Below, in pieces: positions 1-64,000 of a stretch of 64,000 bases of DNA. The notes beneath the pieces are model-generated. The model worked only from the letters and a program-made list of their open reading frames with translations, was not told the origin of the DNA and searched no databases. How positions within the stretch are numbered: the first letter of the stretch is position 1; each line of letters begins with the position of its first letter. A program made the translations under genes and the position numbers. Source of the stretch: Caballeronia catudaia (GTDB lineage: Bacteria > Pseudomonadota > Gammaproteobacteria > Burkholderiales > Burkholderiaceae); NCBI RefSeq assembly GCF_001544755.2, contig NZ_FCOF02000033.1, positions 1 to 64,000 of the forward strand, in the 5' to 3' direction.

Positions 1-81
1 GTCGACGAAACCCTCGCCGCGAACGGCATGGCGCCGAACCGCAAGGCCGGCCAGATCAACCTGCCGCTGCGCGCGGCCTGA
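1..81 (+). CDS. 3' end of an unidentified protein (partial)
   Basis: The window opens inside a reading frame that ends at the TGA at 79-81. The 26 visible residues end in GQINLPLRAA. They carry no motif I can assign to a family. The next gene on the same strand begins almost at once but lacks its N-terminal half, so this gene probably lies beside a deletion junction. The context (MFS fragment, then a Rieske ferredoxin) suggests a decayed aromatic-compound locus, but that is only inference. Confidence 0.5.
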   Translation, partial: VDETLAANGMAPNRKAGQINLPLRAA

Positions 82-82
82 A

Positions 83-661
83 ACCCGGCATGCGGGCGCG
101 GCGATCGCGTGGATGCCGAGCTTTCTGATCCGCTATTACGCGATGCCCGCCGACAAAGCCGCCGCAGGCGCCGCGGTCTTCGTGCTGCTGGGCGGAATCG
201 GCATGGTCGCTTGCGGCGTCGTGACGGACCGCATCTGCCGAAACGCGCCCTCGCGCAAGTGGCTCACGGCGCTCGCGTATTGCCTGATGCTCGTGCTGCT
301 GTCCATCGGCTTCCGGCTCGAAGCCGGCGCATTGCAGCTCGTCCTGCTCGGCGCGGCGATGCTCGTCGTGGCGGGCACGTCCGGCCCGGCGGGGGCGATG
401 GTCGCGAACCTCACGCCGCCCGCGATCCATGCGTCCGCATTCGCGACCTTGACGCTCGCGAACAACCTGCCCGGTCTCGCGCCCGGCCCGCTCGTCACCG
501 GCGCGATCGCCGACCGGATCGGTCTGTCGGGCGCGCTGCAACTGATTCCTTTCGTGAGCGTTGCGGCGATGCTCGCGTTCGCCATCGGCAGATCGAGATA
601 CGCCCGCGATCTCGGCCGCATCGACACGCCGCGCGGCCTTTCCGCGACACAGCCGATCTAA
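83..661 (+). pseudogene. MFS transporter, C-terminal half only
   Basis: The frame reads as the second half of a major facilitator superfamily transporter. It starts at a recognisable WMPSFLIRYY segment, has several hydrophobic helices and the basic loop between them (TDRICRNAPSRK), and ends at 661. About 190 residues are present, whereas MFS proteins usually have about 400-450. The frame is open back to the end of the preceding gene, but no start region or first six helices exist there. The simplest reading is a deletion that removed the N-terminal half and fused the remnant next to the upstream gene. The ATG at 113 is internal to a helix and is unlikely to make a functional carrier. Confidence 0.7.
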
Positions 662-687
662 CCGCCTATTTTCAAGGAGAACCAGAA

Positions 688-900
688 ATGTCCGATCACT
701 TGCACGCTGCCTCGTCGACGAAAGAGGCGATGACCACCGATTCCACGCCGGACGCGCGGACGATCCCGCCGACGAGCGAGCGACCAAAGGCGTCGTCGTC
801 ACCCGCGACGCGGACCTGGGCGTGGGGAAGAACGCGCGAACCGTATGACTGGATGGATGCGCACACGCCCTTCAACGACATGAGCGCGTGGCGTGGATGA
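688..900 (+). CDS. small hypothetical protein, possibly a degenerate fragment
   Basis: A 70-residue frame begins at an ATG preceded by AAGGAG about 8 bases upstream and overlaps the following Rieske gene by 8 bases. I do not recognise the product. The segment from about 750 to 848 is also open in another frame that reads more like protein (ATKGVVVTRDADLGVGKN), which suggests that two indels have scrambled an older gene. The overlap with the Rieske start implies that the two were once translationally coupled. Confidence 0.35.
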   Translation: MSDHLHAASSTKEAMTTDSTPDARTIPPTSERPKASSSPATRTWAWGRTREPYDWMDAHTPFNDMSAWRG

Positions 901-1276
901 AATGACGCGAAACATACGGATAACCGTCGCCGACGCCCCGGCCATCGGAGAACGCAGGCTCCGGTTCGTCGATGGCCGTAGCGTCGTGCTCTTCAACGTG
1001 GAAGGCGTGATTCACGCCATCGACGATTCGTGCCCGCACAACGGCGCATCGCTGGCGAACGGACGGCTCGACGGCCGTGTTCTGCAATGCCCGGCGCACG
1101 GCTTGCGCTTCGATCTCGTGTCGGGATGTGTCGTCGGCGCGCCGGGAATGTGCCTGACGAAGCTGGTCGTCGAAACATCTTCGGCGAACTTAAATACGCT
1201 GTCGCCGCATCGAACCGCATGCGGCGACAGCGCGACGGGCGTTACGATCGGCCCGTCTCCAGCAGCCCCCTACTGA
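893..1276 (+). CDS. Rieske [2Fe-2S] ferredoxin-like protein
   Basis: The 127-residue product contains a complete Rieske cluster motif, CPH at residues 47-49 and CPAH at 66-69, spaced as in soluble Rieske ferredoxins that feed electrons to ring-hydroxylating oxygenases. The first 95 residues fit the family well. The tail after KLVVETS does not look like a normal ferredoxin end and may be out of frame. ATG 893 overlaps the upstream frame; ATG 902 is an alternative. No oxygenase subunit or reductase is visible nearby, so a partner enzyme must be elsewhere or has been lost. Confidence 0.75.
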   Translation: MDEMTRNIRITVADAPAIGERRLRFVDGRSVVLFNVEGVIHAIDDSCPHNGASLANGRLDGRVLQCPAHGLRFDLVSGCVVGAPGMCLTKLVVETSSANLNTLSPHRTACGDSATGVTIGPSPAAPY

Positions 1277-1283
1277 CTATCCC

Positions 1284-1589
1284 CTACTGACTCGCAGCAG
1301 GCGACTTCACGCTCGGCGTCGCCAGCGTGTTGTTGCTCGTCGTCGGCGCGCTGTTGCCAGGCGTCGCGTTCGTGCTGCTCGGCAGGCCCGAGTTTGGCTT
1401 TTTGGCGCCCATGCCGCTTTCCGAGTTGGCGGTGCCCGGCGTGCCGTAGCCGCCCGTCGCTCCGTTCACCTGGTTTGCAGGGCTGGCCGTGCTGCCTGTC
1501 GAACCGCCCCCGGCCGCCTGTGCATAAGCGCCACCCGACAGCGTCAGTGCGGCGACGGCCGCGACCAATGTGCTGATTGCCTTGTTCAT
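1284..1589 (-). CDS. small secreted Ser/Thr/Gly/Asn-rich protein
   Basis: This 101-residue protein begins MNKAISTLVAAVAALTLSGGAYAQ, a clear Sec signal peptide with an AYA-Q cleavage site. The mature part is low complexity, rich in glycine, serine, threonine, asparagine and proline, with no cysteine and no recognised domain. The start was chosen because a strong AAGGAGGGA ribosome binding site (complement of 1595-1604) precedes it. Larger upstream extensions of the frame lack such a site. Small exported proteins of this kind are common and uncharacterised in Burkholderiaceae. Confidence 0.7.
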   Translation of the reverse strand: MNKAISTLVAAVAALTLSGGAYAQAAGGGSTGSTASPANQVNGATGGYGTPGTANSESGMGAKKPNSGLPSSTNATPGNSAPTTSNNTLATPSVKSPAASQ

Positions 1590-1796
1590 AAACCGTCCCT
1601 CCTTTGATCGGGCTGAATATGGACGCAGACGATCGCCATCTGCTTGACCTTGAGCGGCGCAATTCCCGTGCCGCTTGCCCGCCTTCGTCTTCCGAGAACG
1701 TCCCCAATCAACGAAAACGAGCCGACGCGCATGTTTTCGGGTAAACGATGATGGCATGCCGTACCGCACTATGGAATACCAAAACGGCCGACATAT

Positions 1797-2169
1797 TCAA
1801 CGTACGAACAGCGCATCGTAGAGGGCTTCCGTCTGGGCCAGAACTTCGGCGAAGTCACCTTTTCGGCGCACGCGCGCGCGGCGTTGGCTTCGAGCAAGCC
1901 GCGCAATTCGTAAATCTCGGCGACTTGCGTGGGATCGAGCCGCGCGACGAGCGGCCCCTGGCGCGCCACGCTCTCCACCAGACCTTCCGTCTCCAGGTGG
2001 CGCAGCACTTCGCGCACCACGGTGCGGCTCACGCCGAGCTCGTCGCAGAGCGTGCGTTCCACAGCCGCGCGCCCGGCCGGAAATAAGCTTGGACGATCGC
2101 TTCACGGAGCTTCTCGAGCGTCAGCTCCCTTAACGTTTTCGCGTTTCTATCGACTTTGAGATCGGACAT
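1797..2169 (-). pseudogene. GntR-family regulator, frameshifted and truncated
   Basis: Reading from ATG 2169, the first frame gives MSDLKVDRNAKTLRELTLEK and the start of a GntR winged helix. It breaks near 2067, where one base appears to be missing. The second frame continues with ERTLCDELGVSRTVVREVLR and the start of the effector domain. A second shift near 1855 moves it into a third frame ending DFAEVLAQTEALYDALF before a stop. A FadR/VanR-type regulator is normally 210-240 residues, so most of the effector domain is also gone. Confidence 0.75.
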
Positions 2170-2442
2170 CGGGCCTTCGCTTGAAGAGGATCGCGGCGTC
2201 ATGCCGATGGAATCCCAAATTATTGCCGATTGCTTTCGATGTGTCTGTCGGATTTATAAAGCGTGCGCGCGCCGACATCGCCGGCCGTGGTGCGGACTTT
2301 CATCGACGAAGAACTCGAAGCCGATGCGCGGGTTCGTGGCGGACGCGCTGGCGCGGCATCGGACATGGCGCATCCGTCGCGCCGGTGGAACATGCAGGCT
2401 CGCAGCACCCGGCGGCATGGCCGGACACTGCCGCGCCGCTGG

Positions 2443-2790
2443 CTAGTCGCCGAACAGTACGGCCTGGACGGCGGCTTTCGTCATGGTCGATCCCGGCTTG
2501 TCCACGAGAAAATCGTCGCGATTCTTGCCGGCGATCCAGTGCGGCGCGCGGCCCCGGCCACTCCACACCGCCCCACTGGCCGGGTCCCGGTATCTTGCTT
2601 CTTTGACCGGCTCCAGTACTTGCGACTTCCGGCCTAGCAATTCCTCCAGGCCAATGTTGTAGTCGCGCATCTTCTGCACGATTTCCAGCAACACTTGCCG
2701 GGTCTCGCGTTCTTTGGCTTCGGCGAGTTGCTTGTTCAATGCGTCTTGCCTGGCCAGGAGTGCCGTGATTTCTGGATTCGTATAAGCCAT
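2443..2790 (-). CDS. H-NS family nucleoid-associated protein
   Basis: The 115-residue product has an N-terminal coiled-coil-like oligomerisation region (residues 1-60, rich in Leu, Glu, Lys) and a C-terminal DNA-binding segment with the diagnostic YRDPASGAVWSGRGRAPHWI motif. The tail LVDKPGSTMTKAAVQAVLFGD is an extension I cannot place. Proteins of this type bind AT-rich, often horizontally acquired DNA. ATG 2790 (MAYTNPE) is the usual kind of start for Burkholderiaceae H-NS paralogues. It probably acts in trans and is not tied to the neighbours. Confidence 0.9.
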   Translation of the reverse strand: MAYTNPEITALLARQDALNKQLAEAKERETRQVLLEIVQKMRDYNIGLEELLGRKSQVLEPVKEARYRDPASGAVWSGRGRAPHWIAGKNRDDFLVDKPGSTMTKAAVQAVLFGD

Positions 2791-3159
2791 GCTTTGTTCA
2801 TTCACTCGTATTGCGTATCCAATGCCGCGAACGGATTTTGGATCGTAGACATAATGGCGCGGAAAGCGGGCGCGCAAATTGGAAGGCGCTCTTTCAGCAA
2901 GTCGAGTGCCCCCCGAACCGCGCGATACCGTGACGGCGGGCAATTCGCAGCGCTTTTTCGGAGACGTGATCTGCGAAATGAATAGCCGAAAACTGATGCC
3001 GGATAGCTTTTGAATAAAACAGCGAGGTCGAGCGTCGAAGCTATACCCGCAGAATAACAGCGTCGGGCACGCCTCTGAAGACAGAGCGACATTGTACGAC
3101 GCCAACGTGATGCGGTGACGAGTGCCGCCGAAGGGCTTCCGCGCAATCGCCCGGTCCGT
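2791..3159. other. intergenic stretch, no gene seen
   Basis: About 370 bases separate the H-NS gene from the DUF4148 gene. The part near 2990-3060 is less GC-rich than its surroundings and may hold the H-NS promoter. I see no ORF with family resemblance and no hairpin plus T-run. Confidence 0.4.
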
Positions 3160-3462
3160 CTACTGGCTCGCAGCGGCCCCGATACCTGCCTTCTTCTGCG
3201 CGTTCTGGATATCCTGCGGATAGTTGGGATCGTTCGCCCGCCCCGGGTTATAGCCCGCATCTTCGAGCTTTTTCAGTTCCGCATTCTTCTTCGCGCGTGC
3301 CTCTTTTCGCGCCGCCTTCTTTTGCGCTTTGGTGGGCGGCGCGGCCTGCGTCGTGCCGCTCGCGGCCGAACCCGTGTCCTGCGCATACACAAGCGGGGAC
3401 ACCCAAGCGGCTGCGGCGGTCACGATCAATGACAGCGCGATGGTCGGAATCCTTGTTTTCAC
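3160..3462 (-). CDS. DUF4148-type small secreted protein
   Basis: The 100-residue product has a signal peptide (cleavage after PLVYAQ) and an Ala/Lys-rich linker (KAQKKAARKEARAKKN). It ends with a segment typical of DUF4148 proteins of Burkholderia, ELKKLEDAGYNPGRANDPNYPQ..IQNAQKK. The start is a GTG at 3462 with GGGGAG just upstream. The function of the family is unknown. A second relative, a lipoprotein, lies at 14067-14378. Confidence 0.8.
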   Translation of the reverse strand: MKTRIPTIALSLIVTAAAAWVSPLVYAQDTGSAASGTTQAAPPTKAQKKAARKEARAKKNAELKKLEDAGYNPGRANDPNYPQDIQNAQKKAGIGAAASQ

Positions 3463-4167
3463 GATGACTCCCCAGTCGGTCGGAAGGACAAGTGGTGACT
3501 CGACCAGTATAGGCGAAAGTCCACGGCCGCCAGAGCCGGATTCATCATCCGATAGCAGTCCTTCGACTAAGCTTCGTCACCGTGGCGTGGGCGCACCATT
3601 CGAACGGCAAGCCATCCACCCACGCCCCGAATCCCTTTCCGAAGTTGCCGATCTGGGCAGCGCCGAAGCCCATTACGGCGGAGTCGAGCGCGGAACGAGG
3701 CCAGGCGCGCTTGCTTGCGGGACTCATCGGGTAACTCGGCAGAAGTAAAAGTGGTCGGTGATTTCGTGGCTACTTACCAGATGTCGCCGACCGTGAAGCC
3801 TTCCGGAAATGGGTCCGTCGGATCGCTATCGGTTACATTTGGTTTTGCATGGCGAGTGCGTTTCGCTAGGGTTTATCCGGACTTCTTCACCGACACGCCG
3901 TCGCTTCGGACGATCGTTCGCTGCGTTACGCTGTCGCGTGCGAATGACTTCGGGCATACCCCTATCAACGCCGATGACGCCGCTCGCGCCCGTCCTGCCA
4001 AGGCCCCGCCACCCGGCCCGATCACTTCATTAACTTCTGGATAACGGAATCGCTCCCGAGGTGATTGAACCGCCTTTTAGTGCTTCCTAGACTCGCCTCA
4101 TAGCAATCCGACTTAGTCGATGCAAAGTTCGCAAAAAGCCAATACAGCAATCAACGGAGACACTTGA
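3463..4167. other. 700-base stretch without a supported gene
   Basis: This gap lies between the DUF4148 gene and madL. Short frames exist on both strands (a 60-residue one on the minus strand at 3545-3727 reads fairly protein-like around GFGAAQIGNFGKGFGAWVDG), but none has a recognisable family or ribosome binding site. It may be a decayed gene. The last 100 bases should carry the madLM promoter. Confidence 0.35.
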
Positions 4168-4563
4168 ATGATCATCTACGGAACGGCGCTGCTCGCGTTC
4201 TGCCATCTGGCGGGGCTCTTTCTCGGCGACCTGCTGGGCGCGGCCATCGGTGTGAAGACCAACGTCGGCGGCGTCGGCATCGCCATGCTGATGCTGATTT
4301 TCCTTCGCCTCTACTTGCACAAGAAAGGGCTCCTGCCGAAGGAAACCGAGGGAGGCGTGGCCTTCTGGGGCGCGATGTACATCCCCGTCGTCGTTGCGAT
4401 GGCCGCCAATCAGAACGTGGTTGCCGCACTCAAGGGCGGCCCCGTGGCGCTGCTTTCGGCACTGGGCGCGGCCGCTGCGTGCGCCGTCTGCATCGCCGTC
4501 CTTTCCCGCACTGGCCGCGACAGCACGACGCTCGAGATGGCCCCGCATCTCGAAGAAATCTGA
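4168..4563 (+). CDS. madL: malonate transporter small subunit MadL
   Basis: The 131-residue membrane protein matches MadL, the smaller of two subunits of the malonate:sodium symporter. It begins MIIYGTALLAFCHLAG and has about four hydrophobic helices, with the conserved glycine-rich GDLLGAAIGVKTNVGGVGIA loop. It is followed after 17 bases by madM, so the two are co-transcribed. The pair imports malonate for use by malonate decarboxylase or malonyl-CoA synthetase, neither of which is encoded here. Confidence 0.93.
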   Translation: MIIYGTALLAFCHLAGLFLGDLLGAAIGVKTNVGGVGIAMLMLIFLRLYLHKKGLLPKETEGGVAFWGAMYIPVVVAMAANQNVVAALKGGPVALLSALGAAAACAVCIAVLSRTGRDSTTLEMAPHLEEI

Positions 4564-4580
4564 ACGAGGAGTCAAGCGCC

Positions 4581-5351
4581 ATGTTTGAAATGATCGACAA
4601 AGTGCTGGTCAACAACGGACTCGTCACGGCGTTCGCGCTCGTGGGGCTCATCATGTGGGTGTCCGCCCTCATCTCGCGCAAGCTGACGTTCGGACGCGTG
4701 CACGGTTCGGCTATCGCCATCGTGATCGGTCTCGTGCTCGCCTATTTCGGCGGCGCGTTCACATCCGGCCAGAAGGGCCTCGCCGACATTCCGCTCTTCG
4801 CGGGCGTCGGCTTGATGGGCGGCGCGATGCTGCGCGATTTCGCCATCGTCGCGACCGCGTTCGAAGTGCAGGCGACGGAAGCGCGCAAGGCCGGGCTCAT
4901 CGGCGTCGTGTCCCTGCTGCTCGGCACGCTGCTGCCGTTCGTCGTCGGCGCGAGCATCGCGCATGCGTTCGGCTACACCGATGCCGTCAGCATGACGACC
5001 ATCGGCGCGGGCGCCGTCACCTACATCGTCGGGCCGGTGACGGGCGCCGCGATCGGCGCGAGCTCGGACGTCATTGCGCTCAGCATTGCGACGGGGCTCA
5101 TCAAGGCGATCATCGTCATGATCGGCACGCCGCTCGCCGCCGGCTTCATGGGCCTCAAGACGCCGCGCTCGGCGATGATCTTCGGTGGACTCGCGGGCAC
5201 GGTCAGCGGCGTCAGCGCGGGGCTTGCCGCAACCGACCGCCGGCTCGTTCCCTACGGCGCGCTGATCGCCACGTTTCATACGGGCGTCGGCTGCCTGCTC
5301 GGACCTTCCGTGCTGTTCTTCGCGACGCGGTCGTTGATGGGTGGTGCGTGA
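4581..5351 (+). CDS. madM: malonate transporter large subunit MadM
   Basis: The 256-residue integral membrane protein matches MadM, the large subunit of the malonate carrier. It has about eight hydrophobic segments and conserved polar glycine motifs such as TIGAGAVTYIVGPVTGAAIGA. ATG 4581 was chosen because GAGGAG lies about 10 bases upstream and the product aligns with the family's normal start; the frame is open far upstream but only as a shadow of madL. It is followed 9 bases later by the convergent LysR gene. Confidence 0.93.
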   Translation: MFEMIDKVLVNNGLVTAFALVGLIMWVSALISRKLTFGRVHGSAIAIVIGLVLAYFGGAFTSGQKGLADIPLFAGVGLMGGAMLRDFAIVATAFEVQATEARKAGLIGVVSLLLGTLLPFVVGASIAHAFGYTDAVSMTTIGAGAVTYIVGPVTGAAIGASSDVIALSIATGLIKAIIVMIGTPLAAGFMGLKTPRSAMIFGGLAGTVSGVSAGLAATDRRLVPYGALIATFHTGVGCLLGPSVLFFATRSLMGGA

Positions 5352-5360
5352 TCGCTTCGG

Positions 5361-6278
5361 CTAGCTTGTTGCGCTTCGCGTGCGAAGACGGCAGACCGCC
5401 ATGAGCGCCAGCAGATTCGGGTCTCGTTCGCGCGCGCGCAAGAAACTGACGCCTATCGTCTGGCGCATCAGATACTGCGGTTTGAGCGGAATGAATTGCA
5501 CCTTGTCGCCGAACACGCCGCGCACGCGGCCAGGCAGCAGCGTGTAGCCGACGCCGCCGCTGACCAGGTTCATCAATGAGAAGATGTCGCCGACTTTCAT
5601 GGTTACGTTCGGCGTGAAATCGGCGACGCGAAACGCTTCCATGAAGCCACGATACGTCGCGAATCCTTCGCCCAGGGATACGAACGTCTCGTCGCGGCAG
5701 TCGCGCAAATCGACTGCTTCGAGGCGCGCATACGGCGAAGCCGCGGGCGCCGCAAAAAAGATATCGTCTTCGAAGAGCGGCAGGGATTCGATTTCCGACT
5801 CGGCTTCCGGCAACGCCATCAACGCGGCATCGATCTCGCCTTGCTTGAGCTTGCCGAGCAGTTCCGCGTTCGAACCGAGCGCCAGTTCGACCTGAAGCAT
5901 CGGACGCCGCACCTTGATGTCGATGAGGATGCCCGGCACGGTCCGGATGGTCAGCGAATACAAGGAGCCGATCTTCAGACGGTCCGATGAATACCCGGCG
6001 GCCTCGCGCGTCGCCCGAACGCCTTCGGACATCAGCGTGAGCACTTCCTGCGCAACGTCCGCCAGCATCTGCGCGGCGTCGGTCGATTTCAGGTTGCGGC
6101 CCTCGTGGCGAAACAGCGCACAGCGCACGCCTTGTTCGAGGGAACGCAGCGCGCGATGAACGCTGACCGTGCTGACTCCCAGCACTTCGGCCGCTTTCGA
6201 CAGGTTGCCCGTCTCCATGAATGCGAGCAGGACTTCCAGCTTTCGAAACGTGATTTCTTCGTCGATTCGATCGGCCAT
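5361..6278 (-). CDS. mdcR: LysR-type regulator, probable MdcR
   Basis: The 305-residue protein has an N-terminal winged HTH (residues 10-70, TGNLSKAAEVLGVSTVSVHRALRSLEQ) and a C-terminal periplasmic-binding-protein-like effector domain. The HTH differs from the usual LysR consensus (SVHRAL where most have AVSRQI), a trait I associate with MdcR, the regulator of malonate utilisation genes. It is convergent with madLM and ends 9 bases from madM, which supports a role in malonate control. The specific name is an inference from sequence and context. Confidence 0.82.
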   Translation of the reverse strand: MADRIDEEITFRKLEVLLAFMETGNLSKAAEVLGVSTVSVHRALRSLEQGVRCALFRHEGRNLKSTDAAQMLADVAQEVLTLMSEGVRATREAAGYSSDRLKIGSLYSLTIRTVPGILIDIKVRRPMLQVELALGSNAELLGKLKQGEIDAALMALPEAESEIESLPLFEDDIFFAAPAASPYARLEAVDLRDCRDETFVSLGEGFATYRGFMEAFRVADFTPNVTMKVGDIFSLMNLVSGGVGYTLLPGRVRGVFGDKVQFIPLKPQYLMRQTIGVSFLRARERDPNLLALMAVCRLRTRSATS

Positions 6279-6354
6279 CTCGTCAGAAGAAAAATTTAGA
6301 GCGGCGATTATCCGCGCGCGGGAACGTTTGATATATAGCGACTAGCCCGCATCG

Positions 6355-6822
6355 TCAACCGGCTGGACGCCCGCCTGCGCGATGTCGCGCGAGGAACCGG
6401 TCCAGTTGTCCGGCGAATGTCTTGCTGTCGCCGGGGGCATAGGCCGCGGGACCGCCCGTATCGACGCCTGACGCGCGAAGCTGATCCATGACCTCGCGCA
6501 TGGTCACACGCTCCTGAATGTTCTCGCGGGTGAACCAGCTTCCGCGCGGGTCGAGCACGTGCGCACCCTTCTCGATGGCGGCCGCGGCAAGCGGTATGTC
6601 CGCAGTGATCACGAGATCCCCGCCGCTCACCAGTTCGATGATGCGGTCATCGGCGGCGTCGAAGCCGGCGGGCACCTGGATCGCCTTGATGAAGGGAGAA
6701 GGCGGCGTGCGCAGATACTGATTCGCCACCAGCGTGACGCATACCTCGACGCGCCGCGCGGCTCGAAACAGCATCTCCCTGACCACGACCGGACAGGCGT
6801 CCGCATCAACCAGCACTTGCAT
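6355..6822 (-). CDS. YaiI/YqxD family protein (UPF0178, DUF188)
   Basis: The 155-residue protein begins MQVLVDADACPVVVREMLFRAA, the characteristic start of the UPF0178 family, and keeps the family's DLVITADIPLAAAAIEKGA and LDPRGSWFTRENI segments. The fold is PIN-like with conserved acidic residues (D7, D9), which suggests a metal-dependent nuclease or nucleotide-binding role, but the function is not established. It is a single gene with no operon partner. Confidence 0.9.
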   Translation of the reverse strand: MQVLVDADACPVVVREMLFRAARRVEVCVTLVANQYLRTPPSPFIKAIQVPAGFDAADDRIIELVSGGDLVITADIPLAAAAIEKGAHVLDPRGSWFTRENIQERVTMREVMDQLRASGVDTGGPAAYAPGDSKTFAGQLDRFLARHRAGGRPAG

Positions 6823-6933
6823 CGAGCTTGCTTCCGAGTGAGAGAGGAAGCATGGATGTTACTGCCTGAGCGCCGCCGACAGGACATTACGTGCAAACCC
6901 TCGGTTGACGACGCAGCCGTCCCGACCGCAAGC

Positions 6934-6947
6934 TTGAAGCGCTTCAA
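6934..6947. repeat. 14-bp perfect palindrome TTGAAGCGCTTCAA
   Basis: A perfect 14-base palindrome sits in the spacer upstream of the YaiI gene and downstream of the tandem secreted-protein genes. It could be an operator or part of a weak terminator, but no T-run follows. Confidence 0.5.
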
Positions 6948-7071
6948 ATCCGCGCCGCCTTCAGCAGTTTTGAATAACACAAGACGGCGACGATGAAATC
7001 GTTCTCGGAGCGCGGCGCACTCGCCAAGCCGGCGGATCTGCGCGGGTCAGCGCGGGCGCAGTAGCGAAGCA

Positions 7072-7608
7072 TCAATATCCGATCCTGAGCGGCTCGGGAT
7101 GATCGCGGGTGATCACGAGTTTCGCTGCGACCGGATAGCCCATCACCGTGAACGGGCTGGCGTATCGGTTGCACGCGGGCGGATTGGTGCTGAGGCCCGA
7201 GCGAGCGGTCAAGGCCTGCGCCGGGCCCGCGGGGGCGAAGTACACCGTGACCTCGCTGCCCTGCCTGAACGGCGTCGCGAACCGCGGACCCGAAGCGGAC
7301 TGGATGATCGGATCGCCGCTGCAATCCGTGGACGTGAATTGCCCGAATGACGTGGCGAGCCATTGAAAATCGGTCGCGGAGAAGTGAAAGCTCGCGTCCT
7401 CGACCCGCTCGATGGGCACGACCGTGGTCGCATCCCCGGCCGTGAACGCGACGCCGTTCTGCGCGCGGAAACTCGTCAGATCGCCGATCGCGTGTCCGTT
7501 CGCATCGAACACTCTGACAGGGCGATACTTCGCGTGATGCGCGGAATCATCGGCGAGCGATGCGACTGCGTAAAGCAGACACAATGCTCCGGCCAGGCAG
7601 TATTTCAT
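7072..7608 (-). CDS. tandem secreted protein, family member 3
   Basis: This 178-residue protein is the last of three tandem paralogues. It has a signal peptide (MKYCLAGALCLLYAVASLADD). It shares with its neighbours an early VFDANGHAIGDL motif, an NGVAF-T strand, a central FQWLAT and TDCSGDPII motif, a GSEVTVYFAPAG strand and a terminal HPEPLRIGY. Two conserved cysteines (in DCSG and in PPACN) could form a disulfide. I do not recognise the family. The pattern suggests a small beta-rich exported domain. The spacing of 38 bases to the upstream paralogue implies one transcript. Confidence 0.75.
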   Translation of the reverse strand: MKYCLAGALCLLYAVASLADDSAHHAKYRPVRVFDANGHAIGDLTSFRAQNGVAFTAGDATTVVPIERVEDASFHFSATDFQWLATSFGQFTSTDCSGDPIIQSASGPRFATPFRQGSEVTVYFAPAGPAQALTARSGLSTNPPACNRYASPFTVMGYPVAAKLVITRDHPEPLRIGY

Positions 7609-7646
7609 ATCGGCCTCCGTCGGGACCGCGTTCGAACTGCATCACA

Positions 7647-8204
7647 TCAAAAGGCGATGCGCAGCGGTTCCGGATGGCGCTGCGTCAGCGGATACGAGCT
7701 TCGGACCGCCCAATACAGCGAGCCTTCGTCGAACTGCGTCGGGCTGCACGAAGTCGCGCCCGAACTGTCCGTCTGCCTCAACGACCACACGTGCACATTG
7801 CCGGTAGATCCGCCGACGGCGGTATAAACCGTCACGTCGACGCCGTCTCTGACCGCTATGGCCGGAGTGGGACTGGCCGATAACGGAACCTGCACGCTTC
7901 CGCTGCAATCGGTCGACGCGTAACCCGCGGACTGCGTGGCGACCCATTCGTACTCCGAAGCCGAGTATTGCAGAGGTCCGAGGCGCTTGTGATCGACGAT
8001 GACGAACACGGGCTCGCCGTCTATCGCGATATACACGCCGTTGACGCCCGCGAAATACTCGAGCGGGCCGACCGCTTTTCCCTGTGCGTTGTACACCATC
8101 GGCAGACGCGCGTCGTCGCGGGCATCGCGCCCTCGATCATCGCGCCCGCCCGCAATGGTCAGGCTCGCGCACATGACGAGCAGGACTGCGATGAATCGGC
8201 ACAT
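7647..8204 (-). CDS. tandem secreted protein, family member 2
   Basis: A 185-residue paralogue of both neighbours. It has a signal peptide (MCRFIAVLLVMCASLTIAGG) followed by an Arg/Asp-rich charged stretch (RDDRGRDARDDAR). The shared core follows: VYNAQGKAVGPL, NGVYIAIDGEPVFVIV, YEWVATQS, STDCSGSVQVPL, AVRDGVDVTVYTAVGG, a second cysteine in TSCSPTQ, and the terminal SYPLTQRHPEPLRIAF. The start ATG 8204 gives the signal peptide directly; longer frames upstream run into the previous gene and were rejected. It lies 26 bases after member 1. Confidence 0.78.
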   Translation of the reverse strand: MCRFIAVLLVMCASLTIAGGRDDRGRDARDDARLPMVYNAQGKAVGPLEYFAGVNGVYIAIDGEPVFVIVDHKRLGPLQYSASEYEWVATQSAGYASTDCSGSVQVPLSASPTPAIAVRDGVDVTVYTAVGGSTGNVHVWSLRQTDSSGATSCSPTQFDEGSLYWAVRSSYPLTQRHPEPLRIAF

Positions 8205-8230
8205 GACGCTTCTCCGTCGATTGCGGTCGT

Positions 8231-8800
8231 TCAATAGCCAATGGTCAGCGGCTCGGGATGATGCGCCGTCAACGCATAGTTCGTCTCGGCCGTGAATGCC
8301 GGCACGGGCGCGGTCGAAGGCGGCACGTGACCGATAAACGGAGGCGGCGTGCAATGCGTGCCATCGGACACGGCGACGATCCGGACTCCCGACGAAACGG
8401 TATCGCCGGCGATCAATAGCGTGACGTCGGCGCCGCTCCTCATCGCGATGGACGGCCGCGGTCCGTTCCCCGGCGGAATGATCGGCGAGCCGCTGCAGTC
8501 GGCGGTCGGGTAGCTGAACGGCCCGAACGTCGACCATTGGAATCTCGACGAATCGGCGTCGTTGGGATCGATCCGCAGCCATGTCACGGCGGCGAACACG
8601 ATCGCGCCGTTTATGGCGAGGTACACGCCGTCAGCGCCGTGATATGACGCCAGGCGTCCGACGAGCTCGCCGTTCGCATCGAACACCTTGAGGACGCGCG
8701 GATCGTCGTGTCGCCGCCGGCCCTGCGCGTCGTCGGCATCGGCATGAAGCGACAGGGCGCTCAGGAACAGGCAGACCACGAGGAGGAGCAAGCGACGCAT
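8231..8800 (-). CDS. tandem secreted protein, family member 1
   Basis: The 189-residue product is the first gene of the tandem set. ATG 8800 (MRRLLLLVVCLFLSALSLHADA, a signal peptide) has GGAG six bases upstream; ATG 8812 is a possible in-frame alternative. A charged linker (QGRRRHDD) leads into the shared core: VFDANGELVGRL, ADGVYLAINGAIVFAAV, FQWSTF, TADCSGSPIIPPGNG, RSGADVTLLIAGD, a second cysteine in THCTPPP, and YALTAHHPEPLTIGY at the end. No catalytic motif is visible. The mature protein is probably periplasmic or secreted. Confidence 0.78.
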   Translation of the reverse strand: MRRLLLLVVCLFLSALSLHADADDAQGRRRHDDPRVLKVFDANGELVGRLASYHGADGVYLAINGAIVFAAVTWLRIDPNDADSSRFQWSTFGPFSYPTADCSGSPIIPPGNGPRPSIAMRSGADVTLLIAGDTVSSGVRIVAVSDGTHCTPPPFIGHVPPSTAPVPAFTAETNYALTAHHPEPLTIGY

Positions 8801-8966
8801 GAGCGTCTCCATCGACCGACAGCGTCCGCGCAGGCTTGCGGCTCGAATCTGTCTGCCCAATGAGGATAGATTCGCAATGCCTGCATTTCAAGCGCCGCGC
8901 GCGCGCCATGCATCGCCCGCAAACGTTTTTTATGGTGATTTAGCGCGCTTCCAACCTGATCGCGAT

Positions 8967-9056
8967 ATCAGCACGTGGATACACGACCTTCCGATCTGGC
9001 AAATGACACTCGTCGTGTTCGCCGCCACTTGTCTCGTCGGGAGTGATGCCCGAGGA
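8967..9056 (+). pseudogene. possible N-terminal remnant of a DUF4239-like membrane protein
   Basis: One frame reads ISTWIHDLPIWQMTLVVFAA followed by TCLVGSDARG. This resembles the first helix of DUF4239 membrane proteins, a family that also has an intact member at 49756-50526. No start codon lies at the expected point and the frame leaves the similarity after about 25 residues. I regard it as a short decayed remnant; chance cannot be excluded. Confidence 0.3.
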
Positions 9057-9085
9057 CCATTGACGGCACGCCCGTCAACGCCCTG

Positions 9086-9730
9086 TCACGCTGTCTCTTC
9101 GATGATCTTCCGTATCGCCTCTTCGAATGCTTCGTGAGGCTGGCCGCCGCTCACGAGATACTTCTGGTCGAAGATGATCGCGGGCACGGACTGAATACCG
9201 AGCTGCTGGACCTCGCGCTCTTCCGAGCGGACTTCGTCGGCGTACAGGCCGCTTTGCAGCACGTCGCGCGCGCGCTCGCCATCGAGTCCGGCGCTTTTTG
9301 CCGCTTCGATCAGGACATCCGCATGGCTTACGTCCTTGCCTTCCCCGTGATAGGCGCGCAGCAGCGCGAGCTTGAGCGGCAACTGCCTGCCTTCGAGGCG
9401 CGCCCAATGCAGCAGCCTATGCGCGTCGAACGTGTTGTAGACCCAGTTGCGTTCGCCGAACGTGAAGCCTTCGCGTGCGCCGCGCTCGCGAATGGTGGCC
9501 TGCGTTTCGCTGATCTGCTCGGGCGTGCGGCCGTATTTGCGCCCGAGATAGTCGACGATGCGCTCGCCTTCCGGTTGCATGTCCGGATTCAGCTCGAAGG
9601 GATGCAGCGTGATTTGGGCATCGACGGCATCGCCGAGGCGCTCCAGCGCGCGTTGCAGGGAAGCGAGGCCCACGGCGCACCACGGGCAGGCGATGTCGGA
9701 AACGAAGTCGATTTGAAGAGCGCGGGACAT
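9086..9730 (-). CDS. DsbA-family oxidoreductase, FrnE-like
   Basis: The 214-residue protein lacks a signal peptide and carries a thioredoxin-fold active site CPWC at residues 15-18 (DFVSDIACPWCAVG). It also has an inserted helical domain and the conserved cis-proline segment GIQSVPAIIFDQKYLVSGGQ near the C terminus. This is the FrnE / 2-hydroxychromene-2-carboxylate isomerase-like branch of DsbA proteins, cytoplasmic thiol oxidoreductases linked to oxidative stress in other bacteria. The start gives the family's usual MSRALQIDFVSD opening. Confidence 0.9.
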   Translation of the reverse strand: MSRALQIDFVSDIACPWCAVGLASLQRALERLGDAVDAQITLHPFELNPDMQPEGERIVDYLGRKYGRTPEQISETQATIRERGAREGFTFGERNWVYNTFDAHRLLHWARLEGRQLPLKLALLRAYHGEGKDVSHADVLIEAAKSAGLDGERARDVLQSGLYADEVRSEEREVQQLGIQSVPAIIFDQKYLVSGGQPHEAFEEAIRKIIEETA

Positions 9731-9853
9731 GAGATTGCCGAAGAGTCGAAACGAACCGCCAAGCGTAGCGCCATTTCCTCCGGCCTGCAGCATTCGGCCG
9801 TGTCGATTTTCGTGCCACTCGATCGTCGTGGTTGAAACGAACCGGAGAACATC

Positions 9854-10474
9854 ATGCGCAAGCTCATCGTTTCGGCTTTCATCAGTCTGGATGGCGTCAT
9901 CCAGGCTCCCGGCGGCCCCGAGGAAGATCGCAGCGGAGACTTCGGCCTCGGCGGGTGGATCGTTCCCTATGCGGACGAAGCCATCGCGCAACACGTGCAG
10001 GACCTGCTTTCGCAGCCGTTCGAATTGCTGCTCGGGCGTCGAACGTATGACATCTTCGCGTCGTATTGGCCGCACGTGCCGGCCGATTCCGGCAGTAGCG
10101 CCATCGCCGAACCGTTCAACCGCGTAGCCAAGCACGTGGCGACGCATCGGCCCGACGACCTCGGCTGGCGCAACAGTCATGCGCTCGACGAGGGCAATCT
10201 CACCGACGCAATACACGCGCTGAAGCAGCACGGCGGCGCGAATCTGGTGACGTTCGGAAGCGGCGACCTGGTGCGCCAATTGCTTGCGGCCGGCCTCGTG
10301 GATGACCTTCGCCTCCTGATTTACCCTGTGATGCTCGGGCGCGGCAAGCGCTTGTTCGGCGACGACGCGCTCGCGTCCGCCTTCACGCTCGAACGCTCGA
10401 TCGACACGCCCGGCGGCGTGCTGATCACCCGCTACGTGCGCGACGGCGAAGTACGCACGGGTAAGTTCGAATGA
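9854..10474 (+). CDS. dihydrofolate reductase-like / RibD C-terminal domain protein
   Basis: The 206-residue protein begins MRKLIVSAFISLDGVIQAPGGPEED, typical of the RibD-C/DHFR-like family. It keeps LLLGRRTYDIFASYWP and the nucleotide-binding GSGDLVRQLLAAGLVDDLRLLIYPVMLGRGKRLF segment. Members are presumed NAD(P)H-dependent reductases, but the substrate is unknown. It is divergent from the FrnE gene across a 123-base spacer that probably holds both promoters. Confidence 0.88.
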   Translation: MRKLIVSAFISLDGVIQAPGGPEEDRSGDFGLGGWIVPYADEAIAQHVQDLLSQPFELLLGRRTYDIFASYWPHVPADSGSSAIAEPFNRVAKHVATHRPDDLGWRNSHALDEGNLTDAIHALKQHGGANLVTFGSGDLVRQLLAAGLVDDLRLLIYPVMLGRGKRLFGDDALASAFTLERSIDTPGGVLITRYVRDGEVRTGKFE

Positions 10475-10632
10475 GCCCGGTCAGCACGTCAGCCCTCGCC
10501 CGGCACGCGCCGGTTTCGGCTTTCGATGACGGCGCGCGTCGTCGATGTAGCGCCGGGGCCCGGCGCGACCGAACGCGTGTTCAACGCTGCGTGCCAGCAA
10601 GCCGACTAGCTACGCGCGGCATGCATATGGAT

Positions 10633-11037
10633 TCAAGACGGTCCAATGCTTCCGGCTCCTTGCGTCAGCCTGCGATTCGTTGCGATCGTCGTCGCGATGA
10701 AGCCGCTCATGATCCGCAGCAGTTGCAGATCGAGATCGGTGAAGTGCGGCCTTCGTTGCGGCCCGCAAACCTGCACGAGGGCGATCACCTCGCCGTTCAG
10801 CGAAAGGACCGAAAACATCCTGTCGCGAGCCGCAGTGTATTCGACGATCGCGCCATTCGATGACGTATGAATCTCTCCGAAAGCGGCGACGGGCGTGCAC
10901 GACAGGTTCTCATCATCGACGGGAGCGTGCACGATGCATCGCTGCGCGCCGAGCACCGCGGCCAGGATCGAACCGAGTTCTTCCGGCGCGCACGTCGCGA
11001 GGTTTTGCGCTGCATATTGGCGGTCTGAACATTTCAT
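10633..11037 (-). CDS. small GAF-domain-like protein
   Basis: The 134-residue protein reads like a single GAF sensor domain. An N-terminal helix (ELGSILAAVLGAQRCIVHAP) is followed by strands around RMFSVLSLNGEVIALVQVCGP and the closing helix FTDLDLQLLRIMSGFIATTIATNRRL that is typical of GAF ends. No output domain is attached, so it may be a free-standing sensor or a remnant. It has no operon partner. Confidence 0.65.
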   Translation of the reverse strand: MKCSDRQYAAQNLATCAPEELGSILAAVLGAQRCIVHAPVDDENLSCTPVAAFGEIHTSSNGAIVEYTAARDRMFSVLSLNGEVIALVQVCGPQRRPHFTDLDLQLLRIMSGFIATTIATNRRLTQGAGSIGPS

Positions 11038-11225
11038 GGCCCTGCTCCCGGCGCATCGTGAATGACGTCAGCTTGCACGGACATTCTTAGGATCGAGTGA
11101 GCGTTTCACGGCGCCGTGCGTCTGTCGCTTCACGGTCCCAAAGGCGAGTTGCGCAGTTTTACGCCGTTTCCCTGGCAAATCCCCTCCGCCCGCACTACAA
11201 CATTCAGACATACCGAAGACGAACG
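11038..11225. other. spacer before a decayed gene and glgP
   Basis: This is the first part of a 487-base region between the GAF gene and glgP. I see no gene in it; the remnant at 11226-11422 is listed separately. Confidence 0.4.
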
Positions 11226-11422
11226 ATGAGCCGCCCCGGCATCGCGCATGCGGCGCTCGTCCTGACCGCCGCATGCGCGTTCGCGGAAGACCCCGCCCCC
11301 GGCTGGCCGGCCAGCTCTTTTCCGGATTCGGCAACGACGGCGTGGTCGATCTCTAAAAACTGAACAATGGCGCTGGCGCCGAAGTGACCGCGGACTTCGC
11401 GCATCGCCTCACGGTTCTGTCA
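11226..11422 (+). pseudogene. decayed secreted protein with a delta-60-repeat-like segment
   Basis: ATG 11226 opens a signal-peptide-like sequence (MSRPGIAHAALVLTAACAFAED). In another frame the following bases read FSGFGNDGVVDL, a TAA stop, then KLNNGAGAEVTADFAHRL. The FGNDGVVDL pattern is what delta-60 repeat (beta-propeller-like) secreted proteins show at their first repeat. A frameshift plus an in-frame stop, and no further repeats, indicate a remnant. The identification rests on one short motif. Confidence 0.4.
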
Positions 11423-11524
11423 ACCGCCCGACACACAACGGGACCATCGTTGTGAGCCGCGCCGCCGCAGGCGAAAAGCGCGGTTCGACATCTTCGGCAC
11501 ACTTACGACGACGAGGGAGGACTC

Positions 11525-14020
<2,496 letters not shown>

Positions 14021-14066
14021 GGTCGAGTGCGCGCGGAGCTTTTGCTTCGCCGAAAGGAGGCTGAAC

Positions 14067-14378
14067 ATGAAGAACACACTCAAGCCTTTGCCGATGATCT
14101 CCGCGCTGGCAGTCTCGCTGCTGGCCGCCTGCGCCGCAGGCGGCATGCAGCAAGGCGCGACGCATCTGAGCGCCACGCAATGCCGCGATCTCACCGCGCT
14201 CAGAAACCAGGCCCCGATGACGCGCGAGCGCAACCTGAGCGAACTGGCGGCGCTGGAGAAGGCCGGATACGACCCGTCGAGGTTCTATGATCCGTACTAT
14301 CCGGAGGATCTGCACGCGGCGCAGCGCCAGGTCGATCAGTGGTATCGAACCGATTGCCAACCGGGGCGCGTCGATTGA
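14067..14378 (+). CDS. DUF4148-like lipoprotein
   Basis: The 103-residue product has a lipoprotein signal (SALAVSLLAACAAGG, lipobox LAAC) and a core ERNLSELAALEKAGYDPSRFYDPYYPEDLHAAQRQV resembling the DUF4148 pattern also seen at 3160-3462. An AAAGGAGG site lies 5-6 bases before the ATG. It starts 46 bases after glgP and could be read from the same transcript. The function is unknown. Confidence 0.78.
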   Translation: MKNTLKPLPMISALAVSLLAACAAGGMQQGATHLSATQCRDLTALRNQAPMTRERNLSELAALEKAGYDPSRFYDPYYPEDLHAAQRQVDQWYRTDCQPGRVD

Positions 14379-14493
14379 TTGTTGGCATGTCTAAGTATTT
14401 CGGAGTGCAATTCGAAGGCGCGATGCGCGAGAGACGGTTAGTTGCATCGCATGTTAGGGCGACGCACGCCCTATCGCGCCGCGAGATCCGAAA

Positions 14494-15219
14494 CTATTTT
14501 CCGCCCAGCGCCTCCTGATGCGCCTTGGCGAAATCCGCCATGCTGTCGAAGCGAAAATCGATCTTCGGCTGCGAACCCGGGTCCATCGTCGCGCCGAAGC
14601 CGGTCTGGGAATGACGGCGATAAATCCAGCACGACGCAAGGCCGAATCCATTGGCGGGCTTGTGATCGTGGAAAAGACTTTCGGCCGTATGCAGGATCGT
14701 CTCTTTGCGGATGCCGCGTTCGCCCAGCTTTTCCAGCATGTATTCGAAGTTGCGCGGCGAAGGCTTGTACGATCCGATATCTTGGGCCGTCATGATCGCG
14801 TCGAATTCGACCTGTAGCTTCGCGTTGCTATAGTTAAAGCTCTCGTTGTCGACGTTCGACAGAATCACGAGCTTGTAGTGCTGCTTCAGATAGCGCAGCG
14901 CGTCGGCCGAATCTGCAAACGCCGGCCAGTCGCGAATGGAACGGCCATATGCGACGCACTCGTCGTGCGTATATGAAACGCCCCACTCTTCGGCGAGACG
15001 CTTGTACACGATAGCCAGCAACGCCTGATAACGTTTGCCCGGCGTATATCTTTGCTGCGACGACTCGTGCCGCGCATGAGCTTCCAGAACCTGATCGCGC
15101 GTCAACGCGGGCTTCACGCGATCCAGCAACGCACGCAGCCCTTCGAAAATCCCCGTTTCCCAGTCGATCAACGTGCCGTAGCAGTCGAAGGTCAGCGTGT
15201 CGAAGTCGGTCAGTTTCAC
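14494..15219 (-). CDS. haloacid dehalogenase-like hydrolase, type II
   Basis: The 241-residue HAD protein has motif I FDCYGTLIDWETG (nucleophile Asp12), motif II ILSNVDN, the motif III lysine in IGSYKPSPRNF and acidic residues near HDHKPANGFGLA. The order and the spacing of the cap domain fit L-2-haloacid dehalogenase-like proteins. Annotation transfer from this family is often loose, so the true substrate may be another small organic acid or phosphate ester. It stands alone between glgP and the DyP operon. Confidence 0.87.
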   Translation of the reverse strand: MKLTDFDTLTFDCYGTLIDWETGIFEGLRALLDRVKPALTRDQVLEAHARHESSQQRYTPGKRYQALLAIVYKRLAEEWGVSYTHDECVAYGRSIRDWPAFADSADALRYLKQHYKLVILSNVDNESFNYSNAKLQVEFDAIMTAQDIGSYKPSPRNFEYMLEKLGERGIRKETILHTAESLFHDHKPANGFGLASCWIYRRHSQTGFGATMDPGSQPKIDFRFDSMADFAKAHQEALGGK

Positions 15220-15371
15220 AGTCGCTCCTGTCAGTCCATATCAATGAAAGAGAATCACGGCGATGTTACATAGCCGTGCGTTTTCGGGTATTGATCACAT
15301 CGAGTTGGTGTATCGTCGCTTCACCGCTTCAGGTTATTCGATCAACCGCTTCACGTCATCGAACTCTTCAG

Positions 15372-16343
15372 ATGCCCGACACCTTACCCGAACCACAAGC
15401 CGTCTGTAACCCGATCTCCCGCAGCGCGATCTTCATGGTCGCCACCGTGGCGCGCGGGGAAGATAAAGCCGATATCGTGCGTTCATGGTGCGGCGATATC
15501 GCAGCGCTGGTGCGCGCGGTCGGCACGCGCGCGCCGACCGCGAACCTCTCCTGCGTATGCGGCTTCGGCTCCGATGCGTGGGACCAGCTGTTCGGCGCGC
15601 CGCGTCCGTCGTCACTGCATCCGTTTCGCGAATTCGGCTCGGGCGATCGGCGCGCGATCGCGACGCCGGGCGATATCCTCATGCATATCCGCGCGGATCA
15701 TATGGATCTGTGCTTCGAACTCGCGTCGCACATGCTCGACAAACTCGGCGATGCGGTCACGGTCGTCGACGAAGTGCACGGCTTTCGATACTTCGATCTG
15801 CGCGATATGGTCGGCTTCGTCGACGGCACCGAAAACCCGACGGGCAAGCGCGCCGCGACTTACACGATCATCGGTGACGATGACCCGGAGTTCAGCGGCG
15901 GCAGCTATGTGATCGTGCAGAAGTATTTTCATAACCTCGATGCATGGAACGGCCTGACGGTCGAGCAGCAGGAGCTGATTATCGGCCGCGAAAAGCTATC
16001 CGATGTCGAGCTCGACGATTCGATCAAGCCTTCGTGTTCGCATAGCTCGCTCACGACGATCGAAGAGAACGGCGAGGAAGTGAAGATCCTGCGGCATAAC
16101 ATGGCCTTCGGCCGTCCGGGCGCGAAGGAGTTCGGCACGTATTTCATCGGCTATGCGCGCACGCCGAAACCAATCGAGCAGATGCTGGAGAATATGTTCG
16201 TCGGAAGGCCGCCGGGCAATTACGACCGCCTGCTCGATTACAGCCGCGCAGTGACGGGCGGCCTCTTCTTCGTGCCGTCCAGTGATCTGCTCGATGCGCT
16301 TCCCGACCGAAAGCCCGCAAACCGCGTCATCTTCCGTCGATGA
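15372..16343 (+). CDS. DyP-type heme peroxidase, encapsulin cargo candidate
   Basis: The 323-residue frame is a dye-decolorizing peroxidase of the P/B type that uses H2O2 to oxidise organic substrates. It shows the distal GXXDG motif GFVDGTENP (Asp151), the proximal heme histidine in SHSSLT (His224), and Arg241 in ILRHNMAFG. ATG 15372 gives MPDTLPEPQA, the normal start; the frame extends further upstream without support. The annotated end RKPANRVIFRR is unlike family tails. The +1 frame from 16306 instead encodes a Ser/Glu-rich linker and an encapsulin cargo-loading peptide, listed separately. The gene is followed directly by the encapsulin gene. Confidence 0.93.
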   Translation: MPDTLPEPQAVCNPISRSAIFMVATVARGEDKADIVRSWCGDIAALVRAVGTRAPTANLSCVCGFGSDAWDQLFGAPRPSSLHPFREFGSGDRRAIATPGDILMHIRADHMDLCFELASHMLDKLGDAVTVVDEVHGFRYFDLRDMVGFVDGTENPTGKRAATYTIIGDDDPEFSGGSYVIVQKYFHNLDAWNGLTVEQQELIIGREKLSDVELDDSIKPSCSHSSLTTIEENGEEVKILRHNMAFGRPGAKEFGTYFIGYARTPKPIEQMLENMFVGRPPGNYDRLLDYSRAVTGGLFFVPSSDLLDALPDRKPANRVIFRR

Positions 16344-16416
16344 AAGCAGCAAGGAAGATAACCGCGAAGGCACGTTGAACATTGGCTCACTCAAAGGAAT
16401 GCCACAAGATGAATAA
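16306..16416 (+). other. out-of-frame encapsulin cargo-loading extension of the DyP gene
   Basis: In the +1 frame relative to DyP, the bases from 16306 read TESPQTASSSVDESSKEDNR, then EGTLNIGSLKGMPQDE and a TAA at 16414-16416. GTLNIGSLKG is the classic cargo-loading peptide that docks DyP peroxidases to the inner wall of encapsulin shells. The DyP frame stops at 16343, about 25 bases before it. The TAA overlaps the encapsulin ATG (16409), as expected for an original coupled junction. Joining the frames at CTT-CCC-G (16300-16306) would give a 347-residue tagged peroxidase. A one-base insertion in the gene or read, or programmed +1 slippage on CCC, would explain it. Confidence 0.85.
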
Positions 16417-17212
16417 CCTGCATCGAGAGCTCGCACCGATATCGGGCGCCGCGTGGGCGCAGATCGAAGCCGAAGTCGCGCGCACGTTCAAGCGTGCCGT
16501 CGCGGGGCGCCGCGTCGTCGACGTGAAGAATCCCGGCGGCGTCGCACTGTCCGGCATCGGCACGGGGCATCAGACGAACATCGCATCGCCGACGAAAGGT
16601 GTTTCGGCGAAGCTGTATGACGTGAGGCAGCTCGTGCAACTGACCGTGCCGTTCACGCTGCAGCGCGAGGCTATCGACAGCGTGGAGCGCGGTTCGAACG
16701 ACGGCGACTGGCAACCCGCCAAGGCCGCCGCGAACGGACTCGCGCTCGCCGAAGACAGCGCGATCTTCGATGGCTTCGCGGCCGCCGGCATCGTCGGTAT
16801 CCGGCCAGGCAGCTCGAATGCCGCGACGTATCTGCCCGCGGATGTCGCCGACTATCCCACCGCCATCAGTCAGGCGCTGGAGAAGCTGAGGCTCGCCGGC
16901 GTGGACGGCCCCTACTCCGTGCTGCTCGGCGCGGATGCCTATACCGCGCTCGCCGAAGCAAGCGATCAAGGTTATCCCGTCATTCAGCACATCGAGCGCA
17001 TCGTGAGCGGTGAACTCGTATGGGCGCCGGCGCTCGCAGGAGGCTGCGTGCTCTCGACGCGCGGCGGCGATTACGAGCTGCATATCGGACAGGATTTATC
17101 GATCGGCTACACGAGTCATACCGATACGGCCGTGCAGCTCTACCTGCGCGAAACGCTCACGTTCCTGATGCTGACGAGCGAGGCATCCGTTTCCATCGCG
17201 GTCGGGGAATAG
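16409..17212 (+). CDS. family 1 encapsulin shell protein
   Basis: The 267-residue protein matches the encapsulin / linocin M18 family, HK97-fold proteins that self-assemble into nanocompartments around tagged cargo. It begins MNNLHRELAPISGAAWAQIE and carries family segments RVVDVKNPGGVALSGIGTG, DSAIFDGF, and the C-terminal LSIGYTSHTDTAVQLYLRETLTFLML. The start at 16409 was preferred over a longer frame from 16382 because it matches the family and has AAAGGA upstream. That AAAGGA lies inside the cargo-peptide codons of the preceding frame, so translation of the two genes was probably coupled. Confidence 0.95.
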   Translation: MNNLHRELAPISGAAWAQIEAEVARTFKRAVAGRRVVDVKNPGGVALSGIGTGHQTNIASPTKGVSAKLYDVRQLVQLTVPFTLQREAIDSVERGSNDGDWQPAKAAANGLALAEDSAIFDGFAAAGIVGIRPGSSNAATYLPADVADYPTAISQALEKLRLAGVDGPYSVLLGADAYTALAEASDQGYPVIQHIERIVSGELVWAPALAGGCVLSTRGGDYELHIGQDLSIGYTSHTDTAVQLYLRETLTFLMLTSEASVSIAVGE

Positions 17213-17249
17213 CAGAGATAGAGACCATTACTTTTCATGGAGCACGAAC

Positions 17250-17630
17250 ATGGCCAGTCCAGAAAGCGGCTTGAGCGACGAGTTCATCGCGAAGCAGCGC
17301 GAGCGCCTTCTCGCGTTGAAGCGCGAACTGCTCGGCATCGAGGAAGGCACGATCGAACGCGAGCGCGGGTTGCAGGAAGAGCGCGGTTCGGAAGCGCACG
17401 AGTATGAGGACGACGCGCAGCGTATGGAGCAAGACATCGCGAATCAGGCGTTGCGCGACGTGAATGATCATCGCATCGGCGATATCGAGCGCGCGTTGCA
17501 GAAGATCGCGGAAGGCACGTATGGTATCTCCGATGAAAGCGGTGCGGTCATACCGGAAGCGCGTCTCGAAGCCATGCCGGAAGCCATTCTCACGGTCGAA
17601 GAGCAAAGCAGGCGCGAAGCGCGGAGGTAA
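17250..17630 (+). CDS. DksA/TraR-like protein lacking zinc cysteines
   Basis: The 126-residue protein has the long helical coiled-coil of TraR/DksA proteins (residues 10-80) with acidic residues at the tip. It then has the family's GTYGIS-ESG--IPEARLEAMPEA segment. In normal members this segment carries CxxC pairs that bind zinc (YGICxxCGxxIPxxRLxAxP...C); here every cysteine position is replaced (GISDESG, LTVEEQ). It follows the encapsulin gene by 37 bases and may be co-transcribed. It probably binds RNA polymerase secondary channel or is a stress protein, but that is inference. Confidence 0.8.
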   Translation: MASPESGLSDEFIAKQRERLLALKRELLGIEEGTIERERGLQEERGSEAHEYEDDAQRMEQDIANQALRDVNDHRIGDIERALQKIAEGTYGISDESGAVIPEARLEAMPEAILTVEEQSRREARR

Positions 17631-17750
17631 TGCGCGGCTACATATTTTCCTCTGACACTCCGTGCCCTATCGTCCAAAGCCCAGCCAAGCACGTTTACTC
17701 CCGACCTGCTACCCTCGCTCGAATCAATCAAGCAACGAGGAGCGTGACGC

Positions 17751-18626
17751 ATGAGCGCATCACCCGAGTACGTGCCGCCGAACGTCTGGACCTGGAGCAA
17801 GGAAAGCGGCGGGCGCTTCGCCAACATCAATCGACCGGTCTCCGGACCGACGCATGAGAAAGCGCTGCCCATCGGTCGTCATCCGCTGCAACTCTATTCG
17901 CTCGCGACGCCGAACGGCGTGAAAGTCACGGTGATGCTCGAAGAACTCCTCGCGCTCGGCCATCGCGGCGCCGAGTACGATGCATGGCTCATTCGCATAG
18001 GCGATGGCGACCAGTTCGGCAGCGGCTTCGTCGAGGCCAATCCGAATTCGAAAATTCCCGCGCTGGTGGATCGCAGCGGCGCGACGCCCGTGCGCGTTTT
18101 TGAATCGGGCGCGATCCTGTTGTATCTCGCGGAGAAGTTCGGCGCGTTCGTGCCGAAGGACCCCGCGAAACGCGCGGAATGCCTGTCGTGGCTCTTCTGG
18201 CAAATGGGCAGCGCGCCGTATCTCGGCGGCGGCTTCGGCCACTTCTACGCGTATGCACCGAGCAAGTTGGAATATCCGATCGACCGCTTCGCGATGGAAG
18301 TGAAGCGTCAACTCGACGTGCTCGACAAGCGCCTCGCGGACAGCGCCTATATCGCCGGCGACGAATACACCATCGCCGACATGGCGATCTTTCCGTGGTA
18401 CGGCGGTCTCGTGAACGGCTGGCTGTACGACGCGGCCGGCTTCCTCTCCGTGCACGAATATCGTCACGTGCGGCGCTGGGCCGAAACCATCGGCGCGCGT
18501 CCCGCCGTTAAGCGCGGCCGCATGGTCAATCGTACTTTCGGCGAGCCGTCCAGCCAGTTGCACGAGCGTCACGACGCGTCCGACTTCGATACGCGCACGC
18601 AGGACAAGCTGTCCGCCGACAAGTAG
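17751..18626 (+). CDS. yghU: glutathione-dependent disulfide-bond oxidoreductase, YghU-like
   Basis: The 291-residue glutathione S-transferase matches YghU. It has an N-terminal extension (PPNVWTWSKESGGRFANINRPVSGPTHEKALP), a thioredoxin fold with TPNGVKVTVMLEELLALG, the NPNSKIPALVDR and FESGAILLYLAEKFG glutathione-binding segments, and an all-helical C-terminal domain containing YTIADMAIFPWYGGL. YghU/Nu-class enzymes bind two glutathiones and reduce disulfides or organic hydroperoxides. Its place beside DyP-encapsulin fits an oxidative stress theme, though it has its own upstream spacer. Confidence 0.93.
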   Translation: MSASPEYVPPNVWTWSKESGGRFANINRPVSGPTHEKALPIGRHPLQLYSLATPNGVKVTVMLEELLALGHRGAEYDAWLIRIGDGDQFGSGFVEANPNSKIPALVDRSGATPVRVFESGAILLYLAEKFGAFVPKDPAKRAECLSWLFWQMGSAPYLGGGFGHFYAYAPSKLEYPIDRFAMEVKRQLDVLDKRLADSAYIAGDEYTIADMAIFPWYGGLVNGWLYDAAGFLSVHEYRHVRRWAETIGARPAVKRGRMVNRTFGEPSSQLHERHDASDFDTRTQDKLSADK

Positions 18627-18632
18627 CGCTTC

Positions 18633-19241
18633 ATGGAACTGCGCCATGGAGTTGCGCAGCGTGCGCGCCGCATCCGAACATCTGCACGTCACGCAACCGG
18701 CCATCTCGCGGCAGATTCGGGATCTCGAAGAGGCTATCGGCGCTACGCTTTTCGAACGCACCACGCGCGGCATGAAGCTGACGTCCGCGGGTATCGCGTA
18801 TCTAAGCGAAGCGCGCGATATCCTCGCGCGCGTCGATGCGGCGAACCGGCTCGCGCATCGCATCGCGCCAGGCGAGCAAGGCCGCTTGCGCGTGGGGTTC
18901 GTCGAGAACGCATCGTGGAGCGGACTCGTATCGTCGACGTTGAGCGCGTTTCAACATTCCGCGAGCGATGTCGCGCTCGAATTGCAGCCGATGAACACGC
19001 CCGAGCAACTCGACGCCATTGCCGCCGAGCGTCTCGACGTGGCTTTTGTTATCGCTTCGGCGCATTGCCCGAAGGCTTCGGGATCGTCGAAATTCGACGT
19101 CGGCACTTCCACGCCGATCCAGTTCGCTTCCGATCCCCATCAACGGTGCAGGTCGGCGAAGCGAGAGCGCGCATGCCAATGTTCTTACACGCACCGATAG
19201 AATCCGCTGCGTGCGGACGGCGAAAAAGAAGAAGGGGCTAA
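18633..19241 (+). pseudogene. LysR-family regulator, frameshifted and truncated
   Basis: ATG 18633 begins MELRH, a common LysR start, but the frame is lost within a few codons. The HTH appears in the next frame from 18646 (RAASEHLHVTQPAISRQIRD). Some ten residues normally found between the start and the HTH are missing. The effector domain continues to about 19060, and the frame then switches again: the useful reading becomes LPEGFGIVEIRRRHFHADP before it ends. A normal LysR protein has about 300 residues; fewer than 200 remain. It is a decayed gene. Confidence 0.75.
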
Positions 19242-19568
19242 TCGAAATCTTGCCGCATACAAGATGTTTTTTCTGATATCCGGTTTACTTCTACATCAGA
19301 ACAAAGTAATCTTTCCCCGCTGAGCCGTTCCCGGCAGGCCATTGCCTCGAATGAATGGCAATCGCTCGACAGTCAGAAGTTTTGACATCCCCTGTGCATT
19401 TTCCCCGCACATCTTACCGATGATCGAAGCATGAAGTCCCTCGGTCTTCATCGAGCATTTCGTTTGGATCACTAACTACATTGCGATCCCTGACGGATAG
19501 AGACGGACACGCGTCCACCATTTACAAAGCTATCCGGGCGCACTTCTCCGTTAGTCATACTAATTGAT
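19242..19568. other. intergenic region upstream of the GH-A lipoprotein
   Basis: The region is notably AT-richer than its surroundings. It holds a weak hairpin with a T-run near its start, listed separately, and presumably the promoter of the lipoprotein gene. I found no ORF of interest. Confidence 0.4.
19247..19272 (+). terminator. possible weak terminator after the LysR remnant
   Basis: A 6-bp stem (ATCTTG / CAAGAT, seven-base loop) is followed one base later by six T residues. The stem is short and AT-rich, so termination strength would be modest. Confidence 0.35.
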
Positions 19569-20639
19569 ATGAACAATAGAATCGCATCCTCTTTGTATCG
19601 TTTCATCACCGCAGCGATCCTCGCGAGCGTCATGCTCGCCGCATGCGGCGGCGACAACAGCGCCGTCGACACCGCCGCCACCGGCAAGGACGCCGCAGCG
19701 CCGAAGTCGACCGCGAAGGCCGCGAGCGGCAGCGGCTCCATCTTCTATGGCATGAACGGCCATAACACCAACGGCGGCGCGTACGACTCCACGAGTCCGC
19801 AGACACAGCTCGCGCAGTTGCAGGAACTTGGCGCGACGATCTATCGGAACGACGTGTACAGCCAGGCATCGGCGAACATGCTTGCGGGCATCGCGAAGAC
19901 GATGGAAGACGGCGGCGTGACGATGTATCCGGTCATGCTCCTGACGCTCAACTACAACAGCGAGGACGAGGCCTACAATGCGGGCTTCAAACTCGGCCAG
20001 CAGACCGCGAGCAGCTATCACTACAAGTACTACGAGGTCGGCAACGAGCTGGAAGCAAAGGCGCTCAATGGCAATGTGGACGGCACGGTTTGGCACCAGT
20101 ACAACAACTGGACCTACATGCTCGCGCGCGGCGTGATGCGCGGCATGATCGCGGGCGTGAAGTCGGTCGATGGCTCCGCGAAGATCGTGCTGGGCGGCAC
20201 GTGGCTCCACACGGCATTCTTCCAGATGCTCGCCGATGGCTCGCAGCCCGACGGAAGCTGGGGGCATCCCACCGTGAGCTGGGACATCACCTCGTGGCAC
20301 TGGTATTCGAGCCAGGGCGACATCACGAACGCATGCGGCGGCACGGGCTGTCATGACGTGCTCCAGACGCTGCACGACATGGGCAAGCCGATCTGGATCA
20401 ACGAGTTCGGCGTGCGTCCGGAATACGGCTCGTATAACCAGATCGCAAGCTACATGACGGGCAACACGATGATGGCGCAATTCGCGAGCGTCGCGTCCAA
20501 GTACAACATTCAGTCGATTCAGGGCTTCCAGCTCTACGACGATAGCGAAGGCAATTACGGACTCGTCGAAGGCGACGGCGTCACGAAGAAGGCCGCTTAC
20601 TGGGCGTACAAAGACTTCGTGCAGAACCGCCCGATGTAA
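19569..20639 (+). CDS. clan GH-A glycoside hydrolase lipoprotein
   Basis: The 356-residue product has a lipoprotein signal (ASVMLAACGGDN, lipid-attached Cys26) and an Ala/Lys/Ser-rich linker to about residue 57. A TIM-barrel domain follows with YEVGNELEAK (Glu160, acid/base) and PIWINEFGVRPEYG (Glu279, nucleophile), the signature pair of clan GH-A retaining glycosidases. The layout resembles GH39/GH5-type enzymes such as exopolysaccharide-linked hydrolases, but I cannot assign the family or substrate. The +2 residue Gly suggests outer-membrane sorting. It is monocistronic in a region without polysaccharide genes. Confidence 0.82.
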   Translation: MNNRIASSLYRFITAAILASVMLAACGGDNSAVDTAATGKDAAAPKSTAKAASGSGSIFYGMNGHNTNGGAYDSTSPQTQLAQLQELGATIYRNDVYSQASANMLAGIAKTMEDGGVTMYPVMLLTLNYNSEDEAYNAGFKLGQQTASSYHYKYYEVGNELEAKALNGNVDGTVWHQYNNWTYMLARGVMRGMIAGVKSVDGSAKIVLGGTWLHTAFFQMLADGSQPDGSWGHPTVSWDITSWHWYSSQGDITNACGGTGCHDVLQTLHDMGKPIWINEFGVRPEYGSYNQIASYMTGNTMMAQFASVASKYNIQSIQGFQLYDDSEGNYGLVEGDGVTKKAAYWAYKDFVQNRPM

Positions 20640-20721
20640 GAAACGGAAAGGCGCGTGCGCTCACGCGCGCCAAATCGCCGTTATCGCGGCTTGCAGAACC
20701 GCATAACGACGAGGCTGAGCG

Positions 20722-20984
20722 ATGCACATCAACCCTGCGGCCACGGGCGCGCCCGCCGCGCTGCGAGGCGCTGCTCGTCAACAGCGCGACGACTCGCTGG
20801 GACAGGCGCGCGTTCAGCAGCGAACCGATGTCGTATCTGTCCGCGAACTGACGCTCGTGCGGCAAGGCAGACTCTCGTGACCGCGCGCTACGAAACGAAT
20901 GGCCTGAGCATCGACCGATTCGCGAGCGCGCGGCAGAAGCTCGATGCACTGGTGGACCGGATGGTGGTTTCGTGCACACAGTGA
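20722..20984 (+). pseudogene. small conserved-looking protein broken by a 2-base duplication
   Basis: ATG 20722 opens MHINPAATGAPAALRGAARQ and runs to ELTLVRQGRLS, then stops at 20880. Two bases out of phase, the next frame continues smoothly as VTARYETNGLSIDRFASARQ and KLDALVDRMVVSCTQ to the stop at 20984. At the join the sequence reads GACTCTCGTG; deleting one CT unit would restore a single 86-87 residue protein. The function is unknown. It is followed by a good terminator at 21080. Confidence 0.6.
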
Positions 20985-21079
20985 GCTGCGCTTTTCCTTA
21001 CGCCATCTTTCCGATGCCATGACGCGCATGTAAGCGATGCTAATCTGCCCACGCTGTTGTTCTTCACCGACCCCTCTTG

Positions 21080-21115
21080 CGGCTCGCCATCGTTCTTCGG
21101 GCGAGCCGTCTTTTT
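21080..21115 (+). terminator. Rho-independent terminator
   Basis: A perfect 9-bp stem (CGGCTCGCC at 21080-21088, GGCGAGCCG at 21100-21108) is followed by TCTTTTT. It is oriented for plus-strand transcripts, most likely that of the small gene ending at 20984, and stands 8 bases before the end of the convergent histidine kinase gene. Confidence 0.8.
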
Positions 21116-21122
21116 GTCCGGA

Positions 21123-22469
21123 TCAGCGGATTTCGCCGGGCCGTTCGTGCAACGGCTGACGGTAGCACGCACGCAGCCCTCCTTCGATGTTTTGGAGCTG
21201 AAAATGGCCGCCGCTGCGTCGCGCCGTCTCGGCCACGATCGAAAGACCCAGGCCGCTGCCCGAGGAAACCGTGCCCGGAATGCGGTAGAACGGCTCGAGC
21301 ACGCGCGATAACTGGTCTTCGGGAATGCCCGGCCCCGAGTCCTTCACTTCGAGCAGCAAGTCCTCCGCATTCAGCATGACGGACACATCCACGCGGCCGC
21401 CCGGCGGCGTGTAACGAACCGCATTGTCGACGAGATTGCGCAACACGACGGCGAGCGCGGGCGCATCGGCGATCACCTGGACGTCATCGACGTGATGCAG
21501 CCCGAGATCGACGCGCTTGTCCTCGGCCATGTTCACGGTCTGAATCACGACGTCGCTCGCCAACTCCCGAAGCGACACGGCGGACGGTTTTATCGACGAA
21601 CCGTGCTGTGAACGCGCGAGCGCGAGCAATTGCTCGACGAGCCGCGCCGTTCGCCGTATCGCGCCGAGGAAGGAGACGAGCCTCTCGCGCGCGACGAGCG
21701 CGTTGTCCGCGGCGCTCAAGTGCTCAGCCTGCAAGGACAGAGCCGCAAGCGGCGAGCGCAGTTCGTGCGCGGCGTCCGCGATGAATCGCCGTTGCTGGGA
21801 CATGGCGTCCTTGAGTCGCTCGATGAGCCGGTTGATCGACGTGACGAACGGAAGCAATTCCTTCGGGATACCCTCTTCGGACAGCGCGTCGAGCGTCGCA
21901 TCGTCCTGCAGGTCGACGACGCTGGCGAGGCGACGCACCGGCAACAGCATTCCGCGCACCAGGAAGACGACCAGTGCAACCAGAACGGGGGTGAGCGCGA
22001 GCATCGGGAACAAGGTTCGCAACGCGCCGTCGGTGGCGATTTCGTCTCGTATCATCGAAAGCTCCGCGACCGCGATGCGCTCGCCGGAATGCAGCGTGCG
22101 CACATCGACACGCCAGTTCGCGCCGTCTGCCTCGAGGTTATGCAGGCCGTCTGGAAGCGTCGCAGGAACCGTGATCGGCGCCGCGTTCGCGCCATCCTGC
22201 GACGGCCCCAGCCGCGCGATGACGAGCCGCACGTCCGAATCCTGGCTGCCTTGCCAGGCGACCGAGGCCGTATTGAGCACGAGCTTTCTCGCGTCGATCA
22301 GCGCGCCGATCTCGCGCAAGTGACCGTCCTGCAGTTTGTTCGCCTCGTGATAGGCAGCGCCGAAAGACGCACCGCCCGCGATCACGCTCAACGCCACGAC
22401 GACGGGAGCGATCCACCACGTCAGTCGCGACGTCATGGACCGCGGCGCGCGATTCTGTCGACCATCCAT
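21123..22469 (-). CDS. sensor histidine kinase, TctE/QseC-like, orphan
   Basis: The 448-residue protein has a TM helix (residues 14-36), a periplasmic sensor of about 110 residues and a second TM helix (152-174). A HAMP-like linker and a HisKA dimerisation domain follow, with FIADAAHELRSPLAAL (phospho-His235). The HATPase domain shows the N box RNLVDNAVRYTP, G1 DSGPGIP and G2 SGSGLGLSI. ATG 22469 was chosen for its GAGGTG site and position ahead of the first helix. Kinases of this class are usually preceded by an OmpR-type response regulator gene. None is present; a truncated GntR gene is divergent instead, so its partner must be elsewhere. Confidence 0.9.
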   Translation of the reverse strand: MDGRQNRAPRSMTSRLTWWIAPVVVALSVIAGGASFGAAYHEANKLQDGHLREIGALIDARKLVLNTASVAWQGSQDSDVRLVIARLGPSQDGANAAPITVPATLPDGLHNLEADGANWRVDVRTLHSGERIAVAELSMIRDEIATDGALRTLFPMLALTPVLVALVVFLVRGMLLPVRRLASVVDLQDDATLDALSEEGIPKELLPFVTSINRLIERLKDAMSQQRRFIADAAHELRSPLAALSLQAEHLSAADNALVARERLVSFLGAIRRTARLVEQLLALARSQHGSSIKPSAVSLRELASDVVIQTVNMAEDKRVDLGLHHVDDVQVIADAPALAVVLRNLVDNAVRYTPPGGRVDVSVMLNAEDLLLEVKDSGPGIPEDQLSRVLEPFYRIPGTVSSGSGLGLSIVAETARRSGGHFQLQNIEGGLRACYRQPLHERPGEIR

Positions 22470-22587
22470 TCGACACCTCGTTCTTATGTAATTGCAGCGC
22501 TTTTCTTCTGCCGCCTTCGTGCGTGCCCGACATCGTAAAGCATCGGAAAGCGCCGCCTTCAGCACCGGCAAATGCTAAAGTCCGCAA

Positions 22588-23175
22588 GTGGTCGGACCAG
22601 TGAGAAACACCGTGCTCGAAGACAATCACGAAGACGCGCTGCAAATCGCCGATATCGTCGCCGGACGCATCGAGGGCCTGATCGTCGATGGCGTGCTGAA
22701 GCCCGGTCAGGCGCTGCCTTCCGAGCGTCGCCTGACCGCCAAGCTGGGCGTCTCGCGATCCGCCGTGCGCGAGGGGCTGAAGGTGCTGCGCACGCGCGGG
22801 ATCATTGAAACATCGCATGGACGCGGGTCGTTCGTCGCTGCGCTCACCACGCAACCCGCACTCACACCGATGATGCATCTGCTCGGCTCGCAACCGCGCA
22901 CGCTGTACGACATCTTCGAAGTGCGCAAGATGCTCGAAGACGAATCCGCGCGTCTTGCCGCGCTGCGTGGCACGCAGGCGGATTTCGCGCTCATCACGCG
23001 CCGTTACGAGGAGATGCTCGCCGCAAACGAAAGCGACATCGGCGAGCGGCATCGTCAGAAGGTCAGCACGCTCATGAAGAGACGTTGCAGCCGTCCCATC
23101 GTCGTCGAATCGGCGAGCATGCCCACGTCCGCCTGCTCGATGCGCGCATTCGCCACCTTGTTCGACGCCACGTAA
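22588..23175 (+). CDS. FadR-type GntR regulator with truncated effector domain
   Basis: The frame begins with a good GntR winged helix (IADIVAGRIEGLIVDGVLKPGQALPSERRLTAKLGVSRSAVREGLKVLRTRGIIETSHGRGSFV). It continues into the first helices of a FadR effector domain (LYDIFEVRKMLEDESARLAA). After about residue 150 the sequence (HRQKVSTLMKRRCSRPIVVE) no longer fits. The normal helices with the metal-binding histidines are absent. Complete FadR regulators have about 230-240 residues; this frame has 195, with the last 45 apparently antisense to another small frame. It is probably non-functional or an operator-binding fragment. Confidence 0.65.
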   Translation: MVGPVRNTVLEDNHEDALQIADIVAGRIEGLIVDGVLKPGQALPSERRLTAKLGVSRSAVREGLKVLRTRGIIETSHGRGSFVAALTTQPALTPMMHLLGSQPRTLYDIFEVRKMLEDESARLAALRGTQADFALITRRYEEMLAANESDIGERHRQKVSTLMKRRCSRPIVVESASMPTSACSMRAFATLFDAT

Positions 23176-23192
23176 TCCAGTTCTTCGACCAT
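23055..23192 (-). CDS. 45-residue frame overlapping the GntR 3' end
   Basis: On the minus strand a 45-residue frame reads MVEELDYVASNKVANARIEQ then ADVGMLADSTTMGRLQRLFM and SVLTF, with natural-looking codon use and composition. I cannot name a family. It lies exactly where the opposite GntR frame stops resembling its family, so the DNA here may be an inserted or inverted fragment of another gene rather than an independent gene. Confidence 0.4.
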   Translation of the reverse strand: MVEELDYVASNKVANARIEQADVGMLADSTTMGRLQRLFMSVLTF

Positions 23193-23328
23193 CACACAGC
23201 GGCTTGCTGCAATGCAACGCGCGCAGCGAGATGGTATGACTGTTTCGGCTTGAAAAGCGGGTTAACGTGAATTAAAAGTGGCCGGATAGCTTCATATAGT
23301 CAATCTATCTCGGACGGGCCATCTTCTA

Positions 23329-23343
23329 TTGGGCAAAACCCAA
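23329..23343. promoter_or_regulatory. candidate GntR/FadR-type operator upstream of ytfQ
   Basis: TTGGG-CAAAA-CCCAA is a perfect 5-bp inverted repeat with a 5-base spacer, 106 bases before the ytfQ start. FadR-subfamily regulators typically bind TGG-N-CCA-type palindromes of this kind. The regulator at 28026 (end of the operon) is the likeliest ligand-sensing partner. Confidence 0.4.
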
Positions 23344-23448
23344 ATACCGGAATTCAGGCATGGCCACGGGATGAATAGAACAACGAATTAACAAGGTATT
23401 CCAAAAGAACATTCGAATAAGTTGCCAACGCATGGAGGAACTACTGAC

Positions 23449-24408
23449 ATGAAACGCCGCACCGTGTTAGCCGCGCTCGCCGCCGCGCCGCTGGGCGCAA
23501 TGCTTCCGATGACGAGCTTCGCGCAGAAACCCATCGTGCTCGGCTTCGCGCAGGTGGGCGCCGAAAGCGAATGGCGCACCGCGAACACCGAGTCGATCAA
23601 GTCGAGCGCGAAGGAAGCCGGCATCGACCTTAAATTCTCCGACGCGCAGCAGAAGCAGGAAAACCAGATCAAGGCGATCCGCTCGTATATCGCGCAGAAG
23701 GTCGATGTGATCGCGTTCTCGCCCGTGGTCGAAACGGGCTGGGAAACCGTGCTCGTCGAAGCCAAGAACGCGAAGATTCCCGTCGTGCTCACCGACCGCG
23801 CGATCAGCAGCAAGGACGAGTCGCTCTATGTCACGTTCATCGGCTCGGACTTCACCGAGGAAGGCCGCAAGGCGGGCCGCTGGCTGCTGGAGAAAGAAAA
23901 AGGCAAGCCGGGGCCGATCAATATCGTCGAATTGCAGGGCACGGTAGGCTCGGCGCCGGCGATCGATCGCAAGAAAGGCTTCGAGGAAATCATCAAGGGC
24001 GATCCGAGATTCAAGATCATCCGCTCGCAGACGGGCGACTTCACGCGCGCGAAGGGCAAGGAAGTGATGGAGGCGTTCCTCAAGGCCGAAGGCAAGAACA
24101 TCAACGTCCTCTATGCGCACAACGACGACATGGCGATCGGCGCGATCCAGGCGATCGAGGAAGCGGGCATGAAGCCGGGCCAGGACATCGTCATCATTTC
24201 GGTGGACGGCGTGAAGGGCGCGTTCGAAGCGATGATGGCGGGCAAGCTCAATGTATCGGTCGAATGCAGTCCGCTGCTCGGGCCGCAACTGATGTCGGTC
24301 GTGAAGGACATCAAGGCGGGCAAGGCGGTGCCCAAGCGCATCGTCACGCAGGAAAGCATCTTCCCGATGGAGGTCGCGGCGAAGGAATTCCCCAACCGGA
24401 AGTACTGA
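23449..24408 (+). CDS. ytfQ: sugar ABC transporter substrate-binding protein, YtfQ-like
   Basis: The 319-residue periplasmic binding protein has a signal peptide (MKRRTVLAALAAAPLGAMLPMTSFAQ) and a ribose/galactose-type type I fold. Segments match YtfQ, the galactofuranose-binding protein: IVLGFAQVGAESEWRTANTESI, VIAFSPVVETGWETVL, IPVVLTDRAI and NVLYAHNDDMAIGAIQAIEEAG. GGAGG lies 11-15 bases upstream. It heads a four-gene transporter operon with its own regulator last. Substrate assignment to galactofuranose follows E. coli YtfQ; related pentoses are possible. Confidence 0.92.
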   Translation: MKRRTVLAALAAAPLGAMLPMTSFAQKPIVLGFAQVGAESEWRTANTESIKSSAKEAGIDLKFSDAQQKQENQIKAIRSYIAQKVDVIAFSPVVETGWETVLVEAKNAKIPVVLTDRAISSKDESLYVTFIGSDFTEEGRKAGRWLLEKEKGKPGPINIVELQGTVGSAPAIDRKKGFEEIIKGDPRFKIIRSQTGDFTRAKGKEVMEAFLKAEGKNINVLYAHNDDMAIGAIQAIEEAGMKPGQDIVIISVDGVKGAFEAMMAGKLNVSVECSPLLGPQLMSVVKDIKAGKAVPKRIVTQESIFPMEVAAKEFPNRKY

Positions 24409-24427
24409 GCGGAAGTATTGATCGCCG

Positions 24428-25948
24428 ATGACATCGCCCGTACTGGATTTGCGCGGCATCGACAAGCGCTTCGCTGGCGTGCATGCGCTGCAGGACGTGA
24501 ACCTCACGCTCTATCCGGGTGAGGTTCACGCGCTCATGGGACAGAACGGCGCGGGCAAGTCGACGCTCATCAAGGTGCTGACAGGCGTCGTGAGCCTCGA
24601 TGCCGGGGAGATCCTGCTCGACGGCCGCGCCATTCGTCCCGATTCGCCGCTGGCGGCCCAAAAGCTCGGCATCAGCACGGTGTATCAGGAAGTGAATCTC
24701 TGCCCGAATCTTTCCGTGGCGGAGAACATTTTCGCGGGCTACTTTCCGCGGCGCGGCGCATTGCACGGATTTCGCATCGACTGGGATGCGACGAACAGGC
24801 AAGCGCGTGAATTGCTTGCGCGCATCGGGCTCGATATCGACGTCACGCGCGTATTGACGAGCTATTCGGTCGCCGTGCAGCAGATGGTGGCGATTGCGCG
24901 GGCGCTGAAGCTATCGTCGAAAGTATTGATACTCGACGAGCCGACTTCAAGCCTCGACGATGAAGAAGTCCGCCGCCTCTTCGACGTACTGCGCCGCCTG
25001 CGCGGCGAAGGTCTCGCTATTCTGTTCGTCACGCACTTTCTGAATCAGGTCTACGCGATCTCGGACCGCATCACGGTACTGCGCAACAGCCGGCGCGTGG
25101 GCGAATGGCGCGCGAGCGAGCTGGGCACGCAGGCGCTCATCGCCGCGATGCTCGGTCGCGAACTTGCCGCCGCACAGGCGCGTCAAGCGCCGCCCGACGA
25201 TGTCGACACGAACCCGAACGAAGCGGCTTTGCTCGACGCCACGCGCCTCGGCCAGAAAGGTCAGCTGCAACCGCTCGATCTGCGCGTGCGCGCGGGCGAA
25301 GTCGTCGGCGTAGCGGGATTGCTCGGCTCGGGCCGCACCGAACTCGCGAAGCTGCTCTTCGGCCTTGAGAAGCCCGACGAAGGCCAGTTGCGCATCGACG
25401 GCGCGCCCGTATCGTTCGCGACGCCCGTGCATGCGATCCGTCATGGCATCGCGTTTTGTCCGGAAGAGCGCAAGGCGGACGGCATCGTCGCGGAGTTGTC
25501 GCTGCGCGAGAACATCGCGCTCGCGTTGCAAGCCCGCATGGGCGCGCGGCGCTGCCTCACGCGCGCGCAACAGAGCGCGCTTGCGGAGCGCTTCGTGCGC
25601 GCGCTCGGCATCAAGGCCGCGACGCTCGACATGCCCATCGGCCTGCTTTCCGGCGGCAATCAGCAGAAGGCGCTCATCGCGCGATGGCTCGCAACCGAGC
25701 CGCGTCTCCTGATCCTCGACGAGCCGACGCGCGGCATCGACGTCGCGGCGAAGCAGGAAATCATGGATGAAATACTCCGGCTCGCATCGACGGGCATGGC
25801 CGTGCTCTTCATCTCGTCGGAGATTGCGGAAGTCGTGCGTATCGCGAACCGCATCGTCGTATTGCGCGACCGGCGCAAGGTCGGCGAATTGCCCGCGGGA
25901 ACGAGCGAGGACACCGTGTGCGAAATGATCGGAGCCGAACATGGATGA
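24428..25948 (+). CDS. ytfR: sugar ABC transporter ATP-binding protein, YtfR-like
   Basis: The 506-residue protein has two fused ABC ATPase domains, as in ribose-type importers. The first has Walker A GQNGAGKST (Lys44), the Q-loop, a degenerate signature SYSVAVQQMVAIARALK and Walker B VLILDEPTSSLD. The second has GLLGSGRTELAKLLFG, LSGGNQQKALIARWL and LLILDEPTRGID. Only the first Walker A is canonical, which is usual in this family. It energises uptake with the two permeases downstream and overlaps the next gene by 8 bases. Confidence 0.93.
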   Translation: MTSPVLDLRGIDKRFAGVHALQDVNLTLYPGEVHALMGQNGAGKSTLIKVLTGVVSLDAGEILLDGRAIRPDSPLAAQKLGISTVYQEVNLCPNLSVAENIFAGYFPRRGALHGFRIDWDATNRQARELLARIGLDIDVTRVLTSYSVAVQQMVAIARALKLSSKVLILDEPTSSLDDEEVRRLFDVLRRLRGEGLAILFVTHFLNQVYAISDRITVLRNSRRVGEWRASELGTQALIAAMLGRELAAAQARQAPPDDVDTNPNEAALLDATRLGQKGQLQPLDLRVRAGEVVGVAGLLGSGRTELAKLLFGLEKPDEGQLRIDGAPVSFATPVHAIRHGIAFCPEERKADGIVAELSLRENIALALQARMGARRCLTRAQQSALAERFVRALGIKAATLDMPIGLLSGGNQQKALIARWLATEPRLLILDEPTRGIDVAAKQEIMDEILRLASTGMAVLFISSEIAEVVRIANRIVVLRDRRKVGELPAGTSEDTVCEMIGAEHG

Positions 25949-26999
25949 CACGGTGAAGCGTGGAATGCTTCGTTCTGCGATGGAACATCGCCTCGGCTGG
26001 CCGATCGTCACGCTGGTTCTGCTGCTCGCATTGAACGCCGCGTTCAATCCGGGCTTTCTGCATGTCGAGTGGCGCAACGGGCATCTGTACGGCAGTTTCA
26101 TCGATATCCTCAATCGCGCAGCACCGCTCGCCGTCGTCGCGCTCGGCATGACCATCGTGATTGCGACGCGCGGCATAGATATCTCCGTCGGCGCGGTTGT
26201 CGCCATCGCGGGCGCGGTCGCCGCATGGGCGATCGGCGGCTCGATCGCGGGCAATGTCACGCGCTTTCCGTTGCCCGTCGTGATCGTGCTGGCGCTCGGC
26301 GTCGCCTTGCTGTGCGGATTGTGGAACGGCTTGCTCGTGGCGCGCGCGGGCATGCAGCCGATCATCGCGACGCTCATTCTCATGGTCGCGGGACGCGGCG
26401 TCGCGCAGCTCATCACCAGCGGCCAGATCATCACGATCTACTACTCGCCCTACTTCTTCTTCGGCGGCGGTTATCTGCTCGGCGTGCCGGTGTCGATCCT
26501 GATCGTCGCGCTCGTGTTCGTGCTGTTGTATCTCGCGATCACGCGCACGGCGCTCGGACTCTTTCTGCAAGCCATCGGCATCAATCCAACGGCCGCGCGC
26601 GTCGCGGGCGTGCAGGCGAAGCGGCTCACGCTCGGCGCGTACGCGTTCAGCGGCTTGTGCGCGGGCGTGGCCGGCATTCTCATCAGCTCGAACGTAAAGA
26701 GCGCCGACGGCAACAACGCGGGCCTCCTGCTCGAACTCGATGCGATTCTCGCCGTCACGCTAGGCGGAACCGCGCTCACGGGCGGGCGCTTCACGCTCGC
26801 GGGCAGCGTGATCGGCGCGCTCATCATCCAGACGCTCACGTATCTGATCTATTCTCTCGGCGTGCCGCCGGAGGTGAATCTCGTGGTGAAGGCCATCGTC
26901 GTGTTCGCGGTGATGATGCTGCAATCGGGCGAATTCCGCGCAACGGTTGCGAAGTTCGCGCGCCGCCCTGCTTTATCCGAACGCGAGGTGCGCCGATGA
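25941..26999 (+). CDS. ytfT: sugar ABC transporter permease, YtfT-like
   Basis: The 352-residue membrane protein is a RbsC-type permease with about 8-10 hydrophobic helices and the conserved ALGMTIVIATRGIDISVGAVVAIAGAV and GGTALTGGRFTLAGSVIGALII segments. It starts inside the end of ytfR and shares ATGA with yjfF, so the operon is tightly coupled. With YjfF it forms a heterodimeric membrane channel. Confidence 0.92.
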   Translation: MDDTVKRGMLRSAMEHRLGWPIVTLVLLLALNAAFNPGFLHVEWRNGHLYGSFIDILNRAAPLAVVALGMTIVIATRGIDISVGAVVAIAGAVAAWAIGGSIAGNVTRFPLPVVIVLALGVALLCGLWNGLLVARAGMQPIIATLILMVAGRGVAQLITSGQIITIYYSPYFFFGGGYLLGVPVSILIVALVFVLLYLAITRTALGLFLQAIGINPTAARVAGVQAKRLTLGAYAFSGLCAGVAGILISSNVKSADGNNAGLLLELDAILAVTLGGTALTGGRFTLAGSVIGALIIQTLTYLIYSLGVPPEVNLVVKAIVVFAVMMLQSGEFRATVAKFARRPALSEREVRR

Positions 27000-28018
27000 A
27001 CTCGGGCCTGCCCACGCTCACGCAACATCGCAAGGGTGATGCGCCGCCGCGCAAGTCATCGCGCGGCCGCTATCTGCCGCTCGCCGCGACGGTGTCGCTT
27101 TTCATCGCCATATCCGTGCTCGGCTCGGTGATGTACACGGGCTTCTTCTCGCCGCAGGTCTTTCTCAATCTGCTGATCGACAATGCGTTTCTGATCGTCG
27201 TCGCCGTGGGCGAAACCTTCGTGATTCTGTCGGGGGGCATCGATCTTTCGGTGGGATCGGTGATCGCGCTCACGACGATGGTATCCGCCGCGCTCGTCGA
27301 GAAAGCGGGCTGGCATCCGCTCGTGGTCATCCCGCTCGTGCTCGCGATGGGCACGGCGTTCGGCACGCTCATGGGCTGGCTGATCGCGCGCTTTCGCTTG
27401 CAGCCGTTCATCGTGACGCTGGCGGGCATGTTCCTCGCGCGCGGGCTGTGCTATCTCATCAGCATCGATTCGATCAGCATCACGAACCCGTGGTACGCGA
27501 CGGTTTCGCAGATTCGCATTCCGGTGATGACCGGCGCGTCGCTTTCGCTCGGCGCGGTGATCGCGCTCGTCGTGCTCGCGCTCGCGGTGTTCGTCGCGCA
27601 TTACACGCCGTTCGGGCGCACCATCTATGCGGTCGGCGGCAATCCGCATTCCGCGCTGCTGATGGGCCTGCCAGTGAATGCCGCGACTATCGGCGCCTTT
27701 GCTTTGTCGGGCTTCTGCTCGGCGCTCGGCGGCGTGCTCTTCACGTTCTACATGCTCTCGGGTTATGGCCTGCACGCGATGGGCCTGGAACTCGATGCCA
27801 TCGCTTCGGTCGTCATCGGCGGGACGCTGTTGACGGGCGGTGTCGGCTATGTGATCGGCACGCTGTTCGGCGTGCTGTTGCTCGGCATCATCCAGACGCT
27901 GATCTCGTTCGACGGCTCGCTCAGTTCGTGGTGGACGAAGATAGCGGTCGGCGCGTTGCTGCTCGTGTTCTGTCTGTCGCAGCGCGCGTTCGGCGACCGC
28001 GCGGCGGCAAAGCGCTGA
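26996..28018 (+). CDS. yjfF: sugar ABC transporter permease, YjfF-like
   Basis: The 340-residue permease is the second membrane subunit. It has a cytoplasmic N-terminal extension (residues 1-27, basic), then helices with VAVGETFVILSGGIDLSVGSVIALTTM and VVIGGTLLTGGVGYVIGTLFGVLLLGIIQTL. ATG 26996 overlaps the stop of the preceding permease in an ATGA arrangement. Much longer upstream frames are shadows of ytfT. Confidence 0.92.
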   Translation: MNSGLPTLTQHRKGDAPPRKSSRGRYLPLAATVSLFIAISVLGSVMYTGFFSPQVFLNLLIDNAFLIVVAVGETFVILSGGIDLSVGSVIALTTMVSAALVEKAGWHPLVVIPLVLAMGTAFGTLMGWLIARFRLQPFIVTLAGMFLARGLCYLISIDSISITNPWYATVSQIRIPVMTGASLSLGAVIALVVLALAVFVAHYTPFGRTIYAVGGNPHSALLMGLPVNAATIGAFALSGFCSALGGVLFTFYMLSGYGLHAMGLELDAIASVVIGGTLLTGGVGYVIGTLFGVLLLGIIQTLISFDGSLSSWWTKIAVGALLLVFCLSQRAFGDRAAAKR

Positions 28019-28025
28019 CGACGAT

Positions 28026-28748
28026 ATGGACTATCGCCATCCACAGCCCCGCAAGAGCATGCACGCGCGCATCGTGCAGGAGCTCGGCGTCGATATCGTG
28101 AGCGGCAAGCTCAAGCCGGGCGACCGTCTGCCCGCCGAAGCCAGGCTATGCGAAGCATATGGCGTGAGCCGGCCGGTGCTGCGTGAAGCGACGCGCGTGC
28201 TGGTCGCGAAGGGGCTCGTGCTGTCTAAGCCGCGTCTTGGCAGCGTGGTGCGTCCGCGTGATGAATGGCACACGCTCGATCCCGATGTGCTCTTCTGGAC
28301 CATCAACAGCGTGCATGAGGGCGAGTTCTTTCAGTCGTTGCTCGTGGTGCGCAGGATCGTGGAACCGGCGGCGGCGGCGCTCGCCGCATCGAACGCGACC
28401 GAGGGCGATGTCGCGCGTATCCGCGATGCTTATGAGCGCATGTCGCGCGCGGCCACGTCAGAGGAATTGCTTGCGCCGGATCTCGAGTTTCATCGCGCGA
28501 TCATGACGGCGACGCATAACGACATGCTGATGTATATCGGGCATATGTTGTCGCTGGCGCTGTCGGAATCGATCAAGCTGACGAGCCGGCATCCCGATAC
28601 GCATGCGCTCTCTTTGCCGCGGCACAAGGCCATTCTTACCGCGATTGCGAATCATGATCCGCTTGGCGCGCGGCATGCGAGCCTCGTGCAACTGGATAAT
28701 GCGCGGGCGGATGCGGAGAATGTGTTGTCGGCGGTTTATCAGGAATAG
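28026..28748 (+). CDS. FadR-type GntR regulator of the sugar transporter
   Basis: The 240-residue regulator has a GntR winged helix (ELGVDIVSGKLKPGDRLPAEARLCEAYGVSRPVLREATRVLVAKGLVLSKPRLGSVV) and a complete all-helical FCD effector domain. Its likely metal ligands are in LEFHRAIMTATHN (D/H) and RHKAILTAIANHD. It lies 7 bases after yjfF and is read with the transporter, so it probably senses an intermediate of the imported sugar and represses the operon. Galactonate regulators (DgoR) belong to the same group, which fits a galactose-related substrate. Confidence 0.88.
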   Translation: MDYRHPQPRKSMHARIVQELGVDIVSGKLKPGDRLPAEARLCEAYGVSRPVLREATRVLVAKGLVLSKPRLGSVVRPRDEWHTLDPDVLFWTINSVHEGEFFQSLLVVRRIVEPAAAALAASNATEGDVARIRDAYERMSRAATSEELLAPDLEFHRAIMTATHNDMLMYIGHMLSLALSESIKLTSRHPDTHALSLPRHKAILTAIANHDPLGARHASLVQLDNARADAENVLSAVYQE

Positions 28749-28751
28749 GTG

Positions 28752-29915
28752 TTACGCCCTACGCCGCCACGCGTTGTCATTCAAGGCACGCATCAGCACC
28801 TCGACAGTCCATCGTTCATGGACCGCCTGCCGAATCAGCGCTTGCTGACTCTTCGGCGCAAGACCACCGACAGGCGGATCGCGATCCAGATTCGTCGGAA
28901 ACGCATAACCTTCCGCGCACGACGCGATGACCGCATCGATCTCCTGATCGCTCATTACGCCCGTCGCCGTGTAATCGAGCAGCACCGGATAAACGGCTTC
29001 GCACATGCGCGTGCGATCGAGCGTTTCCATCGCCCGCCCATATGCCGACGACACTTGCAGCAGATTCGCCATGCGTTGCACATCGCGCGTGCGATTCGCG
29101 CCGGCCGCATGAAACAGCGCCGGGCTGAAGAACAACGCATCGCCCTTTTCGAGCGGCAGTTGCACATAGTGCGCTTCGAAGTACTCGCGAAAGTCGGTAC
29201 GCCGCCACGCGACATAACCTTGCGCATAACGTTGCGAGAACGGCAGCAATTGCGTCGGTCCGCTTTCGACAGGCATGTCGCCATGCGCGACCGCGCCTTG
29301 CAACGTGAGAAACGGCGACATCGCGTGAACATGCGCTGGATAGCGCCGCACTTCCTCCGCGCTCTGAAAACCGAGGTGATAGTCGCGATGCGCCTGTTGC
29401 GCGCCTCCGCCCGGGCGCACGACATTGACTTGCGATGTCATCTGATACGCTGGGCCGAGCCACGCTTGCGCCGCACAGTCGATGAACCGGTTGGCGAAGT
29501 AGCGCGCATACACATGAGGCGCTTGCAGACAGAGCTTTTCCTGCGCGTTCCAGATGCGATCGTTAGCGCCGGCCTTCGCGAAGTGATCGCCCGGATTCGT
29601 GCCCCGCTCGTGCTCTTGCCGGATGATCCATTCGAAAATCGCGGTCGCTTCGTCGACGGGAGCGACATCCGCATACGCATGCCTGAGCACGAAGACACCG
29701 GCGCCATCGCGCAGGACGCTGGCCCACTCTGCTTGCAGCGTCATGCGCTTGTCCGGATCGTTCAATACATCGTGAAGCGCGCCGCAGTCATAGAGCGGTA
29801 TTCTCTTCTCGCTGCCGGCCGCGAATGCGAGTTTCACCGCGTCGTCGCGGGCGAGCAAATTCGAAAACGCGTCGAGCGAGCAATCGCTTTCGCTGTACCA
29901 GTTCGTCTCGTTCAT
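28752..29915 (-). CDS. phytanoyl-CoA dioxygenase family protein
   Basis: The 387-residue protein fits the PhyH family of Fe(II)/2-oxoglutarate oxygenases. It has the metal-binding HRD pair at His176/Asp178 (QAHRDYHLGFQ), a distal histidine at His269 (ALFHAAGANRTRD), and the following arginine that would hold 2-oxoglutarate. ATG 29915 has GGAG upstream. It is convergent with the GntR regulator, ending 4 bases from it. The substrate cannot be inferred; members hydroxylate lipids, amino acids and small natural products. Confidence 0.85.
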   Translation of the reverse strand: MNETNWYSESDCSLDAFSNLLARDDAVKLAFAAGSEKRIPLYDCGALHDVLNDPDKRMTLQAEWASVLRDGAGVFVLRHAYADVAPVDEATAIFEWIIRQEHERGTNPGDHFAKAGANDRIWNAQEKLCLQAPHVYARYFANRFIDCAAQAWLGPAYQMTSQVNVVRPGGGAQQAHRDYHLGFQSAEEVRRYPAHVHAMSPFLTLQGAVAHGDMPVESGPTQLLPFSQRYAQGYVAWRRTDFREYFEAHYVQLPLEKGDALFFSPALFHAAGANRTRDVQRMANLLQVSSAYGRAMETLDRTRMCEAVYPVLLDYTATGVMSDQEIDAVIASCAEGYAFPTNLDRDPPVGGLAPKSQQALIRQAVHERWTVEVLMRALNDNAWRRRA

Positions 29916-29993
29916 GTCTCGCTCCGTTTTCAATAAGAATAACGGCTTGCGCAATCGAGCGGGAAAATGAGCAGACGGCGGCTGCAAGCTGAA

Positions 29994-30209
29994 TCACTTC
30001 AGCGGATCGTGGCCCCAGTTCATCAGCGAGTAACGCCAGTGCGAATGCTCCACTTCATGCGGACGCTGCGCGAGATGTCGCTTGATATAGCCGATCACCT
30101 TGCGCATGTGCGCGTAGTCGCTGTCGGTGAGATCGACCTTCCTTGAAGGCGCCATAGATCGCGGCGGTGTCGTCGTCCGTCGATTGCGATCCAACGCTTC
30201 AGCGAACAC
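29994..30209 (-). pseudogene. C-terminal fragment of a DUF3140-like protein
   Basis: The last 45 residues (DLTDSDYAHMRKVIGYIKRH then LAQRPHEVEHSHWRYSLMNW and GHDPLK) are highly protein-like and resemble what I recall of DUF3140 proteins, whose function is unknown. The residues before them are not: in another frame the preceding bases read TDDDTAAIYGAFKEG. A frameshift near 30145 has therefore probably broken the gene, and the rest of the N-terminal part is absent. The family name is from memory and unverified. Confidence 0.5.
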
Positions 30210-30224
30210 CGCTCCCGGCAGACT

Positions 30225-30785
30225 TCAATCGCGCGTCAGAGACTCGCTCGGCTTCGGCAGAAAATGCAGCACCACCTTCAGCGTATAAATGACGATGATC
30301 GTGCCTGCGAGATCGCCGACGAACATCGCGAGGAATCTCGAAACGATGTCGTGGCTATCGCCTTGAAGATAGAACCAGATGTTATGAAGCAGCGGCCCGG
30401 CTATGGCGTAAGCGACCATCAACACCATGAGCCGCGCCGCCGTGAGATTCGACAGCGACGCATTCAGTCCATAGATCTCGCGCGCCAGGCGATAGACCGC
30501 ATAAGGCGCGATCGTCGCGATGATTCCGCCGGCGAATGCACGCACGGGATCATTGGGAAAGAAGTAGAAGAAATCGACGAGCCAGCTCGCAATCAATAGC
30601 CCGATCGCGCCGTCCGCGCCGAAAAGCAGCGTGCCCAGTAGCCGGATGCCGGCCGGCAGATAAACCCAGTTCACGCCGCGCACGAACTCGGAATGAACGA
30701 AGATTTCCTGATTGGCCCAGAGCGAGCCGATGAATACGAGCGCCGTGCCGACGACGGAGCATAAACGCAGTTGAAAGAAAGACAT
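30225..30785 (-). CDS. integral membrane protein, MASE1-like
   Basis: The 186-residue protein has five or six hydrophobic helices. It contains WVYLPAGIRLLGTLLFGADGAIGLLIASWLVDF, which resembles the MASE1 sensor membrane domain, and a conserved-looking LAMFVGDLAGTIIVIYTLKVVL near the end. No signalling domain is attached. It may be a stand-alone relative of MASE1 sensors. The closest features are a fragment and a small helical protein, so context gives no function. Confidence 0.75.
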   Translation of the reverse strand: MSFFQLRLCSVVGTALVFIGSLWANQEIFVHSEFVRGVNWVYLPAGIRLLGTLLFGADGAIGLLIASWLVDFFYFFPNDPVRAFAGGIIATIAPYAVYRLAREIYGLNASLSNLTAARLMVLMVAYAIAGPLLHNIWFYLQGDSHDIVSRFLAMFVGDLAGTIIVIYTLKVVLHFLPKPSESLTRD

Positions 30786-30835
30786 ATGGCGTGCCAGTGA
30801 GCGGCGGCAAGGTCGCTCATCTTAACGCAGCACCG

Positions 30836-31135
30836 CTAAGGCCGCGCTTTACCGGCGGCATCGCTCACCGCACATGCGGCATGCTTCGGCGACACTTGAA
30901 GCTTCAACGCGATCCGCTCCAGTTCTTCCAGCAAACACCGCAGCTCGGCTTGCTGATCGGGCGCGATCGTCGGTGCATGCTGCAATTCCTCGATGCGTTC
31001 GCGCCAGTACGACACCGGCCACGCCGCGCTGCGATGCCAGTGGCGCGAGCGGATCATCCGTCCGAGATGATCGATTTCCTGCTCGATGAAATGCGCCGTG
31101 ATGTAAGTGAAATCGCGTTCCTGAGCCACGTCCAT
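30836..31135 (-). CDS. small hypothetical protein
   Basis: A 99-residue acidic-to-neutral protein with predicted helices (FTYITAHFIEQEIDHLGRMI, YWRERIEELQHAPTIAPDQQAELRCLLEELERIALKL). No motif is recognised. It reads as genuine protein and is followed by the MASE1-like gene 50 bases downstream on the same strand. It may be cytoplasmic. Confidence 0.6.
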   Translation of the reverse strand: MDVAQERDFTYITAHFIEQEIDHLGRMIRSRHWHRSAAWPVSYWRERIEELQHAPTIAPDQQAELRCLLEELERIALKLQVSPKHAACAVSDAAGKARP

Positions 31136-31201
31136 GCCCCCGATTTGGCCCGTGCGACTAAGAACGCAGTGCTCGTCGCATCGCTTGCCCTGGAGGTCGA
31201 T

Positions 31202-31228
31202 CTTATCACTCTCTTATCAGTTTGATAA
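31202..31228. promoter_or_regulatory. TTATCA repeats, candidate operator of the HTH gene
   Basis: CTTATCA occurs twice in direct orientation (31202, 31213). The second copy forms a perfect inverted repeat TTATCA-GTT-TGATAA at 31214-31228. The site lies 76 bases before the winged-helix gene and between divergent genes, in a locally AT-rich stretch. Autoregulation by that protein is a plausible reading. Confidence 0.45.
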
Positions 31229-31303
31229 ACAGATACTACGCGAAACCGTGTTTCGTTTTCTGGCCGATGCTATGATTCTCCGTCTCGGTGGAATGGTTTT
31301 TTC

Positions 31304-31657
31304 ATGGCCAAAAAGAACGTTTTCGATGCCTATTTTCGCTTCCTGAATCTGGCTCAGGCGGTGCAGGCATTGCCCTCGGTGCCCAAACTCGACGCCGCCG
31401 AGGAACGTTTGCTGGAAGCGCTTACGGCGTCGTGGCATGCCGGACGAACGCTGACGGTCACGGAAACGATGGCTTTGTCGGTCGCGGGCGCGCCGGCCAC
31501 CGTGCATCGCAAGCTGACGAGCCTCCGGAAGCAAGGGCTCGTTTCCGTCGGCGAGAGCAGCGACGATCTGCGCATCAAGACCGTCGTCCCGACGCGCAAA
31601 GCGCTGGAATACTTCGAAAAGCTCGCCGCGTGTCTCGAAGAAGCGAAGAAGCGCTGA
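31304..31657 (+). CDS. winged-helix protein, MarR-like
   Basis: The 117-residue protein has a winged-helix core (LDAAEERLLEALTASWHAGR, TVTETMALSVAGAPATVHRKLTSLRKQGLVSV, wing ESSDDLRIKTVVPTRKALEYF) as in MarR-type or phage-associated regulators. N- and C-terminal helices could dimerise. It is single and divergent from a small hypothetical gene, with palindromic TTATCA repeats between the two. Confidence 0.75.
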   Translation: MAKKNVFDAYFRFLNLAQAVQALPSVPKLDAAEERLLEALTASWHAGRTLTVTETMALSVAGAPATVHRKLTSLRKQGLVSVGESSDDLRIKTVVPTRKALEYFEKLAACLEEAKKR

Positions 31658-31667
31658 GCCCAGCGCG

Positions 31668-31760
31668 TCACGCAAGCTGACAGAATCGAAGGCCATTCCT
31701 GAACGGATCGAAGATCTGCATCTGACGGCCCGAGTCCACTTCGTCGATGCCGTGTCGCAT
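31668..31760 (-). pseudogene. C-terminal remnant of a VOC/glyoxalase protein
   Basis: A minus-strand frame of 30 residues reads MRHGIDEVDSGRQMQIFDPF then RNGLRFCQLA and ends at 31668. The DPFRNGLRFC pattern is how bleomycin-resistance/glyoxalase-type VOC proteins end (DPFGNRLRFCE). The rest of the gene is missing, replaced by the end of the LysR gene. Confidence 0.4.
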
Positions 31761-32659
31761 CATGCGCGCGCGAACGCCTCGCCCTCTTGCTCCAGCCATG
31801 ACCGAAATATAACGATGAGTTCATCACCGGCTCTTTCGTCGGCGACATAGGTGCAGTAACTCCGCGACGGCAGACGCGGTCCCGCGAAAGGCGCGATGAG
31901 CCGCCCCGTGGCGAGGTCGTCGGCGACGAGTGCAGTAGGCCCCATCGCGATGCCCATGCCATCGACAGCCGCCTGCAAGGTCAGATAGAAGTGGTCGAAA
32001 GTCAGCACCGCCGCGGGCGTGAACGCGGGCATGTTCGCCTGCGCGATCCAGTCCGGCCAGACGCGCGGCAAGCTCGACGTATGCAGTAGCGTGTGCCGCC
32101 GCATGTCTTCCGGCACGGCAAGCGGCAATCGCTTCGGGAGCGCGGGACTGCACACGGGCAAGCGCTCCTCCGCCAGAAAAGGCCGCATCGCGTAGCCATA
32201 GAACGTGTCGGGACCGCCGCGGATCACGATGTCGTAGACATCCCTCAGACTTTCCACCGGCTCGTTCGATGTCTCGATCCTGACTTCGACATCGGCATGA
32301 CGCGCACGGAACCGTTCCAGCCGAGGCACGAGCCAGCGCAAGGTGAAGGTGGCGGGCGCATTCACGCTGAGCGTGCGCGACACGGCTTTCGACAGACCAT
32401 AGCGCGCCGTGGCTTGCGCGAGCTGATCGAAAAGCGGCGCGATTTCCGCGAGATAGACGCGCGCCGCCGCTGTGAGCACGACGCGCCGGTTATGGCGCTC
32501 GAACAAGGGCGCGCCGAGCCACGCTTCCAGCAGGCGCACTTGCTGGCTGATCGCGCCGTGCGTCACATGCAGCTCCGCCGCGGCTTCCTTGAAGCTGCCG
32601 AGCCGCCCCGCCGCTTCGAACGCGCGCACCGCATTGAGCGAAGGCAATGCCTGTCTCAT
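31760..32659 (-). CDS. LysR-type regulator, GcvA-like
   Basis: The 299-residue protein has a LysR HTH (LNAVRAFEAAGRLGSFKEAAAELHVTHGAISQQVRLLEAWLGAPLFERHNRRVVLT) and an effector domain with the GcvA-type DIVIRGGPDTFYG and MPAFTPAAVLTFDHFYLTLQAAVDGMGIAMGP segments. It is divergent from the EamA transporter gene across 105 bases, so it most likely regulates that exporter and itself. Confidence 0.9.
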   Translation of the reverse strand: MRQALPSLNAVRAFEAAGRLGSFKEAAAELHVTHGAISQQVRLLEAWLGAPLFERHNRRVVLTAAARVYLAEIAPLFDQLAQATARYGLSKAVSRTLSVNAPATFTLRWLVPRLERFRARHADVEVRIETSNEPVESLRDVYDIVIRGGPDTFYGYAMRPFLAEERLPVCSPALPKRLPLAVPEDMRRHTLLHTSSLPRVWPDWIAQANMPAFTPAAVLTFDHFYLTLQAAVDGMGIAMGPTALVADDLATGRLIAPFAGPRLPSRSYCTYVADERAGDELIVIFRSWLEQEGEAFARA

Positions 32660-32764
32660 GTCGCGAGAGATTTTCTAACGTGAAGGCGCAATTTAAATGG
32701 TTTGTTACGTCCTTACAAGATAGATATTCTATGAAGTATCTGCCACGTAACCAGAACGGAACGC

Positions 32765-33607
32765 ATGCTCAGCTATACCGGCGGTGTCGTCCTCTTCGCA
32801 GCGCTGCTGCACGCAAGCTGGAATGCGATGCTCCACGGCAATCGCGACCGGTTCCTGTCGATGACGTGGATGAGCGTCGCGATCGGCGTCGTGTCCGCGT
32901 TCGTGGTCGTGTATCTGCCGATGCCGCCGAAAGCCGCGTGGCCGTACATCGTCGCATCGGGGCTCGTGCATATCGTCTATAACCTGAGCCTCGTGCGCGC
33001 GTATCGCCGCGGCGATCTCGCGCAGGCTTATCCGATCGCGCGCGGCTCGTCGCCGATGCTCGTCACGCTCGGCGCGGCCCTCTTCGCGCACGAGTCGATC
33101 GGCGCGCTGCACGCACTCGGCATCGTGCTGATCTCGGGCGGCATCATGGCGCTCGCGCTGCACGGCGGCCGTGTATCGCGCGCGGGCGCGCTCGCCGCGC
33201 TGACGACGGGCGCGACCATCGCGGTCTATACCGTCATCGACGGCATCGGCGTGCGCCTCTCCGACGGCGAAGCGATCACCTATACCGCGTGGATGTTCAT
33301 GTTCTACTGGTTCATGCCCGTGATCTTCGTCGCGAAGCGCGGCCTGCCCGCGCTGTGGACGCCGCTCAAAGATGCGCCGATGGCCGTGGGCTCGTCGCTT
33401 GCGGGCGGCCTCGCGTCGATCGCCGCCTACGGCATCGTCATCTGGGCGATGCAGGCCGGCGCGATGGGCGCGGTATCCGCGTTGCGCGAGACGAGCGTCG
33501 TGTTCGCGGCGCTCATCGGACGGGTGTTCCTGCAGGAGCCGGTCAGCGCGAAACGCTGGCTCGCGTGCGTGGTCGTCGCGGCGGGCGCGGTGTGTCTCGG
33601 GACGTGA
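32765..33607 (+). CDS. EamA/DMT family transporter
   Basis: The 280-residue membrane protein has ten hydrophobic helices in two repeats of the EamA type. Typical segments are FAALLHASWNAMLHGNRD, SLVRAYRRGDLAQAYPIARGSSPMLVTLGAALF, and in the second half GALSALRETSVVFAALIGRVFLQEP-like residues (AVSALRETSVVFAALIGRVF). Such proteins export metabolites or amino acids. Control by the divergent LysR gene is likely. Confidence 0.9.
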   Translation: MLSYTGGVVLFAALLHASWNAMLHGNRDRFLSMTWMSVAIGVVSAFVVVYLPMPPKAAWPYIVASGLVHIVYNLSLVRAYRRGDLAQAYPIARGSSPMLVTLGAALFAHESIGALHALGIVLISGGIMALALHGGRVSRAGALAALTTGATIAVYTVIDGIGVRLSDGEAITYTAWMFMFYWFMPVIFVAKRGLPALWTPLKDAPMAVGSSLAGGLASIAAYGIVIWAMQAGAMGAVSALRETSVVFAALIGRVFLQEPVSAKRWLACVVVAAGAVCLGT

Positions 33608-33681
33608 GTCGTGGGTCGCGCGTCGTGCTCGTGCGCCGAACTGAACCGAAAGCCTGCCTTTGATCGGCGAATCGGGATTGC

Positions 33682-35679
33682 ATGAGGTTCGATAAATTGC
33701 CCGTCGTGGCATTGGGCCCGACGGCGAAACCAGAAGAACCGAGAACCAACTTGCATCCCGTACACGAATGGCACGCGGCGCCCCTTCCCGCCGATGAAGC
33801 GAGGCGACTGCATCTGCTGCGCAGCCTCGATCTGCTCGACACGCCGCAGGAAGAAGTCTTCGACCGTGTGACGCGCGTCGTCGCGGAGCTGCTGGATGTG
33901 CCGATCGCGCTGGTATCGCTCGTCGACGAGCATCGGCAATGGTTCAAGTCGCGCCTCGGGCTGGACGTATGCGAAACCGCGCGCGACGTGTCCTTCTGCG
34001 CGTATGCGCTGCATTCGGAGCGCCTGCTGCTCGTCGAGGATACGCATGCCGATGCGCGCTTTGCGGGCAATCCGCTCGTCACGGGCGCGCCGCATGTCCG
34101 CTTCTATGCCGGCGTGCCGCTGCGCTCGTCGGGCGGACTCGTGCTCGGCACGCTGTGCGCGATCGACACGAAGCCGGGAACACTGAGCGCATCGAAACAG
34201 GCGGCGTTGTGCGATCTCGCGGCCACTGTCGAGCGCGAGATCGTGCAACGGGAAGCCGCGCGCGAAACGCGCGAGATTCAGGAAGTCGACCGCCGCAAGC
34301 TGCGCCTTTCCGAGTCGCGCTTTCACACGATTTTCCAGCAGACGCCGACGGGCAAGGCCATCGTCGATCTGAGCGGCCGCTTCATCGAAGTGAATCCGAA
34401 GCTGTGCGAGATCACCGGCTACAGCGCCGACGAACTCGTGACGATGAACTTTCAGCAGATCACGGAAGAAGCCGATCTGCCCGACGACATGGAACTCGTC
34501 GCCGAATTGCTCGACGGTACGCGAAAGACGTATTCGCTCGAAAAGCGCTATCGCCGCCGCAACGGCGCAACGATATGGGTCGACCTCAGTGTCGCGCTGA
34601 TTCGCGACGAACGCGGCGAGCCGCTGCACTTCGTCAGCGTGGCGCAGGACATCACGAGCCGCAAGCACAGCGAGCAGATGTTGCGCGATTACCGTCAGGA
34701 GCTCGAACGCCGCGTGCTCGGCCGCACGTCCGAACTCACGAGCAGCCGCGCGGCGTTGCAGACGATCACGGACAATTTGCCCGTGCTCATCGCCCATGTC
34801 GATGCGGACCTGCGCTACCGCTTCAACAATCAGGTGTATCGGGACGTGTTCGGCGTCGATCCGGCAGCGCTGCGCGGCAAGACCGTGCGCGACGCCATCG
34901 GCGCGGCGACCTTCGAGCGCTGCCTGCCGTACTTTCGCCGCGTGCTCGCGGGCGAGCGCGTGACGCACGAGGACATCGTCTACGAAGCCGCGCCGAGCCG
35001 CATCTGGAACGCGACGTATATCCCGGAGTATCGGCGCGACAAGGTCGTCGGCTTCTACATCATGTCGCAGGACATCACCGAGACGAAGCGGCGCGAGAAT
35101 CAGATGCGCTCCGAAGTCATGCTCGACGCGCTGACGGGCCTGCCGAACCGCCGCGCGCTCGCCGAGCAGCTCGCGCTCCACGTCGATGCCGCCCGCGCCG
35201 ACGACGTGCCGTTCGCGCTGTTCTTCATGGACCTGGACGGCTTCAAGAACGTCAACGATCAGCACGGCCACGATGCCGGCGACGCGCTGCTCCGGCAAGT
35301 GGCCGCGCGCCTGAAAAAGACCACGCGCGCGGGCGATCTCGTCTGCCGTCTCGCGGGCGACGAGTTCGTGCTGCTCGCGCGCGGCATTGCGTCGTCGAGC
35401 GCGTGCAGCCGGATCGCGCAGGACATCTGCCGCGCCATCGGCCGGCCTTTCCACGTGGGCAATGGCGAAGCGCGGCTCGGCACGAGCGTCGGCATCGCGA
35501 TGTGCGCGGGCGGCTTCGATACCTCGGCGGAAGCGCTGCTCGCCGAAGCGGATCGCGCGATGTACGAAGCGAAGCGGAAGGGCCGAAACGGCTTTCGCTT
35601 CGCGTCGATGCCGGCGGACGCCGCGCCCGCGGTCGATCACTGTCTCGAAGCGGCCGGCGAGACCGCGCTGCATCTCTGA
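33682..35679 (+). CDS. diguanylate cyclase with GAF and two PAS sensors
   Basis: The 665-residue cytoplasmic protein has a GAF domain (about 40-195), a PAS domain (212-330, TPTGKAIVDLSGRFIEVNPKLCEITGYS) with a PAC end (HFVSVAQDITSRK), a short coiled segment, a second PAS (360-470, ending YIMSQDITETKRRE) and a GGDEF domain (480-640). The active-site motif is AGDEF (residues 558-562), a variant usually still active, and the metal-binding FMDLDGFKNVND is intact. There is no EAL domain and no clear RxxD I-site. It should make cyclic di-GMP in response to an unknown small-molecule or redox signal. Confidence 0.92.
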   Translation: MRFDKLPVVALGPTAKPEEPRTNLHPVHEWHAAPLPADEARRLHLLRSLDLLDTPQEEVFDRVTRVVAELLDVPIALVSLVDEHRQWFKSRLGLDVCETARDVSFCAYALHSERLLLVEDTHADARFAGNPLVTGAPHVRFYAGVPLRSSGGLVLGTLCAIDTKPGTLSASKQAALCDLAATVEREIVQREAARETREIQEVDRRKLRLSESRFHTIFQQTPTGKAIVDLSGRFIEVNPKLCEITGYSADELVTMNFQQITEEADLPDDMELVAELLDGTRKTYSLEKRYRRRNGATIWVDLSVALIRDERGEPLHFVSVAQDITSRKHSEQMLRDYRQELERRVLGRTSELTSSRAALQTITDNLPVLIAHVDADLRYRFNNQVYRDVFGVDPAALRGKTVRDAIGAATFERCLPYFRRVLAGERVTHEDIVYEAAPSRIWNATYIPEYRRDKVVGFYIMSQDITETKRRENQMRSEVMLDALTGLPNRRALAEQLALHVDAARADDVPFALFFMDLDGFKNVNDQHGHDAGDALLRQVAARLKKTTRAGDLVCRLAGDEFVLLARGIASSSACSRIAQDICRAIGRPFHVGNGEARLGTSVGIAMCAGGFDTSAEALLAEADRAMYEAKRKGRNGFRFASMPADAAPAVDHCLEAAGETALHL

Positions 35680-35681
35680 AA

Positions 35682-35779
35682 TTTCACGATGCGCAATCGA
35701 AGTCCGGTTTTCGAAAAGTGCGCTGCATGGCAGCACGGCGCGGGTTGCGCATCGGACAATCGGCTTTCGCATCGTGAAA
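35682..35779. repeat. nested inverted repeats after the diguanylate cyclase
   Basis: TTTCACGATGCG (35682-35693) is matched by its exact complement CGCATCGTGAAA (35768-35779). Inside it GATGCGCAA (35688-35696) pairs alternatively with TTGCGCATC (35745-35753). The segment starts three bases after the stop codon. It could form mutually exclusive long hairpins or be the end of a small element; no U-run follows. Confidence 0.55.
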
Positions 35780-35927
35780 ATATGCGTGCAATTCATTGAA
35801 ACGTAACCAATTTTATTTGGTGCTCGACACCACGCATCGCCGCTGCCCGCCCGTCTTTCTTCGATAACCTCTTATACAAGAGGTGCGCTTCGCGCCCGAC
35901 GCTTTCCAATCACGCTGGAGAAACGCG

Positions 35928-36143
35928 ATGCAGAACGTCTATATCGAACCGATGCCGAAGGGTCAGTGGGGGCCGATCGACGGCTACACACTCGAATTTC
36001 ATGACGGCACGAAGATCACGCAGCAGGTCTATCGCTCGGAGCGGCTCGCCGCCGACGAGATCAGGCTGCGCGGCTACTCGCCTTTGATCGCGAAGGTGCG
36101 CGTGACCGACAAGGCCGTCGACGAGCACTGGCAAGCCGCCTGA
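35928..36143 (+). CDS. small conserved-looking hypothetical protein
   Basis: The 71-residue protein starts at an ATG with CTGGAG nine bases upstream and reads MQNVYIEPMPKGQWGPIDGY then TLEFHDGTKITQQVYRSERL and onward to HWQAA. It looks like a compact beta-strand-rich protein. I do not recognise a family, although similar short proteins occur in Burkholderiaceae. It is alone between the cyclase and the zinc-ribbon gene. Confidence 0.65.
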   Translation: MQNVYIEPMPKGQWGPIDGYTLEFHDGTKITQQVYRSERLAADEIRLRGYSPLIAKVRVTDKAVDEHWQAA

Positions 36144-36372
36144 TCGCCCGAGGCACTTCATCGACCTGTTCCCTTATCGCGCGCGGCGAACCCTTCACGT
36201 TGCCCTTCTCGCCGCGCGCGATGTCATCAAACCGTCGACAGGGCCATGCATTCGCGGTTCGGCTATCCGGTCGTGATCGCCGCGATCGTCACGATCGACA
36301 CTTTGCTTTTCCGCTGGTTTCGAAAGGCGAAGTGGATCTGAACACGGACGCTTTCGCCGGCAACCACGCCGA

Positions 36373-37272
36373 CTAATTTTTCCGGCTCGGCTTCCAGCTT
36401 CCGTCGGCGGTCATCGCGGGTTTGACCGGTGCAGGAATGGCCGCGACCTTCTGAAAATCCTTCGTCCCGGATTTGCCTTTCGCGACTTCCTGGCGGCGCG
36501 CTTGCGGCTTGCTCGTCTGCTGTGGTTTCGGTTCCGTCTTCGATGCCTGACGTTGCGAGGACTTCGCACACGCACGATCGGACTTTTGCGAGCACGTGGC
36601 GGCAGCTTTGGGAGCAGCTTTGGGAGCGACCTTATGCGATGCCTGTGTGCGAGGCGCGACGTTCTTCTTTGCGGCCGGGCGTTCGTGGACGGCCGCTTGC
36701 GGCGTGCTCTCCTTGCTCGATGCGACGACCGGAATCAGCGGCGACGCCGTATCGGCCGGCGGGCGCGCTGCATCGGGCGCGCGGCCTTCGACGGTCCTGG
36801 CGGCGACGCCGATCTTCGGCGCCGCTTCGCTGACCGGCCCCGCGACGGCGACCGGCACCGCTGCGGCACGCGCCGTCGATCCATGATTTTCGAAGTAAGC
36901 GCGCGCGAGCACGCAGGCGCCGAGCACGACGCCCGCCATCGCGACCGTCGCCAGCATGGAATTCGACGTGCGTTGCGGCTGCTCCAGCGCATGAGCAGTC
37001 GCAGGCGCCGACAGACGCGGCTCGCGCCCTTCGATGTGGCTCAGCTTTTTTTCGACGCGGTCCGCTTCGCCGTAATCGTGAAAACGGCGCGTCACGCCGC
37101 GCGCCGCCACGACCGCACGCACCGCGGTTTCCGCGCCTCTCGTCAGCACGGCCCCGTTCCGATCCGCGCCGCAAAAAGGACATGCGCTCTCTTCCACTGA
37201 CGAAAGCGTTTCACACCGCGGGCAGATGACCGAATAAGGCGACGGGCGAACGCCTTGCTGATCCACTGTCAC
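36373..37272 (-). CDS. zinc-ribbon membrane protein with Ala/Lys/Pro-rich tail
   Basis: The 299-residue protein has an N-terminal zinc ribbon (CPRC...CPFCG, residues 18-34), a charged region, one TM helix (about 105-125, MLATVAMAGVVLGACVLARAYF) and a long low-complexity tail with KVAPKAAPKAAA repeats and two cysteines (ATCSQKSDRACAKS). The tail would lie in the periplasm if the ribbon is cytoplasmic. GTG 37272 was preferred for its AAGGAG site. Function is unknown; the organisation resembles poorly studied zinc-ribbon anchors. Confidence 0.65.
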   Translation of the reverse strand: MTVDQQGVRPSPYSVICPRCETLSSVEESACPFCGADRNGAVLTRGAETAVRAVVAARGVTRRFHDYGEADRVEKKLSHIEGREPRLSAPATAHALEQPQRTSNSMLATVAMAGVVLGACVLARAYFENHGSTARAAAVPVAVAGPVSEAAPKIGVAARTVEGRAPDAARPPADTASPLIPVVASSKESTPQAAVHERPAAKKNVAPRTQASHKVAPKAAPKAAATCSQKSDRACAKSSQRQASKTEPKPQQTSKPQARRQEVAKGKSGTKDFQKVAAIPAPVKPAMTADGSWKPSRKN

Positions 37273-37438
37273 ATCACACTCCTTCCGAATGATTCCGGAG
37301 GGTCGATCGACACATCAGCGATCGCCCGTTCGCAAGCAATGCATACGAATCCACCGTAGCATACCGGCCGACGTTGCGAAAGACGAAAGAATCCGCGTGC
37401 GATTCAGCATGGATTCGTCAGCAGAATCACGCTCGGCG

Positions 37439-37732
37439 CTACTTCAATCCGCCGACGATACGCTCCATCTCGACTTCGTCGAACGCGCGCATGGTCGTCG
37501 TGCGGACATTGCCCAGCGCGCCGAGCGTGAGGCCGAGACGGGTCATCGTTTCATCGTCGGGCGAATCGACCGAAGCGACCAGGTCGTAGGCGCCGAGCGT
37601 CCAGTGCAATGATCTGAGCGTCGCGCCCATCGCCTGGCTCGTTTCGCCGAAAGCGCGTGCCCGCTTGATCGTGTCCTTCGCGCTGCGCACGCCCTGATCG
37701 GTCCAGTTCAGCAACATGATGTAGGTGGCCAT
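37439..37732 (-). CDS. GYD domain protein
   Basis: The 97-residue protein begins MATYIMLLNWTDQGVRSAKDTIKRA and contains the domain's TLGAYDLVASVDSPDDETMTRLGLTLGALGNVRTTTMRAF core, where the GAYD replaces the eponymous GYD. It is a ferredoxin-like (dimeric alpha-beta barrel) fold of unknown function. ATG 37732 was chosen because it matches the family start; the frame extends upstream without similarity. Confidence 0.85.
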   Translation of the reverse strand: MATYIMLLNWTDQGVRSAKDTIKRARAFGETSQAMGATLRSLHWTLGAYDLVASVDSPDDETMTRLGLTLGALGNVRTTTMRAFDEVEMERIVGGLK

Positions 37733-38134
37733 GTCGTCCTCGTCGAGTGAGAGTGACACTGCCGCACGCGGACGAGCGCAGCCGCCGCGTGCGCAGCGTT
37801 TTCTATGCGTGGAAAAAGAGGCAAAGAAAAAAGAAGAGAGGCGGCTATAGCGCGGAAGGTCCGGCGCTTGCGACAAGAAGGCCGCCGATGGGATATCGCC
37901 CGGTTTCGCTTTGCGGGCCGCGTCGACTGGCTTGCATATGCGGCGCACGGTCGGGCTGACTGCCTGAAAAAAGTATAGGCGACGCCGTGAGGTGCGAAGG
38001 TGCATACATGCTCCGAAACGTTGCCTGCTTCGAAGGATGACGATTACACTCGAACCGTTCCGCGCCGGGCGGTCTGTCTTTTTCTGTCTGTCAGCGCGAT
38101 CCGTCGCTCACGAACATGGCTCCGAACAAAGCGC
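37733..38134. other. 400-base intergenic region before the GH13 gene
   Basis: The region separates divergent genes (GYD protein and GH13 enzyme). It contains a purine-rich stretch (AAAAAGAGGCAAAGAAAAAAG near 37811) and low-quality short frames only. Both promoters should lie here. Confidence 0.4.
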
Positions 38135-39799
38135 ATGGTCAACGACCTCTGGTACAAGAACGCAATCATCTACTGCCTGTCCGTCGGCGTGTTCATGGAC
38201 GCGAACGGTGATGGCGTCGGCGACTTCCGGGGTCTGGTGCGCCGCCTCGATTATCTTCAGGGCCTCGGCATCACGACGATATGGCTGATGCCGTTCCAGC
38301 CATCGCCCGGCCGCGACAACGGCTATGACATCTCCGATTACTACAACGTCGATCCGCGCTACGGCACGCTCGGCGACTTCACGGAATTCACCCACGCGTG
38401 CCGTCAACGCGGCCTGCGCGTGATGATCGACCTCGTCGTGAATCACACGTCGGATCAGCATCCGTGGTTCAGGGAAGCGCGGCGCGACCCGGCGTCGAAA
38501 TATCGCGACTGGTACGTGTGGTCGAAGAAGCGGCCGGCCCGCGCGAAAGATGGCGTCGTGTTCCCCGGCGTGCAGAAGTCGACGTGGACCTACGACAAGC
38601 AAGCGGCCATGTGGTACTACCACCGCTTCTACGACTTTCAGCCCGACCTGAACACGGCCAACCCCTATGTGCAGGCCGAGCTGCTCAAGATCATGGGCTT
38701 CTGGATTCAGCTCGGCGTATCGGGGTTTCGCATGGATGCGGTGCCGTTCGTCATCGCCACCAAGGGTGCGCAGGTGAAGCGGCCGGTCGAGCAATACGAC
38801 ATGCTGCGCATGTTCCGCGAGTTCCTGCAATGGCGCCAGGGCGACGCCATCATTCTCGCGGAAGCGAACGTGCTGCCCGACACCGACATGCAGTACTTCG
38901 GCGATGCCGGCGAGCGGCTGCAAATGATGTTCAACTTCCAGGTCAACCAGAACACGTTCTATGCCCTCGCGAGCGCGGACGCCACGCCGTTGAAGAAGGC
39001 GCTCGAAGCGACGAAATCGCGCGCGGCAACGGCGCAGTGGGGCGTATTCCTGCGCAACCACGACGAACTCGATCTCGGGCGGCTGTCACCTGAACAGCGT
39101 GAAACCGTATTCGCCGCGTTCGGCCCGGAACCGGACATGCAGCTCTACAAACGCGGCATCCGACGACGTCTTGCGCCGATGCTCGATGGCGACCGTCACC
39201 GGCTGGAGCTTGCGTACAGCCTGATGCTGACGCTTCCGGGCACGCCCGTCGTGCGCTACGGCGATGAAATCGGCATGGGCGACGACCTGCGCCTGCCGGA
39301 GCGTGAAAGCGTGCGTACGCCGATGCAGTGGTCCGCCGAGCCGCACGCGGGTTTCACGAAGCATGCGCGCCCGGTGTCTCCCGTGATCTCGGGCGGACCG
39401 TACGGCTTTGAACGCGTGAACGTCGCCAGTCAGCGCAGGGAGCCGAATTCGCTGCTTAACTGGATCGAGCGGATGATCCGCATGCGCAAGGAGGTGCCTG
39501 AAATAAGCTGGGGCGATTTCGCGATCCTGCGGGCATCGCGTGACGACGTGCTTGCGCTGCGCTACGACTGGCGCAACAACTCGGTGGTCTGTCTGCACAA
39601 CTTCAGCGCGGCCGCGTGCACGGTGAAGTTTCACGTCCGCGGGGAAGCCGGCGAGAGCACCATGCTGGTCAACCTGCTGTCCGATGACCACAGCCAGGGC
39701 AATGCGAAAGGACAGCACACCGTCGTGCTGGAACCGTATGGCTATCGATGGTTCCGCGTGGGCGGCCTCGATTACCTCCTGAAGCGCAGTGAAGTGTGA
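38135..39799 (+). CDS. GH13 alpha-amylase family enzyme, trehalose synthase-like
   Basis: The 554-residue protein has the four GH13 regions: DLVVNH (99-104), GFRMDAVPF with nucleophile Asp201, ILAEANV with acid/base Glu243, and FLRNHDE (His309-Asp310). A C-terminal beta domain starts near 455. The opening DLWYKNAIIYCLSVGVFMDANGDGVGDF resembles trehalose synthase/maltosyltransferase-type enzymes, and comparable proteins are annotated as trehalose synthase or alpha-glucosidase. There is no signal peptide. The start lacks an obvious ribosome binding site, but MVNDLWYKN is the normal family opening. Confidence 0.88.
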   Translation: MVNDLWYKNAIIYCLSVGVFMDANGDGVGDFRGLVRRLDYLQGLGITTIWLMPFQPSPGRDNGYDISDYYNVDPRYGTLGDFTEFTHACRQRGLRVMIDLVVNHTSDQHPWFREARRDPASKYRDWYVWSKKRPARAKDGVVFPGVQKSTWTYDKQAAMWYYHRFYDFQPDLNTANPYVQAELLKIMGFWIQLGVSGFRMDAVPFVIATKGAQVKRPVEQYDMLRMFREFLQWRQGDAIILAEANVLPDTDMQYFGDAGERLQMMFNFQVNQNTFYALASADATPLKKALEATKSRAATAQWGVFLRNHDELDLGRLSPEQRETVFAAFGPEPDMQLYKRGIRRRLAPMLDGDRHRLELAYSLMLTLPGTPVVRYGDEIGMGDDLRLPERESVRTPMQWSAEPHAGFTKHARPVSPVISGGPYGFERVNVASQRREPNSLLNWIERMIRMRKEVPEISWGDFAILRASRDDVLALRYDWRNNSVVCLHNFSAAACTVKFHVRGEAGESTMLVNLLSDDHSQGNAKGQHTVVLEPYGYRWFRVGGLDYLLKRSEV

Positions 39800-39824
39800 G
39801 GCGTGCGCTTTTGCCTGGCTTCAG

Positions 39825-41189
39825 TTAGTGAACCGGTCTCGCGTGATGGTGCTCGCCCATCGGTTCGTCATATTCGCGCGAGATGTCCTTGTTCGTGTAA
39901 TCGCCCATTCGCCACGCCGCGGCGAGGCTGAACAATCCGCACACGAAGATATAGCCCGCGATCGCATAGCCCGAATGGTAATACGCGAAGAGCGCGGTCG
40001 CGATCAAGGGCGCGGGACCGCCCGCGATCACCGAAGCCAGTTGATAACCCAGCGATGCACCGCTGTAACGCAGCCGCCCCGTGAAAGACTCGGCGATCAA
40101 CGCGGCCTGCGGACCGTACATCATCGAATGCGGCACCAGCGAGAGCACGATGGCCACGAAGATCCAGACAGAATTCCTGGTGTCGACCATTGCGAAGAAG
40201 ACGAAACCGTACAGGCCCGCGAGCGCCGCGCCGATCATGTACATCCGGCGGCGTCCGATGAGATCGGACACGTGACCGAACAGAGGGATCGTGAAAAATT
40301 CCAGGACGGATGCGGCCAGCACGGCCATGAGCAGCAGATCGCGCGACGCGCCGAGCGTCCTCACCCCATAGGTGAAAACGAAAGCAGTGAAGATATAGAA
40401 AGGCGCCTGCTCGGCCATCCGGACGAAAGCGGAAAGAAGAATGTCTTTCGGTTGCCGGCGTATCACTTCGAGCGTCGGCGCCTTTTCGATCTTATTTTCA
40501 GCCAGCAATTTGGCGAAAATCGGCGTCTCGAGAATGCTCAGCCGGATATAAAGACCGATCGCGACCAGCACGATACTGAGGACGAACGGCACACGCCAGC
40601 CCCACGTGAGGAATGCGCTGCCGGAAATCTGGCTCATCGCGAGCACGGCGAGATTGGCGATGAACAACCCCGCCGGCACGCCGAACTGCGGCCACGAAGC
40701 GACGAAGCCGCGATGCGAATTCGTGCGCGCCCATTCCATCGACATCAATACGGAGCCGCCCCATTCGCCGCCGACGCCCACGCCTTGAATGAAGCGCAGC
40801 ACGGTCAGAACGACGGCGCCCCAGATGCCGATCGTCGCGTAGGTCGGCACGAATGCGACCGCGAACGTGGCGAGCCCCATGAGCAGCAGCGTGACGATCA
40901 GCGTGGCCTTTCGTCCGATGCGATCTCCGTAGTGACCGAAGATGGCCGCGCCGACCGGCCGCGCGATGAAACCGACGGCGTAGATCAGAAACGCCTGCAG
41001 GGTGCCGACGAGCGGGTCCGATTCCGGAAAGTACAGCTTGGCGAAAACGAGGCCCGTGACCGTGCTGTAAAGAAAGAAGTCATACCATTCGATCGTCGTG
41101 CCGATCGTGCTGGCGACGACGGCACGGCGTAGCTGGCGCCGATAATCTTCGTCGGACAGGGGCACGGCCCCCGATTGAGTGGCAGCCAT
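39825..41189 (-). CDS. MFS transporter, metabolite:H+ symporter family
   Basis: The 454-residue protein has 12 hydrophobic helices and the MHS-family start ASTIGTTIEWYDFFLYSTVTGLVF. The MFS signature GHYGDRIGRKATL follows helix 2, and GVGVGGEWGGSVLMSMEWA lies in helix 5. Relatives carry organic acids such as alpha-ketoglutarate, shikimate or citrate, and betaine-like compounds. It is convergent with the GH13 gene and ends 26 bases after it. No regulator or enzyme neighbour points to a substrate. Confidence 0.92.
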   Translation of the reverse strand: MAATQSGAVPLSDEDYRRQLRRAVVASTIGTTIEWYDFFLYSTVTGLVFAKLYFPESDPLVGTLQAFLIYAVGFIARPVGAAIFGHYGDRIGRKATLIVTLLLMGLATFAVAFVPTYATIGIWGAVVLTVLRFIQGVGVGGEWGGSVLMSMEWARTNSHRGFVASWPQFGVPAGLFIANLAVLAMSQISGSAFLTWGWRVPFVLSIVLVAIGLYIRLSILETPIFAKLLAENKIEKAPTLEVIRRQPKDILLSAFVRMAEQAPFYIFTAFVFTYGVRTLGASRDLLLMAVLAASVLEFFTIPLFGHVSDLIGRRRMYMIGAALAGLYGFVFFAMVDTRNSVWIFVAIVLSLVPHSMMYGPQAALIAESFTGRLRYSGASLGYQLASVIAGGPAPLIATALFAYYHSGYAIAGYIFVCGLFSLAAAWRMGDYTNKDISREYDEPMGEHHHARPVH

Positions 41190-41293
41190 TTCGAACCCCC
41201 ATTAGAGGCAAGCGCTTAGCTTAAAAGCACACTTTAATTCAATGAAGGATTCCCTGTTGCCCACTAATGATATGAAGTTATCCGATGGGTATC

Positions 41294-43027
41294 TCAACGC
41301 GCCACGAACACGAACGGGGCAATACCGCTATACGCCGAACCGCTGGTGAATGACCGCATCCCGAGGTCGATGTTCCGGTACGTGCCGTCCGCACGATGCC
41401 TCAACTGATTGACGGACCAGACGCCGCTACGCTCGAGAAGAATGGATTGCGTCCTCGGTTCGTACTGGAGATAACCCAGCAAGTTCGACGAAGCCAGCAA
41501 GGTCGACTTGGCTCGGCTCGTCACGTCATAGAGAATGATCGGACTCGGTTTCGTGTCGTTGTCGTCGGCAAAAAGGATTTGCTGGTTGCTGATGGCCGCG
41601 AGGAATTTCGGGTTCTTTTCCGGTAGATCCGTCAGCCCGCGCGAAATGCCGCTCTCCAGGTCCATTTCCGTCAGGTTGCCCGCAGCCGCGGCCGACGCGA
41701 AGCTGACGAAGTAGGCCTTCTTGCCATCGGGGGTCACGGCGAACTGATCATGGATCACGGTCGGCGCCGAGCCTGCCGGGAAACCGCCCGTGATCAGCGA
41801 GAGGGCCGTGTCGATGCGCAGCACTTCCACCTTCGTCCCTTCCTCGACCGAGAGCGCATAGACGTTGCCGACGTCGTTCCTGGCCGTCGCCAGCCTGATG
41901 ATGTTGAAGGCTTCCGGCAACACGATCGTTCTGACGAGCGTCCCGGCGTCCGTGTCGATGATGCTGATGACATTCTTGCTCGACAGATAGACCTGACTTC
42001 CATCCGGCGCGGGCTGAAGGTCATAGCCGGTCAAAGTCGTCAGCAACGGACCGATGGGCGTGACGCGCACGACCGTATTGGTCGCGGTGTCGATGGTGGC
42101 GAGATCGATCGATGTCGAGCTTCTTTCGAGCAGCACGTGCAGCCGCTTTCCATCGGTGCTGGCGAACATCCGATCGACTCGCTTGTAGTCGCCCGTCAAC
42201 GAAAGATCGATCGAAGCCTTCGCGGCGTGCGAAGCGAAATCGTACGCGGTCACCTGCGCTGGGGCTTGGGCGCGCGTCAGCGTGTACACGGTTTCGTTGC
42301 CGCGCGGAGGCCCGTAGTACTTCTGCGCCATCTCGATGTCGGTCGCACTGAGCTTGCCGTCGCCATTCCACTTCGGATTGCAGTAGTTCATGATCGATGC
42401 GAGATCCCACGGGCCTATCATCGTGTCGCCCGAATTGCCTTGCGCGGGCTCCGCGCACGTCGAAGGCGTGTCCGGCCGGTTCTGCTCGTGCGCAAAGCCC
42501 AGCGCGTGACCGAATTCATGCGCGACAATCCGGCGAATGCAGTACTCTTCGCGTCCCTGGCAACTCTCGCTCCAGTTCATGAAGGTGAAATTGAGCACCA
42601 TGCCGCCTGCCGCGTCGTTCAGCATCGCGCCGAGGCCGACGGTATGCGGCCCTTCCGCCGCACTGTCCTCGACCGAAATCCGTATGCCGTAATAGTTCGG
42701 ATCGTTCGTGCATTGCTGCCAGCCCGAGAACTGGGCCCCGGAATGCTGCTCCCAGGTCTCCTTGACCGCGAGACGAGCCCATCCGCGTTGCCCGGCGTAT
42801 CGCGCGTAATCGGCATTGTTCATATCCCAGCAGACACCGATGGGAAAGCGATCCCAGATGACCGTCGACAACGCGTAACCCTTCGTCGTGCTCACGTCCA
42901 GAGCCGCCGGTTGTGCGCCCGCACCCTTCGCGTTCGATCCTGGGGCATCGGAGCCGGTGTCGCCCCCGCATGCACTGAGCAGTACTCCTGACAAAACTGC
43001 CAGAACGAGCCCTCCGATCCTTCTCAT
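41294..43027 (-). CDS. zinc metalloprotease lipoprotein with C-terminal propeller-like region
   Basis: The 577-residue protein has a lipoprotein signal (VLSGVLLSACGGD, Cys20). Its protease domain has the metzincin zinc site HEFGHALGFAH (His170, Glu171, His174, His180), followed by EQNRPD and an SIMNY turn (ASIMNYCNP) that serves as the Met-turn. Six cysteines in the domain suggest disulfides. Residues from about 250 onward consist of repeating strands of the type DGKRLHVLLERSSTSIDLATIDTATNTVVRV, as in beta-propeller lactonase-like folds. The HEQ continuation is astacin-like. ATG 43027 has GGAG upstream. Confidence 0.85.
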   Translation of the reverse strand: MRRIGGLVLAVLSGVLLSACGGDTGSDAPGSNAKGAGAQPAALDVSTTKGYALSTVIWDRFPIGVCWDMNNADYARYAGQRGWARLAVKETWEQHSGAQFSGWQQCTNDPNYYGIRISVEDSAAEGPHTVGLGAMLNDAAGGMVLNFTFMNWSESCQGREEYCIRRIVAHEFGHALGFAHEQNRPDTPSTCAEPAQGNSGDTMIGPWDLASIMNYCNPKWNGDGKLSATDIEMAQKYYGPPRGNETVYTLTRAQAPAQVTAYDFASHAAKASIDLSLTGDYKRVDRMFASTDGKRLHVLLERSSTSIDLATIDTATNTVVRVTPIGPLLTTLTGYDLQPAPDGSQVYLSSKNVISIIDTDAGTLVRTIVLPEAFNIIRLATARNDVGNVYALSVEEGTKVEVLRIDTALSLITGGFPAGSAPTVIHDQFAVTPDGKKAYFVSFASAAAAGNLTEMDLESGISRGLTDLPEKNPKFLAAISNQQILFADDNDTKPSPIILYDVTSRAKSTLLASSNLLGYLQYEPRTQSILLERSGVWSVNQLRHRADGTYRNIDLGMRSFTSGSAYSGIAPFVFVAR

Positions 43028-43501
43028 TTTCTTCTCCGTTAAGTCGAGACCATGCAAACTCGCGCATGGCGGAAGGAAATATCTTTCAGTGCGTAATCAG
43101 ACCGGAAGATTCATTACAGAGAGTTTCCGCAAGCTTCTGCCTTTTCACGCGTGGGCGTCAATCATTGATTCTACGAATTGTGGGATGAAGAAGCGCCACG
43201 GGGTAACGGGTGCCGCCGATATGGACTGTCGGTCCTATTGGCCGGCGTTGCGGGGTAGCGGGAAGTACGAACGTGCGGAGCTGAAACGCCACAGACGATC
43301 TTCGAGCGAATGCGTCGGACGTCGCCACGCCAGCGTGAGAACGCGCATAGGTATCCGAATCAAGCCCGGAACGAACGGTCATTCGGACGGCCGACCGATC
43401 ATCAACGCCCACTGGAACTTTCAATTCGAAAGCCCTATAACACTATGCATCGACCCGGGGTATCGACGGGACAGGTTGCAGCAGCGTCCGGAGGTGCAAT
43501 C
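43028..43501. other. 474-base region between two secreted-protein genes
   Basis: The spacer lies between divergent genes for the metalloprotease lipoprotein and a secreted protein. Frames on both strands show no family resemblance. Promoters in both directions are expected; I see no strong hairpin. Confidence 0.4.
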
Positions 43502-44011
43502 ATGGAAAGGCTTTGCCATCGTTCATGCACGACGACGGTTTTCGTTTGCGCGACGGTGCTCGCGACGATCGACATCGCATGGTCGCAGGCGATTCCGAAA
43601 CAAGGGCCGATCGATGTCACCTTCACCGCTGTCGGGCGTGATGTGAAGGAAATCCCCGTCGGAAGCGACAATGCCGTCTATCTGTTCGAAGCGACGATGG
43701 CTTTCACCAACAACAGCAAGACGCCCTTGATGCAGAACGTCACCGCGCGTTGCGTGGAGGCGGGATTCAGCGCCGCCGGCGCCAACGGCTACTGCGTCTT
43801 CACGGACAAGGACGGCGATAACTTCGTCGAAACGTTCAGCCACGGGGCGGGGACTATCGCGGGGAAGGCCGTGCTGGGGCAAGGCACGGGTAAATACAAA
43901 GGCATCAAAGGCGAACTCGACTGGCAACAGGTGCTCTCGCTGCCGGCCGAGAAAGGCTCGTTCAACTTCGTCGGCAAGAAGACCGGCAGCTATCGCATCA
44001 CTGCCGATTGA
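43502..44011 (+). CDS. secreted protein of unknown family
   Basis: The 169-residue protein has an N-terminal signal (TTTVFVCATVLATIDIAWSQA). The mature part is beta-rich: IDVTFTAVGRDVKEIPVG, VYLFEATMAFTNNSKTPLMQNVTARCVEAGF, GYCVFTDKDGDNFVETFSHG, GTGKYKGIKGELDWQQVLSL, GSFNFVGKKTGSYRI. The TGKYKGIKG..., W and SYR pattern resembles allene-oxide-cyclase-like or DUF3224-type beta barrels, but I cannot confirm this. GGAGGT lies 10 bases upstream of ATG 43502. It is monocistronic. Confidence 0.7.
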   Translation: MERLCHRSCTTTVFVCATVLATIDIAWSQAIPKQGPIDVTFTAVGRDVKEIPVGSDNAVYLFEATMAFTNNSKTPLMQNVTARCVEAGFSAAGANGYCVFTDKDGDNFVETFSHGAGTIAGKAVLGQGTGKYKGIKGELDWQQVLSLPAEKGSFNFVGKKTGSYRITAD

Positions 44012-44045
44012 AGATCGTGGATGCCGCGGTCGATCGCCCTTCCAT

Positions 44046-45176
44046 TCAGGAGAGCCGGTAGACGTTCGTGACCGTTGCCCGGAACAACGCTTGCCGCTCC
44101 GCCGCACTCGCCTGCATGGTCAGCCGCTTGAATGCGTTCCAGCCGTTGCTGAACGGATATGAGCCCTTGTCCACCGGGAAGTTGCTTTCGAACATGCAGC
44201 GATTGGCGCCGAACGTTTCGATGCACGTGAGCATCCACGGCTTCCACGTTTGCGCGAGCTGAATCGAAGTCGGCGGACGCTCGCCCTTCTCGAAGTCGAA
44301 CCCGTTGATACGCATCCCCAGTCCGCCGACCTTGACGAACACGTTGGGTAACTGCGCGAGTTCGCGCATCGAGCGCGCCCATGTGTCGAACACTTCCTTG
44401 CGCTGATCCGTATAACTCGCAATCCGCACGACGCCGCCGCAGTGATTGATGATGAAGGGCGTGTCGGGATACGCCTTCGCCAGATCGAACAGCTCGGGAA
44501 GTTGAGGAAAGAACAGCCACGCGTCGTACGACAGTCCGAGCGACCCGAGCTGAGCCACGCCCGCGCGATACGTGGGATCGAGCAGCAGTCCGCGCGGCGC
44601 GGCCGACAGCGGATTAACGAGCGTGGGGTCCGCATCCCAGGTCGCGAGATGCCGCACGCCGCGCAGACGGCCGTCGCCCGCCGCGAGCTCGGCCTCGAGC
44701 ACTTCGCGAACCGCCGCGCCGCGCCGCAGATCCGCATGTCCGACGATGCCCTTGGCGACCTGCGGCTTGCCCATCTGCAACGGCGCGGTGACATCGGCCA
44801 CGTACTCGACTTCGCCTACCGGACGCAGCGGTTCGGGGCCCGCCTGGCGATAACGCGTGAGCGCCTGCATGTAGACCGACGCGGTGATGTTGTGGCCGGA
44901 TCGCGCGTCTTCGAGGTACTCGTCGAGCAGATAGGTCCAGCCGGCGCGCTCGTAGAAGTGATGATGCGCATCGACGATGGGCATCTCCGGTTCGAGCGCC
45001 GCCTCCGTGCCGGACGCGAGCCACTCCGCTCGAACAGGAAGGTAGTTGCTGGTTGTGCTCATGCTGCGCGATTCCTCTTTTGCGTATGCCCGGCGCGATG
45101 CTAGCGCGGGGATCATGACCGATGCGGCGGCCGCGCCGAGAAGCTGGCGTCGTCGGGGGGAATGAAGCGGATTCAT
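44046..45176 (-). CDS. Tat-exported amidohydrolase 2 family protein
   Basis: The 376-residue protein has a twin-arginine signal (SPRRRQLLGAAAASVMIPALA) and an amidohydrolase TIM barrel with metal-binding MPIVDAHHHFYERAG. Segments FIINHCGGVVRI and CMFESNFPVDKGSYPFSNGWNAFKRL carry the other histidine and the catalytic aspartate region. Relatives hydrolyse or decarboxylate lactones and carboxylated rings (for example 2-pyrone-4,6-dicarboxylate lactonase). It is the last gene of the operon beginning at 48829; ATG 45176 overlaps the stop of the MFS gene by 4 bases. Confidence 0.86.
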   Translation of the reverse strand: MNPLHSPRRRQLLGAAAASVMIPALASRRAYAKEESRSMSTTSNYLPVRAEWLASGTEAALEPEMPIVDAHHHFYERAGWTYLLDEYLEDARSGHNITASVYMQALTRYRQAGPEPLRPVGEVEYVADVTAPLQMGKPQVAKGIVGHADLRRGAAVREVLEAELAAGDGRLRGVRHLATWDADPTLVNPLSAAPRGLLLDPTYRAGVAQLGSLGLSYDAWLFFPQLPELFDLAKAYPDTPFIINHCGGVVRIASYTDQRKEVFDTWARSMRELAQLPNVFVKVGGLGMRINGFDFEKGERPPTSIQLAQTWKPWMLTCIETFGANRCMFESNFPVDKGSYPFSNGWNAFKRLTMQASAAERQALFRATVTNVYRLS

Positions 45177-46486
45177 CGGGCATCCCCCTTGTCGAAGGCA
45201 AACAGCGAGAGCGTCAGCAACGTCGTCACGGCGAGCACGATGGACAAGCCGATCATCCCGGCCGTGAACGTACCGAAACTATCCTTCAGATAACCCACGA
45301 GGTACGGGCCGGCAAACCCGCCCAGTGCGCCGATCGAATTGATCAGCGCCAATCCGCCCGCCGCGGCCTGACCGGACAGAAATCTGGCCGGCAACGTATA
45401 GAAGATCGTGCGTCCCGCAATCGTGCCGATCAGCGCCAGCGTGATGCCGGTCATCGCGGGAACCAGTTGATGGAAATACGTCGACACCCCGAGCGCCACC
45501 GCGCCGATGAAGAGCCCCGCCGCGAGATTCGCGATATGACCGCCACGACGATCGACGCGCTTCGCCCACCAGAGCAACGCGATGGTCGCGAAGAAGTAAG
45601 GCACGGCGGACACCCAGCCGGTCTGCGTCACGCTCATGCCGTGCGCCTTGAGCATCTGCGGCAGCCAGATGCCGATACCGTAGGAACCCATCGTGAAGCC
45701 GAACGAGATCATCGCGAGAAGGTACATGCGCACATCCTTCAGCGCCGCGGCGAAGTTCTTCTTTTTCTGACTCGCCGCGCCTTCCCGGTCGAAGGCGCCT
45801 TGCAGCGCGCGGCGCTCTTCCGGCGAGAGCCACTTTGCATCGGCGGGTTTGTCGGCGAGCATTTTCAGCACGAGAAAACCCAGCACGCACGCGGGCAGAC
45901 CTTCGACGATGAACATCCACTTCCAGCCGGCCAGTCCGAGGAAGCCGTCCATCTGAAGAAGCCATGTCGACAGCGGTCCGCCGACGAGCGACGAAAGCGG
46001 CGTCGACACGGTGAACCACGCGAGCACGCGCGTCCGGTAACTCGCGGGAAACCATACGGCGAGAAAGAAGATCACGCCCGGAAAGAAACCCGCTTCGCCG
46101 ATACCCAGAAGCAGCCGGATCGCGTAGAAGCTGGTCGGCCCCGCGGCGAGCGCCGTCGCCGCTGCGAAGAAACCCCAAGTGATCATGATGCGGGCCAGCC
46201 AGCGACGCGCGCCGAATCGGTACAGGGCGAGATTGCTCGGCACTTCGCACAGGCAGTAGCCCGCGAACATGATCCCGGCGCCCCAGCCAAACTGCGTGGC
46301 CGTCAGACCGAGATCGCGGTTCATCGTCAGCGCGGCGAAGCCGACGCTCGTGCGGTCCAGATAATTGAAGAAGTATGCGAGCGCCAGAAGCGGGATGAAG
46401 CGCCACGCGGCTTTTCTCACCGCCTGCTGTTCGAGCGTGGAATCGGCGGCGCTATCGGCCGTCAGATTCGAGGATAGGGATGTCAT
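45173..46486 (-). CDS. MFS transporter, anion:cation symporter family
   Basis: The 437-residue transporter has 12 helices and the ACS-family start RKAAWRFIPLLALAYFFNYLDRTSVGFAALTM. Other typical parts are RFGARRWLARIMITWG, LLLGIGEAGFFPGVIFFLAVWFPASYR and SPEERRAL after helix 6. These carriers import organic anions such as phthalate, tartrate or glucarate. ATG 46486 was chosen for GGAG upstream; the longer frame from 46525 has no site. It precedes the amidohydrolase by an ATGA overlap, so import and hydrolysis of one acid substrate are probably linked. Confidence 0.92.
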   Translation of the reverse strand: MTSLSSNLTADSAADSTLEQQAVRKAAWRFIPLLALAYFFNYLDRTSVGFAALTMNRDLGLTATQFGWGAGIMFAGYCLCEVPSNLALYRFGARRWLARIMITWGFFAAATALAAGPTSFYAIRLLLGIGEAGFFPGVIFFLAVWFPASYRTRVLAWFTVSTPLSSLVGGPLSTWLLQMDGFLGLAGWKWMFIVEGLPACVLGFLVLKMLADKPADAKWLSPEERRALQGAFDREGAASQKKKNFAAALKDVRMYLLAMISFGFTMGSYGIGIWLPQMLKAHGMSVTQTGWVSAVPYFFATIALLWWAKRVDRRGGHIANLAAGLFIGAVALGVSTYFHQLVPAMTGITLALIGTIAGRTIFYTLPARFLSGQAAAGGLALINSIGALGGFAGPYLVGYLKDSFGTFTAGMIGLSIVLAVTTLLTLSLFAFDKGDAR

Positions 46487-46574
46487 GGTTTGTCTCCGGG
46501 CGGATCGCCGGGCGCGCGATGTCATGCCGACTCGCGCGACCGCGTTCTGCTGTTCTGCTGTCTGTTTTTCGATG

Positions 46575-47849
46575 TCAGGCGCTGGCGAGTTCGTTCGCTG
46601 AAGGATTCGCCGCGTCGCCGGGTGGCCGGTCCTGGCACCTGACGACGCCCGCTTCAGTCAACTGCCTCAGTGCTTCGGGCGTGTACCCCAGTTGTGAAAG
46701 CAGCGCGCGCGTGTCCTGGCCCAGGGAAGGCGGCGCCGCGCGCAGATGCAGGCGCTCGCCGCTCAAGGTCAAAGGCAGCAGCGCCGTCTTCGTCGACACC
46801 GGTTGCCCCGCCCCGCTCGCGTCGGCGGGCAAGGTCACGTCAGCCAGTCCGCCCGTTGCAAGCAGATGCGGATCGTCGAACAGATCGTGCGGCTTCGTGA
46901 TCGGCGCGTAAGGCAATCCGCAGCGCTCGAAGATCGCGCTGATCTCGGCGGCGGTGAATTGCTCCATGTGCTTGCGAAGCTGCGGCAGCAGCCAGTCGCG
47001 CGCCTGCACGCGCTGATTGTTGGTGGCGATCCGTTCGTCCGCTTTCAGCGCGGACAATCCGAACGCATCGCAGAACAGCGCCCATTGCGTGTCGGAGACG
47101 ACCGCGAGGAATATCTGCTCGCCGTTTCTCACCGAGAACACGTCGTAGACGGCCCACGCGGAAATACGGCTCGGCATCGGCGCGGCGGCCTTGCCGGTCA
47201 CGGCGAACTGCATCATGTGCTGAGCAACCAGAAACACGTTGTTCTCGAACAGGGCGCTTTGCACTTCCTGACCGCGCCCCGTGCGTTCGCGCTGCGCGAG
47301 CGCGGCCATCGCGCCGATCGCGCCGAACATGCCGCCCATGATGTCGTTGACGCTCGTTCCCGCGCGCAGCGGCCGGTCTTCGGGACCGGTCATGTAGGCG
47401 AGTCCGCCCATCATCTGCACGACTTCGTCGAGCGCGGTGCGATGATCGTAAGGGCCGGGCAGAAAGCCCTTGTGCGACACGTAGATCAACCGGTCATTGA
47501 GCTTCGACAACGCTGCGTAGCCGAGGCCGAGCTTGTCCATCGTGCCGCTCTTGAAGTTCTCGCTGAAGACATCGGCGCCGGCGAGCAGCTTGTGGACGAT
47601 CTCCACGCCGCGCGGATCTTTCACATCGACGGCGATGCTCTTCTTGTTGCGGTTGAACGTGCTGAAAAAGCCCGCGCCGGAGCCGCGCAGCGTGCGCGTG
47701 CTGTCGCCGGAAATCGGCTCGACCTTGATGACTTCAGCGCCGAGGTCCGCCAGCACCATGCCGCATGTCGGACCCATGACCATATGCGTCATCTCGACGA
47801 CGCGCACGCCGCTGTACGGCAGAGACTGATTCGCTTGCACTTCGCTCAT
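46575..47849 (-). CDS. CaiB/BaiF class III CoA transferase
   Basis: The 424-residue protein matches family III acyl-CoA transferases. It has SGVRVVEMTHMVMGPTCGMVLADLGAEVIKVEP, FFSTFNRNKKSIAVDVKDPRG, and HKGFLPGPYDHRTALDEVVQMMGGLAYMTG, which carries the catalytic aspartate region. The enzyme would load the imported organic acid with CoA from an acyl-CoA donor. It overlaps the HMG-CoA lyase-like gene upstream by ATGA. Confidence 0.92.
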   Translation of the reverse strand: MSEVQANQSLPYSGVRVVEMTHMVMGPTCGMVLADLGAEVIKVEPISGDSTRTLRGSGAGFFSTFNRNKKSIAVDVKDPRGVEIVHKLLAGADVFSENFKSGTMDKLGLGYAALSKLNDRLIYVSHKGFLPGPYDHRTALDEVVQMMGGLAYMTGPEDRPLRAGTSVNDIMGGMFGAIGAMAALAQRERTGRGQEVQSALFENNVFLVAQHMMQFAVTGKAAAPMPSRISAWAVYDVFSVRNGEQIFLAVVSDTQWALFCDAFGLSALKADERIATNNQRVQARDWLLPQLRKHMEQFTAAEISAIFERCGLPYAPITKPHDLFDDPHLLATGGLADVTLPADASGAGQPVSTKTALLPLTLSGERLHLRAAPPSLGQDTRALLSQLGYTPEALRQLTEAGVVRCQDRPPGDAANPSANELASA

Positions 47850-48829
47850 TGCGCCACTCCCAGCAAACAGCCTTCCGGCTGGGGCGCGCTCGGCGCACGC
47901 CCGTCTGCATACGTGAAGCCTTTCGGCAACCCGGCGTCCTGCACATGTCCGTACAGCGCCTCGCCCGGCAACGCTTGCGCCAGGAGCGCGCGCGCCGCGA
48001 TCAGCTTGTCGATGTCGATGCCCGTGTCGTAGCCCATCGCTTCGAGCAGGAACGCGAGGTCTTCCGTGACGATGTTGCCGGTCGCGCCCGGCGCATACGG
48101 GCAGCCGCCAAGGCCCGCCTGGCTGGCATCGATCGTGGTCACGCCGGCATCGAGCGCCGCGACGACGTTGGCCAGGCCCTGACCGCGCGTGTTGTGGAAG
48201 TGCGCGCCGCCCGCCTTCGCTCCGAACTCCGATTGCAGACGGCGAAACAGGCGCCGCACCTGAACCGGATTGGCATAGCCGCTCGTATCCGAAAGGCCGA
48301 TCTCGTCGACGCCGCATTCGGCCATCGCCGCGCACATGCGCATGGTCTCGTCATCGGTGACGACGCCTGCGATCGTGCAGCCGAACGCAACCGACACACC
48401 CGCTTCGATCTGCACGCCGGGAAACCGCTCGTCGCGCAGCGCGACGATGTTGCGCACCTCGTCGATCATCTCCTCCGTCGTCTTGCGGATGTTCGCCATC
48501 GAGTGCTCGTTCGTCACCGACACCGGCAGCGTCACTTTGTGGACGCCTGCTTCGAAGGCGCTCTGCGAGCCGCGCAGATTCGGCGCGAGCACCGCGACAT
48601 GCAGGCCCGGAATCGAAAGCGCATGCGCGACGACTTCGCGAATGTCGGCCATCTGCGGCAAGAGCTTCGGCGGGACGAACGAGCCGACCTCGATCTCCTT
48701 GAGTCCTGCCGCGGCGAGCGCGGAGATCCATCGCAACCTGGCTGCCGTCGGCATGACGGTTTTGATGCTCTGCAGACCATCGCGCGGTCCGACTTCACTG
48801 ACCAGCACGTTTGGGCGTGAAACAACCAT
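47846..48829 (-). CDS. hydroxymethylglutaryl-CoA lyase-like enzyme
   Basis: The 327-residue protein fits the HMGL-like (DRE-TIM) family. It has VGPRDGLQSIKTVMPTAARL, EVGSFVPPKLLPQM, EIGLSDTSGYANP, AHFHNTRGQGLANVVAALDAG and the signature GLGGCPYAPGATGN with its catalytic cysteine. These enzymes cleave 3-hydroxy-3-methylglutaryl-CoA or similar acyl-CoAs such as citramalyl-type substrates. It is first in the operon, ATG 48829 following a GGAGCG site. With the CoA transferase it forms a two-step route of activation and retro-aldol cleavage. Confidence 0.92.
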   Translation of the reverse strand: MVVSRPNVLVSEVGPRDGLQSIKTVMPTAARLRWISALAAAGLKEIEVGSFVPPKLLPQMADIREVVAHALSIPGLHVAVLAPNLRGSQSAFEAGVHKVTLPVSVTNEHSMANIRKTTEEMIDEVRNIVALRDERFPGVQIEAGVSVAFGCTIAGVVTDDETMRMCAAMAECGVDEIGLSDTSGYANPVQVRRLFRRLQSEFGAKAGGAHFHNTRGQGLANVVAALDAGVTTIDASQAGLGGCPYAPGATGNIVTEDLAFLLEAMGYDTGIDIDKLIAARALLAQALPGEALYGHVQDAGLPKGFTYADGRAPSAPQPEGCLLGVAQ

Positions 48830-48844
48830 CGTTCGCTCCTCAAA

Positions 48845-48956
48845 GTTCTATTTGATAGATCTGTGTTCTGTTGAAGAGAACTTTAGGCGCGACCGGGTGA
48901 CTTGATAAGACGGGTATACCCCTCGATTTCAGAACTTGAGTTCTACCGGATAGAAC
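48845..48956. promoter_or_regulatory. paired GTTCTA-N5-TAGAAC operators between operon and iclR gene
   Basis: GTTCTA-CCGGA-TAGAAC at 48940-48956 is a perfect inverted repeat. GTTCTA-TTTGA-TAGATC at 48845-48861 is the same site with one mismatch. A third repeat AGAAC-TTGA-GTTCT lies at 48931-48944, and AGAACTTT at 48877-48884 pairs with AAAGTTCT at 48842. The sites sit in the divergent spacer between the HMGL operon and the IclR gene, where an IclR-type regulator would act. The right-hand site precedes the IclR start; the left one is next to the operon's ribosome binding site. Confidence 0.7.
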
Positions 48957-48991
48957 AGTACAGTGGCGGAACGATCAACGCAGGGGAACAC

Positions 48992-49759
48992 GTGGTTTCG
49001 ACGAAAGAACAGGCGCCCGATACGGGCGAGGCTTCCAGCGGTGTCGCCGTGCTGGATCGCGCGTTCGCGATCCTCGACGCGTTCGGGGCAACCGACGACC
49101 GATTGACTCTCACGGAGCTTTCGCGGCGGACCGGCCTGTACAAGAGCACGGTCTTGCGACTGCTCGGCGCGCTCGAGCACGGCGGCTTCATCAGAAAACT
49201 GAGCGACGGGCAGTATGCGATCGGCCATCAACCGTTGCGGCTGGCCTCGCTCTATCAACGGTCCTTTCAGGTCGGACCGGTCGTGGAGCCATTGCTCCAG
49301 CAATTGAGCAGGGAGCTCGGTGAAACCGCATCCTTCTATGTGCGGCAGGGCGACTATCGGCTGGTGCTGTACCGCGTGGAGCCGTCGCGGAGCGTCAGGG
49401 TGTCGGTGCGCATCGGGGAAGAATTCGCGATAGACAAAGGCGCGTCCGGCAAAGTGCTGCTCGCTTTTACGGAACCGCAGGACGCACGATGGGACGACGT
49501 CCGGGCCCAGCTCTGGGCCGTCTCGTATGGCGAACGCGATCCGGAAACGGCTTCCGCTTCAGTGCCGGTGTTCGATTCGACGGGCGAACTGGTGGGCGCC
49601 CTGACCCTGTCGGGTCCGCGCGGAAGATTCGATGATCCATCCACGATCGACACCGCCTTGAAGACACTGCTCGGCAGCGCCAAACGGGCGACGGTCGCAC
49701 TGGGTGGCGGCGGCGCCCGGTACGACGCGAGCATCGCGAACTTCGCCGGCGCCGGTTAG
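48992..49759 (+). CDS. IclR-type regulator of the HMGL operon
   Basis: The 255-residue protein has a winged HTH (VLDRAFAILDAFGATDDRLTLTELSRRTGLYKSTVLRLLGALEHGGFIRKL) and an IclR effector domain (LSRELGETASFYVRQGDYRLVLYRVEPSRSVRV, IDKGASGKVLLAF). GTG 48992 was preferred: AGGGGA lies about 8 bases before it, and an upstream extension would start at a TTG inside the operator region. It is divergent from the HMGL-CoA transferase-MFS-amidohydrolase operon and almost certainly controls it. Confidence 0.88.
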   Translation: MVSTKEQAPDTGEASSGVAVLDRAFAILDAFGATDDRLTLTELSRRTGLYKSTVLRLLGALEHGGFIRKLSDGQYAIGHQPLRLASLYQRSFQVGPVVEPLLQQLSRELGETASFYVRQGDYRLVLYRVEPSRSVRVSVRIGEEFAIDKGASGKVLLAFTEPQDARWDDVRAQLWAVSYGERDPETASASVPVFDSTGELVGALTLSGPRGRFDDPSTIDTALKTLLGSAKRATVALGGGGARYDASIANFAGAG

Positions 49760-50526
49760 TGCGAGGCGTTCAAAGACTGTGCGAGCGCGGTAAGGTTCTG
49801 CGGAGCAACGTGAATCAACCCGCCCCGAGGGCTGTCGATATCGGCGATGAGCACGAACGAGATGGATACGATGAGCGGCAGTATCGCGAGCAGAAACCGC
49901 CGCCCATCGCGATCGCGCGCGCCGTAGCCAACGAGAACGTTGCAGCAGAGCGCGATGACCGCCATCAGCCCCCACGCGGTATGGGGAATCCTGTTCCACC
50001 ATGCGGCCTGCGTATAGCCCTGCGAATTCAGCACGTCGTTCATGCCGTTGACCACGAGGGCCATCACGGGCGTGGGCTCCGCTCTCGCCGCGGCCGCCAC
50101 CGCGGACCACAACGCGGCCTGAGTTTTCGACGTGCGATCGTTGATATTGCGAAGCTCGGCTTCATGCGCGGTCGAATAAAACGAAATGCGCTGAGCGACG
50201 TAGCCGACCAGGAGTTCGCGAACCTTCGCCGCATCGTTCGCGGGCAGCAGGTCGAGCCGCAGATATTCCGTTCCTATGGCGTTCGCCTCGGCTTCCTCGT
50301 AGTTCTTGCGTTGATCGTACCGTTCGATCGCCATCGAGAAGCTGAAGCTGATGATGAGCGCTAGCAAGGTCAGGGTCGCCGCCTGAATGACATCGAACAG
50401 TCTGGGTAATTGAGTCTGGCCGGCATTGGTGAATGCACAAAGCAATACGCCCGCGCGTGCAGCCAGCCACATCGCGACGAACGCGATCAGAAATACGAAT
50501 AGCGGATGACCAATCGGGTCGCTCAT
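49756..50526 (-). CDS. DUF4239 membrane protein
   Basis: The 256-residue protein has N-terminal helices (FVFLIAFVAMWLAARAGVLLC, LLALIISFSFSMAIERY) and two C-terminal helices (TAWGLMAVIALCCNVLVGYGA, FLLAILPLIVSISFVLIADID) flanking a soluble helical stretch. The DQRKNYEEAEANAIGTEYLRLDLLP segment after the second helix is typical of DUF4239 (bestrophin-like) proteins. It starts 2 bases after the GH63-like gene on the same strand, so it is translationally coupled. ATG 50526 was preferred over the in-frame TTG at 50532. Confidence 0.8.
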   Translation of the reverse strand: MSDPIGHPLFVFLIAFVAMWLAARAGVLLCAFTNAGQTQLPRLFDVIQAATLTLLALIISFSFSMAIERYDQRKNYEEAEANAIGTEYLRLDLLPANDAAKVRELLVGYVAQRISFYSTAHEAELRNINDRTSKTQAALWSAVAAAARAEPTPVMALVVNGMNDVLNSQGYTQAAWWNRIPHTAWGLMAVIALCCNVLVGYGARDRDGRRFLLAILPLIVSISFVLIADIDSPRGGLIHVAPQNLTALAQSLNASH

Positions 50527-50528
50527 CT

Positions 50529-53276
<2,748 letters not shown>

Positions 53277-53359
53277 TTGACACCTCCTTCCAGCACGGAA
53301 CGCCCGGCTTCTTCAGCCGGGGCCCGGGATCGATGCCCTCCGACGACGCTTATGCCCGC

Positions 53360-54850
53360 TCAATGATGCGCGCCGCCGCCCGCATCGTCGAGTTGCCGCA
53401 GCACGGCGTCGAGGTTGAACGACGCAGGCTTCTGACGCGGCGGAAACGCCTTGAAGCCTTCGAGCTGCGATGCCACGACCGCCTGCATCGCGTAGATCAG
53501 ATAGGCGTGGGAAATCATCCAGTCGTAGTAGGTGTTCGAACTCTCGTCCGCACGCTCGAATGGATCGCGCCGAAGATTGAACATCTTCGGAATCCGCAGC
53601 CGGATGAACGGCTCCGCCCAGCACGCCAACTGCTTGGCACGCTGCTCCAGCAATACCATTTTCCAGTCACGCACGCGGATTGCCATGACATCGCCGTCGT
53701 CGCTGATATAGAAGAACGAATCGCGCGGGCTCTCCTTCACTTCTCCCATCAGATACGGGAGCATGTTGAAGCCGTCCAGATGAACCTTGTATGTTTTGTC
53801 GCCGGCTTTATGTCCCTTGAGCAGCTTTTCTTTCACGTCCGGCTCGCCCGCCGCCGCGAGCAGGGTCGTCATCCAGTCCTGATGCGTGACGATGCCGTTG
53901 AGAACCGTGCCCGCGGGAAATTTCGCCGGCCACCGAACGAATGCCGGAACGCGCCAGCCGCCTTCCCAGTTCGTATTCTTTTCTGATCGGAATGGCGTGA
54001 TGCCCGCGTCCGGCCAGCTATTGAAGTGCGGGCCATTGTCCGTCGAGTACATGACGAGGGTATCGTCGGCAATGCCGAGTTCATCGAGCTTCGCCAGCAT
54101 CTTGCCGATGTTCTCGTCGTGCGCCACCATGACGTCGTTATAGTCGCCCTGTCCGCTCTTGCCCTTGTGCTTCTCCGCGCAGTGAGTGCGGAAGTGCATG
54201 GCCGTCGTGTTGTACCAGACGAAGAACGGCTTGCTCTCCTTGTGCGCCTTGTCGATGAACGCGCACGCAAGTGTCGTCGTTTCATCGTCGATCGTTTCCA
54301 TGCGCTTTCTGGTCAGCGCGCCGGTGTCCTCGATGCTCTGACCGCCCTTGCCATCGGAGCGACAGTGCAGCACGCCTCTCGGACCGAAGCGCTTCCTGAA
54401 CGCAGGGTCCTTCGGATAATCGGCGTCCTCGGGCTCCTCTTCCGCATTCAGATGATAGAGATTGCCGAAGAACTCGTCGAATCCATGCATCGTCGGCAGG
54501 AATTCATCCTTGTCGCCCAGATGATTCTTGCCGAACTGCCCGGTGACATAACCCAGCGGCTTGAGCATCTCCGCGATCGTCGGGTCCTCCGCCGACAAAC
54601 CGACGTCCGCGCCCGGCATGCCGACCTTGGTCAGCCCCGTGCGGATCGGATTCTGTCCGGTAATGAATGCGGCGCGCCCCGCCGTGCAGCTTTGCTGAGC
54701 GTAATAGTCCGTGAATGCGACGCCCTCATTGGCAATGCGATCAATATTGGGCGTGCGATAACCCATCTGCCCACGGCTGTTGAAGCTGATATTCCACCAT
54801 CCGATATCATCGCCCCAAAGAATCAGGATATTCGGTTGCTTTGTCGCCAT
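53360..54850 (-). CDS. arylsulfatase, cysteine type
   Basis: The 496-residue sulfatase has the metal-binding NILILWGDDIGW (Asp14, Asp15) and the formylglycine motif SCTAGRAAFITG (Cys55-Thr-Ala-Gly-Arg59). It also has GKNHLGD, DNGPHFNSWPDAG with the second metal site, and no signal peptide. The C-x-A-x-R motif (not the C-x-P-S-R form) can be matured by radical-SAM anSME. The next gene upstream is exactly such a maturase. ATG 54850 was chosen because AAGGAG lies about 11 bases upstream. Confidence 0.93.
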   Translation of the reverse strand: MATKQPNILILWGDDIGWWNISFNSRGQMGYRTPNIDRIANEGVAFTDYYAQQSCTAGRAAFITGQNPIRTGLTKVGMPGADVGLSAEDPTIAEMLKPLGYVTGQFGKNHLGDKDEFLPTMHGFDEFFGNLYHLNAEEEPEDADYPKDPAFRKRFGPRGVLHCRSDGKGGQSIEDTGALTRKRMETIDDETTTLACAFIDKAHKESKPFFVWYNTTAMHFRTHCAEKHKGKSGQGDYNDVMVAHDENIGKMLAKLDELGIADDTLVMYSTDNGPHFNSWPDAGITPFRSEKNTNWEGGWRVPAFVRWPAKFPAGTVLNGIVTHQDWMTTLLAAAGEPDVKEKLLKGHKAGDKTYKVHLDGFNMLPYLMGEVKESPRDSFFYISDDGDVMAIRVRDWKMVLLEQRAKQLACWAEPFIRLRIPKMFNLRRDPFERADESSNTYYDWMISHAYLIYAMQAVVASQLEGFKAFPPRQKPASFNLDAVLRQLDDAGGGAHH

Positions 54851-55006
54851 GATTGCTCTCACTCCTTTCAGATGACGCCCGGTGAGCCTTGCGCCAGACC
54901 GGGCGTAGAAGGTGCATCAATCACCGAACCGAGCCAGAACGTCGCTCGCCGGTTCCTGCTCTGTGAGCTGTAACGGCCACCGACGTCATCGGGCGCCAAC
55001 ATCCCG

Positions 55007-56443
55007 TCACGACGTGCGCCGCTCTTCACTGCTCCCTGGGTGGAACGAACGACGCGGCGCGTTATCGCCGTGGCAGAATTTGAACTTCCTGCCACTGCCG
55101 CACGGACAAGGCGCATAAGGACCGCGCCTTTTATCTTCGCTGGCGGTTATCGCCATGACGTCAGACGGCGGCTGGCCATCGCGATAGAGTTTCGCCATCG
55201 TCTCCATCGCGTGGCGCGACTGCGTAAAGAACAGCTCGAGACCGGGGCACAGATAGTTATGCCCTGCTTCGCCGTCCCGCGAAAGCGCGAAACGGTCCTT
55301 CGGACATCCGCCGTTGCACAGCATCTTCACTTCGCAGCTTTTACACTGGGCTGTCAGCGAATCGCGCTTGTCGAGTCCGAACTTGCGTTGTTCGGGCGAT
55401 GCCATGAGTTCCAGCATGTGCGTTTCGTGGATATTGCCCAGGCGATATCCTGGTTCGACGAAGTGATCGCAGGAATACAGATCTCCGTTGTATTCGAGCG
55501 CGGGGCCGAGGCCGCAGGTCGGCGCGTGAATGCATAACAAATGACGGCCGAACATAGCCTCCAGCGTCACATCGAACAATTGCACGAAGACGCGGCCGAC
55601 GTCGTGGCGCAGCCATTCCTCGAAGACATCGACGAGAAAGAAACCATACTGCTTCGCGCCGACCGAACGATCGGTGACGAGATTGCCGGTCTGCGTATAA
55701 AGCACGCGCTTGTGGCCCGCCTGCTCGCTCCAGCCGCGATTCGCCAGTTGAATCGTCTGTTGCGTTGCGCGCTCGATGATCGGAATGAATTGAATCCACT
55801 TCGCGCCGAGTTCATCGCGAAAGAAGCGATACACCGAGCGGCCATGTTGCTCATTGGCGGAATTGACCGTGCACAGAATGTTGAATTCGACGTCATGCTT
55901 GCGCAATTGCTTCCACCCGTTCATCACGAGATCGAAGGTGCCCTGCGCACGGCGATCGACGCGAAAGGTGTCGTGAATCTCGCGCGGGCCATCGACACTC
56001 AGGCCCACGAGAAAGTCATGTTCTTTAAAGAACTCGCACCATTCGTCGTCGAGAAGAATGCCGTTGGTCTGAAAGGTGTGTTTCACGACCTGTCCGGGCC
56101 TGCGGTGCCTGTCGACGAATTCGACCGCGTGCCTGAAGAACTCCACCTTCATGAGCGTAGGCTCGCCGCCTTGCCACGCCACGGTGACCTCTGGCGTGCG
56201 GTGCGATTCCAGCAACTGGCGAATGTAGGTTTCGAGCGTCGCCTGAGACATCCGATGCTTTTCGTTCGGATACAGCGCCTCTTTCGACAAAAAAAAGCAG
56301 TACTTGCAGTCGATGTTGCAGGTCGAACCGCTAGGCTTGGCGAGCAGATGAAAGCGCGGCGGCGCGTCCGGCGGCCGGCTCACGGCGGGCCTGGGATCGT
56401 CATGACTCGATGGCGAAGCGCATGACCGCAACGTGGCCTCCAT
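55007..56443 (-). CDS. anaerobic sulfatase maturase with C-terminal SEC-C motif
   Basis: The 478-residue radical SAM/SPASM protein has the SAM cluster motif TCNIDCKYC (Cys42, 46, 49), GGEPTL, and a SPASM region with CGLGPALEYNGDLYSCDH, CKSCEVKMLCNGGCPKDR and LCPG. These cysteines bind the two auxiliary 4Fe-4S clusters. It ends with PYAPCPCGSGRKFKFCHGD, a SEC-C zinc-binding motif not part of the canonical enzyme. It converts the cysteine in the sulfatase motif to formylglycine. It lies 156 bases upstream of the sulfatase gene on the same strand. Confidence 0.93.
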   Translation of the reverse strand: MEATLRSCASPSSHDDPRPAVSRPPDAPPRFHLLAKPSGSTCNIDCKYCFFLSKEALYPNEKHRMSQATLETYIRQLLESHRTPEVTVAWQGGEPTLMKVEFFRHAVEFVDRHRRPGQVVKHTFQTNGILLDDEWCEFFKEHDFLVGLSVDGPREIHDTFRVDRRAQGTFDLVMNGWKQLRKHDVEFNILCTVNSANEQHGRSVYRFFRDELGAKWIQFIPIIERATQQTIQLANRGWSEQAGHKRVLYTQTGNLVTDRSVGAKQYGFFLVDVFEEWLRHDVGRVFVQLFDVTLEAMFGRHLLCIHAPTCGLGPALEYNGDLYSCDHFVEPGYRLGNIHETHMLELMASPEQRKFGLDKRDSLTAQCKSCEVKMLCNGGCPKDRFALSRDGEAGHNYLCPGLELFFTQSRHAMETMAKLYRDGQPPSDVMAITASEDKRRGPYAPCPCGSGRKFKFCHGDNAPRRSFHPGSSEERRTS

Positions 56444-56815
56444 CGCCGTAACACCCCTTGATCGTCAACGGGCAGAAAGATTGCCCGACACCGTCCGTCG
56501 GGCGCCTCAACATCTGGTGCGCAGAAATTCGGAAGCAGAAAGCCGCAGAACAAGCGTGCTTCGTATTTAAGGCAGCTTGTGTCCGGAAAGCAAACGCAAT
56601 TTCGCGGTTTCGAATCGAACGCATCGCGCGAAACTTGCAGTGGGTGACGTCCACGGAAGCACGTACATAAGTATCGCGTCACTGAATCCCGATATATGAG
56701 ATGACCGCGCTTTCGACATGCGCGCTTCTCGCAATCGCGCGCCGCATGAACTAGATTAACGTTGACGCATGCGAGCGCCTTTATCCCCGGGCCGGCAAAT
56801 CACACGGAGGTGGGT
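56444..56815. other. 370-base region upstream of the DUF202 gene
   Basis: The spacer between the divergent maturase and DUF202 genes has only short frames without family resemblance. Regulatory sites for both are expected but I see no clear palindrome. Confidence 0.4.
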
Positions 56816-57217
56816 GTGGCTAACGCGGAAGCGCGCACGGCAAACCAGCTCGCCGAGGAGCGAACCGACCTCGCCACGACGCGCACGCTGATGGCGGCCG
56901 ATCGCACCCTGATGGCATGGACGCGCACCGCGCTCTCGATGATCAGCTTCGGCTTCACGATCTACAAGCTGCTCGAAGGATTCAGGGAAGCCGGCGTTCA
57001 TCTGGCGCATCCGCATAGTCCTCGAACCATCGGCCTTTTTCTGACAGGAATGGGCACGGTCGCGATGGTGATGGGAACGATCGAGTACTGGCGATTCATC
57101 GTCAGCCTGCGTGCGCATCAGCCCGTCAGCGTTCGCCGGCCGACCTTCTTCGTCGCGTTGGTCATGGCGCTTTCGGGTAGCTTTCTCTTTCTGAGCATCG
57201 TCATACGGTTGCTCTGA
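56816..57217 (+). CDS. DUF202 family membrane protein, YidH-like
   Basis: The 133-residue protein has the DUF202 start RTLMAADRTLMAWTRTALSMISFGFTIYKLLEG and three TM helices. GTG 56816 was chosen because GGAGGT lies 5 bases upstream; the longer frame from 56762 begins with TTG and lacks a site. The family has no established function. The following BASS-like gene starts 4 bases later, so the two are coupled. Confidence 0.85.
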   Translation: MANAEARTANQLAEERTDLATTRTLMAADRTLMAWTRTALSMISFGFTIYKLLEGFREAGVHLAHPHSPRTIGLFLTGMGTVAMVMGTIEYWRFIVSLRAHQPVSVRRPTFFVALVMALSGSFLFLSIVIRLL

Positions 57218-57221
57218 GATC

Positions 57222-58067
57222 GTGACTGAAATACTGCTGATCCTGCTCAAGCTGTCCATTGCCGTGCTGATCGCATGCGTCGGCGCGGGCACTTCGTTTT
57301 CCGAACTGACTTATATATGGCGGCGGCCCGGGCTGCTGCTCCGCTCGCTTGCCGCGATGTATGTTCTCGTTCCGCTGGTCGCGTTCGGCCTCGTGCTGAT
57401 CATGCCCATAGAGCGGGGCGTGAAGGCGGCGATGCTGACGCTCGCCGTGTCCGCGGGCGCTCCGCTGCTTCCCAACAGGCTCAAGAAGCTGCATGGCGAG
57501 CATTTCATTTTTAGCCTGCTGATCACGTCTTCGCTCGTCGCCATCGTCGCCGTGCCTGTGTGGACGGCGTTGCTGGGCGCGTACTTCGACGTCGAAGTGA
57601 AACTATCGATACGCACTGTCGTCCTTGACATTTCCAAGACCATTCTTCTGCCGATCATGCTCGGCATGGGACTTCGCTTCCTTTTTCCGGCCGCGTCCGA
57701 ACGGCTGTCGAGCCGGATCATGAAGATCGCCTGGATTGTGCTCGCGGTCGCCGGCATCGTCCTGATGATCGCTCACCGAGAGCACCTCGCGGGGCTCACC
57801 TGGCAAGGCGTGCTCTCGCTTGCGATGCTGATGGTCATCGCCATGTTCATCGGCCACCTTCTCGGCGGACCGGACCCCGACAATCGGACAGCGCTCGCGA
57901 TCGCCAGCGCGATGCGGCACGTCGGCATTGCGCTGATAGTCGCGGGCGAGTTCGTCGGGGTGAGAACCCTGGTGCTCGTCGTGGCGTACTTCGTCACCGC
58001 GTTTTTCGTTTCGAGCGTCTATCTGAGCTGGCGGCGACGAAGCGCTGCCGTCGCGCCCGCCGCCTGA
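57222..58067 (+). CDS. BASS-family (bile acid:Na+ symporter-like) transporter
   Basis: The 281-residue membrane protein has eight to nine helices, starting with LLILLKLSIAVLIACVGAGTSF. Characteristic segments are AMLTLAVSAGAPLLPNRLKKL and NRTALAIASAMRHVGIALIVAGEF, the latter typical of ASBT/BASS crossover helices. GTG 57222 begins 4 bases after the DUF202 stop. It may transport an organic anion; substrate unknown. Confidence 0.82.
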   Translation: MTEILLILLKLSIAVLIACVGAGTSFSELTYIWRRPGLLLRSLAAMYVLVPLVAFGLVLIMPIERGVKAAMLTLAVSAGAPLLPNRLKKLHGEHFIFSLLITSSLVAIVAVPVWTALLGAYFDVEVKLSIRTVVLDISKTILLPIMLGMGLRFLFPAASERLSSRIMKIAWIVLAVAGIVLMIAHREHLAGLTWQGVLSLAMLMVIAMFIGHLLGGPDPDNRTALAIASAMRHVGIALIVAGEFVGVRTLVLVVAYFVTAFFVSSVYLSWRRRSAAVAPAA

Positions 58068-58097
58068 CGCCCTTCATCGCATTGCAGATATGACCCG

Positions 58098-58586
58098 TCA
58101 CCCACGCGCCGCGACGCGCGCCAGCCTGCGCGGCAGATGCGGCGCGTTCTGCGCGATGTGATCGAGCTCGTCGCGCACGGCGTCGATCGCGCGTGGGTCG
58201 TGCACGCAGGGATCGGCGGCGTGGATCGCTTCGAGCCGCCGCCGCACGGCCCCGTACTGCGCGCCCGCCCGGCGATGCAGCTCGGCGCGCTCGCCGTAGC
58301 GCAGGAACGTCTGGAGCGACGCGAGCACGGCGGCGCTCATGCTCGTCATGCCGATGACGACGCGCACATCGGGCGACACCGCCGTCGCGACGAGCGACAG
58401 AAACGCCGACGTGCCCGTGGCCGCCGTGATGCCGATGACGGCCAGCCCGAGCCGTCTGCCGCAGGCCGTGAGCCGGTCGGCCATCGTGTAGTGACGGATC
58501 TGCGATTCGCGCGCGCGCCGGATCCACTCCAGCACGAGCGATTGCATGTCGCGAGACGGTTCGAAGGTATGGGGCGTAGCGGTCAT
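58098..58586 (-). CDS. SLATT-domain membrane protein
   Basis: The 162-residue protein has two adjacent TM helices (LGLAVIGITAATGTSAFLSLVA and VVIGMTSMSAAVLASLQTFLRYG) between soluble helices with HRRAGAQYGAVRRRLEAI after them. This is the SLATT arrangement, in which the family is proposed to act as a pore-forming effector linked to nucleotide or stress signals. No synthase or nuclease neighbour that would make a known SLATT defence module is present. Confidence 0.75.
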   Translation of the reverse strand: MTATPHTFEPSRDMQSLVLEWIRRARESQIRHYTMADRLTACGRRLGLAVIGITAATGTSAFLSLVATAVSPDVRVVIGMTSMSAAVLASLQTFLRYGERAELHRRAGAQYGAVRRRLEAIHAADPCVHDPRAIDAVRDELDHIAQNAPHLPRRLARVAARG

Positions 58587-58648
58587 GTCTTAAACATTTT
58601 AAGAACAGACCTCATGATGCTTAAGAACCCGGACAGTTCATGTCCCGG

Positions 58649-59056
58649 TCAACGCGCCGCCTGAATCATTTTCCAGCCATTGCCAGCGGGGTCGCGAAAC
58701 CCGGCATCGACGCTGCCGTAGCGCTCGACCGGCTCCTGCGTGAACTCCACGCCGCGCGCTTTCAGCCGCTCATAATCCGCGCGGCAGTCCGCGACCGACA
58801 GCACGAGCGGCGGCATCGCGCCCTTCGCGACCATCGCGCGCAGCGTTTGCGCGGTGGCGTCGTCGTGGATGGGCGCGCCAGGCGCGAACAGGCCGAGCTG
58901 GAACGACGGCTGATCCGGATGCTGCACGGTGAGCCATCGGTATGTACCGTTGCGCACGTCCGTGTGGACGCGGAATCCGAGCTTGTCGACATAAAACGCG
59001 AGCGCTTCGTCCTGATCGTCGACATACACGCCCACCACATTGATGCCCTGGTTCAT
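58649..59056 (-). CDS. VOC/glyoxalase family protein
   Basis: The 135-residue protein reads MNQGINVVGVYVDDQDEALA, then FYVDKLGFRVHTDVRNGTYRWLTVQHPDQPSFQLGLF and ends VDAGFRDPAGNGWKMIQAAR. Paired beta-alpha-beta modules and the final RDPAGNGW identify a VOC protein of the glyoxalase/bleomycin resistance superfamily. The ATG overlaps the AraC gene's stop (ATGA), so the two form an operon. Confidence 0.9.
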   Translation of the reverse strand: MNQGINVVGVYVDDQDEALAFYVDKLGFRVHTDVRNGTYRWLTVQHPDQPSFQLGLFAPGAPIHDDATAQTLRAMVAKGAMPPLVLSVADCRADYERLKARGVEFTQEPVERYGSVDAGFRDPAGNGWKMIQAAR

Positions 59057-59541
59057 GTGACCTCCTTGGTTGATGATGGCCGCACTTTAGCTTTTGCGAC
59101 GCGCCGCCGCTTCTCCAAAACTGCGATCGTGAGATCGGGGCGCTGCGCGGCCTTCAGCACGCACGCGGGCACGCGATCGAGCGCGGGCACGGCGGCGCGC
59201 GATTCGGCGCGCATCGCACTCGGACTGCGCCCGGTGATGTCGCGAAAGATGCGGCCGAAGGTGCCGAGGCTTTCCCAGCCGGTGACGAAGGCGATATCCG
59301 TGATGGCGAGATCGGTGTCGCGCAGGAGCGTGACGGCCTGCTCGATGCGCCGCGTCAGCAAATAGCGATGCGGCGGAAGGCCGAACGCGCGTTTGAACGA
59401 GCGCGCGAAATGGGCTTCGGAGACACCGCTGACTTCCGCCAGCCGCTTGACGGGCCAGTCTTCGTGCGACGACGCGTCCATGCGGTCTTTCGCGCGCAAA
59501 AGCCGGCGCAGCAGGGCGGGATCTTCGAGAACGTCGTTCAT
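59053..59541 (-). CDS. AraC-type regulator, DNA-binding domain only
   Basis: The 162-residue protein consists mainly of an AraC domain with two HTHs (DWPVKRLAEVSGVSEAHFARSFKRAFGLPPHRYLLTRRIEQAVTLL, and TDIAFVTGWESLGTFGRIFRDITGRSPSAMRA), followed by a 45-residue basic tail. No N-terminal sensor domain exists, unlike most AraC regulators of about 280 residues. It is first in a two-gene operon with the VOC protein, which suggests that the VOC protein is its target or ligand partner. Confidence 0.85.
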   Translation of the reverse strand: MNDVLEDPALLRRLLRAKDRMDASSHEDWPVKRLAEVSGVSEAHFARSFKRAFGLPPHRYLLTRRIEQAVTLLRDTDLAITDIAFVTGWESLGTFGRIFRDITGRSPSAMRAESRAAVPALDRVPACVLKAAQRPDLTIAVLEKRRRVAKAKVRPSSTKEVT

Positions 59542-59549
59542 TGGAAAAG

Positions 59550-60413
59550 TCAGAGCAAGGGTAGCGTCAGTCGGATGTGCTCGGCGAACGCCGCCGTCAA
59601 AAGCGACGGACGCTCCCGCGAAAATTTCAGCGATATGCCGACGCGCGGCAACGCGGGCAGCGCGGCATCCGCGTTCAGCACGCAGAGATCGGCGGGCACG
59701 GCCGTCTGCGTGATCACGGCGAACGCCTGCCCCGACCGGACCAGCGCCGTGAGACCGGCGAGACTGCTGCTCGCATACGCGATGCGATACGCCCTGCCCG
59801 CGCGCTGCAACGCGTCGCACGCGGCGATGTGGTCGAGCGTGTCGGGGTCGGAGAGCGCGAGCGGCAGCGGATCGTAATGCGCGGAATCCATGCCCGGACC
59901 GCCGACCCAGACGAGCTGCTCCCGCCGGATCATGTCATCGGCGGTGCCGGTGGTGTCTTCGGGGAGCGAGATCATCGCGAGATCGAGCGCGCGTTTCTTC
60001 AGTTGCTCGGCGAGCCGCGGCGTCGGGCCGCACACGACTTCCACCAGCGCATGCGGATGCTGGCTGGAAAACTGCCGCAGCAGCGCCGGGAGGAAGACGG
60101 CGGCGTAGTCATCGGGACAGCCGAAACGGATGCTGCCGGACAAACCTTTGCCGCACAGATCGGCCATCGCCTCGTCGTGCAGACGCAAGATGCGTTGCGC
60201 GTGAATCAGCAAACGCTCGCCGGGATTCGTCAGCACGACGCCGCGCCCGGTGCGCTGAAAGAGCGGCTGATCGACGATGTCTTCCAGCCGCTTCATCTGC
60301 TGGCTGAGCGCCGATTGCGTGCGGCCGATGCGCTCGGCGGCGCGACTCAGCGCCCGCGCCTCCGCGATGACGGCGAACGAACGCAACAGTTCGATTTCAA
60401 GCGAAAGACTCAA
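59550..60413 (-). CDS. dgdR: LysR-type regulator DgdR
   Basis: The 287-residue protein has a LysR HTH (EIELLRSFAVIAEARALSRAAERIGRTQSALSQQMKRLEDIVDQPLFQRTGRGVVLT) and an effector domain. It is divergent from dgdA, the arrangement in Burkholderia cepacia where DgdR represses 2,2-dialkylglycine decarboxylase until dialkylated glycines are present. A TTG at 60413 is preferred because GGAGC lies 7 bases upstream. The in-frame ATG at 60440 (MRARSGANT) has no ribosome binding site and would overlap the operator. The name follows context and sequence. Confidence 0.85.
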   Translation of the reverse strand: MSLSLEIELLRSFAVIAEARALSRAAERIGRTQSALSQQMKRLEDIVDQPLFQRTGRGVVLTNPGERLLIHAQRILRLHDEAMADLCGKGLSGSIRFGCPDDYAAVFLPALLRQFSSQHPHALVEVVCGPTPRLAEQLKKRALDLAMISLPEDTTGTADDMIRREQLVWVGGPGMDSAHYDPLPLALSDPDTLDHIAACDALQRAGRAYRIAYASSSLAGLTALVRSGQAFAVITQTAVPADLCVLNADAALPALPRVGISLKFSRERPSLLTAAFAEHIRLTLPLL

Positions 60414-60421
60414 GGTATTAG

Positions 60422-61816
<1,395 letters not shown>

Positions 61817-61843
61817 GCGTCAGCGCAACTAGTAACGCAAGAA

Positions 61844-61866
61844 GGCGCCGCCGATCAAGCGGCGCC
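61844..61866. terminator. hairpin between convergent dgdA and epimerase genes
   Basis: GGCGCCGC at 61844-61851 and GCGGCGCC at 61859-61866 form an 8-bp GC-rich stem with a 7-base loop. It lies 27 bases past dgdA and 9 bases past the end of the minus-strand gene. Minus-strand transcripts would continue into TTCTTGCGTT. It probably acts as a shared weak terminator. Confidence 0.5.
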
Positions 61867-61874
61867 GCGAAAAA

Positions 61875-62750
61875 TCAATGATGCGACCGCGCCTTCGCCG
61901 CCGCATTGATCCCGCCCGCGATGAATTCGCGCGCATGCGTGGCGAGATCCATGCCGTCGTCCCACAGGTTGCGCCAGATCGCCAGCGTGTTCGACAACTG
62001 CTCGTTCACGACCGTCGATGAAAAGCTCTCGAACGTGACGACGCCCTGATAACCGATCATCGCGAGCGCGTGAAAGAACTGCGAGAAGTCGATCGTGCCC
62101 GAGCCGAGATAACCGCGATTGCTTTCGCCGATATGCACATAACCTAGCCGCTTGCCGCATTCCAGCACCGGCTGCATGAAGTCCGATTCCTCGATGTTCA
62201 TGTGATAGGTATCGAGATGCACGACGACATTCGGCGCATTCACTTCATCGATCAGCGCGAGCGCTTGCGAAGCCGTATTCAGCATATTGCTTTCATAGCG
62301 ATTCACGACTTCGAGCCCCAGCGTCACGTTCTTCTTCTGCGCGAATTCGGCGATGCGCTTCAGGGAATCCACCGAATTTCGACGCCCTTGCTTCGAGACG
62401 GGCGCGGAGTACTTCGCCATCGCGCCATAGAGAATGCCGCCGAAATAATGGCCGCCCAGTTCGGAAGTAATCGTGATGCCCTCTTCCAGCAACGCGACGC
62501 CGCGCGCGACCGTCGCGCTGTCTTCGCTGGATACGTCCGCATCGAAAGTCAGGCCGCGCGAGCAGCCGATATCCAGGCCATGCTCTTGCAGCAAATCACG
62601 CGCCAGCGAAAGATCCATCACCTTCGGGCCGTGCAATGAAAGCTCGACCAGATCGAAACCGGCCGCTTTAGTCTGGCTGATGACCTTGCGCGTCGATTCC
62701 GGCGTCAGATCGCCCGCCCAGACCAGTGCGTGTACGCCAAGCTTGTTCAT
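61875..62750 (-). CDS. sugar phosphate isomerase/epimerase, tagatose/psicose 3-epimerase-like
   Basis: The 291-residue TIM-barrel protein fits the xylose isomerase-like epimerase family. The metal ligands appear in GLEVVNRYESN (Glu), VHLDTYHMNIEE (Asp), GYVHIGESNRGYLGSG (His) and VTFESFSS (Glu), matching D-tagatose/D-psicose 3-epimerases. It overlaps the permease gene upstream by ATGA and is last in a sugar-uptake operon, so it likely epimerises the imported ketose. Confidence 0.88.
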   Translation of the reverse strand: MNKLGVHALVWAGDLTPESTRKVISQTKAAGFDLVELSLHGPKVMDLSLARDLLQEHGLDIGCSRGLTFDADVSSEDSATVARGVALLEEGITITSELGGHYFGGILYGAMAKYSAPVSKQGRRNSVDSLKRIAEFAQKKNVTLGLEVVNRYESNMLNTASQALALIDEVNAPNVVVHLDTYHMNIEESDFMQPVLECGKRLGYVHIGESNRGYLGSGTIDFSQFFHALAMIGYQGVVTFESFSSTVVNEQLSNTLAIWRNLWDDGMDLATHAREFIAGGINAAAKARSHH

Positions 62751-63757
62751 CGTGCGACTCCCTCCGATGCGGTCACGCGCCTGCGGACCAGCGTTTTCGA
62801 AATGCCGTTGGCCCACGCCCAACGGATGAGCATCACCGCCAGCAGGAACACGCCCCAGAGCGCGGTGGCGAGATGTTGATTCGCGCCGAGCAGATTCAGC
62901 CCCGACGCGATGACTTGAAGAATCACGAGCGCGATCACGACCGGCACGACACGCCCGAAGCCGCCGAACGGATCGACACGCCCGAGAAAGCACGCCAGCA
63001 CGGAGATCAGCAGGAACGCCTCGCCGTGACCGACGCGCACCGAGTTGAACTGCGCCGCCATCACGACGCCCGCGACGCCGCACATCAGCCCGGACAGCAT
63101 GTAGATGCGCGTGACGGCGCGCGTCGTCGCGATGCCCGAGTAGCGGGTCGCTTCGAGATTCGAGCCGATCATGCGCGTGGCGAAGCCGAGCCGCGAGCGC
63201 GTCATCACGACATGCCACAGCAGCGCGCAGCCGATGAAAATCCACAGCGGTATCGGCACGCCGATGAACACGCCGTTGCCCATTTCGCGCACGAAAGGCG
63301 GAAAGCCCGAGATATCGCCGCCATGCGTGAGGAATTCGCCGAGGCCGCGCAGGAAGATCATCATCGAAAGCGATACGAGAATCGGGCTCGCGCCGGTTCG
63401 CGCGATGACCGCGCCCATCACCCAGCCCGACGCCGCGCCCGTCGCCAATGCCGCGAGAATGCCGAGCAATACCGCGAGCGCGCCCGCATCCGCGCCGCCG
63501 TGCGTGTGCAGCACGTAAGCCATCGCCAGGCCGGAGATGTTGGCCGTGAACGTCACCGCGAGATTGAAGCCGCCCGAGATGAGCGGCATCAGCATCGCGA
63601 GCGTGAAGAAGCCGAGTTCGGGCAACTGGAACGCCACCGATACGAACGTGCTCGCCGTGAAGAAGCGATCCGACGCCACGCTCATGCCGACGATCACGAC
63701 GACGAGAAAGCCCAGCAAACCAGCGACATCCGCGGGAACGAGCGAGCGGTCTTTCAT
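62747..63757 (-). CDS. sugar ABC transporter permease (RbsC type)
   Basis: The 336-residue permease has 8-10 helices and RbsC-like motifs, LAMLMPLISGGFNLAVTFTANISGLAMAYVL and LLISVLACFLGRVDPFGGFGRVVPVVIALVIL. The usual GGxDLSVG segment reads GGFNLAVT, a divergence also seen in some family members. ATG 63757 overlaps the stop of the upstream permease (ATGA) and the downstream epimerase gene begins by overlap as well, giving a tight operon. Confidence 0.9.
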   Translation of the reverse strand: MKDRSLVPADVAGLLGFLVVVIVGMSVASDRFFTASTFVSVAFQLPELGFFTLAMLMPLISGGFNLAVTFTANISGLAMAYVLHTHGGADAGALAVLLGILAALATGAASGWVMGAVIARTGASPILVSLSMMIFLRGLGEFLTHGGDISGFPPFVREMGNGVFIGVPIPLWIFIGCALLWHVVMTRSRLGFATRMIGSNLEATRYSGIATTRAVTRIYMLSGLMCGVAGVVMAAQFNSVRVGHGEAFLLISVLACFLGRVDPFGGFGRVVPVVIALVILQVIASGLNLLGANQHLATALWGVFLLAVMLIRWAWANGISKTLVRRRVTASEGVAR

Positions 63758-64000
63758 GACGAGGCCTTGGGCAAGAAGCGCGAACCGACGAGCTTCGCGA
63801 AGCCGCCGCTCGACAACGTGATGGCGACGAGAATGATCGCGCCGATGATCATCTTGAACGCGTAAGGGGAGATGCCGAGCAGGTTCAGCCCGTTCGCGGT
63901 GATCGCCGTGAGCAGGATGCCGAGAATCGCGCCGAGGATCGTGCCGCGCCCGCCGCCGAGCCGCGCGCCGCCCAGAACGACCGCGGCGAGAACATCGAGT
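63754..64000 (-). CDS. sugar ABC transporter permease, C-terminal part (partial)
   Basis: The last 81 codons of a second RbsC-type permease are visible. They read LDVLAAVVLGGARLGGGRGT then ILGAILGILLTAITANGLNL and continue LLGISPYAFKMIIGAIILVAITLSSGGFAKLVG. The GGARLGGGRGT..GAILG segment matches the conserved C-terminal region of these permeases. The gene continues beyond the window; an ATPase and binding protein are expected further upstream. Confidence 0.88.
   Translation of the reverse strand, partial: LDVLAAVVLGGARLGGGRGTILGAILGILLTAITANGLNLLGISPYAFKMIIGAIILVAITLSSGGFAKLVGSRFLPKASS

Follow-up and report, generated by a model that had tools for sequence, protein, structure and literature searches.

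The locus raises the question of how a DyP-type peroxidase could be loaded into the encapsulin encoded beside it when the cargo-loading peptide lies outside the reading frame of the enzyme. In the window (the whole 64,000-nucleotide stretch of Caballeronia catudaia DNA that was analysed), the following features bear on this question.

15372..16343, forward strand: DyP-type peroxidase with an encoded length of 323 aa; the two Pfam DyP domains are complete, and the cargo tag is out of frame.
16314..16316, forward strand: CCC run at which the window is one base longer than 18 of 18 aligned relatives and the frame changes (alignment of the relatives; alignment of the C. arvi contig).
16317..16343, forward strand: out-of-frame DyP tail (ANRVIFRR) and stop.
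16315..16416, forward strand: linker followed by the cargo-loading peptide GTLNIGSLKG, read in the +1 frame up to a TAA; identical core in frame in C. arvi.
16409..17212, forward strand: intact shell protein (267 aa) of a family 1 encapsulin (PF04454, NF041155).

The DyP frame runs from the ATG at 15372 to a TGA at 16341-16343, in agreement with the stop at 16343 given by an earlier, sequence-only reading of this DNA, and its tail reads ...LPDRKPANRVIFRR. In profile searches the protein matched PF04261, PF20628 and TIGR01413, each above the cut-off. The match to the C-terminal peroxidase domain has residue 305 as its last residue, and the best solved-structure match (7bok) covers residues 5-312; the enzyme core is thus upstream of the point where the frames part. 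Translation of the +1 frame gives PQTASSSVDESSKEDNREGTLNIGSLKGMPQDE, and the TAA of this frame at 16414-16416 overlaps the encapsulin ATG at 16409, as had been claimed together with the presence of GTLNIGSLKG in that frame. The DyP of C. arvi has a near-identical tail with an identical tag core, in frame (PQTASSSVDQSSKDDSREGTLNIGSLKGTSQDE), and therefore the tag in the +1 frame is not due to chance. A tag-like DNA pattern occurs three times in the 7.7 Mb genome, namely at this locus, in a second DyP-encapsulin operon and at one site elsewhere that would spell IGTLK. The shell protein scored 328.1 bits against NF041155 (cut-off 100), which identifies it as a family 1 shell, and 305 bits against PF04454 (cut-off 24.3); 258 of its 267 residues are identical in C. 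arvi. An adjacent cargo enzyme of known class, DyP, is also present, as is characteristic of family 1 systems. The C-terminal targeting peptide, which in such systems lies in the cargo's own frame, is found here in the +1 frame and has its expected place in the second operon, on contig C118.

The join between the frames had been proposed at CTT-CCC-G (16300-16306). Both the coordinates and the site were mistaken: CTT occupies 16299-16301 and CCC 16302-16304, and the candidate was rejected because in the aligned relatives the DyP frame continues past it over four further residues (DRKP in C. arvi, whose DyP reads ...LPDRKPQTASSSVDQSSKDDSREGTLNIGSLKGTSQDE in a single frame). Since the relatives are in the DyP frame through DRKP, the frame change is placed at the C run 16314-16316. 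The hidden tag is thus real, and the shift had been misplaced. The aligned relatives comprise 14 first-locus and 2 second-locus loci of Caballeronia and 2 of Paraburkholderia. The suggested check, whether relatives share the extra base and the CCC site, was run, and neither is present in any of the 18. By the rule laid down in the sequence-only reading, absence of the extra base from all relatives indicates a simple mutation (or an error).

We lean towards a private, very recent single-base frameshift at 16314-16316 in an ordinary family 1 operon, with mutation likelier than error; the weights given here to mutation, error and recoding, which were also the right three rivals to consider when first proposed, are a matter of judgement. 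The C run would have gained one base, putting the tag out of the DyP frame. The peroxidase would still be made and active, DyP would no longer enter the shell that its operon encodes, leaving this shell either empty or filled by the tagged DyP of the second operon.

The survey of relatives agrees with a private lesion. Tags were in frame in all 20 tagged first-locus Caballeronia loci (L004-L021, L024, L025) among the 29 DyP loci fetched from the genus besides the window (L004-L032), the other nine being without a tag. A second set of 80 DyP loci (L033-L112) from contigs of other genomes gave 47 with the tag in frame, 32 without a tag and one with the tag out of frame. Downstream of the 32 untagged DyP loci a simple motif search of the fetched stretch found an encapsulin start in none, and the same motif likewise found none at two of the 47 tagged loci (L074, L111). 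The family survey covered 398 genomes, of which 139 contained a total of 144 encapsulin matches at E <= 1e-60, and the junction was read at each. Among 118 of these matches (L130, L132-L248), 109 had the DyP tag in frame, two had it lost or shortened, seven had no DyP tail in the stretch, and an out-of-frame tag was found in none. One further match (L131) has stops in both DyP and shell, yet its tag is in the DyP frame. The remaining 25 are Caballeronia, 24 with the tag in frame and the window with the tag out of frame. Over all 144 matches, 134 tags are in frame and one, that of the window, is out of frame; the sets of 29, 80 and 144 loci overlap, and their counts are not additive. A conserved split frame was sought in the genus, the 80 DyP loci and the 144 encapsulin loci, and besides the window it was seen only in Paraburkholderia tuberum, at a locus whose shell gene is disrupted. 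A search of plasmid records returned no second strain of the species; it gave Caballeronia sp. NK8 twice at near full length and one partial Streptomyces record.

No relaxed selection was seen in DyP or shell when it was sought against 14 relatives: the window lineage has two unique changes in the shell (0-6 in the 14 relatives) and one in DyP (0-4). The lesion is therefore either very recent or an error. In the tail, 9 of 34 codons differ from C. arvi and five of these differences alter the residue, with the core tag unchanged.

The same observations, a tag core identical to that of C. arvi and no sign of relaxed selection, are what an intact gene would show, and they keep a sequencing or assembly error as a serious, though less probable, explanation. 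The true gene would then be a plain tagged DyP as in the relatives. The lesion is a single base in a C run, and one-base run errors are a usual assembly fault; on the other side, the run is only three bases long, and a comparison of 38 genes with C. arvi shows frames that are otherwise mostly clean. That comparison is limited to one contig, NZ_FCOM02000026.1, which holds the best named match. DyP is 97-98% and the shell 97% identical there, and aligned blocks of the contig are ~87-95% identical to the window, which on sequence identity makes C. arvi probably a sister species. The 38 genes (12,422 codons) were selected by third-position bias and at least 60% alignment; we relied on third-position bias since an ORF-level frame test is confounded by antisense shadow ORFs. 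Across 49,029 aligned columns there are 79 indels of a length not divisible by three, and many lie outside the 38-gene set. Within that set, just one isolated single-base change of frame was judged to fall well within a gene, namely the DyP lesion. The other frame-changing indels fall in 5' extensions of over-long ORFs, at extreme ends or at a synteny breakpoint at 43.3-43.4 kb, a sorting made by judgement from their positions and least sure for the DUF188 gene at 6840, where a 2-nt difference lies 105 nt into the C. arvi ORF of that family.

Two further single-base deletions relative to C. arvi, at window positions 2062 and 2172, add some weight to an error. They lie within a poorly preserved ORF, of 263 residues and without Pfam match in C. 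arvi, that is 44% preserved at ~1800-2200 of the window with its pieces in three frames; by the coverage rule (<60% aligned) it falls outside the 38 genes. These deletions may reflect decay or errors. A real lesion nearby speaks against an error in DyP: the LysR gene at 18633-19200, at a break in synteny with C. arvi about 2.3 kb downstream of the DyP lesion, has lost 23 nt close to its start as well as roughly the 3' half of the gene, which in C. arvi encodes 298 residues. Single-base errors do not produce a 23-nt deletion and the loss of about half a gene, and the LysR lesion is therefore real decay.

It had also been suggested that programmed frameshifting yields tagged and untagged peroxidase. 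The evidence does not support this, and programmed or leaky +1 frameshifting at CCC-G (16314-16317), giving such a mixture, seems very unlikely to us. A +1 slip at CCC-G would indeed enter the frame corresponding to the C. arvi tail, and according to the available text of PMC4519876 native UGG tRNA-Pro can undergo slippage in vitro at CCC-G, to a greater extent than at CCC-C. However, neither the CCC-G site (0 of 18 aligned relatives) nor the split frame is conserved. The sites that the same text calls particularly slippery are CC[C/U]-[C/U], and the slippage studied there is at the second codon (PMC4519876). Programmed +1 frameshifting would call for such a sequence or a stop at the shift point; here the site is CCC-G and the stop follows 8 codons downstream. 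A stimulatory RNA structure was sought downstream and not found, the fold being ordinary (z -0.57; a fold as good or better in 54 of 200 shuffles). The available text of PMC4519876 gives values of less than 0.003 per cent for ordinary, non-programmed +1 shifting and of up to 1 per cent for CCC-C at the second codon. Given the slippage of UGG tRNA-Pro at CCC-G in vitro in that text, a small chance of leaky tagging remains. It is tempting to speculate that leaky slippage at CCC-G tags a small share of a mostly free enzyme and, more broadly, that loss or weakening of the tag with the shell kept is a recurrent evolutionary switch in DyP encapsulins, an idea we regard as a long shot. Judging by titles and the beginnings of abstracts, no published case of a frameshifted, pseudogene or untagged-DyP encapsulin was found; programmed attachment of the tag, if true, would be new for encapsulins so far as the literature was searched, and the evidence does not favour it.

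Decoding barriers in front of targeting signals have a precedent in the stop-codon readthrough of metabolic enzymes, which, in the portion of PMC4207609 available, gives dual localisation by leaky decoding. As here, a targeting signal lies behind the barrier; in those fungal and animal systems the barrier is a short stop-codon context (PMC4207609, same portion), whereas in the window it is private to one genome.

A different route to the tag would be translation of the +1 stretch alone from an internal start, giving a free tag peptide. The tag frame is open at 16255-16416 and holds four start codons (16282, 16294, 16375, 16399), the first two of them within the DyP coding sequence. The relatives carry the tag as part of the enzyme, and a free tag would presumably carry no cargo. 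We consider this route extremely improbable.

We return to the single-base mutation as the preferred reading. As a result, 65 nt separate the DyP stop from the shell start, where the two would otherwise overlap by 8 nt, and shell synthesis may therefore fall. An AAAGGA sequence is still present upstream of the shell ATG, so some shell synthesis would be expected. Cargo enters family 1 encapsulins by way of targeting peptides, according to the parts of PMC7925596 and PMC8346489 available. The sequence-only reading had listed, as one of its explanations, a mutation that would leave the shell without its cargo. If the mutation is real, the DyP of the same operon should not load; the wider idea of a cargo-less shell loses force because the genome encodes another intact, tagged DyP. 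The complete operon on C118 has GTLDIGSLKG in frame and an intact shell that shares 228 of 267 residues with the first. The second operon may compensate, and cross-loading between the operons would be plausible. If the frameshift is real, it constitutes a natural experiment in which one base has uncoupled a peroxidase with an intact core from an intact shell, in a genome with a further operon that is undamaged; it could reveal whether cross-loading of shells occurs and what the enzyme gains or loses by encapsulation. If it is an error, the locus is a standard operon and nothing more.

The C118 operon (L120, G000:C118, 304-9269) is flanked on one side by genes that we take to be Lon-like and Hsp20-like and on the other by what is presumably a Clp ATPase-like gene; its surroundings are possibly a protein-quality-control island.

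Compared with known systems, the closest is the family 1 DyP operon of C. arvi LMG 29317, the closest named relative found, with the same gene order, the same GTLNIGSLKG and a tag-frame stop that likewise overlaps the shell start by 8 nt; the window differs in being one base longer at 16314-16316, with the tag out of the DyP frame. The encoded DyP also ends near the natural ends of untagged Caballeronia DyPs (for example in C. sordidicola LMG 22029 and C. humi LMG 22934), which terminate at or near DRKP or DRNP. Downstream of those untagged DyPs no encapsulin start was found by the simple motif in the fetched stretch, whereas the window keeps an intact shell. In P. tuberum STM678 (L050, not among the 144 encapsulin matches) the DyP gene likewise has its tag in the +1 frame, as in the window. 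Unlike in the window, the lesion is a different one, lies further downstream and is accompanied by a disrupted shell gene, and L050 therefore looks like an independent decay event. At 1350-2270 of L050 the opposite strand carries an ORF that, by its look, we take to be transposase-like.

Other natural tag lesions were observed in the family. At L168 (G382:C3:908798-909798; in the oriented sequence DyP ends at nt 392) the tag is shortened to DGSLKGVPS, compared with DGSLKIGSLKGVPS in its siblings, through an in-frame loss, perhaps between the two GSL repeats. This DyP adjoins a full-length encapsulin match, and L168 is thus a tag lesion with the shell kept. The DyP at L248 (G377:C414:134130-135130) lacks a tag and ends in ADRSAPAAVVRQHE, but its overlap with the start of the shell gene is kept; the match to the shell spans residues 1-185 only. 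With the tag lesions in L168, L248 and L050, uncoupling of DyP and shell does happen in the family. The stops in both genes of L131 (G014:C275:36900-38900), in a same-genus genome of 5.1 Mb, mark a decaying operon. At L163, L168, L171, L175 and L185 the DyP end lies ~440-710 nt before the encapsulin start, compared with the usual overlap.
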